The position numbers were made by a program, and so were the translations under genes. Shown one piece after another: positions 1 through 42,817 of a stretch of DNA of 42,817 nt. How positions within the stretch are numbered: the first letter of the stretch is position 1; each line of letters opens with the position of its first letter. The stretch is from an uncultured Bacteroidales bacterium. GTDB lineage: Bacteria; Bacteroidota; Bacteroidia; Bacteroidales; Bacteroidaceae. The notes under the pieces were generated by a model. The model was not told where the DNA came from. It did not search any database and was given only the letters and a program-made list of their open reading frames with translations. The stretch is taken from the NCBI GenBank assembly GCA_902779875.1, contig CACZCX010000028.1, positions 1 to 42,817 on the forward strand. The letters are read 5' to 3'.

Positions 1-347
1 AGCGTCCCCCGCGATATCCGTATTGTAACAAACTCAACGATAACAGTTTCTAAAAAAACGTCCAAAAATATTTGGAAAAGTCTTAGAATACTGTTAGACA
101 CCTTCAGGTGGCTAAAAAGGAGGCGATCGATGTTTAGGCCTTGGAGGGAGCACGCAGTAGCCCGGAACGTCGTCTCCAACTAATGTCAGTCCCGCGGAGG
201 CAACGCACTAATCTAAAATAGCAGAATTATAACTTATTTTATAATAGGGAGTCCGGAGTTTTTAGTAATTTCGCGAAGTTTAAGCGTATCTTTTCCTAAA
301 AGCGCATAACAAATTGTATATAATAGACATAAATAAAGACTTTCAGT
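1..347. other. Non-coding leader with a possible structured RNA
   Basis: No convincing coding sequence lies here. An AT-rich stretch holds a 6-bp hairpin (61-66 with 71-76). A GC-richer block follows in which 119-126 can pair with 170-177 over eight bases (one G-U), with further pairing inside (GTTT near 132 with GGAAC near 164). This could be a structured RNA or the 5' leader of the operon starting at 348. I do not recognise it as a known riboswitch, 6S RNA or tmRNA. Promoter-like boxes (for example TAATTTCG at 266-273) are weak. It could also hold the end of something left of the window. Confidence 0.3.
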
Positions 348-1613
348 ATGATTAAAGACATTTTTGAGAGAATCAAAGAGACTCCGGGCCCGCTCGGACA
401 GTATCAGGGAATCGGCGACGGTTACTTCATGTTCCCCCGCCTGGTAGGTGAGATCGGCCCCGAGATGGAGTTCAACGGCAAGCCCGTGCTGAACTGGAGC
501 CTTAACAACTACCTGGGTCTGGCTAACCACCCCGAGGTAAGAAAGGCCGATGCCGAAGCAGCCGCCAAGTTTGGTCTCGGTGCTCCTATGGGTGCCCGCA
601 TGATGTCAGGTAATACTGATTATCACATCAAGTTTGAGAATGACTTCTCAGAGTTCGTAGGCAAGAAGGCAGGTCTCTGCCTCAACTTCGGTTATCAGGG
701 TATGATCTCAATCATCGACGTTCTGACCAGCCGCAAGGACGTTATCGTTTACGATTCTGAGTCACACGCCTGCATCCTGGACGGTATGCGTCTGAGCCTT
801 GCCAAGCGTTTCGCTTTCCAGCACAACAACATGGAGAGCCTGGAGAAGCAGCTCAACCACGCCTGCAAGCTGGCCGATGAGCAGGGCGGCGGCGTCCTGG
901 TTATCACCGAGGGTGTGTTCGGTATGGCCGGTGACCTGGGTCATCTCGCTGACATCGTAGAACTCAAGAAGAAATATCCGTTCCGCATACTGATTGACGA
1001 TGCACACGGTTTCGGTACCATGGGTGCCCACGGTCGCGGTACCGCCGAGCACTACGGCGTAATCGACGAGATCGATGTAATATTCGACGCTTTCGCCAAG
1101 AGTATGGCTTCAATCGGTGGTGTAGTAAGCTCAGAGCCTGAGATCATCGACCACCTCAAGTGCAACATGCGTTCACAGATCTACGCCAAGTCATTGCCTC
1201 TGCCTCTGGTTATCGGTAACCAGAAGCGTCTGGACCTGATCAAGGCTCACCCCGAGTACCGCGAGCATCTGTGGGAGGTTGTAAACGCTCTGCAGGGCGG
1301 CCTCAAGTCAGAGGGATTCAACATCGGCGTAACCGAGTCACCTGTAACACCCGTATTCTTTGAGGGTGGTATCAACGAGGGTACCAACGTTGTTGTTGAC
1401 CTGCGTGAGAACTACTCAATCGTTACATATCCCGTTATCCCCAAGGGCCAGCTCATGCTTCGTATCATTCCTACCGCTTCACATACTCTGGATCATGTTA
1501 AGCGTACCATCGAGGTATTCAAGGATGTACAGAAGAAGCTCAAGGCCGGTTACTATGAGGGCCCCATCCAGGATATGAACGTATTCAAGCGTGCTCAGAT
1601 AAAGAGAGGATGA
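348..1613 (+). CDS. Cysteate acyltransferase (alpha-oxoamine synthase, SulA/CFAT type)
   Basis: A 421-residue fold-type I PLP enzyme of the alpha-oxoamine synthase family, the family of serine palmitoyltransferase and KBL. Visible landmarks are the PLP-stacking His140 in DSESHAC, Asp217 in ILIDDAHG, and the Schiff-base Lys251 in FAKSMASIGG. The length is normal for the family. By itself it could be a serine palmitoyltransferase. The next gene, coupled by an ATGA overlap, is a cysteate-synthase-like enzyme, so the substrate is more likely L-cysteate, condensed with a fatty acyl thioester to 3-ketocapnine with loss of CO2. This is the committed step of sulfonolipid synthesis described in Alistipes and Chryseobacterium. 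The ATG at 348 precedes the conserved N-terminus, with no obvious ribosome binding site, which is common in Bacteroidetes. Family assignment is firm; substrate is inferred from context. Confidence 0.85.
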   Translation: MIKDIFERIKETPGPLGQYQGIGDGYFMFPRLVGEIGPEMEFNGKPVLNWSLNNYLGLANHPEVRKADAEAAAKFGLGAPMGARMMSGNTDYHIKFENDFSEFVGKKAGLCLNFGYQGMISIIDVLTSRKDVIVYDSESHACILDGMRLSLAKRFAFQHNNMESLEKQLNHACKLADEQGGGVLVITEGVFGMAGDLGHLADIVELKKKYPFRILIDDAHGFGTMGAHGRGTAEHYGVIDEIDVIFDAFAKSMASIGGVVSSEPEIIDHLKCNMRSQIYAKSLPLPLVIGNQKRLDLIKAHPEYREHLWEVVNALQGGLKSEGFNIGVTESPVTPVFFEGGINEGTNVVVDLRENYSIVTYPVIPKGQLMLRIIPTASHTLDHVKRTIEVFKDVQKKLKAGYYEGPIQDMNVFKRAQIKRG

Positions 1614-2833
1614 AATACCAGCTTGTCTGCAAGAAGTGCGGCAAGGTAATAGGAGATTTTGCCGCTTGGTTCAGCCAGGACCAGCTGTGTGAGTGCGGAA
1701 GCAATCACGCAGAGGTAGTCTATGACTCTGATTACCGCCAGCTGGACGAGCTCTGCAAACCCGGCCGGAAGGTAGACAACCTCTACCACTACCTGCCTTT
1801 CCTGCCTCTTGACGGGGCCGATGAGCAGGTAACCTGCGGCGAGGGCGCAGTACCTATCCAGGAGTGGGAATTCCTGAGCCGATACGCCAAGGACAATTAC
1901 GGCATAGACTGCAAGGTCGTAGTGGCCCGTAATGACCTGAACGGAGGCAGCGGCACTTTCAAGGATATTGCCGCATCACTGGCAGCAACGCTGTTCAAGA
2001 AACACGGTGTAAAGGAGTATTGCCTGGCATCGACCGGCAATGCAGCCACCGCATATGCAACATATCTGGCCAAGGCAGGCGTCAAGTTTGACGTATTCGC
2101 TCCGCACGATATGTATGAGGAGACCCAGCAGGCCATACGCGCCACCGGTCAGAACCTTCAGGTATCGGAGGGCGGATACGGTCAGGCCAAGGCCGAGGCT
2201 GCCGATTTCCACAAGAACCAGCACGTGATGATATCGGCCGGTAACATCGACCCCATCCGTGTGGAGGCCAAGAAGACGCTTGTATTCGAGTGCATGCGTC
2301 AGCTGGGCCGCATACCTGACGTTTATATGCAGGCTGTGGCAGGCGGCACAAGCCCCATCGCGTTCGAGAAAGGAATGCGTGAGATTGCCGATGCCTACCC
2401 CGAGTATAAGATGCCCCGCATGCTGCTGGTTCAGCAGGACACATGCGATCCTATGGTCCAGGCCTGGGAGTGGGCAATCGAGAACGGTTTCCCGCAGGGT
2501 TGGAACAAGCACTTCCCCACCGTGGTTCCGCAGACCAGGATATCAATCCTCACGGCAGGCACTCCCGGCATGTATCCGCTGGTAGGTCCTATCGTAAAGA
2601 ACAGCGGCGGATCGTTCATCCGTGTAAAGGAGGAGGGTCTGGAGCGTTACGGCCGTATGGTCAAGGACGCACAGGGCATATACATGGGACCTGCATCGGT
2701 CGTATGTATTGCCGGATTCTTCAAGGCACTTGAGGAGAACAAACTCAAGAGCGGTGACCTGATCCTGCTCAACACAGGTGAGGGCTGCGAGCGCGCCCTT
2801 TGGTTCAAACAAGCAATAGACAGCTGCAAATGA
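1610..2833 (+). CDS. Threonine synthase-like PLP enzyme, probable cysteate synthase
   Basis: A 407-residue fold-type II PLP enzyme related to threonine synthase. A small zinc-ribbon-like N-terminus carries CxxC (Cys7, Cys10) and CxC (Cys27, Cys29). The PLP lysine is Lys118 in GTFKDIAA, followed by a STGNAATAYA phosphate-binding loop. Archaeal cysteate synthase also evolved from threonine synthase and makes L-cysteate from O-phosphoserine and sulfite. The gene sits between an oxoamine synthase and a short-chain reductase with ATGA overlaps on both sides (1610-1613 and 2830-2833), so the three are co-translated. That arrangement favours cysteate supply for sulfonolipids over threonine synthesis. 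A true threonine synthase is the main alternative; no homoserine pathway gene lies nearby. Confidence 0.8.
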   Translation: MKYQLVCKKCGKVIGDFAAWFSQDQLCECGSNHAEVVYDSDYRQLDELCKPGRKVDNLYHYLPFLPLDGADEQVTCGEGAVPIQEWEFLSRYAKDNYGIDCKVVVARNDLNGGSGTFKDIAASLAATLFKKHGVKEYCLASTGNAATAYATYLAKAGVKFDVFAPHDMYEETQQAIRATGQNLQVSEGGYGQAKAEAADFHKNQHVMISAGNIDPIRVEAKKTLVFECMRQLGRIPDVYMQAVAGGTSPIAFEKGMREIADAYPEYKMPRMLLVQQDTCDPMVQAWEWAIENGFPQGWNKHFPTVVPQTRISILTAGTPGMYPLVGPIVKNSGGSFIRVKEEGLERYGRMVKDAQGIYMGPASVVCIAGFFKALEENKLKSGDLILLNTGEGCERALWFKQAIDSCK

Positions 2834-3630
2834 ATAAATTCGCCGACAAGGTAGTTTGGATAACAGGCTCATCATCAGGTATAGGTGAGGCGACCGCATA
2901 CGAGTTCGCACGCGAGGGTGCCAGGCTCATACTCACCGCGCTTGAGGCAGACCTTCTGGAAAAGGTTGCCGCACGCTGCAAGGAGTTGGGTGCTCCCGAT
3001 GCCCGTCCCCTGCCCTTTGACTTGTCCCGCAAGGATGAGGTTGCAGAGCTCGCCGAGCAGGCCTGGCAGGTTTACGGTTACATAGACGTGTTCTACAACA
3101 ACGCCGGCATAAGCCAGCGCGGAACCACCTGCGAGACCGAGATGAGGGTCATAAACAAGGTCATGGACATTAACTGGTTCGCACCCGTTATCATGACCAA
3201 GGTAATCCTGCCCAAGATGATTGAGCGCGGCGGCGGTCAGCTCATGGTCACCACCAGCATCAACGGAAGGTTCGGATTCCCCCTGCGCTGCGCCTACAGC
3301 TCATCCAAACACGCACTCTACGGATTCTTTGAGACCGTCCAGGCTGAGTACTACAAGGATAACATTCGCGTTACCATAGTATGCCCCGGACGTGTGCAGA
3401 CCCGCATATCGTTCTATGCCCTTGAAAAAGACGGGAAGCAGCATGCCAAGATGGATGCAGGACAGGCCGGAGGTTGCACTCCCGAACAGGCTGCCCGCAA
3501 GATAGTCCGTGCTGTATATAAGAAGAAGCGTGAGGTCCTGGTGGGACGCAAGGAACTGCTTATGGTTTACATAAAGCGTTTCTTCCCGGGACTCTGTGCA
3601 AGAATAGCCCGTAACATCGACCCAATGTAA
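2830..3630 (+). CDS. Short-chain dehydrogenase/reductase, probable 3-ketocapnine reductase
   Basis: A 266-residue classical SDR. The nucleotide-binding motif TGSSSGIG lies at residues 12-19, NNAG follows in the middle, and the catalytic set is Ser143, Tyr156 and Lys160 (YSSSK). It starts at the ATG inside the stop of the previous gene (ATGA overlap), and that start directly precedes the Rossmann motif. As third gene after an oxoamine synthase and a cysteate synthase-like enzyme it most likely reduces the 3-keto group of 3-ketocapnine to give capnine, as 3-ketosphinganine reductase does in sphingolipid synthesis. The N-acyltransferase and hydroxylases that complete sulfonolipids are not in the window. 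The SDR fold is certain; the substrate is inferred. Confidence 0.8.
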   Translation: MNKFADKVVWITGSSSGIGEATAYEFAREGARLILTALEADLLEKVAARCKELGAPDARPLPFDLSRKDEVAELAEQAWQVYGYIDVFYNNAGISQRGTTCETEMRVINKVMDINWFAPVIMTKVILPKMIERGGGQLMVTTSINGRFGFPLRCAYSSSKHALYGFFETVQAEYYKDNIRVTIVCPGRVQTRISFYALEKDGKQHAKMDAGQAGGCTPEQAARKIVRAVYKKKREVLVGRKELLMVYIKRFFPGLCARIARNIDPM

Positions 3631-3658
3631 ATAGAGTAATAAAAACACATAAAAGATT

Positions 3659-5389
3659 ATGAAGAAAGAAATTAAGTTCAGCCTTGTTTACCGTGACATG
3701 TGGCAGTCATCGGGCAAGTATGTTCCCCGCAAGGACCAGCTCGCCAAGATTGCTCCGGTTATCATAGACATGGGCTGCTTTGACCGCGTTGAGACTAACG
3801 GCGGTGCCATGGAACAGGTAAACCTTCTGTACGGTGAGAATCCTAACCAGGCCGTACGCACATTTACCAAGCCCTTCAACGAAGTAGGAATCAAGACTCA
3901 CATGCTGGACCGCGGTCTTAACGCGCTGCGCATGAACCCCGTACCTGCCGATGTACGTCAGCTCATGTATAAGGTTAAGCACGCACAGGGTGTTGACATC
4001 ACACGTATTTTCTGCGGTCTGAATGACCCGCGTAACATTATCCCCTCAATCAAGTGGGCCAAGGAGGCAGGCATGACCGCTCAGGCTACCATGTGTATCA
4101 CCTACTCCAAGGTACACAATGCCGAGTACTACATAAACCTGGCCGAGCAGCTCATCGAGGGCGGCGCACAGGAGATCTGCCTCAAGGATATGGCCGGTAT
4201 CGGTCGTCCCGCTATGCTGGGCACCATCGTTCGCGCCATCAAGGAGAAACATCCCGATATCGTCATACAGTACCACGGCCACAACGGTCCCGGTTTTGCA
4301 GTAGCATCTATGCTTGAGGTTGCAAGAGCCGGTGCCGATGTCCTGGACGTAGCTATGGAGCCTCTGTCATGGGGTAAGGTTCATCCGGACGTAATCACCA
4401 TCCAGGCTATGCTTAAGGATGCCGGATTCCTGGTTAAGGATATCAACATGAAGGCATACATGGAGGCACGTTCACTCACTCAGAGCTTTATGGACGACTT
4501 CCTGGGCTACTGGATCGATCCCAAGAACTCAATCATGAGTTCACTGCTGGTAGGCTGCGGTCTGCCCGGCGGTATGATGGGTTCACTCATGGCTGACCTC
4601 AAGGGTATGCACGCTGCCATCAACGCCAACCTCCGCAAGAAGGGTGAGAAGGAGCTGTCTGAGGACGAGCTGCTTGTTGAGCTCTTTGTTACACCGTTCA
4701 GCCAGTACGTAAAGAATGCCGCCCTAATGAACCTCTACTCAAAGTCAATGGACGAGAAGCCCTTTACCCGTATGGATCCCGCCATGTGGGGTATGGTACT
4801 TGGCAAGTCAGGTAAACTGCCCGGTGAGCTGGCTCCCGAGATCATTCAGCTGGCCAAGGAGCAGGGTAAGGAGTTCTATACCGATGATCCTCAGGTTCTC
4901 TACCCCAACGACCTGCCCCGCTTCATCAAGGAGATGGAGGAGAACGGCTGGGACCGCGGCCAGGATGATGAGGAGCTCTTTGAGTTCGCCATGCACGAGA
5001 AGCAGTACCGCGAGTACAAGAGCGGAGCAGTACCGCGAGTACAAGAGCGGTCAGGCCAAGGATCAGTTCAACAAGGACCTTATGGAGCGTATGGAGAAGG
5101 CTCAGGCCGGCACCGCAGGTGCTCCTGTCAAGCACTTCACCGCTGCCGACAAGCGTGCCATCCTGCATCCCGATGCAGAGCCCATCGAGGCTGCTGTCAG
5201 CGGTCGCGTAATCTGGGATCTGGATTACATGGATCAGTCAACCAATCCTCCCTTCGGCAAGCAGTACAAGAAGGGCGACTGGATGGTCGGCATTCAGGCC
5301 AGCGGCAACACCTTCATCGACAACGCCACAGCTCCCTACGACTGCCATCTGGTATCGGTCGAGAAGGAGCACGGAGCACTCGTTTCTAA
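3659..5389 (+). CDS. Biotin-dependent carboxyltransferase, OadA / transcarboxylase 5S type (frameshifted)
   Basis: An HMGL-like TIM barrel plus PYC/OADA domain. This family moves CO2 between carboxybiotin and a keto acid (oxaloacetate/pyruvate). Lys176 in LKDMAG is the expected carbamylated metal ligand, and His206 and His208 (HGH) are metal ligands. The usual RDxxQS motif reads RDMWQSS. The reading frame breaks at a perfect 25-bp tandem duplication (5001-5050). Beyond it, this frame is low-complexity arginine-rich sequence to 5389, while the true C-terminus continues in another frame to 5420. Removing one copy restores 578 residues. It starts 28 bases after the SDR stop and may be co-transcribed with it. 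The lost C-terminal domain resembles a biotinyl domain without the biotin lysine, so a carrier in trans would be needed. Confidence 0.8.
   Translation: MKKEIKFSLVYRDMWQSSGKYVPRKDQLAKIAPVIIDMGCFDRVETNGGAMEQVNLLYGENPNQAVRTFTKPFNEVGIKTHMLDRGLNALRMNPVPADVRQLMYKVKHAQGVDITRIFCGLNDPRNIIPSIKWAKEAGMTAQATMCITYSKVHNAEYYINLAEQLIEGGAQEICLKDMAGIGRPAMLGTIVRAIKEKHPDIVIQYHGHNGPGFAVASMLEVARAGADVLDVAMEPLSWGKVHPDVITIQAMLKDAGFLVKDINMKAYMEARSLTQSFMDDFLGYWIDPKNSIMSSLLVGCGLPGGMMGSLMADLKGMHAAINANLRKKGEKELSEDELLVELFVTPFSQYVKNAALMNLYSKSMDEKPFTRMDPAMWGMVLGKSGKLPGELAPEIIQLAKEQGKEFYTDDPQVLYPNDLPRFIKEMEENGWDRGQDDEELFEFAMHEKQYREYKSGAVPRVQERSGQGSVQQGPYGAYGEGSGRHRRCSCQALHRCRQACHPASRCRAHRGCCQRSRNLGSGLHGSVNQSSLRQAVQEGRLDGRHSGQRQHLHRQRHSSLRLPSGIGREGARSTRF
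5001..5050 (+). repeat. Perfect 25-bp tandem duplication causing a frameshift
   Basis: Bases 5001-5025 and 5026-5050 are identical, and the flanking bases differ, so the unit is exactly 25 bp. Because 25 is not a multiple of 3, the second copy shifts the carboxyltransferase frame by one. The peptide QYREYKSG is encoded in both frames, once per copy, which identifies the duplication as the cause. It may be real slippage, a phase-variable site or an assembly error. Confidence 0.9.
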
Positions 5390-5420
5390 GGGTGAGGTGA
5401 TCGGCTGGATCGAAAAATAA
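5051..5420 (+). pseudogene. Displaced 3' part of the 5S-like carboxyltransferase (degenerate biotinyl-like domain)
   Basis: This frame continues the protein starting at 3659 after the 25-bp duplication: QAKDQFNKDL and onward to the stop at 5418-5420. The last 60 or so residues look like a barrel-sandwich hybrid (biotinyl/lipoyl) domain: ATAPYDCHLVSVEKEHGALV then SKGEVIGWIEK. Where biotin domains have AMKM, this one reads GNTF, so the biotin-accepting lysine is absent. The domain could be a structural or docking relic. It has no start of its own. Confidence 0.7.
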
Positions 5421-5551
5421 TTGAGAATTGAAAATTGAGAATTGAGAATTGTAAAAAAGGTTCGGAATTTTTCCGAACCTTTTTTAATGTCGCGGGAATT
5501 AACGCAGGTGCGTGTAATTCTCAATTCTCAATTCTCAATTCTCAATTCGAA
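5421..5551. repeat. Heptanucleotide inverted repeat element (copy A1) around a terminator
   Basis: Tandem units of ATTGAGA fill 5421-5451, and the reverse complement (TCTCAAT units) fills 5517-5549. Between them lie a terminator hairpin and an ACGCAGGTGCGT motif at 5502-5513. The element occupies the whole gap between two convergent genes. It also encodes the last residues and stop of the Hdr gene on the minus strand (IEN, stop). A second copy lies at 29252-29410. Every 7-base unit contains TGA, so three units give stops in all three frames. Confidence 0.75.
5453..5485. terminator. Bidirectional intrinsic terminator
   Basis: A perfect 15-bp stem (5453-5467 with 5471-5485) with a 3-base loop. 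The stem has a GGTTCGGAA core and is flanked by six A on the left and six T on the right, so it can stop transcription from either side. It separates the carboxyltransferase from the convergent Hdr-like operon. Confidence 0.85.
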
Positions 5552-6563
5552 TGGTATCCAGGTAGTCCTTGATAGCATTCGCCGCAGAGCGGGCGTCGTT
5601 GATGGAGTCGCTCACGCTCATGGGGCGCTTGCAGGTGCCGGCGGCGAACAGGCCGGGCTTGCCGGTCTCGTTGTCGTAGAGGTGGGGGTTGACGGTGCGG
5701 ATAAAGCCGTAGTCACCGCTTATGTCACATGACTTGCCCAGTGCCTTGGTGCCGCATGATGCCTCCATGCCTACCATAAGTACCAGCAGGTCTGTGGTCA
5801 TCTTGAGCGGAAGGCCCATCAGGGTATCCTCACTCTTGAGCTGGACACGTCCGTCAAAGGTGGCGGCAGCCTCCGATATACGGCCGCGGACAAAACTTAC
5901 GCCGTATCTCTCCTGGGCGGTGCGGTACATCTCCTCAAATCCCTGGCCCCACATACGCAGGTCCATATAGAATACCGATGCCTCACACTTGGGCAGATGC
6001 TTGCGGACCTCGATGGCCTGCTTGACGGCTGTCACGCAGCAGATCTTGGAGCAGTAGTGGTTGCCGCTCTTCTCGTCACGGGAGCCCACGCACTGCAGGA
6101 ATGTGATACGCTTGGGTTCATCGCCGTTGGCGTTCAGGATCTTGCCGTGCTTGATCATCTGCTCCATATCGAGCGATGTGATTACACCTTTATATATACC
6201 GTAGCCGAGTTCCTCCTTGCGGTGGGCGTCAAACACCTGATAACCGGTGGCCAGCAGCACTGCATCGGCCACATATGTCTGTTCCTTGGAATCAACCAGT
6301 TTCCATTCCGTTCCCTGCCACTTGACATCGGCTATGTCAATACCAAAGGCCGATGTAATACCGTCAGTGAGCAGCTTGCCGCTCAGGTCATCAACGATCT
6401 CCTGCGCGTTCTGGAAGTTAGGAAACAGGAATGCCTTGTCCTGGAGGTTCTTGAGCGGAGTCTCCGATTTCTCAAAAAGGGTGACCTCAACACCGTTCCT
6501 GGCCAGTATTGATGCAGCCTCTATACCGGCGGGGCCGGCTCCTATGATTGCAACTTTCTTCAT
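5535..6563 (-). CDS. Short HdrA-like FAD/iron-sulfur protein
   Basis: A 342-residue flavoprotein related to heterodisulfide reductase subunit A and QmoA. The N-terminus has the Rossmann motif GAGPAGIEAA. Around residues 155-176 lie CVGSRD and YCSKICC, the cysteine-rich signature of HdrA/QmoA. The C-terminus has GLFAAGTCKRP, typical of the last FAD contact. It is about half the length of methanogen HdrA and lacks the extra ferredoxin domains. The ATG at 6563 is chosen over an upstream TTG. It is the last gene of the operon, 6 bases after hdrB. It probably passes electrons between a soluble donor and the other Hdr subunits; partners are unknown. Its stop lies inside the repeat element. Confidence 0.8.
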   Translation of the reverse strand: MKKVAIIGAGPAGIEAASILARNGVEVTLFEKSETPLKNLQDKAFLFPNFQNAQEIVDDLSGKLLTDGITSAFGIDIADVKWQGTEWKLVDSKEQTYVADAVLLATGYQVFDAHRKEELGYGIYKGVITSLDMEQMIKHGKILNANGDEPKRITFLQCVGSRDEKSGNHYCSKICCVTAVKQAIEVRKHLPKCEASVFYMDLRMWGQGFEEMYRTAQERYGVSFVRGRISEAAATFDGRVQLKSEDTLMGLPLKMTTDLLVLMVGMEASCGTKALGKSCDISGDYGFIRTVNPHLYDNETGKPGLFAAGTCKRPMSVSDSINDARSAANAIKDYLDTIRIEN

Positions 6564-6569
6564 AATCAA

Positions 6570-7625
6570 TTACACTAAAAGGTTCTCCGGTTTCTCCGGG
6601 GCACGCAGTATCTTACCGTCGGCCGATTTGTATTTGTCTTTTGGATTATAAGGTATACCTATCTTGTCAAGAAGACGCTCTGCCTGCACCTGATGTATCT
6701 GAAGGCCCAGTTCCCACGGGTCATAACCCAGCAGCAGTCCGGCCATCTCCTCATAGGTAAGAACCGGAATACCGTAGCCCTCACGGTCATAGGTCTTATG
6801 TTCCATCTCAGCTATGGTATACTGCCAACGGTCCAGGAACATGGAGCATCCCGGGCAGTTGGATACTATGAAATCAGGCTCATAAGGCTCCATGGACTCC
6901 AGTTTCTTCTTGGTGTTGGAGACTGAGTAGCCACGGTTCTCCTGAACCAGATACTGACGGAATCCGAATCCGCAGCAGTGACGGCGCTCGGGATAGTCAA
7001 CCACCTCACCGCCCCAGGCCTCAATCATACCGGCCAGTACATACGGGAACTCCGCCTTGCCCACACCCTTGTCAGGGAATATCTTGGCATAATGGCAGCC
7101 GATATGCTCAACTACCTTGAGGGGTTTACCCGTAAAGCGGTTCACCAGACGGTATTTCATCTTCTCGGCAAGCTCAAAGCGGAAATGATATATCACGTCC
7201 GATGGATGGGCGATGTTCTTGGGTAGATTGAATTCACGCTTGCATGCCTTATACAGGTTCTCACGTGTTTTCTCCAGCAGGTCGGGACGCTCCTGCCACG
7301 TATGTACCATCTCAGTGAATACTCCGAACGATGTTACGCATGAGGGCACGTAGTTCTCATAGCCGTGCTCGGTCATAAGCGAGAACAGACGGGCTACGAC
7401 GGTCATGGTTGTCTCCAAGGGTACCACGTCAGTATGATAACCTATACCGGTACAGGTGTGCTGACGGAAATCATCAAAGATATCCTTGTCCAACTCCTCC
7501 CTGAGCATGCGCAGGAACGCGGTCTCTGATCCGGGGAAGAAGGTCTGACGGATACAACTACGCTCGTAGAAGTAGTGGTCATCAGCTATTGTTTTCTGAT
7601 ACTCGTTCCAAAAACGGTTTGCCAT
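6570..7625 (-). CDS. HdrB-like CCG-domain protein
   Basis: A 351-residue protein with two cysteine-rich CCG-type regions. The first is scattered (HTCTGIG, PSCVTSF). The second is clear: EHIGCHYAK, CCGFGFRQ and NCPGCSMF. HdrB uses these cysteines to hold the noncubane [4Fe-4S] clusters that cleave disulfides. It is somewhat longer than typical HdrB, with an N-terminal extension and a C-terminal tail. It sits between the membrane Hdr fusion (7 bases upstream) and HdrA, the order expected of a complex. The substrate cannot be told; methanogen cofactors are not expected in this order of bacteria. Confidence 0.75.
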   Translation of the reverse strand: MANRFWNEYQKTIADDHYFYERSCIRQTFFPGSETAFLRMLREELDKDIFDDFRQHTCTGIGYHTDVVPLETTMTVVARLFSLMTEHGYENYVPSCVTSFGVFTEMVHTWQERPDLLEKTRENLYKACKREFNLPKNIAHPSDVIYHFRFELAEKMKYRLVNRFTGKPLKVVEHIGCHYAKIFPDKGVGKAEFPYVLAGMIEAWGGEVVDYPERRHCCGFGFRQYLVQENRGYSVSNTKKKLESMEPYEPDFIVSNCPGCSMFLDRWQYTIAEMEHKTYDREGYGIPVLTYEEMAGLLLGYDPWELGLQIHQVQAERLLDKIGIPYNPKDKYKSADGKILRAPEKPENLLV

Positions 7626-7632
7626 AGTTCAA

Positions 7633-9588
7633 TCAGTTTATCAGGTTTTCTGCCACAATCTCTGCAATATCCTTGACCGGATAATCATTTGTGGCATGCT
7701 GGAACGCCTTCTTACACATGGGGCATGCGGTGGCGATGGCATCGACCGGCTTGCTTGTCAGGTTGGCAAGTGATGCGTTCCTAATCTTGGTCTGCTCATC
7801 AATGCTGAGTTTGGTGTTTCCCAGATTGAATCCGCAGCACACACTCTTTTCACGCTGGTAGCGTGTTTTCTGCAAGTTGGTCACGGCACTCAGGACACTG
7901 CGCGGCTCCTCATAGATACCGCATCCACGACCCAGCTCACAGGGATCATGATATGACACCTTGCGGTCATCGTGACGAACCTTGACACGACCCTGTTTGA
8001 TGAGCATATCGATATACTCGGTATGGTGCATTACAGGTATCTTAAGGTCATACTCCTTGGTGAATGACTGATAGCAGATGGGGCATGATGTGACAAGCAT
8101 CGTGGCTCCCGATTTCTCTATCATGTCAGTATTCTTTTTGCGCAACTCTGCCGCCTGATTCATGAATCCCTGCTGCTGCAGAGGACGTCCGCAGCAAACG
8201 GTGCTCAACTTGTCCATATACCAGTATTTCTGGTCAGCGGCATTGAATATCTTCTCCATGGACTCGGTTATACCGGGAGTAAGATGTGACATACAACCGC
8301 CAAAATAAGCTACACGTCCTATGGCGTTGAACGGATTCTGTTTACCTGCCAGATAGGTGTAGTTGCCGGTGGTATCGATGGCTCCCTTGTCACGGCTCAT
8401 GCGACGTATCGCGCTCAGGTCTATACCGACAGGACAGTCAACCGTGCATCGGTCACACATAAGGCAGTTATCGGCAATAATATTGATGCGGCTGGCACGC
8501 TCCTGGTTGCGGATGCTACGGATAAGATATACAGACTGTATATCATGGTTCTCAAGCACCTTGTCCATGGGGCAGCCCGATATGCACACACCGCAACGTG
8601 AGCAGGCGTTGAGTTCAAAGTAGGTGTAGCCGGTTTTCTGTTTTTCCTCCCTCACCCCTATCTTACGGAAGTATATTAGCATGAGCTCCGTGAAGATATG
8701 CATGTAACGGGTGAACGGCATGGTCACGAAGAATACCCCCAGCATGAGTGAGTAGAACATCCAGAGCGATGTCTCCAGACCGCGCACGATCATGGGATCA
8801 AACAGGTTTCCTACTGCCTGAGTAAAGAATCCGCCGTTGCCGTACAGACATGCCGTAACAGACTCGGCAAGCAGACGCAACGGGAATATCATCCAGAGCG
8901 AGAACTTGGAGAATCTGTCTACGATGGTATGTTTGGTGGTACGGCGCATGCCCAGTACCTTGGACCAGAATATCTTGATGATGGCCATGGTCAGGCCCAG
9001 GAACACATAGAGCAGCAGGGCATCCATCAGGTTGGCATATGCATGATGCTGACGGAACGAAGTCGGTGCCTTATGTACGAAATAACGGTAGAAAATACTT
9101 ACGTAGAAAGGCTTGTGGTAATGAATACGGGCTATTCCGTCCTCAGTCTCCACGCGGTAACGGCGCTGATTCAGGTACTCCGGGTCCTTGTTCTCACCGG
9201 TATTGTATATATACCATCCGTTCTGACCATCCAGCTCGTGGAGCGTCTCAATGGACTGCTCGTGCTGCATGGTAAAGAATGCGTCACGGCTCTCAATAGC
9301 TCCCACCAGTATGAGCAGGAACCATCCTAAGGCATACGCCTGATGCATTATTCCAAGCAGAAGGTTTTTCTTGAGTATACGTACATGGAGCAGGCCCTCG
9401 CGTATCATCTCCCAGATGGCGGGGATTATCTTCCATGAATACCAGTTCTTCCTTATTGTCTTGCGCTGCTCCGGGCTGAACTTCTTTATCCAGCGTACAT
9501 ATTTGCATATGATGATGGAGAACAGCAGTATGGTTCCGATAAGGAACGGAATCACAAAGTCATTATATGGATAAGCGTGAATCTTCAT
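7633..9588 (-). CDS. Membrane-anchored HdrD/DsrK-like protein (DsrM-DsrK type fusion)
   Basis: A 651-residue fusion. The first ~310 residues carry about five hydrophobic helices (for example near residues 10-30, 80-100, 190-215 and 270-290) with histidines such as MHQAY and RYMHIF that could bind heme, like NarI/DsrM/HdrE. Two [4Fe-4S] motifs follow, CSRCGVCISGCP near residue 330 and CLMCDRCTVDCP near 375, then CCG-type cysteine clusters (CCGRP near 466, CPICYQ near 503, CCGFNLG near 586, CPMCKK near 624). It therefore joins a quinone-linked membrane part to a DsrK/HdrD-like catalytic part. It probably exchanges electrons with menaquinone. It lies in the middle of the operon between the ferredoxins and HdrB. 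Confidence 0.8.
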   Translation of the reverse strand: MKIHAYPYNDFVIPFLIGTILLFSIIICKYVRWIKKFSPEQRKTIRKNWYSWKIIPAIWEMIREGLLHVRILKKNLLLGIMHQAYALGWFLLILVGAIESRDAFFTMQHEQSIETLHELDGQNGWYIYNTGENKDPEYLNQRRYRVETEDGIARIHYHKPFYVSIFYRYFVHKAPTSFRQHHAYANLMDALLLYVFLGLTMAIIKIFWSKVLGMRRTTKHTIVDRFSKFSLWMIFPLRLLAESVTACLYGNGGFFTQAVGNLFDPMIVRGLETSLWMFYSLMLGVFFVTMPFTRYMHIFTELMLIYFRKIGVREEKQKTGYTYFELNACSRCGVCISGCPMDKVLENHDIQSVYLIRSIRNQERASRINIIADNCLMCDRCTVDCPVGIDLSAIRRMSRDKGAIDTTGNYTYLAGKQNPFNAIGRVAYFGGCMSHLTPGITESMEKIFNAADQKYWYMDKLSTVCCGRPLQQQGFMNQAAELRKKNTDMIEKSGATMLVTSCPICYQSFTKEYDLKIPVMHHTEYIDMLIKQGRVKVRHDDRKVSYHDPCELGRGCGIYEEPRSVLSAVTNLQKTRYQREKSVCCGFNLGNTKLSIDEQTKIRNASLANLTSKPVDAIATACPMCKKAFQHATNDYPVKDIAEIVAENLIN

Positions 9589-9593
9589 CTCTC

Positions 9594-9926
9594 CTACTCC
9601 TTTTCATCAAGTATCTGACGCATGTTGATAATGAGTGAGCGCAGATTTACCCCACGCGGACAAACCAGTGTGCATTTACCGCACAGCATACATTTCTTGA
9701 GAGCCTCATCCAGTCCCTCATAATCACCACGACGGAACGACGTGTGTATGCGGCGTATGCTGAAATCCGTGAACTGACGGGCCGAGCATGTGGCACTGCA
9801 GCATCCGCATTGGAAACAGCGCTTGAATGAGGGTACGCGCTCCTGCAGTTTGTTGAACCGCTCAAGCGATACGCTGTCCATGTTCTCTGAACGTGGAGTC
9901 TTTATGGCAAATCCGAATTTAATCAT
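9594..9926 (-). CDS. Small HdrC-like ferredoxin
   Basis: A 110-residue protein with two [4Fe-4S] motifs, CFQCGCCSATCS and CMLCGKCTLVCPRG, spaced as in HdrC. It overlaps the stop of the upstream HdrC-like gene by 8 bases and ends 5 bases before the membrane fusion gene. It is the second HdrC-type protein in the operon. The short length suggests a soluble electron carrier domain docking on HdrB or on the membrane subunit. Confidence 0.8.
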   Translation of the reverse strand: MIKFGFAIKTPRSENMDSVSLERFNKLQERVPSFKRCFQCGCCSATCSARQFTDFSIRRIHTSFRRGDYEGLDEALKKCMLCGKCTLVCPRGVNLRSLIINMRQILDEKE

Positions 9927-10536
9927 TTTGCGGTCCGTTTATGATAGCGTCATGGAAATCCATACCTCCTGTCACGCGGAATATATTGCGCAGTTCCTCC
10001 ATGGTCTCAGGAGTGATGGTGCGGAGTGCACCGGCACCCTCACCGTGATAGTTGGCGCCGAACTTGGGCGATACAGCCTTGATGTTCTTGACATACCACT
10101 CCCAGACGGGGCCCTGCTCAGGATGTTTATCAGGATATACCTTGTCCGGATGGACGCAGTAACCTATCTCAAGGATATTGTTGCCGATGCCTTTCATCAG
10201 ATCCACCTGCTGGCGTCCCATGTGGCTCTCCTTGTAGTAGCCCATCTCCTGTGATACCTTACGCAGTATGTTGATGACGGCGCCCGGAACATTGCCGCGC
10301 GGGCAACGGGGCTTGCATGACATACACTGTCCGCAGTACCAGATGGTATCGGAACGGAGCAGTTTCTCCACCTGCTCCTCATCACCACGCTGCACCGTAT
10401 CACAGATACGACGGGGGTCGTAGTCATAAAACTCTGCAGCCGGGCATATGGCGGTACAGATACCGCAGTTCATGCAGGCCTTGAGAGACTCCTCGTACCT
10501 TACATCGGACTTGATTATATCAATAAGATTTCCCAT
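9919..10536 (-). CDS. HdrC-like iron-sulfur protein
   Basis: A 205-residue protein with two [4Fe-4S] motifs, CMNCGICTAICPA near residue 20 and CGQCMSCKPRCPRG near residue 70, in the arrangement of HdrC/QmoC N-termini. The C-terminal 100 residues have no recognised motif and no membrane helices. The ATG at 10536 is preferred over an upstream TTG because it precedes the conserved region closely. It is the first iron-sulfur gene of the operon, after the VOC gene, and likely works with the neighbouring smaller HdrC-like protein. Confidence 0.8.
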   Translation of the reverse strand: MGNLIDIIKSDVRYEESLKACMNCGICTAICPAAEFYDYDPRRICDTVQRGDEEQVEKLLRSDTIWYCGQCMSCKPRCPRGNVPGAVINILRKVSQEMGYYKESHMGRQQVDLMKGIGNNILEIGYCVHPDKVYPDKHPEQGPVWEWYVKNIKAVSPKFGANYHGEGAGALRTITPETMEELRNIFRVTGGMDFHDAIINGPQND

Positions 10537-10551
10537 AAGCAAAGGAGGGGG

Positions 10552-11625
10552 TTAGAATTTCTTGCGATTCATCTTCATGGCGCGGAAAAGCAGCTTGCAG
10601 AGGGGTTTCTCGCGCTTACGGTTAAGAAGGTTTATGTACCAGCCCAGTTTCTTGGCTACCGATATGCGGTAGGTCTCCACGAACTCGATCAGCGTGCCGT
10701 CGGGGTCCTCGATATAGGTGAAACGGCCCGATGCGTCACCCATGTTGAATACCTTGCCGTCGGGGCAGCTGTCAACAGTGAACGGATGGCCGTTCTTTTT
10801 GCACCATTTGGCCAGGTTATCCATGCCGGTCACGTCAAAGCATATCTGGATGAATCCGGGATCACCCCAATAACGGCCCTCGAATATCTTGCGGGGCTCA
10901 CGGTCATTGCACTTGACCAGTTCAATCGATCCGCTGGGGAATATGGGTGAGAATGCGCCGCTGTTGGGTTTGGACCACTTGAGCAGCACCCTGCGGTAGT
11001 TGCCGTCGCCACCTACGAGCGGGCTAAGGTCATCAAAGCTGCCGGTCTCGTCAAATACGACCTTGTCATAACCCAGTATGTCAGAGTAGACCTTGCGGGC
11101 CTTTTCAATATCACTTACGCCGACCATGCAGCCTATCATTCCGCCGAACTCCTTACCCTCGTCAAGCAGCAGGTAATCATCCTGTACGGCCTGGAACCAG
11201 TTGCCCTCGGGGTCGGTTATGTAGAATGTCTTGCTGCCGTCAGGAGCGGTCACGATGGGGCTTACCTTGTCCCAACGCTCTGAGGCGTACTTGTGTGCAC
11301 TCTCGGTATTACGGCACTTGACCTTGGCGCAGAATATGCCCAGATCACCAACCTGAACCTGGAAATCCACGGGTTTGGGTTTGCGCTCCGAGTACTGCCA
11401 TATCTCGAATCCGCCTCCACCCTGAAGGTTTATGGCGATAGCTGCATGTCTTTTCTGGGCCTTTCCACCGGTATAGGGCAGCATACGCTCGGCTACGGTG
11501 TCATCCTCAAGGACGCGTATGTCAACTCCGAACATCTTTATGAACCATTTCCATGAGTCATAGACCGATGTGGTTCCTACTCCTATCTGCTGTATTCCGG
11601 TAATGAAGAAATCTGCTGTGTTCAT
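10552..11625 (-). CDS. Two-domain VOC (glyoxalase/dioxygenase superfamily) protein
   Basis: A 357-residue protein with two vicinal-oxygen-chelate modules, residues ~8-150 (ending in ITDPEGNWFQAV) and ~165-315 (GCMVGVSDIEKARKVYSDIL to IEDPDGTLIEFVE). A basic C-terminal tail of about 35 residues ends RKKF. The overall plan resembles extradiol dioxygenase or HPPD-like proteins, but the usual first metal histidine of each module is not obvious. It leads the Hdr-like operon, 15 bases before HdrC, with a good promoter upstream. It may bind the small molecule on which the Hdr complex acts, or may be regulatory. Function unknown. Confidence 0.7.
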   Translation of the reverse strand: MNTADFFITGIQQIGVGTTSVYDSWKWFIKMFGVDIRVLEDDTVAERMLPYTGGKAQKRHAAIAINLQGGGGFEIWQYSERKPKPVDFQVQVGDLGIFCAKVKCRNTESAHKYASERWDKVSPIVTAPDGSKTFYITDPEGNWFQAVQDDYLLLDEGKEFGGMIGCMVGVSDIEKARKVYSDILGYDKVVFDETGSFDDLSPLVGGDGNYRRVLLKWSKPNSGAFSPIFPSGSIELVKCNDREPRKIFEGRYWGDPGFIQICFDVTGMDNLAKWCKKNGHPFTVDSCPDGKVFNMGDASGRFTYIEDPDGTLIEFVETYRISVAKKLGWYINLLNRKREKPLCKLLFRAMKMNRKKF

Positions 11626-11656
11626 TGATATATACTGATATTATTCTATTAAGGTG

Positions 11657-11687
11657 CAATATTAGGTAAATTCCGCGGTTATTCCAA
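11657..11687 (-). promoter_or_regulatory. Promoter of the Hdr-like operon
   Basis: On the minus strand TTGG (11687-11684) is followed after 19 bases by TAATATTG (11664-11657), close to the Bacteroidetes -33/-7 consensus TTTG and TAnnTTTG. It lies about 30 bases before the VOC start codon. Confidence 0.5.
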
Positions 11688-11800
11688 TCCCGACGCTTGC
11701 CAAAAAAGGCCTCCGGCAAAAAAAACGAACCACATTCCTGCATATTCCGCAAGATATGATTACTTTCGCGTATCACATACATTACAAAAAGCCAAACGCG

Positions 11801-12025
11801 ATGAAACTTTATCCGCTTATTCTCGGACTTGGAACCGGTGAGGTAATCCTCATAGCATTGATCATCCTGCTCCTTTTCGGCGCAGCACGTATTCCCGCCC
11901 TCATGAAAAGCATGGGTAAGGGTGTCAAGAGCTTCAAGGAGGGCATGAAAGAGGTCGAGAAGGAGATAAACGCTCCCGACGAGCCCGCCAAGCCCCAGCA
12001 GGATTCAGACAAGAATCAGGAGTAA
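11801..12025 (+). CDS. tatA: Twin-arginine translocase subunit TatA
   Basis: A 74-residue protein with a single N-terminal membrane helix (GEVILIALIILLLF) followed by the amphipathic segment GAARIPALMKSMGKGVKSFK and an acidic, charged tail. This is the TatA/TatB plan; FG-x-x-x-IP-x-L is the family signature. It would form the pore-like assembly that exports folded proteins. The ATG at 11801 is used because upstream in-frame codons fall in the AT-rich promoter region. It is followed 15 bases later by tatC. No other Tat gene is present, so TatA may serve for TatB as well. No exported protein in this window shows a twin-arginine signal. Confidence 0.9.
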   Translation: MKLYPLILGLGTGEVILIALIILLLFGAARIPALMKSMGKGVKSFKEGMKEVEKEINAPDEPAKPQQDSDKNQE

Positions 12026-12040
12026 ACCGTTCATACAGTC

Positions 12041-12823
12041 ATGGCTGCCCACAAGGACGAACCCATGACATTCTGGGATCACCTGGATGCTCTCAGGGAT
12101 GTCATTCTGCGCATCCTCGCCGTCGCTCTGGTAGGGTTCATTGCCGCATTTGCCCTCAAGGAGCCTCTGTTCAGGCTTATCCTGGCACCCAGCACCCCCG
12201 ATTTCATACTTTACCGATGGATCACCGCTGCCGCCGGTTCCATGGGGATCGATGCATCCGCGCTGCAGGACTTCCAGGTGGACCTTTTCAGCACCACCCT
12301 CACGGCCCAGTTCATGATTCACATGAAGATGGCCTTCTACATAAGCATGGTGGCCATTCTGCCCTACTCGCTCTATCTCATATTCGGATTCGTGGCACCT
12401 GCACTGCATGAGAACGAGAAACGCAGCTCGACCAAGGTCGTGGTCTGGTCTTACATACTGTTCATGACGGGCATAGTCCTGAACTACCTCATCATTTTCC
12501 CGCTCGCGTTCCGTTTCCTGGGCACCTACCAGGTGAGCGACGCCATTCCCAACATCATTACGCTGGAGTCTTACACTGACCTGCTCATTACCCTGACCCT
12601 GCTTATGGGCATACTCTTTGAGCTCCCCATCCTGGCGTGGTTCCTGGGCAGACTTGGCGTAATCGACTCGGCATTCATGAAAAAATACCGCCGCCATGCC
12701 ATTGTCGTGATAATGATCATAGCGGCGGTAATAACTCCGACTACCGATGTCTTTACGCTTACTATCGTTACGCTCCCAATCTACCTCCTATACGAGGTAA
12801 GCATAATGATAGTCCGCAAATAA
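12041..12823 (+). CDS. tatC: Twin-arginine translocase subunit TatC
   Basis: A 260-residue polytopic inner membrane protein with about six helices. It has the N-terminal signature FWDHLDALRDVI and, after the third helix, APALHENEKR, which matches the conserved glutamate segment of TatC that contacts twin-arginine signal peptides. It is coupled to tatA. It ends one base before the stop of the convergent glycosidase gene, with no terminator visible between them, so read-through antisense RNA across the glycosidase is possible. Confidence 0.92.
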   Translation: MAAHKDEPMTFWDHLDALRDVILRILAVALVGFIAAFALKEPLFRLILAPSTPDFILYRWITAAAGSMGIDASALQDFQVDLFSTTLTAQFMIHMKMAFYISMVAILPYSLYLIFGFVAPALHENEKRSSTKVVVWSYILFMTGIVLNYLIIFPLAFRFLGTYQVSDAIPNIITLESYTDLLITLTLLMGILFELPILAWFLGRLGVIDSAFMKKYRRHAIVVIMIIAAVITPTTDVFTLTIVTLPIYLLYEVSIMIVRK

Positions 12824-12824
12824 T

Positions 12825-15500
12825 TCATTTGGCTTTCCACCAGTCAAAGTTCATAAGGTCCTTCCCCACTCCGGAGAACACAAAGTAGAGGTCATGTATT
12901 CCGTACACCCTGCGTGAAAGCTTGGTCTTGAGGGTTACGAACTGCTGCTTGCCGCCGGTAGGCGCTACCGACACGAGTCCCACAGACTCACCGTCAGGGC
13001 CATCCAGACGGATGTCAATCACAGCATAGTCATCGGATGCCAGATGAGTGTGCAGTCTCCTTACGCCCTTCAGGCCAAAGTCAACTCCGCGAACCTCCAG
13101 ATACTCGCCGTTGTCAATGTCAGTGACGTAGAGGTTGGGGATTTCACGTCCGAACTCATCCTTCTTGCTGTCATCGGCCATAGCGGTCTTGAGGCCGTAA
13201 CCCCAGGCCATCTTCTCGGCCTCGACACGCAGCAGGGGATCCAGATACTTGATCTGCTCCACCTTGTTGTCAAGGAAGTAAGGTACCTCCCGGATGGTGC
13301 CGTCCTCGTTGTAATGCATCTCGGCGACCGATACGGAGCGCTGCTCGGCGTGTGCGAATGTCTTGAGGTGCATTATGTCATAGTTCAGGCCGAACACGTA
13401 GCTCTTACCCTTATAGTCGATGATACCGGGATGGTTGCCGCGGGTACGTACGGTATGATCCATGATATGACCTTTGTATTCCCAGGGACCCTCGGGGCCG
13501 TCACTCATGGCGTAACCTATACCCTCGGGGCAGCAGGTCGATGCAAACGCCATGTAGTAGTGGTCGCCGTGTTTCCAGAACCAGGGACCCTCCTGGTAAT
13601 CCTGGATTCGGGGATGCTGTGTGATGGGGCCGTCGAGTGAGATCATGTCCTTACCCAGCTTTACCGAGTAGAGGTTGGGGTTACCCCAGTACATGTATGC
13701 CTGGCCGTCGTCATCAATCCATACGGTGGGGTCTATGTCATTCCAGTGCTCTTTCTGCCATACCAGAGGCTCGCCCAGAGGATCGCTGAACGGTCCGTAA
13801 GGGCTGTCTGACATGAGCACGCCAATGCCGTGTCCGTGTATGGGGCAGTACATGTAATATGCGCCGTTGGCCTCAATGACCTGCTCGGCCCACGCACCAT
13901 TCTTGCCGTCGTAGTACTTAAAGTCATCGAGCGATGCCACGGCGCCGTGGTCCTCCCAGTTGACCATGTCATCGGAGGTATAGAGGAGCCAGTCAAACAT
14001 CTCGAATCCGCGGGCACCGTCCTCGTCATGAGTGGTGTACAGGAACACCTTGCCGTTAATCACTACAGGTGCGGGATCGGCGGTGTACTTGGTCTGGATA
14101 ATAGGCATGTTGGCTACGGAGTTGAACTGCCACCAGTCAAGTGTAAAAGGTTTCTCCACCTCACAGCTGAACTTTATATACAGGTCATGCACGCCACGGA
14201 TATCGGTGTCAATGAGATAGGAGAATGCGGTGGTGCGGAATCCTGCGTTGTCGGTGTTGACCGGAACCTTGCAGAACGGCTCGCCCTCCATGCCGTCAAC
14301 GTAGAACTCTATGGTGCCCTTACCCTTCTGCTCACCGACTACAACCACTACAGCCTTCTGGCCGCAGTCCTTAAAGTCAACTGAGCGCACGCGGATCCAG
14401 TCACCGTCATCGATATCGGTCACGAAATGGTCCTTGCCGGCGCGACGGTCAACCTTGAGGCCACGGGACTCGGCCTGTGTCTCGGCCTCGACACGTGTGT
14501 AGGGATCCAGGTTCTTGACAGGAGTCTTGACTCCCTCCTTGGTGAACGGTATGAAGGGGAATGTGCCGTCATCGTTCCATTTGAACTCCTCTACGCAGGC
14601 GGAGCGGTTGTAACCGCCGCCACCGGGCAGTCCGCCGTTGTGATAGAACATAAAGTCACGGCCCTTGAATGTGATGTTTCCGCCGTGAATGGTAAAGCTG
14701 TTCTCAGCCTCATCCATAATACGTCCGCGGTATGTCCACGGGCCGTTTATTGTAGGTGCGGTGGAGTATGCCATATGCTCGGGCACGCCGCCTGCAGGAT
14801 ATGATATGTAGTATGTGCCGTTACGTTTCATGACCCAGGGGCCCTCCTCGTACTGTGTCATCATCTCGTTCTGTCCCTTGGCCCAGTTCATCTTTGACTG
14901 GAGCTCGCCAAAACACTCGGGATCATGATAGCCGGGAACCTCCTGCCAGCCGTCCTTGAATGATACCATATCATCATTGAGCTCGCCGTACCAGAGGCCT
15001 TTGTTGCCCCAGAACAGGTAGGCGCGGCCATCGTCATCAACAAAGACGGTGGGGTCGATGAAACCAAATCCCTCGGCCAGGGGGCCGCCTATGGCATCGG
15101 TCCAGGGTCCCTGCGGATCGTCGGCCACTGCAACAGCAAGGGCGTCACCACCGGTGGCCTTGTTGCAGCACACGTACCAGTACCATTTGCCGTTACGCTC
15201 CACGCCCTGACAAGCCCATGCACGCTGTCCCTGACGGGCCCACTTGAATGTGGCGGTATTGACCTGGGTACCCAGATAGGTCCAGTTTACCATGTCATCG
15301 GTACTGAACAGGGCCCAGTCCTTCATGTTGAAGTCACGGTTGCGTCCGTCCTCGTCATGATCGGTAAAAAGATAGACCTTGTCACCGTGTACGAACGGAG
15401 CAGGGTCAGGTGTAAACATTGTGCTGATTATGGGGTTCTGGGCCGATGCCAGAACTGCCATTGCAGCAGCAGAGATGGTCAGTAATGCTTTTTTCTTCAT
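12825..15500 (-). CDS. Double glycoside hydrolase family 43 protein (GH43-CBM6-GH43-CBM6)
   Basis: An 891-residue secreted protein with a Sec signal peptide (cleaved after ASAQ). It carries two five-bladed propeller domains. The first shows DPAP near residue 32, FIDPTVF and EEGPW; the second shows DPAP near 480, DIDPTVW and QEGPW. These are the Asp-Asp-Glu catalytic sets of GH43, and both look intact. Each propeller is followed by a CBM6-like beta-sandwich (beginning RVEAET and RVEAEK, ending in LDWWQF and FDWWKA). The likely role is release of arabinose or xylose from plant polysaccharide side chains; the exact bond cannot be told. It is the last gene of the operon, 19 bases after GH97. The duplication is old, as the halves have diverged. 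Confidence 0.85.
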   Translation of the reverse strand: MKKKALLTISAAAMAVLASAQNPIISTMFTPDPAPFVHGDKVYLFTDHDEDGRNRDFNMKDWALFSTDDMVNWTYLGTQVNTATFKWARQGQRAWACQGVERNGKWYWYVCCNKATGGDALAVAVADDPQGPWTDAIGGPLAEGFGFIDPTVFVDDDGRAYLFWGNKGLWYGELNDDMVSFKDGWQEVPGYHDPECFGELQSKMNWAKGQNEMMTQYEEGPWVMKRNGTYYISYPAGGVPEHMAYSTAPTINGPWTYRGRIMDEAENSFTIHGGNITFKGRDFMFYHNGGLPGGGGYNRSACVEEFKWNDDGTFPFIPFTKEGVKTPVKNLDPYTRVEAETQAESRGLKVDRRAGKDHFVTDIDDGDWIRVRSVDFKDCGQKAVVVVVGEQKGKGTIEFYVDGMEGEPFCKVPVNTDNAGFRTTAFSYLIDTDIRGVHDLYIKFSCEVEKPFTLDWWQFNSVANMPIIQTKYTADPAPVVINGKVFLYTTHDEDGARGFEMFDWLLYTSDDMVNWEDHGAVASLDDFKYYDGKNGAWAEQVIEANGAYYMYCPIHGHGIGVLMSDSPYGPFSDPLGEPLVWQKEHWNDIDPTVWIDDDGQAYMYWGNPNLYSVKLGKDMISLDGPITQHPRIQDYQEGPWFWKHGDHYYMAFASTCCPEGIGYAMSDGPEGPWEYKGHIMDHTVRTRGNHPGIIDYKGKSYVFGLNYDIMHLKTFAHAEQRSVSVAEMHYNEDGTIREVPYFLDNKVEQIKYLDPLLRVEAEKMAWGYGLKTAMADDSKKDEFGREIPNLYVTDIDNGEYLEVRGVDFGLKGVRRLHTHLASDDYAVIDIRLDGPDGESVGLVSVAPTGGKQQFVTLKTKLSRRVYGIHDLYFVFSGVGKDLMNFDWWKAK

Positions 15501-15519
15501 AATGTTGCTATTAGTTGGA

Positions 15520-17316
15520 TTAATTTGATTGGGTTACCATTACGAATCCTCCCCTGGCCGGTATAGTGAGGGTCTGGGGAATTCTTATTCCGGTCTTTAT
15601 GTCAAAGCCCTTGCCGGGTTCACTGCCCTTATCGGTAAAGAGGGTCACGATACCGTCGTAGTCCAGACGGTCAAAGTCCGGTTTCACCTCCATGGGCTCG
15701 GCCGTGCCGTTGATTCCGGCTATGAACCAGCGGTCACCGGAGCGGCGTGCTATGACGGCGCTCTCACCGGGATAGCCGTAGAGCAGGCGTGTGTCATCCC
15801 ATGCTGCGGGCAGTTCCATAAGCAGTTGTTTGACAGTCTTTGGCAACGCGCGGTACGATTCGGGACGGTCTGCCATATGCTGCAGGCCCGACTCAAAGAG
15901 TATGGGAAGCGCCAGCTCGTGGCAATCGGTCGTTATATGTTTGTGCTGACTGTCGGAGAACGTGCAGGGGGTATAATCCATGGGGCCTATCACGTTGCGG
16001 GTAAAAGGCAGCGTGGCATTGTGAGCGGGTGCGGCATTGGTCATGCGCGGATTGTTGTTGTACCATTCAGCTCCATAGACAGCCTCCATGGACATGAGGT
16101 TGGGCCATGCGCAGTTCCATCCTCTCGGTACGGTGCATCCGTGGAAATCTACAAGCAGGTGATGACGGGCGGCATCCTTGAGGATATCGGTGTAATATTG
16201 TATCATACCTGCGCTGTCAGGCTGGAAGAAATCCACCTTGATGCCGGTCACTCCCATCTGTTCAAGACGCGTCATCTCTTTCTCGCGGGCATCGGCTGTG
16301 ACAAGACGGTCCTGCGGTCCAGGAGCGCCGGGTCCGATCCATGACGTACCGGAGTTATACCAGAGGTTTACCTTGACGCCCTTACTGCGCGCATAGGCCA
16401 AGGCATCATTTATGTCACCGCCGTTACTCATCTCGTCCCACTCCCAGTCAATCAGGGTGTATGGCCATTTCATCTCGGCGGCAAGGTCTATGTATTCCTT
16501 CACCTTTTTGAAGTCTTTTGACCCGTGGTTGTTTGCCCAGTAAATCCATGATGACAATCCGGGCTCTATCCATGAGGTGTCTTCTATGCTGCATCGGCCG
16601 ATGACATCGGTCACAAGGGTTGATTCGACCACATCGGCCAATGAACCGAGAATCAGGATATTGAACGGTGTGAGGATTAAATCGCCGTCATTAACCGGAT
16701 TAGACATGTACTCAACCCTATACTCTCCGCTTTCCTGTACGGCAAGATGGGTCGCACTCATGTAACCGGACACATCCGATTCGGTTATCAGGCCGAACAG
16801 GTTATCACCGTACTGTGTCAGCATGGGATAGCCGTACTTGCCGCGGCGCGACTCGGTCTGCATGGGATAGAAGCCCTCATAATCGGTCTTGAGGGTCTGT
16901 GCCCATCGCCTTTGTCCGTCAGGTATGACATATGTGACCTCCATCCTGTCTCCTTTGGTCTGATAGAACCTGTACGCAAGACCGTCATTCTGTACTCTCA
17001 ACTCGATAAGGCTCTTGTCGCTTACCCAGACTACTATGCTGTTGAAGGTGCCGGATATCTTCTTGCGTTTTCCGCTCACCATCTCATATTCAAAATATAC
17101 GGGATTATCGAATGCGCAGTTGAAACTGTCATGCTTGCCTACGTTTATTCTTATGAACTGGACCGGATTACCGTCGCGTGAGACGTTCAGGCCGGAGTCG
17201 GTAAGGCATACCGCAATCCTGCCATCAGGTGACTTGACCGTATTGTCAACAAAGATTCCCTCTGAGCAGGCGGTCAGCAGAACCACGGCCAACAGGATAA
17301 AAAGGTTTTTTCTCAT
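15520..17316 (-). CDS. Glycoside hydrolase family 97 lipoprotein, alpha-galactosidase-like
   Basis: A 598-residue lipoprotein (lipobox LLTAC near residue 16) of family GH97, the family of SusB. An N-terminal beta-sandwich precedes a TIM barrel with WIYWANNHG, TLIDWEWDE and GIKVDFFQPD, and then EAVYGAEW. The Asp of VKVDFF in place of the SusB glutamate pair suggests the retaining branch, whose known members are alpha-galactosidases. The start codon overlaps the maf stop (ATGA), so it is translationally coupled to a housekeeping gene. With the downstream GH43 protein it may strip hemicellulose side chains. It is somewhat shorter than many GH97 enzymes but looks complete. Confidence 0.85.
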   Translation of the reverse strand: MRKNLFILLAVVLLTACSEGIFVDNTVKSPDGRIAVCLTDSGLNVSRDGNPVQFIRINVGKHDSFNCAFDNPVYFEYEMVSGKRKKISGTFNSIVVWVSDKSLIELRVQNDGLAYRFYQTKGDRMEVTYVIPDGQRRWAQTLKTDYEGFYPMQTESRRGKYGYPMLTQYGDNLFGLITESDVSGYMSATHLAVQESGEYRVEYMSNPVNDGDLILTPFNILILGSLADVVESTLVTDVIGRCSIEDTSWIEPGLSSWIYWANNHGSKDFKKVKEYIDLAAEMKWPYTLIDWEWDEMSNGGDINDALAYARSKGVKVNLWYNSGTSWIGPGAPGPQDRLVTADAREKEMTRLEQMGVTGIKVDFFQPDSAGMIQYYTDILKDAARHHLLVDFHGCTVPRGWNCAWPNLMSMEAVYGAEWYNNNPRMTNAAPAHNATLPFTRNVIGPMDYTPCTFSDSQHKHITTDCHELALPILFESGLQHMADRPESYRALPKTVKQLLMELPAAWDDTRLLYGYPGESAVIARRSGDRWFIAGINGTAEPMEVKPDFDRLDYDGIVTLFTDKGSEPGKGFDIKTGIRIPQTLTIPARGGFVMVTQSN

Positions 17317-17894
17317 ATTTTTATGAATTCCATGAGTTCACGGTAAAGCCGCTGGACCGGCAATCCCACCACATTGAAGTAACTGCCCTCTATAGCCTCG
17401 ACTCCAACATATCCTATCCATTCCTGGATGCCGTACGCGCCGGCCTTGTCCATGGGCAGGCCGCTGTCAACATATCGGCGGATCTCGTCATCGGACAGGT
17501 TGCTGAACTTGACTTTGGTCGTCACGGCAAAACTGCGCTCACGTTCTTTTGTCATAAGTGTCACGCCTGTTATCACCTCGTGCCATCGGCCTGAAATAAG
17601 TTTCAGCATACGCACCGCATCGGCCTTGTCATGAGGTTTGCCAAGCACCTCACCATCCACATAGACTATGGTATCGGCCGTAATTACGAGCTCATCGTTG
17701 GCGATTGCGGCTTTATACGGAGCCGCCTTCTCTTTCGATATATACAACGGGATATCCTCTCCTTTCAGGTCATGGGGCCACGACTCGTCTATGCCGTCAA
17801 TCACCTTGACGGTAAAGTCTATCCCAAGTCCGCCTAACAGTTCGCGGCGGCGGGGTGAGTTCGATGCCAGTATTATCTTGTAGGGCAACTCCAT
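17313..17894 (-). CDS. maf: Maf-family nucleotide pyrophosphatase
   Basis: A 193-residue Maf/HAM1-like protein. It has the opening motif ILASNSPRRRELL, then ITADTIVYVDGEVLGKP and a YGIQEWIG loop followed by the conserved GSYFNVVGLP. Maf proteins hydrolyse dTTP, UTP or modified nucleotides to monophosphates. The ATG at 17894 is one base past the kdsC stop and directly precedes the conserved start; an upstream ATG at 17918 would add eight residues inside kdsC. It is followed by GH97 with an ATGA overlap. Confidence 0.9.
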   Translation of the reverse strand: MELPYKIILASNSPRRRELLGGLGIDFTVKVIDGIDESWPHDLKGEDIPLYISKEKAAPYKAAIANDELVITADTIVYVDGEVLGKPHDKADAVRMLKLISGRWHEVITGVTLMTKERERSFAVTTKVKFSNLSDDEIRRYVDSGLPMDKAGAYGIQEWIGYVGVEAIEGSYFNVVGLPVQRLYRELMEFIKI

Positions 17895-17895
17895 C

Positions 17896-18414
17896 TTACC
17901 AACCGAATGCGTGTTCATCCTTCATCCACTTGCCCTGTACCTTGAGCACCTGCTCCAGCACGTCACGGGCGCAGCCCTCACCTCCTTTGTAGGGCGATAC
18001 GTACTTGCAGAGCGACTGTATCTCCTGGCAGGCGTCGGCCGGGCAACAGGGTAGTCCGCACAGGCTCATGACCTGCCAGTCTGGTATGTCATCGCCCATG
18101 TAGAGTATCTCATCGGGCTTGAGGTCATACTTCTGTACAAAGTGGTTGAAGTCATTGATCTTGACACTTGAACAGATATATACATCCTGAATTCCCAGGC
18201 CCTCATAGCGTTTGCGCACCTCCTCCACACGGGCTCCGGTGATGATGCACAGATGGAGTCCCATCTTGACGGCCAGCTGCATGGCGTATCCGTCCTTTAC
18301 GTTTACGGTACGGACAGGGTCGCCTGCGGGCGAGAGAGGCATTATGGGTTTGCTGAGCACCCCGTCTACATCAAAGATCAGGGCTTTGAGCTTGGAAAGG
18401 TCGTAGTTTATCAT
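17896..18414 (-). CDS. kdsC: 3-deoxy-D-manno-octulosonate 8-phosphate phosphatase
   Basis: A 172-residue HAD phosphatase of the KdsC type. It has LIFDVDGVL (nucleophile and acid aspartates), the [14 protein letters not shown] segment, [14 protein letters not shown] with the conserved Thr-Gly, and YMGDDIPDW with the metal aspartates. There is no cap domain, as expected for the tetrameric C0 class. It removes phosphate from KDO-8-P in lipopolysaccharide synthesis. It overlaps the DUF2520 gene by four bases (ATGA) and is followed by maf, an order common in Bacteroidales. Confidence 0.92.
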
Positions 18415-19181
18415 TTGAGTTCCTTGTTTATGTCAATTGAAATGAGTCTGTAGAGTTCCGCGTATTCAGGGTTCTCGCTGAGCAGCCTGAGGTGCTCATC
18501 AATCACCTTGCGGTCACCGCGCACTGCAGGTCCGGTCTGGGCCGATGCAGGGCTCATGGTCTCCACCTTGCGGGCGGTCTCACGGACCAGTGGCAGCATG
18601 ACGCTGAACGGTACGCCCTCCGATTCGAGCAGCCGCTCGCTTATGGCGTACATATGGTTGGCAAAATTGCAGGCGAACACAGCGGCTATATGCAGTTTCT
18701 TGCGGCCATTTGAACTCAGGACCGATACGTTACCGGACAGGTCATGAGCCAGTGTTTTTATGGTTTCCTGTTCCGAATCAGAACTGCCCTCCACAAACAC
18801 CGGCACCTGCGGCCAGTCAATCACAGCACCCTTGGAGAAGGTCTGCATGGCATACATCACTCCGTAACGTCTGGCGCCCGCATCCTTCCAGACCTGGGCC
18901 GATACGCTACCGGCGGTGTGGATGAACAGAGAGTCCTCCCTACCCTTTACGATGGCGGGGGCCAGCTGCATCAGGGCGTCATCGGTCAGCATGGTGAGAC
19001 AGGCATCGGACTCAGGTATGGCGTTCAGGTCATCAAAGGCAGGTGCGCCCAGGACCCCAGCAAGCTGCTCCGCGTTTGCAAGAGTCCTGCTGAACACTCC
19101 TGTGATGGTATGACCTGCCTCCTTGAGGCGGGGTCCCATGCAGGAGGCCACACGGCCCGATCCTATCAGTGCTATCCTCAT
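18411..19181 (-). CDS. Rossmann-fold DUF2520 oxidoreductase-like protein
   Basis: A 256-residue protein with an N-terminal NAD(P)-binding motif [14 protein letters not shown] and a C-terminal helical DUF2520 domain ([19 protein letters not shown]). The plan matches the F420/NADP oxidoreductase-like and ketopantoate-reductase-like superfamily, but the substrate is unknown. It lies in a tight operon, 3 bases after the nitroreductase and overlapping kdsC. Confidence 0.85.
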
Positions 19182-19184
19182 TAC

Positions 19185-19712
19185 TCAGAACTTACCCTGG
19201 TGTACCTTGGTCCACTCTATCTTGTCATCCTCATAAGGCTTGCGGTCCATATCCTTATGGCCCACGCCTATTATGCATACAGGCTCGTACATCTCAGGGA
19301 TTCCGAGCAGCTCCATCAGGGTCTGCTTGGTTGTCTTGCCGTCAGCATCGGCACGGCCGCGCATATGGCACCAGCAGCTGCCCAGTCCCAGGTCCTCGGC
19401 CTGGAGCTGCATATCGATAGCGGCAATGGCGCAGTCCTCAATCCAGCAGTCGGTCTTGGAGGGGTCACCCAGCACCACCACGGCAAAGGCTGCATCGGCC
19501 AGAAATCCCGAACCCATGGCGCGGCACTTGGAGAGGCTCTCGAGCATGGCGGGGTCCTCAACGGTCACGAACTCCCATCCGCGGTTGTTCTTGGCGGTGG
19601 GTGAAATCAGGGCCGCACGCAGTATGGTGCGTTTCTGTTCCTCGGTAAGTTTCTCACTGGTAAACTTGCGCATGCTGCGGCGCGTTGCTATAAGATCGCT
19701 GAACTTATTCAT
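19185..19712 (-). CDS. Nitroreductase-family FMN protein
   Basis: A 175-residue nitroreductase-like flavoprotein. It starts FSDLIATRRSMRKF, the FMN phosphate-binding RRSxR motif, and has AALISPTAKNNRGWEF and the C-terminal CIIGVGH. A run IEDCAIAAIDMQLQAEDLGL matches the dimer helix of the family. NAD(P)H-dependent reduction of an unknown acceptor is expected. It is the first gene of the six-gene minus-strand operon and is divergent from the TonB receptor. Confidence 0.88.
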   Translation of the reverse strand: MNKFSDLIATRRSMRKFTSEKLTEEQKRTILRAALISPTAKNNRGWEFVTVEDPAMLESLSKCRAMGSGFLADAAFAVVVLGDPSKTDCWIEDCAIAAIDMQLQAEDLGLGSCWCHMRGRADADGKTTKQTLMELLGIPEMYEPVCIIGVGHKDMDRKPYEDDKIEWTKVHQGKF

Positions 19713-19813
19713 AACGGAAAAACAATTAGTTGTCTGCGAATTTAGTCATAATTCTCCTTACAACTATGGGTAACCGCATACTTTCGTGCACAATTCTCCG
19801 TTATTAATAACGC

Positions 19814-22204
19814 ATGCGCATAAAAGAGACCATACTCACCGCCGTTCTTCTGTGCCTGACAGTCGCTGCTCAGGCACGTCGTGTGTATATCCACGGACGT
19901 GTCTATGACGAGGCCGGCGATCCGGTGGAGCTGGCCACCGTCAATGAGGAGCGCACGCTCCACTCAGCCATGACAAACCTCAAGGGCGAGTATTCGTTCA
20001 CCGTCAACACACGGACCGATACGCTGAACCTGGTGTTCCGCATGGTTGGTCACGAGACGCGCCGCCGCACGCTCATAAGCCCGCCGGATACCGTGCAGCT
20101 TGACATAATGCTCCCCACATCAAACTACACCCTTGAAAACGTTGATGTGACCGCCACCCGCCGTCGCTCGGACGGCATGCAGGACATAAGTGCCCAGGGC
20201 TTACGTTTCACGGCCGATGCAAACGGCGGCTCCGTAGAGTCCATCATAGCCACCCAGGCCGGAGTGAGCACCCATAACGAGCTGAGCAGTCAGTACAACG
20301 TGCGAGGCGGAAACTTTGACGAGAACAGCGTATACGTGAACGGGACTGAGATACTGCGTCCGCTTCTGGTACGTGCAGGACAGCAGGAGGGTCTGAGTTT
20401 CATCAACCCCGATATGGTGGAGTCCATCAGTTTCTCGACCGGCGGATTCAACGTATCATACGGTGACAGGATGTCATCGGTCCTGGATATCACCTATCAT
20501 AAACCGCGCAAGCTGGAGTCGGTCCTTATGGCCAGCCTGCTGGGTGCAAGCGCATATGTGGGTGCCGGCAATGACAAGTTCAGTTTTGCGGGTAGTGTCC
20601 GATACAAGACCACCGCCTACCTGCTTGGCACGCTCGATACCAAGGGCGAGTACAACCCCTCGTTCACCGACTACCAGGCTTATGCCTGCTGGACGCCCAA
20701 TGACAAATGGGAGATCGGAGTGATAGGCAACGCCGCCGTAAACAACTACGAGTTCACGCCGAGGGACCGTAACACCTCATTCGGAACGTCTCAGGACCCC
20801 AAGCAGTTCAAGGTCTACTACGAGGGCTGGGAGAAGGACCGCTTCAACACTCTTTTCGGCGCGCTTGACATAAAGCACATAAGGGAGAGGTCGGAATACA
20901 GGTTCAACCTGTCGGCTTTCGGCAGCCGCGAGAGCGAGTCATTCGACATACTGAGCCAGTACTGGCTTGACGAGGGTGACTCCGAGCGGGAACTGGCTGT
21001 TGGTTCTTTCATGCAGCACGCCAGGAACAGACTTAAGTCTACGGTGTTATCGGCCTCAATAAAGGGCAGTCATACCACCTTTAAGGCAGGTACCATAGGT
21101 TGGGGTCTGGATTACCGCAGCGAGGAGGTGCAGGATTACATGAGGGAATGGGAGATGCGTGACTCGGCCGGCTATACCCTGCCCCACAGCGAGACCGGCC
21201 CCATGGAGATGATCTACTCGCTCAAGTCGGACCACGGCGTGCGCAACCACAAGGCCGCCGCATACGTTCAGGATACGTACCGGTTCGTGACCGATGCCGG
21301 ACTGTTCACACTGAATGCCGGCGTGAGGGCCTCCTGGTGGAGCTGGAACCGTGAACTCACCGTGAGTCCCAGGCTGCTGGTCGGTTTCACGCCCGCCTTC
21401 AACGAGGATTTCACCTTCCGGTTCTCGACCGGCGTCTATTACCAGACTCCGTTCTACAAGGAGATCAAGGATACCGTGAGCTCGGGCGGCATTTACAAGG
21501 TAAACCTGAACGAGAGGATAAAGGCGCAGCGTTCGGTGCAGTTCGTGCTGGGCGGCGACTATGATTTCAGGGTGTTCAACCGTCCGTTCAAGTTCACGAC
21601 CGAGATATATTACAAGAGTCTTGACAGGCTCATCCCGTACAATGTGGACAATGTAAGGATTGTTTACTACGGAGAAAACTGTGCATACGGCTATGCCGCA
21701 GGTATTGACATGAAGCTCTACGGAGAGTTTGTGCCGGGTACCGCCTCATGGATAACATTCTCGCTCATGAGAACCCGTGAGAACATAGGCGGCAAGTGGC
21801 TGCCGCGTCCTACCGACCAGCTCTACAACCTGTCACTCTACTTCACTGACTATTTCCCGCACCGTGAAAACTGGAAGATGTCACTCCGATGCTCACTCGC
21901 CGACGGACTCCCGTTCGGCCCCACTCACAGCGGACGCGAGAAACAGACTTTCCGCGCCCCTGCCTACAAGCGCGTGGACATAGGTCTCTCATACAAGCTT
22001 TTTGATTATGACAAACATCCGCATATATACGGGAAGTCAGGATTTTTCAAAGATATATGGATAGGTGCCGACTGCCTGAACCTGCTCGGCATAAACAATG
22101 TGAACTCCTACTACTGGATCACCGACATCACGGGAACCCAGTTCGCCGTGCCCAACTACCTTACCGGCCGCCAGCTCAACCTCCGGCTGATAGTGACACA
22201 GTAG
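19814..22204 (+). CDS. TonB-dependent outer membrane receptor
   Basis: A 796-residue receptor. A signal peptide (cleaved near AQARR) is followed by a carboxypeptidase-like regulatory domain (residues ~22-100), the plug (SIIATQAGVSTHNELSSQ, YNVRGGNFDENSVYVNG) and a 22-strand-type barrel. No SusD partner, sigma or anti-sigma gene is adjacent, so it is not a standard Sus pair. The ligand is unknown. The last codons (VTQ and stop) lie within a palindromic repeat at 22192-22226, so the repeat supplies the natural C-terminus. Confidence 0.9.
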   Translation: MRIKETILTAVLLCLTVAAQARRVYIHGRVYDEAGDPVELATVNEERTLHSAMTNLKGEYSFTVNTRTDTLNLVFRMVGHETRRRTLISPPDTVQLDIMLPTSNYTLENVDVTATRRRSDGMQDISAQGLRFTADANGGSVESIIATQAGVSTHNELSSQYNVRGGNFDENSVYVNGTEILRPLLVRAGQQEGLSFINPDMVESISFSTGGFNVSYGDRMSSVLDITYHKPRKLESVLMASLLGASAYVGAGNDKFSFAGSVRYKTTAYLLGTLDTKGEYNPSFTDYQAYACWTPNDKWEIGVIGNAAVNNYEFTPRDRNTSFGTSQDPKQFKVYYEGWEKDRFNTLFGALDIKHIRERSEYRFNLSAFGSRESESFDILSQYWLDEGDSERELAVGSFMQHARNRLKSTVLSASIKGSHTTFKAGTIGWGLDYRSEEVQDYMREWEMRDSAGYTLPHSETGPMEMIYSLKSDHGVRNHKAAAYVQDTYRFVTDAGLFTLNAGVRASWWSWNRELTVSPRLLVGFTPAFNEDFTFRFSTGVYYQTPFYKEIKDTVSSGGIYKVNLNERIKAQRSVQFVLGGDYDFRVFNRPFKFTTEIYYKSLDRLIPYNVDNVRIVYYGENCAYGYAAGIDMKLYGEFVPGTASWITFSLMRTRENIGGKWLPRPTDQLYNLSLYFTDYFPHRENWKMSLRCSLADGLPFGPTHSGREKQTFRAPAYKRVDIGLSYKLFDYDKHPHIYGKSGFFKDIWIGADCLNLLGINNVNSYYWITDITGTQFAVPNYLTGRQLNLRLIVTQ

Positions 22205-22226
22205 GGACCGTCCCTATTGTGTCACT
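22192..22226. repeat. GGGAC/GTCCC palindromic element (copy B1)
   Basis: Arms of 17 bases (22192-22208 and 22210-22226) pair with one G-T mismatch around a single base. The core is GTAGGGAC-c-GTCCCTAT flanked by TGACAC and GTGTCA. It overlaps the end and stop of the TonB receptor gene. It is related to the elements at 24814-24881 and 33045-33163. Similar sequences occur near REP-associated tyrosine transposases elsewhere; no such gene is in the window. Confidence 0.75.
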
Positions 22227-22247
22227 TTGCGTTTTTTCCTATTTTTG
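22217..22247 (+). promoter_or_regulatory. Promoter of the DUF6273 gene
   Basis: TTG (22217-22219), 20 bases, then TATTTTTG (22240-22247) matches the Bacteroidetes -33/-7 pattern. It ends 19 bases before the start codon at 22267. The -33 part lies inside the palindromic repeat. Confidence 0.45.
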
Positions 22248-22266
22248 TAGTCAAATAGTCCCGATA

Positions 22267-23712
22267 ATGAAAACAAGAAACAGATTTGCTGCCGCAGTGG
22301 CAGCATCAGCCTTAATCATTTGTTGCATAAATTGTTCATCGGCATACATGGCCACTCTCTCAACAGCCTTACAGGAGATGAACAAACAGCTTGATGCAAC
22401 CTATTCGACAGCAGCGTCGGCCGCGCAGATCAATGCCCAGACCAGCAGTACCCCACATATTTATGAAACGCCCCAGTCGCCCGACCCGGGTGTCGCAATA
22501 GCTGCGGTTTCAAGCAGCGCAGGCAAGTTCAAGGGAACGCCTTACACCGTTCTGCCGGCCGGTACAGACGGCACTGCCGGAAAGCAGGCCACATATGTGG
22601 CGTTCGGAGACTGGCCGCAGACCATCAAGGCGGAGTCTGTAACGGTGGATGAGTCACAATCCGTCAAGGTGGGCGCCCACACATATTTCAAGGGAAGCGA
22701 CGGAGCATGGTATATGAAGCGCACGTCAGTATTTGCAACCGGCGCCGAGGGTCCTGAGGGCTACCGATACTCGGACGGCACCCGTGTACGCGGCACAAAG
22801 ACTCTCTATTTCAAGGTCGAGCCCATAAAATGGCGTGTGGTTACAAACAACTATAACGGCAGCGGCAAGAAGCTGTTGCTGTCCGAGTACATCCTTACCA
22901 ATATCGCTTACTATGACTGCGACAAGGATGCGACTAGATTTGATAACGTTGACGGCACACAGGTATATTTCAAGCTGGACAAGAACATACGTCGCAATGA
23001 TGACGGCTCGTACATTCAGCATAGCAACTATGAGCACAGCCGTCTGCGCGCTTACCTGAACGGTCTCTCTTACCTGAAGGGCGATAATGACGGAAACCAG
23101 GCCATAAACAATGAGTTTGTGGGAGCGGGATTCCTTCAGACGGCATTTACGTCCGATATGCAGGCAGGCATAGCAGTGACCAATGTTGACAACAGCATCA
23201 AGAGTACGGCCGATATCCTGGAGGAGTTATCGGCCAAGGAGCAGAGATTCTACCAAGGCACCATGTATTATGAGACCGGCGCGGAACACAAGCGCGTCTA
23301 TTACCCATCGTACCTGTCAAACAACACAAAGGACAAGGTGTTCATACTGAGCCGCACTGATGTCTTAAAGAGCAACTACGGATTCACCCCGATAGCACCC
23401 AAGGTTACCGATGACAATTTCATGGATTACATCAAACGAGGTGAGGCGTACTCAGGGGCCGACTTAATCACGACATATAAGGGTCTGGCACGAAGGGTGA
23501 CCGATTTCTGCAAGGCGAACGGAGTCAATCATCCTGTGATATCAGAGAACTCCGGATGGTATCTGCGCACTCCCCTTATGCCGGCTTTCTTTCGCGGTGA
23601 ACCTAAGATTGCGCAGTTCGTGGCGGGTGTAAACTCGGACGCCGGCCTGGAAGAATGCGGCGTTGCGTACGATTCGAACGGCGTGGTTCCTGCAATTTGT
23701 GTAAACTATTAA
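22267..23712 (+). CDS. Secreted DUF6273 protein
   Basis: A 481-residue protein with a signal peptide and a possible lipobox (INCSS). After a low-complexity Ala/Ser/Thr region (to ~85) it contains FGDWPQTIK, YFKVEPIKWRVVTNNYNGSG, LLSEYILTN, RLRAYLNGLSY, then WYLRTP and a C-terminal GVVPAICVN. This is the DUF6273 pattern, abundant in Treponema and some Firmicutes. The function of the family is unknown; it is thought to be a cell-surface module. The ATG at 22267 starts the signal peptide; the open frame upstream of it is the shadow of the receptor gene. It is followed 10 bases later by another secreted protein. Transfer from another gut phylum is possible. Confidence 0.8.
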   Translation: MKTRNRFAAAVAASALIICCINCSSAYMATLSTALQEMNKQLDATYSTAASAAQINAQTSSTPHIYETPQSPDPGVAIAAVSSSAGKFKGTPYTVLPAGTDGTAGKQATYVAFGDWPQTIKAESVTVDESQSVKVGAHTYFKGSDGAWYMKRTSVFATGAEGPEGYRYSDGTRVRGTKTLYFKVEPIKWRVVTNNYNGSGKKLLLSEYILTNIAYYDCDKDATRFDNVDGTQVYFKLDKNIRRNDDGSYIQHSNYEHSRLRAYLNGLSYLKGDNDGNQAINNEFVGAGFLQTAFTSDMQAGIAVTNVDNSIKSTADILEELSAKEQRFYQGTMYYETGAEHKRVYYPSYLSNNTKDKVFILSRTDVLKSNYGFTPIAPKVTDDNFMDYIKRGEAYSGADLITTYKGLARRVTDFCKANGVNHPVISENSGWYLRTPLMPAFFRGEPKIAQFVAGVNSDAGLEECGVAYDSNGVVPAICVNY

Positions 23713-23722
23713 GACCTTACAT

Positions 23723-24811
23723 ATGAAACGTATACTCTTTTTCCATATCGCAGTCCTGACGCTTATGACTGCGAGCGTGGGGGCATCGGCCCAGACAAAA
23801 TCGTTTTTTGTTCCCAAGGAAGAGCGCACGTATGCCCAGAAACTGGGCGGTTACGCTGAGCCGGACTATGATTTTGTGCCGTTGAGCATAGACTATAGCA
23901 AGAAGAGCAACCGGTATCTGATTGAGGCTCAGAAGCTTGGCAGTTACGAAGAGGCTTTTGAGAAACTGCCCGATTTCCCTGATCCGTCGGATGTTGACAC
24001 AAGGGAGAAGATGACTGATTTCCTGAACCGTATGGAGGCTATTGCGTTGGCTGTGCAGCTGCATGAGCCGCACGACAAGGTGGATGCCGCAAAGGACTCG
24101 TTGGAAAAGGCGCAGATGGACAATGCAAAGAGGGCAGCAAAGGGACTCCCGTATGACTCGGTCCTGCACTTTGACCCCAAGGCACAGCAGTATCAGGACC
24201 TGATTTATAAGAGGATGAACGCAGTGCAGGAACCAGTGGCCAAACTGGCCAGCGATATAGTGAATGTCTATTCCCAGACCTCCGACCCGGGATATGTTGA
24301 TTTCATCCTGGAGAACAGTCAGGCTGCCGAGAGGCATTTCTTTGAAAAGATGGCTCCGCTGCGCAAGCAGTTGTGCCAGGAGTGGTTTGCATCGGACCAG
24401 TGCCAGGAGATTGACCGTATGGATGCTCCGCTGGTGGAACGTGCTCTGGCAGAGAGACCGCGCAAGGCTCCGTCCTGGTTCATTGAGGGACGCAAGGCTG
24501 AGCTTGAATACGTGCAGAGTTATAACCGCTACATCACTGAGCGCTGGATTGCCAAGGTCAGGCCCTATTACGAGAAGGACAAGGCGGTTCTTGCCAAGTT
24601 GCTGCCCTATATCAAGGAGCTTGAGGCGCTTCACGGCGACGACCCCATAACCATAGAGTACGTTGGCGCCAGGATTTACGCCCGCCAGTGGATTGAGAGC
24701 ATGCTTTGCCGATGCTACGAATGGGTAATGCTTATTAACTACGCTCCCTTGATCCAGACTCCTCCCACCTATGAGAGCGTAAAGAAATTCAACAAGGTCA
24801 AGCTGAAGTGA
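23723..24811 (+). CDS. Secreted protein of unknown function
   Basis: A 362-residue protein with a Sec signal peptide (cleaved after ASAQ). The rest is largely helical and charged, with many Lys, Glu and Gln, and has three cysteines clustered near residues 215-228 and two more near 332 (LCRCYEW). I do not recognise a family. It is co-directional with the DUF6273 gene, 10 bases downstream, and the pair is bracketed by related palindromic repeats, so the two probably travel and act together in the periplasm or at the cell surface. Confidence 0.75.
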   Translation: MKRILFFHIAVLTLMTASVGASAQTKSFFVPKEERTYAQKLGGYAEPDYDFVPLSIDYSKKSNRYLIEAQKLGSYEEAFEKLPDFPDPSDVDTREKMTDFLNRMEAIALAVQLHEPHDKVDAAKDSLEKAQMDNAKRAAKGLPYDSVLHFDPKAQQYQDLIYKRMNAVQEPVAKLASDIVNVYSQTSDPGYVDFILENSQAAERHFFEKMAPLRKQLCQEWFASDQCQEIDRMDAPLVERALAERPRKAPSWFIEGRKAELEYVQSYNRYITERWIAKVRPYYEKDKAVLAKLLPYIKELEALHGDDPITIEYVGARIYARQWIESMLCRCYEWVMLINYAPLIQTPPTYESVKKFNKVKLK

Positions 24812-24813
24812 AA

Positions 24814-24881
24814 TGACACAATAGGGACAGTCCCTTCCGTGTCGTCGCCATGACACGGAAGGGACTGTCCCTATTGTGTCA
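24814..24881. repeat. Perfect 30-bp inverted repeat (copy B2), also a terminator
   Basis: Arms 24814-24843 and 24852-24881 are perfectly complementary with an 8-base loop. Each arm contains the internal palindrome GGGACAGTCCC, so smaller cruciforms are possible. A TTTT run follows on the right, so the hairpin can end transcription of the upstream gene, whose stop is 3 bases before the element. The 19-base string at 24867-24885 is identical to 22210-22228. Confidence 0.85.
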
Positions 24882-24893
24882 CTTTTAAGAAGG

Positions 24894-24929
24894 TTTTGCT
24901 TTTTATTATAGGTAAAAATTGTACCTTTG
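24894..24929 (+). promoter_or_regulatory. Promoter of the methylmalonyl-CoA decarboxylase operon
   Basis: TTTTG (24894-24898) and TACCTTTG (24922-24929) fit the Bacteroidetes -33/-7 pattern, with a slightly long 23-base spacer. The -7 box is a perfect TAnnTTTG. A leader of about 50 bases follows before the start at 24987. Confidence 0.5.
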
Positions 24930-24986
24930 CAATCTATGAAAAGATAGAATCATCAAACAAGTACTAACAATAATTACAGAACGATT

Positions 24987-25400
24987 ATGAGACCTACACA
25001 CATTGAACATCTGGGTATTGCCGTAACCTCACTTGAGGCTACCATGCCTTTCTTTGAGTTCCTGACAGGCAGCAAGTGCTACAGCATTGAGGAGGTTGCC
25101 GACCAGAAGGTCAAGACAGCTTTCTTCAAGGTCGGACAGACCAAGATAGAGCTCCTGGAGCCCACTTGCCCCGAGTCAACCATCGCCAAGTTCATTGAGA
25201 AGAACGGCGGCAGAGGAGGTATACACCATGTTGCTTTCAATGTAGACAGTGTAGAGGAGGCTCTCAAGGAGGCTGAGGCTGCCGGCCTGCAGCTCATCGA
25301 CCTCAAGCCGCGTAAGGGCGCCGAGAACCTCATGATTGCTTTCCTGCACCCCAAATCAACATGCGGAGTGCTGACTGAGATTTGCGAACAACCCAAATAA
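24987..25400 (+). CDS. mce: Methylmalonyl-CoA epimerase
   Basis: A 137-residue VOC-fold protein starting with HIEHLGIAV and containing GGIHHVAFNV and a C-terminal VLTEICE. These hold the metal-binding His and Glu residues of methylmalonyl-CoA epimerase. It interconverts (R)- and (S)-methylmalonyl-CoA in the succinate-propionate route. It is the first gene of the operon, 17 bases before mmdA. Confidence 0.93.
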   Translation: MRPTHIEHLGIAVTSLEATMPFFEFLTGSKCYSIEEVADQKVKTAFFKVGQTKIELLEPTCPESTIAKFIEKNGGRGGIHHVAFNVDSVEEALKEAEAAGLQLIDLKPRKGAENLMIAFLHPKSTCGVLTEICEQPK

Positions 25401-25417
25401 ACACAATAATAAAAGAA

Positions 25418-27103
25418 ATGGAAAACAGCAAGCTTCAGAAGCTGGTAGACAAACGCGCCGAGGCTATGGCCGGAGGCGGTGAGAAAGCGATTGAGAAGCA
25501 CCACGCCAAAGGCAGCTACACTGCCCGCGAGCGTATAAACATGCTTCTTGACGAGGGATCATTTGAGGAGGTGGACATGTTCCTGACACACCGTTGCACT
25601 GACTTCGGTATGGAAAAGAAAGTATTCCTGGGTGACGGCGTTGCCGTTGGTTCAGGTACAATAGACGGCCGTCTGGTATTCGTATTCGCACAGGATGCCA
25701 CAGTAATCGGCGGTTCACTGTCTGAGACCATGTCACAGAAAATATGCAAGGTCATGGATATGGCCATGAAGATGGGCGCTCCCGTCATCGGCATGAACGA
25801 TTCAGGTGGTGCACGTATCCAGGAGGGTGCCTGCGCACTGGCCGGTTACGGTGAGATTTTTGAGCGCAACATCCTGGCATCGGGCGTTATCCCCCAGATT
25901 TCAGTCATTTTCGGCCCCTGCGCCGGCGGTGCGGTTTACAGCCCTGCCCTGACTGACTTCATCATGATGACCGAGCAGAACTCTTATATGTTCATAACCG
26001 GTCCCAAGGTAGTAAAGAGCGTTACCGGTGAGGACGTAACAGTTGAGGAACTGGGCGGTGCCCGCGTTCACGCCACCAAGTCAGGCGTGACACACTTTGT
26101 TGCTGCAACTGAGGAGGAGGCCGTAAAGGAGGTTCGCCGTCTGGTAAGCTTCATCCCTCAGAACAACATGGAGGAGGCTCCTGTTGTTGAGTGCAAGGAT
26201 GATCCCGCACGCTTGGAGGACGCTCTGAACGATATGGTTCCCGCCGATCCCAACAAACCTTACGATATGAAGAACATCATCTACTCAATCGTAGATAACG
26301 GTGACTTCATGGAGGTTCAGAAGGATTTTGCCAAGAACGTAATCTGCGGTTTTGCCCGTTTCAACGGCCGCTCAACCGGTATCATAGCCAACCAGCCCAA
26401 CTGGCTTGCAGGTGTGCTTGACTGCGACGCTTCACGTAAGGCCGCAAGGTTTGTACGTTTCTGCGACGCATTCAATATCCAGATCCTCACCCTGGTCGAT
26501 GTTCCCGGATTCCTTTGCGGAACAGGTCAGGAGTACGCCGGTATCATAGATCACGGTGCAAAGCTCATGTTCGCTTACGGTGAGGCTACCGTTCCCAAGG
26601 TAACCGTAACAGTACGTAAGTCTTACGGTGGTTCACACATCGTAATGAGCTGCAAGCAGCTGCGCGGTGATTTCAACTACGCTTGGCCCAACGCCGAGAT
26701 CGCAGTTATGGGTGCCAGCGGTGCAGTAGGCGTTCTCGAGGCCAAGGCCCTCAAGGCTATCGAGGATCCTGAGGAGAAAAAGAAATTCATTGCCGAGAAG
26801 GAGGCTGCTTACAAGGAGAAGTTCGCTTCACCCTACCAGGCTGCCAACCGCGGTTATATTGACGATGTAATTGAGCCCGCAGACCAAGCGTCTGACCAAC
26901 CCGCTCAAGAAACACAGCAACATTCCACTCTAAAAACCAGCGTCTATGATTCTTTTAGCAAACTGGTCACATGTGTGGATGGTGACAGGACTTGGTTTCC
27001 TTATGGTTATCGCGCTCCTGGTGGTCCTCATCTTCATCCTGAAGCTGCTCGGAACAGTTATCAGCGGTGCAGTCAAGGCTCCCGCCAAGGCAAGTGCCCC
27101 TAA
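25418..27103 (+). CDS. mmdA: Methylmalonyl-CoA decarboxylase alpha (carboxyltransferase) subunit, 3' end disrupted
   Basis: An acyl-CoA carboxyltransferase (MmdA/PccB, 12S type) starting MENSKLQKLVDKRAEAM. It has the crotonase-like acyl-CoA and carboxybiotin sites (GGARIQEGACAL, GPCAGGAVYSPAL, FLCGTGQEYAGI, VTVRKSYGGSH). The sequence is normal to YIDDVIEP (base 26878). The frame then slips: a good family C-terminus, QTKRLTNPL then KKHSNIPL and a stop at 26931-26933, is present one frame over. About 14 residues (near 41 nt) of the expected C-terminal helix are missing at the junction. As read, the open frame runs to 27103 over the next gene, which is unnatural. Restoring the loss would give about 518 residues. 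Confidence 0.85.
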   Translation: MENSKLQKLVDKRAEAMAGGGEKAIEKHHAKGSYTARERINMLLDEGSFEEVDMFLTHRCTDFGMEKKVFLGDGVAVGSGTIDGRLVFVFAQDATVIGGSLSETMSQKICKVMDMAMKMGAPVIGMNDSGGARIQEGACALAGYGEIFERNILASGVIPQISVIFGPCAGGAVYSPALTDFIMMTEQNSYMFITGPKVVKSVTGEDVTVEELGGARVHATKSGVTHFVAATEEEAVKEVRRLVSFIPQNNMEEAPVVECKDDPARLEDALNDMVPADPNKPYDMKNIIYSIVDNGDFMEVQKDFAKNVICGFARFNGRSTGIIANQPNWLAGVLDCDASRKAARFVRFCDAFNIQILTLVDVPGFLCGTGQEYAGIIDHGAKLMFAYGEATVPKVTVTVRKSYGGSHIVMSCKQLRGDFNYAWPNAEIAVMGASGAVGVLEAKALKAIEDPEEKKKFIAEKEAAYKEKFASPYQAANRGYIDDVIEPADQASDQPAQETQQHSTLKTSVYDSFSKLVTCVDGDRTWFPYGYRAPGGPHLHPEAARNSYQRCSQGSRQGKCP

Positions 27104-27302
27104 GTCCGATGCCCCCGCCGCCGTCAGCGCTGCCCCCAAGGCTCAGACTGGAGCCGATGATGACCTGGCAGCCATCGCAATGGCACTGCATCTGTACTTT
27201 AACGGAGTACATGACGTAGAGCCCACTGAGATTCATATCAAGAGAGTAGAGCGTTCCGGCTGGAACTCCAAGCTCTACGGAATGAACAACTTGCATCGTT
27301 AA
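26946..27302 (+). CDS. mmdD: OadG-like small membrane subunit of the decarboxylase (delta)
   Basis: A 118-residue protein with one N-terminal membrane helix (residues ~10-40), then an Ala/Pro/Lys-rich linker, then the conserved tail AAIAMALHLYFNGVHD and a Trp near the end. This is the OadG/MmdD plan; the subunit assembles the carboxyltransferase and biotin carrier on the membrane beta subunit. The start lies 12 bases after the restored mmdA stop. The order mmdA-D-C-B matches Veillonella apart from mmdE. Confidence 0.85.
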   Translation: MILLANWSHVWMVTGLGFLMVIALLVVLIFILKLLGTVISGAVKAPAKASAPKSDAPAAVSAAPKAQTGADDDLAAIAMALHLYFNGVHDVEPTEIHIKRVERSGWNSKLYGMNNLHR

Positions 27303-27312
27303 TACTATTTTT

Positions 27313-28044
27313 ATGAAAGAGTTTAAGTTTACAATAGACGGCAAGCAGTACAATGCAGCCGTTAATGAACTTGAGGATAACTTTGCCGAGGTAACCATCA
27401 ACGGCAAGACCTACAAGGTAGAGATCGAGAAGGAGCAGGCTCCCGCTGTTGCCGCCCGCCCCGCCGCTGCATCAGCAGCAACCTCCGCAGCACGTCCCGC
27501 CGGCGTAATGACCGTAAAGTCACCGCTGCCCGGTTCAATCGTAAAGGTTCTGGTCAAGGCCGGACAGGCTGTAAAGAAAGGCGATGTGCTCCTGACCATG
27601 GAATCAATGAAGATGGAGAACAACGTATGCGCCGAGGCCGACGGCACCGTAAAGAGCATACTCGTAGAGCCCGGCAAGACCGTAATGCAGGATGACAAGC
27701 TGCTTGAGCTTGAGACTGAGGCTGTAGCCGCAGCTCCCGTAGCAGAGCCCGCACCTGCCGCAGCACCTGCTCCCAAGGCAGCTCCCGCTCCCAAGGCAGC
27801 AGCTCCCAAGGCAGCTGAGGCACCCGCAGCCGGTTACAAGGTAACCAGCCCCCTGCCCGGCTCAATCATCAAGGTTCTCGTATCTGAGGGTCAGGATGTA
27901 AAGAAGGGCGACACCCTGCTTACACTTGAGAGCATGAAGATGGAGAATGCCGTTATGGCTGACCGCGACGGTAAGGTAACCAAGATTGCCGTAACCGCCG
28001 GACAGAACGTTATGCAGGACGACCTGCTGATAATTCTGGGTTAA
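27313..28044 (+). CDS. mmdC: Biotin carrier protein with two biotinyl domains (gamma)
   Basis: A 243-residue biotin carrier. A small N-terminal beta region (1-40) and an Ala-rich linker precede a biotinyl domain (~65-137) with ESMKMEN and biotin Lys100. A second Ala/Pro/Lys linker (138-174) is followed by another complete biotinyl domain (~175-243) with ESMKMEN and Lys209. Typical carriers in this system have one domain and roughly 120-150 residues. The two domains are similar but not identical, so the duplication is not a recent assembly duplicate. It shuttles CO2 from MmdA to the MmdB pump. Confidence 0.92.
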   Translation: MKEFKFTIDGKQYNAAVNELEDNFAEVTINGKTYKVEIEKEQAPAVAARPAAASAATSAARPAGVMTVKSPLPGSIVKVLVKAGQAVKKGDVLLTMESMKMENNVCAEADGTVKSILVEPGKTVMQDDKLLELETEAVAAAPVAEPAPAAAPAPKAAPAPKAAAPKAAEAPAAGYKVTSPLPGSIIKVLVSEGQDVKKGDTLLTLESMKMENAVMADRDGKVTKIAVTAGQNVMQDDLLIILG

Positions 28045-28068
28045 TCATCATTTCAAAACAGTAAAGAA

Positions 28069-29247
28069 ATGGCTGATATTCTGGAATTCTTCAGTAAGAT
28101 GGGCTTCATGAACATGACCTGGCAGCAGGGACTGATGCTTCTCATCAGTTTCTTCCTGCTCTACCTGGCCATCAAGAAGCAATACGAGCCGCTGCTGCTG
28201 CTCCCCATCGCATTCGGTATGCTGCTTACCAACCTGCCCGGTGCAGAGATGTACCACGCAGAGCTTTGGTCAGCATTCCTTGACGAAAGCAGTCCTTACT
28301 ATCACAGCTATGGCGCCATCATGAGCCATGGAGGTCTGCTTGATATTCTCTACATCGGCGTAAAAGCCGGCGTTTATCCCTGTCTGATTTTCATGGGCGT
28401 AGGTGCCATGACTGATTTCGGACCTCTGATCGCCAACCCCAAGAGCCTGCTTCTGGGTGCTGCCGCTCAGCTTGGTATATTCCTTACATTCCTTGCCGCC
28501 AACGCCATGGGATTCGCCGAGGCTGAGGCCGGTTCTATAGGTATAATAGGTGGTGCCGACGGTCCTACATCAATCTTCCTGACATCAAAGCTGGCTCCCC
28601 ACCTTCTGGGCCCGATAGCCATTGCCGCTTACTCATACATGGCTCTGGTTCCGGTTATCCAGCCGCCTATCATGCGTGCCCTCACAACCAAGAAGGAGCG
28701 TGCCATCAAGATGAATCAGCTTCGTCCTGTTAGCAAGACCGAGAAGATCATATTCCCGATTGCCATCACCGCCATCGTGGCTCTTATCCTGCCCGATGCA
28801 GCCCCGCTTATAGGCTGCCTCATGCTGGGTAACCTGGCTAAGGAGTGCGGCGTGGTTGAGCGTCTGAGCAAGACCATGCAGAACGAGCTCATGAACATCG
28901 TGGTAATATTCCTGGGCCTCACCGTAGGTGCCACCGCTACAGCGGAGTCATTCCTGAACATCCGCACTATCATGATCCTGTCAATGGGTATCGTGGCATT
29001 CGGTTGCGGTACTGCAGGCGGTATCCTGCTGGCCAAGCTCATGAACCTGTTCTCAAAGGAGAAGATCAACCCGCTGATTGGTTCTGCAGGCGTATCGGCC
29101 GTTCCTATGGCTGCCCGCGTATCACAGCAGGTAGGTCAGGAGGAGAACCCCAGCAACTTCCTGCTCATGCATGCCATGGGCCCGAACGTAGCAGGAGTTA
29201 TAGGTTCTGCAGTTGCAGCTGGCATTCTTCTCACAATGCTTGGTTGA
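28069..29247 (+). CDS. mmdB: Na+-translocating decarboxylase beta subunit
   Basis: A 392-residue membrane protein with about nine to eleven helices, of the OadB/GcdB/MmdB family. It contains the hallmark [13 protein letters not shown] and [15 protein letters not shown]. It decarboxylates carboxybiotin and uses the energy to export Na+. It is the last gene of the mce-mmdA-D-C-B operon. A repeat element with a terminator begins five bases after the stop. Confidence 0.93.
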
Positions 29248-29251
29248 TTCC

Positions 29252-29410
29252 AATTGAGAATTGAGAATTGAAAATTGAGAATTAAATCCAACGCACCTGC
29301 GTGGAATAAAAAAATCCAGCCGAGCTATCGACTGGATTTTTTGTTACGCAGGTCCTGCGTATTAATTCTCATTTCTCAATTCTAAATTCTCAATTCTAAA
29401 TTCTCAATTC
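29252..29410. repeat. Heptanucleotide inverted repeat element (copy A2) around a terminator
   Basis: ATTGAGA units at 29253-29284 face reverse-complement units at 29364-29410, some with small changes. Inside lie ACGCACCTGCGT (29290-29301), the terminator and ACGCAGGTCCTGCGT (29346-29360). It fills the gap between the convergent mmdB and panD genes. The architecture is that of the copy at 5421-5551. Confidence 0.75.
29309..29342. terminator. Bidirectional intrinsic terminator
   Basis: An 11-bp stem, 29309-29319 (AAAAAATCCAG) with 29332-29342, has a 12-base loop that can itself pair (CGA with TCG). T-runs and A-runs on the two sides let it serve both converging operons. Confidence 0.8.
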
Positions 29411-29737
29411 TTACGGAATCACCACCGTAGGTTTGAAGGTTTTGGCTTCCTCCGGAGTAACCTGGGCGTAAGCGATGATTATGACCGTATCACCGATTGA
29501 CACCAGACGTGCGGCAGCACCGTTAAGGCAGATGCACTTGGAGCCGCGCTCTCCGCGAATGACGTAAGTTACCAGACGGGCACCGTTGGTCACATCGACC
29601 ACATGAACCTGCTCGCCGTCAATGATGCCGGCAGCATCCATCCAGTTGCCGTCAATAGTTATGCTGCCAATGTAGTTGATATTGGCATCGGTCACCTTGA
29701 CACGGTGAAGCTTGGATTTGAGTACTGTCAGAAGCAT
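29411..29737 (-). CDS. panD: Aspartate 1-decarboxylase
   Basis: A 108-residue PanD. It opens [20 protein letters not shown] and has YIGSIT, where self-cleavage between Gly and Ser makes the pyruvoyl cofactor, and NGAAARL in the catalytic beta-barrel. It supplies beta-alanine for pantothenate. It overlaps the panC stop by one base (TAATG), so the two are co-translated. It is slightly short at the C-terminus relative to many PanD proteins but keeps all core motifs. Confidence 0.93.
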
Positions 29738-30585
29738 TATTCCTTGTATTTTACGTTATCAATAAGTCTTACCTTGCCGCAGTGTACGGTTACGCAGCCT
29801 ACAATGTAATCGGTAGCGTCCCAGTTGTCAACCGGCTGGAGCGTGCGGCCGTCAACGATCTCGTAGTACTCCACCTCAAGTCCGTTATAGGAGTTGATGG
29901 TGTCGATGACATACTTACGGGTCGATGCCAGGGTATGATGACGTGCAAAATAACGGCTCTCAAAGAGAGTGCGTGATATGTTGGCGGCAAGCTTGCGCTC
30001 GGCCTTGCTCAGCAGCATGTTGCGTGAGCTCAGTGCCATGCCGTCCTCCTCGCGGACGATGGGGCAGCCTACAATCTCAATCTTGAGGTCAAGCTGACGT
30101 ACCATCTCGCGTATGATGGCCAGCTGCTGGAAATCCTTCTCGCCAAAATAGGCGCGGTCAGGCTCCACGGCATAGAAAAGTTTACTTACAATCTGAGCCA
30201 CTCCGTTAAAGTGACCGGGACGGTTGGGGCCCTCCATGACCTTGTCAAGAGGAGTGAAATCAAATGTGCGGGTATCGGGCTCCGGATACATCTCCTCAAC
30301 CGACGGCGCAAAGATATACTGTGCACCTACGTTCTCCAGCAGTTTGCAGTCTGCCTCGAGAGTACGGGGGTAGTTGTTAAGGTCATTCTTGTCGTTGAAC
30401 TGGGTGGGGTTTACGAAATCACTTACTACGGTGATGTCATTCTCAGCCACAGAGCGGCGAACCAGCGATGCGTGTCCCTCGTGAAGAGCTCCCATAGTGG
30501 GTACAAGACCTACTGACTTACCGGCCTTGCGTTCTCCGGCAAGAGCCTCTTTCAGCTCCTTAACCGTCGTTACTACCTTTATCAT
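29737..30585 (-). CDS. panC: Pantothenate synthetase
   Basis: A 282-residue PanC with the nucleotidyltransferase motifs [33 protein letters not shown] and the ALSSRN segment (DGMALSSRN). It joins pantoate and beta-alanine using ATP. It is the first gene of panC-panD and is divergent from the glycogen synthase-like gene, an arrangement also seen in Bacteroides. Confidence 0.95.
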
Positions 30586-30615
30586 ATTAATTTATACTTA
30601 CTTTGAAAAAGTCCG

Positions 30616-30647
30616 CAAAATAAGTTATTATTTGTGGGATTTCAAAA
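30616..30647 (-). promoter_or_regulatory. Promoter of panC-panD
   Basis: On the minus strand TTTTG (30647-30643), 19 bases, then TTATTTTG (30623-30616), one mismatch from TAnnTTTG. It ends about 30 bases before the panC start. Confidence 0.45.
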
Positions 30648-30663
30648 GTTTCGGCCCAACTGC

Positions 30664-30696
30664 TTGCCAAAATCAAGCTTTTTTTTTATATCTTTG
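30664..30696 (+). promoter_or_regulatory. Promoter of the glycogen synthase-like gene
   Basis: TTG (30664-30666), 22 bases including a T-tract, then a perfect TATCTTTG (30689-30696). A leader of about 75 bases follows to the start codon at 30772. Confidence 0.5.
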
Positions 30697-30771
30697 CTTT
30701 CCGGTAGTTCGGACAATCCGTTGTCTTAACCCAGTAAGACCTATTCATAGGCCCAATTTAAATAAGATTTT

Positions 30772-31575
30772 ATGAGCGAGAAAAAAATCCTTATCATTGC
30801 TGATCAGATTTCACCCTTCGTGGGACAGTCTCCAATGGCGGATTACTGCAGGCAGCTGCCTCAGAGCATCCAGGAATTAGGTAATGACATCCGTACCTTC
30901 ATGCCCAAGTGGGGTAACATCAACGAACGACGCAACCAGTTGCACGAGGTTATCCGACTCTCAGGCATGAACCTGATAATCGATGACACGGACCACCCGC
31001 TCATAATCAAGGTTGCATCACTGCAGTCTGCACGCATCCAGGTCTATTTCATAGACAATGAGGATTTCTTCCAGAACCGTCTCCAGGTGACCGATAAGGA
31101 CGGCGTGGAGTATGAGGACAATGACGAGCGCACCATATTCTTTGCACGCGGCGTCCTTGAGACCGTAAAGAAACTCCGCTGGAATCCCGATATCATACAC
31201 TGCCACGGCTGGCTTTCAGCACTGATTCCCCTCTACATCAAGACCGCGTACCGCGAGGAGCCCGCATTCCGCGACTCCAAGATCGTATATTCGCTCTATG
31301 ACAAGGCTTTCAACAGGAACTTCTCCGACAAGTACCCCGAGATCATCCCCACCAAGGATATGAAGCCCGGTGACATCGGTCAGTTCGAATCACCCATTGA
31401 CTACAATGTGGTTATGAAGAAGGCCATCGAGTTCTCTGACGGCGTGATATGCAACTCACCGGATGTCGATGCATCCCTGACCGCATACGCCAAGCAGAAG
31501 GGCATTCCCGTCCTGGAGGGCGACGCCACCACCATGGAGGCCAGCGCCATCAACGATTTTTACAACACAATCTGA
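30772..31575 (+). CDS. Glycogen/starch synthase-like protein, N-terminal GT5 domain only
   Basis: A 267-residue protein resembling the N-terminal Rossmann domain of GT5 glycogen synthase: SPFVGQSPMADYCRQLPQSI, IHCHGWLSALIPLYIKT, and the later GVICNSPDV. The C-terminal nucleotide-sugar-binding domain is absent. Proteins of this length are standard in Bacteroides next to panC, so this is not a local truncation. The first motif is SPFVGQSPMAD in place of the PxxKxGGLAD of true synthases, so the lysine is missing. A role in glycogen metabolism or its control is likely; catalysis is doubtful. Confidence 0.8.
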   Translation: MSEKKILIIADQISPFVGQSPMADYCRQLPQSIQELGNDIRTFMPKWGNINERRNQLHEVIRLSGMNLIIDDTDHPLIIKVASLQSARIQVYFIDNEDFFQNRLQVTDKDGVEYEDNDERTIFFARGVLETVKKLRWNPDIIHCHGWLSALIPLYIKTAYREEPAFRDSKIVYSLYDKAFNRNFSDKYPEIIPTKDMKPGDIGQFESPIDYNVVMKKAIEFSDGVICNSPDVDASLTAYAKQKGIPVLEGDATTMEASAINDFYNTI

Positions 31576-31589
31576 TACATACTGTTTCT

Positions 31590-33044
31590 ATGAATATCAA
31601 GACGACCGTCTGCAGTTTGCTTGCAGTTCTGTTTCTGATATCATGCGATAATGAGACATCCGAGCTTGGAGGTTCACTGACCCCTCAGGATGACAAAATC
31701 ACTGTCACATCTGATTCCTGTTACGCACAGTCACGTACCATCAAGGCCAGTGACTCACTTCTTGTATTGTCATCACGCTGCAACCTGGGCAGGTTCACCG
31801 AACAGGGAAGCGGCTCAACCATACAGGCCGGATTCATAACACAGCTCAGCTGCATCGAGAACTTTGATCTGCTGACTGACTCGGTCTACGGAATCGGCGA
31901 CCACACGTTCCCGCAGTGGTTCATAGACGCGGTGGGTGAACAGAAGCCCTACTACGCCGAACTCAGGCTCTACTACACAAGCTATTTCGGAGATCCCACC
32001 AACACCCTTAAGATTGATGTTTTCCCGCTCGACCAAATGGTTGACGTTAACACCACGTACTATTCCGATGTTGACCCGTCACTGTTCTACGACGAGACCG
32101 CCGAGCCGCTGGCCAGCCTCACCGTATCGGCCCGTAACATGCAGATGAGCGACTCACTGCGTAACATAGACGGCTACTACCCGAGTTTCATCATCCCCCT
32201 GCCCGACTCCATAGCCAAGCATATACTTGAGTCATATATGAACCCCGCTACAAGGCACTATTTCGCCGATTCCAGGGCATTCATGGAGAATCTCTACAAG
32301 GGTTTCTACATCCGATGCACACAGGGTGACGGCACCATGTTCTATATTGACCGTACGGTATTCGAGGTGAACTTCAAATGCATCGGACTTGATGATGACG
32401 ATGAGCCCGAGATGCAGTCCCTCATGGCTGAGTTTCAGGGAAACAGCGAGGTTCTCCAACTCAACTCCATCAAGTGGACCGGACTGGACGCCGAGCTTGC
32501 CGACAACAGCTGCACCTGGATACGCAGCCCGTTCGGCCTGCTGACAGAGATCACGCTGCCTGTTGACAGCATGAAGGGCGACTTCGTACTCAACTCGGCT
32601 ATGCTGCGTGTCATGACCGCAGTAACGCCTGCTACGCCCTACAAGCCTTCGGTTCCGTCAACGCTTCTGCTTATCCGCAAGGACATGCTCAAGTCTTTCT
32701 TTGACGGCAGCCATAACGTAGACAATATGGAATCATATGTTGCCTCCTACTCTGAGAAGTACGGCACATACACATACAGCAATATCGCCGCAATGGTTGA
32801 GAAAATCCACTACGACCGCGATAAGTGGCTCAAGGCAAACAACATGGAGGCCGATGCCGCCGGAATCGCAGCGTACAGTCAGGAGCGTCCGGACTGGGAC
32901 AAGGTGGTACTGGTGCCCGTGACCGTGAACCTGAACGCACAGAAGGGCGCTCTCAGCTACAGCCTGGACATGGATATGCATCAGGTCAAGCTCATAGGAG
33001 GCGACACCAAAATCAAGATCAAGACCATCCGCTCCAAATTTTAA
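31590..33044 (+). CDS. DUF4270 lipoprotein
   Basis: A 484-residue lipoprotein with a lipobox (FLISC, Cys19), followed by DNETSELGGSLTPQ and the SVY-GIGD segment typical of DUF4270. The remainder is beta-rich. DUF4270 proteins are Bacteroidetes surface lipoproteins of unknown function. The ATG at 31590 begins a proper signal peptide; the upstream open frame is the shadow of the preceding gene. It follows the glycogen synthase-like gene by 14 bases, as in Bacteroides, and ends one base before a palindromic element. Confidence 0.85.
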   Translation: MNIKTTVCSLLAVLFLISCDNETSELGGSLTPQDDKITVTSDSCYAQSRTIKASDSLLVLSSRCNLGRFTEQGSGSTIQAGFITQLSCIENFDLLTDSVYGIGDHTFPQWFIDAVGEQKPYYAELRLYYTSYFGDPTNTLKIDVFPLDQMVDVNTTYYSDVDPSLFYDETAEPLASLTVSARNMQMSDSLRNIDGYYPSFIIPLPDSIAKHILESYMNPATRHYFADSRAFMENLYKGFYIRCTQGDGTMFYIDRTVFEVNFKCIGLDDDDEPEMQSLMAEFQGNSEVLQLNSIKWTGLDAELADNSCTWIRSPFGLLTEITLPVDSMKGDFVLNSAMLRVMTAVTPATPYKPSVPSTLLLIRKDMLKSFFDGSHNVDNMESYVASYSEKYGTYTYSNIAAMVEKIHYDRDKWLKANNMEADAAGIAAYSQERPDWDKVVLVPVTVNLNAQKGALSYSLDMDMHQVKLIGGDTKIKIKTIRSKF

Positions 33045-33163
33045 CATCGGGGACGGTTCCTAATGTGTTAGTTTTTGAAAAAACCATAAAAAGAAGGCCG
33101 GAAATTCCGGCCTTCTATTTTGATGCGGTATCAAAACTAACACATTAGGAACCGTCCCCGATG
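33045..33163. repeat. 31-bp inverted repeat element (copy B3) enclosing a terminator
   Basis: Arms 33045-33075 and 33133-33163 are perfect inverted repeats with core GGGGACGGTTCCTAATGTG. They enclose a 57-base spacer with a strong terminator. The element begins directly after the DUF4270 stop and ends 2 bases before the GH57 stop on the other strand, so it fills the convergent gap exactly. The pattern GGGAC-n-GT(T/C)CC with TGTGT is shared with the elements at 22192 and 24814. Confidence 0.85.
33092..33116. terminator. Bidirectional intrinsic terminator
   Basis: A perfect 12-bp stem (33092-33103 with 33105-33116) of AGAAGGCCGGAA around a single base, with A-rich sequence on the left and T-rich on the right. 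It ends both the DUF4270 gene and the GH57 operon. Confidence 0.85.
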
Positions 33164-33165
33164 TA

Positions 33166-34467
33166 TCACTTTTTGGCGGCAGCTGACTTGAGGCGGGCCA
33201 CCTGTTTCTCCAGCGCCTGGATTTTCTTATCCTGGTTACTGATGGTGGTCTGGAAGGCGTTGAGCTCCTCGGTGTCGATCTCACGGGGCAGCGCCCAGTT
33301 CACTCTCTGCAGGAAATCACCCAGCACGTTCATATAGTTGGTGAACGCATCGTACGGTGACTCGTAGATTCCGCGGTCCATGGACACGGCGTTGTTCTTG
33401 GTGGTCATGAAACGGAAGTTGTTGCTGGCCTGCAGGTAATCCCAGTCCTGAAGCAGATGCTTGTCCTTACTCAGGATCACGCGCTCACCGATTGAATAGA
33501 GCTTGTTGAATGCCTCACGCTGCATCACGTTACCGAGCCAGCAGCTTATGTCGCGCTCCTCATCGGTCCATGACATGGGATAAGGTACCTCTATGGCCGA
33601 TACGGACTTGTGATTCTTTATGACCTCGCTCGGAGTCTGGAATCCGATGCCACGTGCCTTGGCTGCAACCGGCAGGTTCTTGAGGAACTCCAGGATGTTG
33701 GAGCTGAGCGGCTGATATATACCCAGGGCGCAGAGCTCCATGAATATATTGAATACGCCGTCATCCTCGGGGCACTGTGCAATCCAATCCATATACTTAT
33801 CAGCCATGAGCGGATATGCCTCCCATGAGGGGTTGGAGAATCTCAGGCTTATGTCATCGGACAGCTTGTAATCACGTGTGAACACCTTGAGGTTGGGGTT
33901 CAGGGCGCAGTGATAGAGATAATGGGGGCTCTTCCAGCCAAGTATGTGCTTGGCACCCTCGGTGAGTATTCCCTTGAATCCCATTTCGGCCACAAGACCT
34001 CCTATCTCATCGTCGTAGATAAGGCTGGAGTTGCGGAACACCTTGGGTTTCTGACCGAACAGCTGGTTGATCTTGTCCACCTGGCGCTTGACCTCGTCAC
34101 GGAACGAAGCCTCACCGTTGGGGGCAAGCGAAGCCAGGCCATGGGAGTAAGGCTCGGCTATAAATTCGCAGCATCCGGTTCCGGCAAGCTCCTGAAGGAG
34201 GTCGATGACCTGGGGTGCGTAACGTTCCAGCTGCTCCAGGCCCACGCCTGACAGCGAGAGAGCCACCTTGAAGGCACCTTCGCTCTCCTTGGCCATCGCT
34301 ATCAGAGTCTTGAGAGCGGGGATATAGGAGTTCTCGGTGATATTTCCGATGCTGGTCTCGTTAGCGTAATCGTCATAGTAGTAGTGGTCCGTTCCTATAT
34401 CAAAGAAGCGGTACCGCTTGAGATGTATTATCTGGTGAATCTCAAAATACAGACAGATTGTTTTCAT
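33166..34467 (-). CDS. Glycoside hydrolase family 57 protein
   Basis: A 433-residue GH57-type (beta/alpha)7-barrel protein, opening MKTICLYFEIHQIIHLKRYRF, the family His-Gln start. It has CCEFIAEPYSHGL, SLIYDDEIGGLVAEMGFKG and ILTEGAKHILG. The C-terminus is a helical tail with a short Lys/Ala-rich coiled coil. It is probably an alpha-amylase or 4-alpha-glucanotransferase acting on glycogen. The ATG at 34467 is preferred because the family starts here; eight extra upstream residues are possible. It is the last gene after the debranching enzyme and GT4, as in Bacteroides. Confidence 0.88.
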   Translation of the reverse strand: MKTICLYFEIHQIIHLKRYRFFDIGTDHYYYDDYANETSIGNITENSYIPALKTLIAMAKESEGAFKVALSLSGVGLEQLERYAPQVIDLLQELAGTGCCEFIAEPYSHGLASLAPNGEASFRDEVKRQVDKINQLFGQKPKVFRNSSLIYDDEIGGLVAEMGFKGILTEGAKHILGWKSPHYLYHCALNPNLKVFTRDYKLSDDISLRFSNPSWEAYPLMADKYMDWIAQCPEDDGVFNIFMELCALGIYQPLSSNILEFLKNLPVAAKARGIGFQTPSEVIKNHKSVSAIEVPYPMSWTDEERDISCWLGNVMQREAFNKLYSIGERVILSKDKHLLQDWDYLQASNNFRFMTTKNNAVSMDRGIYESPYDAFTNYMNVLGDFLQRVNWALPREIDTEELNAFQTTISNQDKKIQALEKQVARLKSAAAKK

Positions 34468-34493
34468 ATCCTGATTCTTGTTTATTTCCACAA

Positions 34494-35756
34494 TTATTTA
34501 ATCCCCAGCAGTTTCTTGTAGCGTGCCAGGATACGCTCGCCCACCTTGTCCCAGGTGATGGCATCGACCTCTTTCTTACCCTCCACCTTGAGGTACTCGT
34601 AGAGTGCCGGATAGTTGCAGATGGAGTATATGGCATCGGCCATGGCGTGTATGTCCCAATAATCCACCTTGATGCACTTGTCCAGGATCTCGGCGCAGCC
34701 TGACTGCTTGGAGATGATGGTAGGTACCTCGCACTGCATGGCTTCAAGGGGTGAAATGCCGAAAGGCTCTGATACCGAAGGCATTATGTAGACGTCGCTC
34801 GACTTGAGGCATTCGTATACCTGGCGTCCTTTCATGAAACCGGGGAAATGGAACCTGTCGGCGATGCCGCGGTCTGCAGCCATGGTTATCATGGCATTCA
34901 TCATATCACCGCTTCCGGCCATGCAGAAACGGATGTCATGAGTACGTTTGAGCACCAGTGCGGCAGCCTCCACGAAATACTCGGGGCCTTTCTGCATGGT
35001 GATACGGCCCAGGAACGTAACGACCTTCTCGTGAGGCTTACGTACGGGTTTTATATCCTGAATCTCCTGCGGCAGAGGCTCGACTGCGTTATGCATGGTC
35101 GATACCTTGCGCGGATCCTGATGGTACTTGTTGATTACGGTCTGACGGGTCAGCTCGCTCACGCACATGATGTGGTCGGCGTAATCCATGCCGTTCTTCT
35201 CGATGGCATAGACGGTGGGGTTCACGTTGCCGCGGCTACGGTCAAAATCGGTGGCGTGGACATGGATTACCAACGGTTTGCCGCTCACCTGCTTGGCATG
35301 GATGCCTGCAGGATAGGTAAGCCAGTCGTGCGAATGGATTATATCGAACTCCTCGGTCCTGGCTACCACTCCGGCCACGATCGAGTAGTTGTTTATCTCC
35401 TCATGAAGGTTGTCGGGATATCGGCCCGAGAACTCTATGCAGCCCAGGTCATTGGTATAGATATTGCTGAAATCGGCGTAGATATGGTCACGGAAACGGT
35501 AATAGTCATCCGCATTCATCCAGGGGTATCTCTCCCTGAGCACGCTGCTGTCCGGATTGCGGTAGACCACCGGTACGGTGTTCATGCCCACAATCTTCAT
35601 GAAGCTCTGATCCTCATCGCCCCAAGGCTTAGGCAGGCAGAACGTGATATCCACATTCCCCTGGTTAGCCAGTCCTCTTGTCAATCCGTAGCTGGCCGTT
35701 CCCAGACCGCCCAGGATATGGGGCGGAAACTCCCAGCCGAACATCAGTACTCGCAT
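34494..35756 (-). CDS. Glycosyltransferase family 4, glycogen synthase-like
   Basis: A 420-residue GT-B fold enzyme. It begins MRVLMFGWEFPPHILGGLG, the acceptor-side glycine loop. The middle has IIHSHDWLTYPAG, and the C-terminal half has FLGRITMQKGPEYFVEAA and the EPFGISPLEAMQCE motif with the two catalytic glutamates. It likely transfers glucose to build glycogen, given the debranching enzyme 6 bases upstream and GH57 26 bases downstream. Confidence 0.88.
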   Translation of the reverse strand: MRVLMFGWEFPPHILGGLGTASYGLTRGLANQGNVDITFCLPKPWGDEDQSFMKIVGMNTVPVVYRNPDSSVLRERYPWMNADDYYRFRDHIYADFSNIYTNDLGCIEFSGRYPDNLHEEINNYSIVAGVVARTEEFDIIHSHDWLTYPAGIHAKQVSGKPLVIHVHATDFDRSRGNVNPTVYAIEKNGMDYADHIMCVSELTRQTVINKYHQDPRKVSTMHNAVEPLPQEIQDIKPVRKPHEKVVTFLGRITMQKGPEYFVEAAALVLKRTHDIRFCMAGSGDMMNAMITMAADRGIADRFHFPGFMKGRQVYECLKSSDVYIMPSVSEPFGISPLEAMQCEVPTIISKQSGCAEILDKCIKVDYWDIHAMADAIYSICNYPALYEYLKVEGKKEVDAITWDKVGERILARYKKLLGIK

Positions 35757-35762
35757 ATGCTA

Positions 35763-37700
35763 TTATTCAAATTCATTTATCATCTTAATGGTCCTCAGTA
35801 TCTCGGCCACATTCATGGCGAACGATACCGCTCCCCTGCCCTTGAAAGGCGGGTTGCCGTCAAACAGCTCAGGCAGCGAGCCTATGCAGTGTGACGTCAT
35901 CTCATCCTCGTAGCCTATCATCTGGCGCTCCACGAACGACAGACCGCTCATCTTGAACACCTTGAGGTAAGCCTCAAAGTAGAATCCGGCCAGCCACGGC
36001 CATGCGGTACCCTGATGGTATGCATAGTCACGCTCGCGCTGCGGTCCTACGTAGTTGGGGTTGTAACCCATGCTCTTGGGGCTGAGCGAACGCAGTCCCT
36101 TGGGTGTAAGCAGTTCCTTGGTCACGATATCGACCACAGCTTTCTGCTGCTTGATATCCAGCGGAGAGTAGTCCAGAGCCACAGCGAATATCTGGTTGGG
36201 ACGTACGCTCCAGTCAGGAACGTCCTTATCGACAAAGTCATACAGGTAATCGTACTGGTTTACGAAGGTGCGTACGAATGATTTGGCAGTCGTTGCAGCA
36301 AGTGTCTCTATTCGCTTGGAGTAGTCAGCCTTACCGAACTCTCCTGTCAGACCGGCCACGAACATAAGCGCATTGTACCACAGGGCGTTGATCTCAACCA
36401 CATATCCTGTACGCGGAATCACGGGCACGCCGTTTGCGGTGGAGTTCATCCAGGTCGATGCTTTCTCCTTGCCGTTTATGTGCACCAGTCCGTTACTGTG
36501 CAGGAAGAAGTTGTAGTGGCGGTTATGACGCAGGAAATCCATCATCTCGGTAAGCAGCTTGCCGTACTTGTTCCAGGCCTGCTCCCTCGATGTGGCCTTG
36601 GCATACTGCTGTATGGCCCAAACGGCCCAGAGCATCACATCGGGCTGTTCAATCTCATATATCTGCAGACGGCCGGGCGCACCTTTCATGAAGTCGCGTA
36701 TAGCCTCCTGAGCGGTGTACATGGCACTCTCGAACTCATGAATCTCCTTTAGCGAGAGGGTCAGTCCGGGCAGCGACACAAAGAGGTCGCGGGCACGGCA
36801 CTTGAACCACGGATAACCGGCCAGGATATAGTGATGACCGCCCACCTTGTTGTGGAACTGGTGTGCGGCGTTCTTGAGGCAGTGATAGAAGTTGTCACGC
36901 GGAGTGCGTTCGTTTGCCTCGAGCGTGAAGGTGCGTTTGAGTCCCTTGGTCTTTACTTCCGATAAACCCGCGGAGAACACTATGCTCTCACCTTTTTTAA
37001 TAGGCATCTCAAAGTAGCCCGGCACGTAAAGGTCCTCGTTGAACTCGTATCCGCGTTCAAGCTCCTTGGAGTACTCGAACTTGCGGTACCAGTCGGGACG
37101 GAACACGAACTCGTTCTCCTTGCTGAACTGCATGAACAACTCGGGATAGCCGGGATACATGCAGGTCTTGATACCGTTCTCCACCATCTGGTACTCGCGG
37201 CTGGCGTTGCTGTTCTCATGAGTGAACTGGCGTACGCTGCGGAATGCCAGGAAGGGCTGGAACCTCAATGTGGTCTCTGAATGGGCGTCAAGAAGCGTAT
37301 AACGTATAAGTATGCGGTTCTCATTATGCTCAAACAGCTTTTCTTTCTTGAGGAGCACGCCTCCTACACGGTATATGGTGGTCGGGACCTTGTCACAGTT
37401 GAACTCCCTTATGTATTTGTGTCCCTTGGGACTGAAGTTGTAACCCCAATACTGATGGAGTCCCAGGTTGAACTCCGCTCCATGCTGGATCACCGTTTCA
37501 TCAAGTGACGAGAGCAGCACATGGTTTTCATCATCAAGTTCGGGCAGAGGCACCACCAGAAGTCCGTGGTACTTACGCGTGTTGCAGTCCACGATGGTCG
37601 TGCAGTGGTAAGCTCCGGAACGGTTCGTGCGAAGTATCTCTCTGGGGAGCGTCTCTTCCAGATTGGTCATCAATGTTTTCTCAAAACGCAGATAGCTCAT
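35763..37700 (-). CDS. Glycogen debranching enzyme (amylo-alpha-1,6-glucosidase)
   Basis: A 645-residue debranching enzyme with an N-terminal beta-sandwich domain (TNRSGAYHCTTIVDCNTRKYHGLLV) and a C-terminal (alpha/alpha)6 barrel with AGYPWFKCRARDLFVSLPGL, VVEINALWYNAL and AYHQGTAWPWLAGFY. The acidic residues in CRARD and GYVVEIN are the expected GH133-like catalytic positions. The ATG at 37700 fits the family; an upstream ATG at 37787 would add 29 residues with a poor signal-like sequence. It is the first gene of the glycogen operon and is divergent from the Nfn fusion. Confidence 0.9.
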   Translation of the reverse strand: MSYLRFEKTLMTNLEETLPREILRTNRSGAYHCTTIVDCNTRKYHGLLVVPLPELDDENHVLLSSLDETVIQHGAEFNLGLHQYWGYNFSPKGHKYIREFNCDKVPTTIYRVGGVLLKKEKLFEHNENRILIRYTLLDAHSETTLRFQPFLAFRSVRQFTHENSNASREYQMVENGIKTCMYPGYPELFMQFSKENEFVFRPDWYRKFEYSKELERGYEFNEDLYVPGYFEMPIKKGESIVFSAGLSEVKTKGLKRTFTLEANERTPRDNFYHCLKNAAHQFHNKVGGHHYILAGYPWFKCRARDLFVSLPGLTLSLKEIHEFESAMYTAQEAIRDFMKGAPGRLQIYEIEQPDVMLWAVWAIQQYAKATSREQAWNKYGKLLTEMMDFLRHNRHYNFFLHSNGLVHINGKEKASTWMNSTANGVPVIPRTGYVVEINALWYNALMFVAGLTGEFGKADYSKRIETLAATTAKSFVRTFVNQYDYLYDFVDKDVPDWSVRPNQIFAVALDYSPLDIKQQKAVVDIVTKELLTPKGLRSLSPKSMGYNPNYVGPQRERDYAYHQGTAWPWLAGFYFEAYLKVFKMSGLSFVERQMIGYEDEMTSHCIGSLPELFDGNPPFKGRGAVSFAMNVAEILRTIKMINEFE

Positions 37701-37813
37701 CGGTCTTGTATAAATTCTTATTTGATATCCTGATTTTCTGCAAATTAATGCAAAATAAACGTCCTTTGTTAAAATTAGATTAGACAAATATAATCAGAAA
37801 TAGTATTAATTGA

Positions 37814-37821
37814 TAACTTTG
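37814..37821 (+). promoter_or_regulatory. -7 promoter box of the Nfn fusion gene
   Basis: A perfect TAACTTTG lies 39 bases before the start codon at 37861. No clear -33 TTTG box is found at the usual distance. Confidence 0.4.
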
Positions 37822-37860
37822 CGCGACAAAATAACAGAAAGCAGAGAAAAACGACAAAAT

Positions 37861-40236
37861 ATGAACAGGATTGTATCCAAGCAACAGTTTTCAGAGAATG
37901 TTTTCAAGTTTGAAGTTGAGGCACCGCTCATAGCAAAATCACGCCGTGCCGGTCACTTCGTAATCATCCGTATAGGAGAGAAGGGCGAGCGTATTCCGCT
38001 TACCATCGCTGACTCTGACGTCAAGCGCGGCACCATCACTCTTGTAGTGCAGCGTATAGGTCTCTCCACCAACAGACTCTGCAAGCTGGAGGCTGGTGAC
38101 ATGATAACCGACGTGGTAGGTCCTCTTGGCCAGGCCACTCACATCGAGAAGTTCGGAACGGTACTTTGCGCCGGCGGCGGTGTAGGTACAGCTCCCATGC
38201 TCCCCATCATCAAGGCCCTTAAGGAGGCAGGCAACCGCGTGATCGCAGTTCTGGCCGGCCGTACCAAGGAGCTCATCATCCTTGAGGATGAGGTTAACAA
38301 GTATGCCGACGAGACCATCATCATGACCGATGACGGATCATACGGCAACAAGGGTGTGGTAACAGTCGGTATGGAACAGGTAATCCAGAGAGAGAAGGTT
38401 GACAAGTGCTTCGCCATCGGCCCTGCCATCATGATGAAGTTCTGCTGCCTGCTCACTCAGAAATATAACATCTCTACCGATGTATCGCTCAACACCATCA
38501 TGGTCGATGGTACCGGTATGTGCGGTGCCTGCCGTGTAAGCGTTGGCGGCAAGACCAAGTTCGTTTGCGTAGACGGACCTGAGTTCGACGGCCACGAGGT
38601 TGACTGGGACGGTATGATGAAGCGTATGGGTGCCTTCAAGGAGACCGAGCGCGAGGAGATGAAAAAGCTTGAGGAGTCAGTTGCAGCTGCAGCTCCTGCC
38701 GCTGATAAGGCCGCTTGCTGCTGCGGTGGCAGTAAGGCCAAGGTTGAGGTTGAGCCCATCGAGGTCCTGACCGACCGTAACGCACAGTGGAGAGCTGACC
38801 TGCGTGCTACCATGAAACCCAAGGACCGCACCGCAATCGAGCGCTGCGTAATGAACGAGTTGGCACCTGACTACCGTCGTCACAGCCGCAAGGAGGAGGT
38901 TAACCAGGGCCTCACCGAGGAGCAGGCACTCCTGGAGGCCAAGCGTTGCCTTGACTGCGCCAACCCCTCATGTATGGAGGGTTGCCCCGTAAACATCGAG
39001 ATTCCTTCATTCATCAAGAATATTGAGCGCGGTAACTATCTGGCTGCCGCCAAGGTGCTCAAGAAGACCAGCGCCCTGCCCGCTGTCTGCGGCCGTGTCT
39101 GCCCCCAGGAGAAGCAGTGCGAGAGCAAGTGCATACACCTCAAGATGGGTAAGAAGCCTGTTGCCATAGGTTATCTGGAGCGTTTCGCTGCCGATTACGA
39201 GCGTGAGAGCGGCAACATCTCAGTACCTGAGGTTGCAGCATCCAACGGCAAGAAGATAGCAGTCATCGGTTCAGGTCCTTCAGGCCTCTCATTCGCAGGC
39301 GATATGGCCAAGCTCGGTTATGACGTAACCGTATTCGAGGCCCTGCATGAGATCGGCGGTGTGCTCAAGTACGGTATTCCTGAGTTCCGTCTGCCCAACA
39401 AGATCGTTGACGTTGAGATCGAGAACCTTCAGAAGATGGGTGTCAAGTTCGTAAAGGACTGCATCGTAGGTAAGACCATCACCGTAAAGGAACTTGAGGC
39501 TGAGGATTACAAGGGCATATTCGTAGGCTCAGGTGCCGGTCTGCCCAACTTCATGAACATTGAGGGTGAGAACCTTATCAACATAATGTCATCAAATGAG
39601 TATCTGACTCGCGTCAACCTGATGGATGCCGCAAGCAAGGAGTCCGATACCCCCGTAACATTCGGCAAGAAGATGATGATCGTAGGTGGCGGTAACACCG
39701 CTATGGACTCTGTCCGCACTGCCCTGCGTCTGGGTGCCGAGCGCGCCATGATCGTTTACCGCCGTTCCGAGGAGGAGATGCCCGCCCGTCTTGAGGAGGT
39801 CAAGCACGCCAAGGAAGAGGGTGTAGAGTTCATGACACTGCACAACCCCATCCGTTACATCGGTGACGAGAACGGCCGCGTAAAGCAGGCTGTACTTGAA
39901 AAGATGGCTCTCGGTGAGCCCGATGCAAGCGGTCGCCGCAGCCCGGTTCCCACAGGCGAGACCATCACAGTCGATGTTGATATGGTAATCGTAGCTGTAG
40001 GTGTATCACCCAACCCCATCGTTCCCAAGTCAATCGAGGGTCTGGAGCTGGGCCGCAAGAACACCATCGCCGTAAACGACAACATGCAGTCATCAATACC
40101 TACAATCTTTGCAGGTGGTGATATCGTGTCGCGCTGCCGCTTCCATGCACGCGGAACTGTCCAAGTGAGAATTGAGACATGGATAATGAAAAACGCTCGG
40201 AGGTTTCCGGGCGTTTTTCGTTTTAACAAAGATTAA
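37861..40236 (+). CDS. Fused ferredoxin-NADP reductase / GltD-like oxidoreductase (NfnA-NfnB type), 3' end disrupted
   Basis: A fusion of two flavoproteins. Residues 1-~280 are an FNR-like NAD-binding unit with GGVGTAPMLP and a [2Fe-2S] site (MCGACRV, Cys221 and Cys224, then Cys236), as in dihydroorotate dehydrogenase electron-transfer subunits and NfnA. A linker with CCCGG leads to a GltD/NfnB unit with two Fe-S motifs (CLDCANPSCMEGCP; CGRVCPQEKQCESKC), GSGPSGLSFAG and GGGNTAMDSV. The C-terminus should read GGDIVRGGATV and so on. Here the frame slips after GGDIV (near 40128): RAAASMHAELSK and a stop at 40166-40168 are found one frame over. About 13 residues and the frame (near 41 nt) are lost. 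As read, the ORF runs through a terminator to 40236. It would exchange electrons between NADH, NADPH and ferredoxin. Confidence 0.85.
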   Translation: MNRIVSKQQFSENVFKFEVEAPLIAKSRRAGHFVIIRIGEKGERIPLTIADSDVKRGTITLVVQRIGLSTNRLCKLEAGDMITDVVGPLGQATHIEKFGTVLCAGGGVGTAPMLPIIKALKEAGNRVIAVLAGRTKELIILEDEVNKYADETIIMTDDGSYGNKGVVTVGMEQVIQREKVDKCFAIGPAIMMKFCCLLTQKYNISTDVSLNTIMVDGTGMCGACRVSVGGKTKFVCVDGPEFDGHEVDWDGMMKRMGAFKETEREEMKKLEESVAAAAPAADKAACCCGGSKAKVEVEPIEVLTDRNAQWRADLRATMKPKDRTAIERCVMNELAPDYRRHSRKEEVNQGLTEEQALLEAKRCLDCANPSCMEGCPVNIEIPSFIKNIERGNYLAAAKVLKKTSALPAVCGRVCPQEKQCESKCIHLKMGKKPVAIGYLERFAADYERESGNISVPEVAASNGKKIAVIGSGPSGLSFAGDMAKLGYDVTVFEALHEIGGVLKYGIPEFRLPNKIVDVEIENLQKMGVKFVKDCIVGKTITVKELEAEDYKGIFVGSGAGLPNFMNIEGENLINIMSSNEYLTRVNLMDAASKESDTPVTFGKKMMIVGGGNTAMDSVRTALRLGAERAMIVYRRSEEEMPARLEEVKHAKEEGVEFMTLHNPIRYIGDENGRVKQAVLEKMALGEPDASGRRSPVPTGETITVDVDMVIVAVGVSPNPIVPKSIEGLELGRKNTIAVNDNMQSSIPTIFAGGDIVSRCRFHARGTVQVRIETWIMKNARRFPGVFRFNKD
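40189..40218 (+). terminator. Intrinsic terminator after the Nfn fusion
   Basis: A 12-bp stem, 40189-40200 with 40207-40218, with one G-T pair and a 6-base loop, followed by a T-rich run. It lies 20 bases beyond the restored stop at 40168 but inside the ORF as read, supporting the frame loss. Confidence 0.8.
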
Positions 40237-40292
40237 TGTGCTTGTATGGCAAATAGCAAAAAACATCACACTGAAACATTAAATGATTATAA

Positions 40293-40300
40293 TAGATTTG
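40293..40300 (+). promoter_or_regulatory. -7 promoter box of the lipoprotein gene
   Basis: TAGATTTG matches TAnnTTTG and lies 33 bases before the start codon at 40334. The -33 box is not clear. Confidence 0.4.
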
Positions 40301-40333
40301 CAACTGATAGTGTTCCTATCCAATTAATACGGA

Positions 40334-41725
40334 ATGAAAAGATTGAATTTTAAAGTATTGTTTGCAGTTCTTGTCGGCAGTTTATGCATTGTTTCCTGCT
40401 TTAAAGATGATGATGAAAAGAACGGTTTCTTTTATAAGGAGCCGGAAGTCGAGATACAATCCTATAGTATCGGAGGAGTGGGTACATGTTATTTATCATG
40501 TAAAATCTGGCCGACCAAGGAAATGTATGAAAACAACCTGCCAAATTATGAATGTGGATTAGAGTACTCTACTGACAGTCTTTTCCGTTCATCCACCAAG
40601 ATCGTTTTCGGCTTCCGCTTTGGCAGTTCTATGTCAAGTAATTATACTGCTACGGGGAAGGTGGGTGATTTATATCCCGATTCAACATATTATTTCCGTG
40701 CATTGTTGATATTTGTTGATAAGTTGACTGAGGAGGGTCAGTTTTTTTCCGGCGATAGATTCGGAAACAGATATGTCAACGAGTATACTCATATAATCAA
40801 AGAAGGGAAAACCGTCTCTATAACAATGCCACATTCAGCAGATGTAAATAAATATGTGCATGCTTCAGTTACAGAACTGGGACCGATGAATCTCAATATA
40901 GGGATAGAATGTGACGTTAATGAGATGATTAACGCCAATTTAAACAATTTTGATTGCAGTCTTGAGTTTTCTGAAGATAGCACATTCTCAGATAACGTTA
41001 CAGTTATGCCTTTCCATTTTTACTTCTCGGAAAAGGAGTTTGAATTCAAATACCTGAAGCCGTTCTGCGATTATTATTACAGGATACGTTTCTATTCTGA
41101 GGATAAGTCTGTATCTTATTACGGTAATGTGATAAAGGTTTCTACGCCAGCGCTGAAAACGGTTAACGGAACGCCATATGTTGATTTGGGATTATCTGTA
41201 ATGTGGGCCTATTACAATGTCGGGGCACACTCCCCATTGGAACCCGGTGGTTTTTATTGTTGGGGCGAGACAGAAGAATTGACACTTGAGGGTACGAAAG
41301 TAACTGACTATTTTAGCAACTCTATCAATTATTCAAAATACAATGAAAAGGATCGAATAACTATTCTTCAGCCTGTGGATGATGTGGCTACAGTAAAGTG
41401 GGGCGCCCCCTGGCACATGCCTGATCAAGGCGATATAGTTACTCTGTATGAAAATTGCACTAAAAGTGAATTGACAATTGACGGCCAAAAGGTTGTGCAA
41501 TTTACCAGTAAGATTAATGGTAACTACATTTTAATCCCGGTAGCCGGATGTTATACCGGTGGACAATATATGGATTGGGATTATGCCTGCTTCTGGACAA
41601 GAGATCTTAATAGTTTCTATGGGATGATTGTTCATTCTGCAAGTAGTGAGGCCGTACGTTTGACGACTTATAATACCAGAAGTGATTGCCTTAATGTGCG
41701 TCCTGTGGTTGAACTTAATCATTAA
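40334..41725 (+). CDS. Surface lipoprotein with a C-terminal Fib_succ_major-type domain
   Basis: A 463-residue lipoprotein with a lipobox (CIVSC). The middle is two fibronectin-like repeats of similar wording (CYLSCKIWP ... YECGLEYSTDSLF; and LNIGIECDVN ... FDCSLEFSEDSTF). The C-terminus has PYVDLGLSVMWAYYNVGAHS, FYCWGETEE and a final LNVRPVVELN, the pattern of the Fibrobacter succinogenes major paralogous domain common in Bacteroidales surface proteins. Codons are much more AT-rich than in the rest of the window, suggesting recent arrival. The ligand is unknown. Confidence 0.8.
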   Translation: MKRLNFKVLFAVLVGSLCIVSCFKDDDEKNGFFYKEPEVEIQSYSIGGVGTCYLSCKIWPTKEMYENNLPNYECGLEYSTDSLFRSSTKIVFGFRFGSSMSSNYTATGKVGDLYPDSTYYFRALLIFVDKLTEEGQFFSGDRFGNRYVNEYTHIIKEGKTVSITMPHSADVNKYVHASVTELGPMNLNIGIECDVNEMINANLNNFDCSLEFSEDSTFSDNVTVMPFHFYFSEKEFEFKYLKPFCDYYYRIRFYSEDKSVSYYGNVIKVSTPALKTVNGTPYVDLGLSVMWAYYNVGAHSPLEPGGFYCWGETEELTLEGTKVTDYFSNSINYSKYNEKDRITILQPVDDVATVKWGAPWHMPDQGDIVTLYENCTKSELTIDGQKVVQFTSKINGNYILIPVAGCYTGGQYMDWDYACFWTRDLNSFYGMIVHSASSEAVRLTTYNTRSDCLNVRPVVELNH

Positions 41726-41743
41726 ATAGCAATTGACTGCATT

Positions 41744-42391
41744 ATGAAGAAAAAGAGTATTCTGCCGGTTTTAATGGCGTTGTTTATCCTTGTTAGTATT
41801 AATGCCAAGGCTCAAAGTTCGGGCTCGTATGCCTTTGTAGATGGTTTTTTCAAACGTAATACAACGTCAACAAAGGATGGACAAAATAACAATGTGTCAC
41901 AGGATGTGTCAACTATGGGCACAGGTATAGGTTGGGGCTATCTTTTCAGCCCTAATAATGACGGACAGGGCATAAGTATAGAAATGGGGGTTGAAATAGG
42001 AGCCCAAAACAATTCTTACACCAATATAAATGGAATGCCTAATACCAAGGAGAAGTTGACAGGCGCTACTCTGGCATTGGGCTATCATTTGACAGTAATA
42101 CCGCGCCTATACTATGTACCTCAGCTGAGTGTCGGATTAATTAATTCCGAACCGTCTCAATTCGTTGAAGCATACTGGGAATGGTATACAGGCACGACCA
42201 CCCATTCAATAGGTGTAAGACTTAACCTATTGAATTTTGAATTCAAGTCAAATGATACGCCTTTCAGTGTGCGTTTCGGCATGGGAGGCATAACTTATAT
42301 AAAATCAACCTCAAACAACGTTCCCAATCCGATGTATACTTATGACTTTGACCTGAACACTTTCACCACAGCAGTAATCTACTACTTCTGA
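41744..42391 (+). CDS. Small outer membrane beta-barrel protein
   Basis: A 215-residue protein with a signal peptide (cleaved after AKAQ). The body alternates polar and hydrophobic residues in strand-like blocks (GTGIGWGYLF, ISIEMGVEIGA, TGATLALGYHL, LSVGLI, IGVRLNLLNF) and ends in Phe, the outer membrane barrel signature. It is likely an 8- to 10-strand barrel. It follows the lipoprotein by 18 bases in the same AT-rich stretch and is probably co-transcribed with it. Function unknown. Confidence 0.75.
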   Translation: MKKKSILPVLMALFILVSINAKAQSSGSYAFVDGFFKRNTTSTKDGQNNNVSQDVSTMGTGIGWGYLFSPNNDGQGISIEMGVEIGAQNNSYTNINGMPNTKEKLTGATLALGYHLTVIPRLYYVPQLSVGLINSEPSQFVEAYWEWYTGTTTHSIGVRLNLLNFEFKSNDTPFSVRFGMGGITYIKSTSNNVPNPMYTYDFDLNTFTTAVIYYF

Positions 42392-42411
42392 TGAGGACAT
42401 TGGGGACAGGA

Positions 42412-42492
42412 TGGCTACCATTATCCTATGCCTATGGCATTATCTGTGCCGTCAGGCACACAATATGGGTAGCCAGCCGTTTCAACGGCTGG
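42412..42492. repeat. Multi-hairpin palindromic element
   Basis: An outer stem, 42412-42419 with 42468-42475 (TGGCTACC/GGTAGCCA), encloses two hairpins: ATGCC-tat-GGCAT (42428-42440) and TGTGCC-gtca-GGCACA (42445-42460). A third hairpin, CCAGCCGTT/AACGGCTGG (42473-42492), follows. GGGGACAGG just to the left resembles the B-family core. It fills the gap between the barrel gene and the convergent DUF486 gene and may end transcription of both. It looks like a REP-type repeat. Confidence 0.6.
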
Positions 42493-42531
42493 GTGCTTAC
42501 GTATGCGACAAATAAATATACGCTGATGGTT

Positions 42532-42817
42532 TTATTTGATGAACGCAAAGAACACAGCAATCACTAGAAACACAAATGAAACCAAATGATTCCAATGGAG
42601 TGATTGTGTCTTGAAGCAGAACGCCAGGATGAGTGAGAAAACAATCAGTGACACGCACTCCTGGATGACCTTGAGCTGAACCAGATTGAACGGGCCGCCG
42701 TTGATATCGGACCCCAGGCGGTTGGCGGGAACCATGAAGCAGTACTCAAACAGAGCAAGGCCCCAGGATGCCAGTATAATAAGGAAAAGAGGCCAGTCTG
42801 TGCTTATCTTCATCTCC
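42532..42817 (-). CDS. DUF486 family membrane protein (partial, runs off the window)
   Basis: At least 94 residues, open to the right edge of the window. The motifs LFEYCFMVPANR, NGGPFNLVQLKVIQE and WNHLVSFVFLVIAVFFAF match the DUF486 family of small four-helix membrane proteins related to multidrug-transporter folds. The frame continues upstream of the first Met (a Glu codon precedes it), and family members have about 25 more residues, so the Met near 42813 is internal. Function unknown. Confidence 0.85.
   Translation of the reverse strand, partial: EMKISTDWPLFLIILASWGLALFEYCFMVPANRLGSDINGGPFNLVQLKVIQECVSLIVFSLILAFCFKTQSLHWNHLVSFVFLVIAVFFAFIK

Follow-up and report, generated by a model that had tools for sequence, protein, structure and literature searches.

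A membrane-anchored Hdr-like gene block tied to sulfonolipid genes in Bacteroidales, a candidate source of sulfite

Which metabolism is served by a membrane-anchored, Hdr-like electron transfer set that fits no named complex exactly? The locus described here raises this question. Its host is an uncultured relative of rumen bacteria. The whole stretch of DNA analysed, 42,817 nucleotides long, is called the window below.

Gene organization and conservation of the block

An earlier note had described six genes at 5535..11625, in the order VOC2-HdrC-HdrC-DsrMK-HdrB-HdrA. All six open reading frames are found there on the minus strand in this order, and profile matches (Fer4, CCG, FAD/HdrA, glyoxalase) agree with the Hdr-like families it named. 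Overlooked were three plus-strand neighbours at 348-3630, which belong to the sulfonolipid (capnine) pathway and hint at the purpose of the Hdr set. The functional unit is larger than six genes and reaches these neighbours:

348..1613, plus strand: SulA/CapB, cysteate acyl transferase, which catalyses the committed step towards sulfonolipids
1610..2833, plus strand: cysteate-synthase-like PLP enzyme (CS), assigned by context
2830..3630, plus strand: SDR, above the PRK06181 cut-off
5535..6569, minus strand: HdrA, short form, 344 aa, with pyridine-nucleotide-type FAD domain and HdrA match
6570..7625, minus strand: HdrB, 351 aa, one CCG stretch by profile
7633..9588, minus strand: membrane subunit (fusion), 651 aa, with five-helix cytochrome-b-like domain, Fer4 pair and two complete CCG motifs
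9594..9926, minus strand: HdrC2, short, 110 aa, two [4Fe-4S] motifs (Fer4 pair)
9919..10542, minus strand: HdrC1, 207 aa, two [4Fe-4S] motifs, HdrC family matches
10552..11625, minus strand: VOC2, double vicinal-oxygen-chelate protein, 357 aa, Pfam glyoxalase

HdrC1 and HdrA probably start at in-frame ATG codons two codons downstream (10536 and 6563, respectively). A homologue search retrieved 36 related loci, and the six genes occur in identical order in 27 of them, so the arrangement is not due to chance. Linkage counts are given for distinct loci throughout. Since L059 repeats L024 and L047 repeats L037, alignment rows holding them include two duplicates.

Cofactor ligands are strongly conserved. 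In HdrC1, C23, C26, C29 and C33 as well as C70, C73, C76 and C80 are invariant (58 rows, two duplicates among them), and so are all eight ligand cysteines of HdrC2 (59 rows). The membrane subunit has invariant H68, H82 and H297, and 18 of its Fe-S cysteines are conserved at 98-100% (58 rows in both cases). In its predicted model (pLDDT 85.5) the N-terminal half contains five long helices, of which hydropathy flags four, and the top PDB fold match is Mycobacterium smegmatis EtfD (9ojn, E 2.5e-20). The subunit is of the HdrED/DsrMK/EtfD type. HdrB contains one complete CCG site (C177, C217, C218, C257, C260) and a reduced N-terminal site with only C24, C58 and C96. HdrA carries one [4Fe-4S] motif (C160, C173, C177, C178). 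When a phylum-wide draw of 296 genomes was searched for the fusion at E 1e-60, the host genome was the sole match, a hint that orders other than Bacteroidales seldom carry the fusion; within that order the draw lists just the host genome and two of its family, and says little about it.

Linkage to sulfonolipid genes

The SulA/CapB gene product scores 588 bits to Alistipes finegoldii SulA (7u7h), 527 to 28eh and 242 to serine palmitoyltransferase. It is therefore nearer to SulA/CFAT than to the latter, and it has the diagnostic lysine 30 residues past the PLP lysine, at SulA position 281 (compare Lys251/Lys281 in SulA). The SDR is a probable 3-ketocapnine reductase (CapC-like). Genes of the pathway known from CapA/CapB/CapC and from Alistipes SulA thus adjoin the block, as SulA/CapB, CS-like enzyme and SDR. 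The CS-like gene reaches 113 bits with TIGR03844 (archaeal-type cysteate synthase), below the cut-off of 324.9. In four genus members a TIGR03844-type cysteate synthase replaces the window-type gene.

We wondered if the two gene sets also occur together elsewhere. All nine genes form one run, SulA-CS-SDR-VOC2-C1-C2-fusion-B-A, in three loci (L024, L025, L027). SulA, SDR and Hdr genes share a single run in these and in L074, ordered VOC2-SulA-SDR-C1-B-A-C2-fusion-cysteate synthase. The order SulA-CS-C1-B-A-C2-fusion is found in L046 and L037, with SDR and VOC2 behind in L037, and in L048 the fusion is followed by SulA. Cysteate synthase stands directly after the Hdr genes in five loci: the post-fusion genes of L065 and L074, the two that were scanned, exceed the TIGR03844 cut-off (409 and 430 bits against 325), and those of L061, L075 and L076 are their relatives. 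Among neighbour families of at least 90 aa, only sulfonolipid genes and VOC2 recur in at least 4 of 32 Hdr stretches (30 distinct). No sulfonolipid gene lies in the stretch in 32 of 60 distinct Hdr loci, some of which are cut by contig ends.

Association was also examined at the level of genomes; presence counts of Hdr, SulA and CysD are complete for genomes with a match. SulA is present in 99 of 106 HdrB-positive genomes against a background of 235 of 334 Bacteroidales genomes (Fisher p 1.6e-11), and genomes with both Hdr and SulA are found in 51 of the 52 Hdr-positive families. SulA is missing in seven Hdr-positive genomes; G376 combines Hdr and VOC2 with cysHDN and a CS-like gene but lacks a SulA match. 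Both in gene neighbourhood and in distribution across genomes, these sequence data tie the block to SulA and cysteate synthase, and the link is strong.

CysD is absent from 36 of the 99 genomes with Hdr and SulA, the host among them. The host has no CysH match, and neither have 31 of the other 35, so these 31 genomes require another sulfite source. The remaining 63 possess CysD as well; Hdr and CysD are accordingly not a strict either/or, and the two are modestly anticorrelated (odds ratio 0.45, p 0.011, the genomes not being independent). Neither Hdr nor CysD is found in 28 of the 235 SulA-positive genomes. CysH was searched in 80 genomes, which include eight of these 28 (14 were dropped by eye and six not entered), and it was found in three of the eight and in none of the other five. 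In the genus of the host, 31 of 37 genomes are without CysD, and 30 of these carry both Hdr and SulA; the exception, G298, has neither. Two single-contig genomes, G547 and G576, contain the Hdr block and SulA (in G547 651 bits to 7u7h, with clear differences) and no CysD or CysH match; as they are single-contig, cultivable hosts may exist.

The same survey bears on VOC2, which the earlier note took for a possible handler of the Hdr substrate. Pfam marks the C-terminal half only, and the second VOC domain is visible in the AlphaFold model (pLDDT 90.3). A sequence search of PDB gave no match at E 0.1. The nearest PDB folds (GLOD4, Bacillus glyoxalase-family proteins and 2,6-dichloro-p-hydroquinone dioxygenase 4huz) are general VOC relatives, hence we claim no reaction. 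Across 22 sequences Q12, Q13, E74, E235 and E314 are invariant, and position 260 is Q or H. Linkage of VOC2 to the block holds in 32 of the 36 related loci; as for the other four, L017 and L033 start at or inside the fusion gene, and L019 and L032 have no VOC2 within the stretch. It breaks down in more distant Hdr loci, where VOC2 is linked in 2 of 24 distinct cases. Furthermore, VOC2 lies between SulA and cysH-cysD-cysN in six other loci, drawn from loci with cysD near SulA or CS (L066-L073) that were chosen by eye for closeness and are no random sample. In one of the six (L066), whose genome G519 has the Hdr block too, a 42% homologue of the window CS-like enzyme closes the run VOC2-cysH-cysD-cysN-transporter-cysQ. 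Of 64 genomes outside the genus, 8 have VOC2 but no Hdr match. The company that VOC2 keeps with cysHDN and SulA at other loci led us to reject its proposed role in handling the Hdr substrate. VOC2 goes with the sulfonolipid gene set rather than with Hdr, and probably serves the lipid branch as a metal-dependent enzyme, whichever route makes sulfite.

Comparison with named complexes

The earlier note could not match the set to a named complex. This stands insofar as none fits exactly; it missed, however, that the gene order and the short HdrA resemble those of sulfur-oxidising sHdr. Qmo, DsrMKJOP, methanogen HdrABC and sHdr types I and II each fail in a defining feature. DsrMK, HdrDE and EtfD share with the membrane subunit a heme-b-type membrane domain, a Fer4 pair and two CCG motifs; the subunit differs by being a one-chain fusion whose partner is an HdrABC-like soluble set. 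EtfD, which joins a membrane domain with an Fe-S/CCG fold, takes its electrons from ETF. NCBIfam models of DsrK, TfrB and TmcB all score below cut-off (DsrK 61.8 bits against 400). DsrMKJOP consists of separate DsrM and DsrK with DsrJ, O and P, whereas here a single fused gene is found and no further neighbour family recurs. Qmo has a pair of HdrA-like subunits, of which one carries MvhD, as well as QmoC (an HdrC-HdrE fusion), and is encoded beside aprBA; our block has one short HdrA, and the best QmoC score is 49.6 bits (cut-off 300).

Likeness to methanogen HdrABC is seen in HdrB (104 bits) and in the C-terminal part of HdrA (197 bits). In contrast to the methanogen proteins, the window HdrA has no extra domains and HdrB is short of two of the five N-terminal cluster cysteines. 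The NCBIfam methanogen-type cut-offs are missed by HdrB (142 against 450), HdrC (88 against 350) and HdrA2 (228 against 1100).

HdrA residues 3-331 align end to end with residues 1-334 (of 349) of 6tjr, which we take to be the HdrA-like protein of Hyphomicrobium denitrificans. The score of 175 bits concerns the whole protein, and the match to methanogen HdrA, as high, only a part. At 344 aa and without the extra domains, HdrA is thus of the short form seen in sHdr type I. The type II order is C1-B1-A-H-B3, where B3 is a C2-B2 fusion, together with EtfAB; here C2 is a separate gene, no further family recurs, and a single Etf-type query (ygcQ) detected no relative in the Hdr stretches. The syntenic core of type I is shdrC1-B1-A-H-C2-B2 (PMC11582611). 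A second Bacteroidales subfamily is ordered C1-B-A-C2-(membrane B2-like subunit), which is the sHdr order without H, A and C2 being adjacent. The window's own order, C1-C2-fusion-B-A, departs from the type I core, and in Bacteroidales blocks a membrane cytochrome-b fusion holds the B2 position. Relatives of GcvH, TusA, TusB, TusC and TusD were found neither in 62 Hdr stretches (60 distinct) nor in the 42.8-kb window, using E. coli queries (two of GcvH type) at E 1e-3. The sulfur carrier known from sHdr was therefore not seen nearby, nor was the association with GcvH-like LbpA that marks type I. The apparently biosynthetic role in anaerobic gut bacteria is a further difference from sHdr; sulfite as product, proposed from genomic context, would be a further likeness.

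A plasmid of Picosynechococcus sp. PCC 7003 carries a similar block, C1-B-A-C2-B2-SQR-like flavoprotein, with identities of 42.6% (HdrB), 39% (HdrA) and 45% (C1), and its HdrB shares the reduced N-terminal site. It differs in that B2 has 290 aa and no membrane domain, and in the trailing flavoprotein, which resembles type III sulfide:quinone reductase (83 bits, below cut-off). The plasmid collection also yielded an Ilyobacter HdrA match and Acidithiobacillus HdrB matches; the one Acidithiobacillus match inspected has no HdrA or HdrC annotated alongside.

Proposed function

The cysteate of sulfonolipids requires sulfite. We consider it fairly likely that the block encodes a membrane-anchored sHdr-like complex that provides an anaerobe with sulfite for making sulfonolipids. 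Whether it is specifically an anaerobic, quinone-linked sulfide-to-sulfite oxidase of gut Bacteroidales, replacing CysHDN where genomes lack it, appears evenly poised. The reaction, from reduced sulfur to sulfite without oxygen and without sulfate reduction, is assigned from context. Protein- or thiol-bound sulfane sulfur, derived from sulfide, would be oxidised to sulfite at HdrB with its complete and reduced CCG sites. Electrons would pass through HdrA (FAD) and HdrC1/HdrC2 into the HdrD-like portion of the membrane subunit, whose heme-b domain would deliver them to menaquinone as final acceptor. The CS-like enzyme would then form cysteate from O-phosphoserine and sulfite, SulA would condense it with acyl-ACP, and the SDR would convert 3-ketocapnine to capnine. 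Given standard potentials of about -0.12 V for sulfite/sulfide, about -0.07 V for menaquinone and -0.32 V for NAD, a quinone fits the energetics better than NAD. We judge the earlier proposal of a membrane, probably quinone-linked Hdr-like set to be right.

The opposite direction, in which menaquinol would drive cleavage of thiosulfate or an S-sulfonate and free sulfite (plus sulfide) for cysteate synthase, covers the whole genomic context equally, as sulfite is again produced. Disulfide reduction is the best-known activity of CCG proteins, and in L061 a gene for a SulP-family anion permease comes after the block and cysteate synthase. We nevertheless regard this direction as unlikely: at a potential of about -0.4 V, cleaving thiosulfate with menaquinol is a steep uphill step that would call for proton motive force; both the short HdrA and the order of the second subfamily match oxidative sHdr; and the SulP gene does not recur as neighbour.

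Tight linkage to SulA and SDR might instead mean that the block acts on a lipid or a cofactor of lipid synthesis, for instance in reduction or desaturation of the capnine chain, and not on inorganic sulfur; Hdr modules are able to drive C=C reductions. This seems improbable, for it leaves unexplained both the direct pairing with cysteate synthase and why SulA-positive genomes lacking CysD and CysH carry the block. A shade more doubtful is a reading that comes near the earlier note's own proposal: the block as a respiratory module, of thiol/disulfide or ETF:quinone type, with only a secondary link to the lipid genes. The EtfD-like fold, the many second-subfamily blocks that stand alone within their stretches and the 63 genomes with both Hdr and CysD would suit such a module, but SulA co-occurrence in 99 of 106 genomes and 51 families, with several different physical linkages, argues against it. 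Least probable is a Qmo-like role, in which quinol electrons would be handed to a dissimilatory-type APS reductase (AprAB with Sat) encoded elsewhere in the genome, the enzyme that would make sulfite: the product would again fit and HdrA, HdrC and membrane subunits are common to Qmo, but the single short HdrA-like subunit, the low QmoC score and the lack of any further recurrent gene family beside the block speak against it.

Sulfonolipids are bioactive bacterial lipids (sulfobacins, RIF-1). The word sulfite does not occur in the sulfonolipid papers we searched for it, and our literature search found no paper joining Hdr with sulfonolipids. If the sHdr-like block indeed makes sulfite, a clean genetic and isotope test is on offer, and a known kind of enzyme, the membrane-anchored electron-transfer complex, would gain a new use. 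sHdr chemistry would be extended from energy metabolism into biosynthesis, and one complex would account for sulfonolipid formation in many Bacteroidales.

The six-gene block and its relatives

All six minus-strand genes were confirmed by ORF and family searches as the earlier note had described them. Across loci, ORF clustering shows that three plus-strand genes co-travel with them:

348-1613, plus strand: SulA/CapB
1610-2833, plus strand: cysteate-synthase-like (CS-like) PLP enzyme
2830-3630, plus strand: SDR
5535-11625, minus strand: Hdr block, i.e. VOC2, HdrC1, HdrC2, membrane subunit (fusion), HdrB and HdrA

The source genome (2.14 Mb, 74 contigs, 86.5% complete) contains one match to the fusion gene. 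The first scan of species genomes yielded 36 loci, and every title describes a Bacteroidetes-group MAG or an uncultured isolate; the animals mentioned in some titles are all ruminants or horses. The order VOC2-HdrC1-HdrC2-fusion-HdrB-HdrA is complete in 27 of these 36. Linkage was counted over 60 distinct Hdr loci (62 stretches), comprising these 36 and 24 others. The VOC gene accompanies the block in 32 of the 36 first-scan loci and in 2 of the 24 others.

The two halves of the block can separate, since locus L034 groups VOC2-HdrC1-HdrC2-fusion, with HdrB and HdrA not found in the locus, and L078 carries HdrB-HdrA apart from the fusion. In genome G576, a second HdrC1-HdrB pair was observed (L060, 9129-10900); no HdrA, HdrC2 or membrane subunit was found in that stretch.

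Upstream of VOC2, tatA and tatC are divergently placed (11756-12823). With the window counted, tatC is present in 21 loci of the ORF clustering, and its recurrence beside the block is probably inherited gene order. The biotin-dependent carboxylase-like gene at 3659-5420 has 576 aa in frame versus 593-594 aa in most relatives. At about 5001-5051 a 25-base tandem duplication, either an assembly error or real, shifts the frame, and the biotin domain goes on in another one. Between this gene and hdrA (5420-5550), short repeated AATTGAGAATTG-type sequence lies on both sides of a terminator-like stretch.

Hdr proteins and known Hdr systems

HdrB has one full CCG site and keeps only three of the five canonical N-terminal cysteines (58 aligned rows), the five being placed by alignments with 9sfi and 5odc. 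In the N-terminal half of the membrane subunit lie five long helices, four of which are strongly hydrophobic. The protein also has three invariant histidines, a Fer4 pair and two full CCG motifs, and its modelled fold is EtfD-like.

More distant Bacteroidales loci form a second subfamily with the order C1-B-A-C2-fusion. In PMC6067878 and PMC11582611, the sulfur-oxidising sHdr system is ordered hdrC1-B1-A-hyp-C2-B2. The second subfamily has the same order without hyp. The same order also recurs in a cyanobacterial plasmid block (L084, 7065-12805; C1-B-A-C2-B2-SQR-like protein), which holds the closest HdrB found outside Bacteroidota. This block is not known to have a described function. An HdrB-like protein with a reduced N-terminal cluster site was also seen on an Acidithiobacillus plasmid (L085, 8749-10089), in a neighbourhood of hemerythrin, GcvH-like and hcp genes; neither HdrA nor HdrC is annotated next to it.

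Sulfonolipid genes beside the block

Against 7u7h and 28eh (the latter named cysteate-C-fatty acyltransferase), the protein encoded at 348-1613 scores 588 and 527 bits, versus 242 for serine palmitoyltransferase, and it has the lysine described as characteristic of SulA enzymes. 7u7h is A. finegoldii SulA according to PMC9304779; the window protein is four residues shorter at one spot near the C-terminal part. It is SulA/CapB, and the neighbourhood is hence one of sulfonolipid synthesis, which, according to PMC10191378, proceeds through cysteate, 3-ketocapnine and capnine, Alistipes and Odoribacter using an archaeal-type cysteate synthase.

Three loci (L024, L025, L027) carry SulA, CS-like, SDR, VOC2, HdrC1, HdrC2, fusion, HdrB and HdrA on one strand. 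The run is the same in L028 except that the SDR is split into two pieces there; in L026, HdrB was not found in the 1.4 kb remaining behind the fusion. SulA, a CS-type gene or SDR lies within the stretch in 28 of the 60 distinct loci. Among 32 stretches (30 distinct), neighbour families of at least 90 aa present in at least four were SulA, SDR, VOC2 and two cysteate-synthase types. Neither the 62 Hdr stretches nor the window gave a match to queries with GcvH, TusA-D, one Etf protein, CysI, CysJ, CysD and CysH.

In L061, L065, L074, L075 and L076 the gene directly behind the fusion encodes a PALP protein. With 430 bits for L074 and 409 for L065, two of them exceed the cut-off of 325 for cysteate synthase TIGR03844, and those of L061, L075 and L076 are 55-77% identical to that of L074. 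Window-type CS is absent from seven genus members, among them G311, G319, G323 and G329, the sources of L065, L074, L075 and L076; one cysteate synthase type thus seems to replace the other. By sequence alone the product of 1610-2833 stays under the cut-off (113 bits), and this swap supports its assignment as cysteate synthase. In the single-contig genome G576 (L061, 13618-16651), a cysteate-synthase relative and a SulP-family permease follow the block; no CysD or CysH was found there.

Six loci chosen for closeness of CysD and SulA have the order divergent SulA, VOC2, cysH, cysD, cysN; in L070 one ORF separates SulA from VOC2. In all five whose contig continues, a DASS-type transporter comes after cysN (the contig of L072 ends in cysN). 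Next come cysQ and a CS-like gene in L066 and L070; cysQ lies behind an SDR in L071 and is a fragment at the contig end in L068. CysH of L066 scores above the cut-off for APS reductase. No Hdr match was found in five of the six genomes, and G519 has both Hdr and the cysHDN run. In two more chosen loci (L069, L073), cysD adjoins a CS-like gene.

Co-occurrence and sulfite supply

Among 101 relatives, fusion and HdrB were each found in 47 genomes, VOC2 in 51, CS-like in 36 and SulA in 62. Outside the genus (64 genomes), 10 of 11 with Hdr and 13 of 15 with VOC2 carry SulA (exceptions to the latter, G376 and G390), and all six with a CS-like gene carry VOC2. G376 has an Hdr block, a cysH-cysD-cysN-CS run and VOC2 (L064, L073), with no SulA match; cysteate may have another use there.

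In an even draw of 334 Bacteroidales genomes, HdrB occurs in 106, SulA in 235 and both in 99 (p 1.6e-11, only a guide because the genomes are related). Hdr-positive genomes span 52 families, 51 of which include one with SulA. Physical linkages are stronger evidence than this p-value. The tie between block and sulfonolipids is well supported.

CysD occurs in 216 of the 334. The 235 genomes with SulA divide into Hdr and CysD 63, Hdr only 36, CysD only 108 and neither 28; for the 99 without SulA the numbers are 5, 2, 40 and 52. CysH was searched in 80 genomes. Among 35 of the order with Hdr and SulA and without CysD, three have CysH over the cut-off, one a partial match below it and 31 none; these 31 include four rated 100% complete (G362, G434, G468, G537) and two single-contig genomes (G547, G576). 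Within the genus (37 genomes), 31 lack both CysD and CysH over the cut-off (G301 has a 66-bit CysH match, not over it), and 30 of the 31 carry Hdr and SulA. CysH is present in three of the eight genomes tested that lack both Hdr and CysD.

Among matches listed in the open-licence literature, none joins heterodisulfide reductase with sulfonolipid, capnine or sulfobacin, and no title or abstract start describes an Hdr block for sulfonolipids; as only open-licence papers were covered, this is no proof of novelty.

Sulfite and O-phosphoserine are reportedly the substrates of cysteate synthase (Liu et al. 2022). The block would make sulfite, with the direction of the reaction and the sulfur donor being what we infer. 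Against sulfite formation stand the 63 genomes with both Hdr and CysD, blocks that stand alone and the seven Hdr-positive genomes without SulA. Sulfite production by the block is the reading that explains both why it accompanies cysteate synthase and why it occurs in genomes lacking CysD and CysH.
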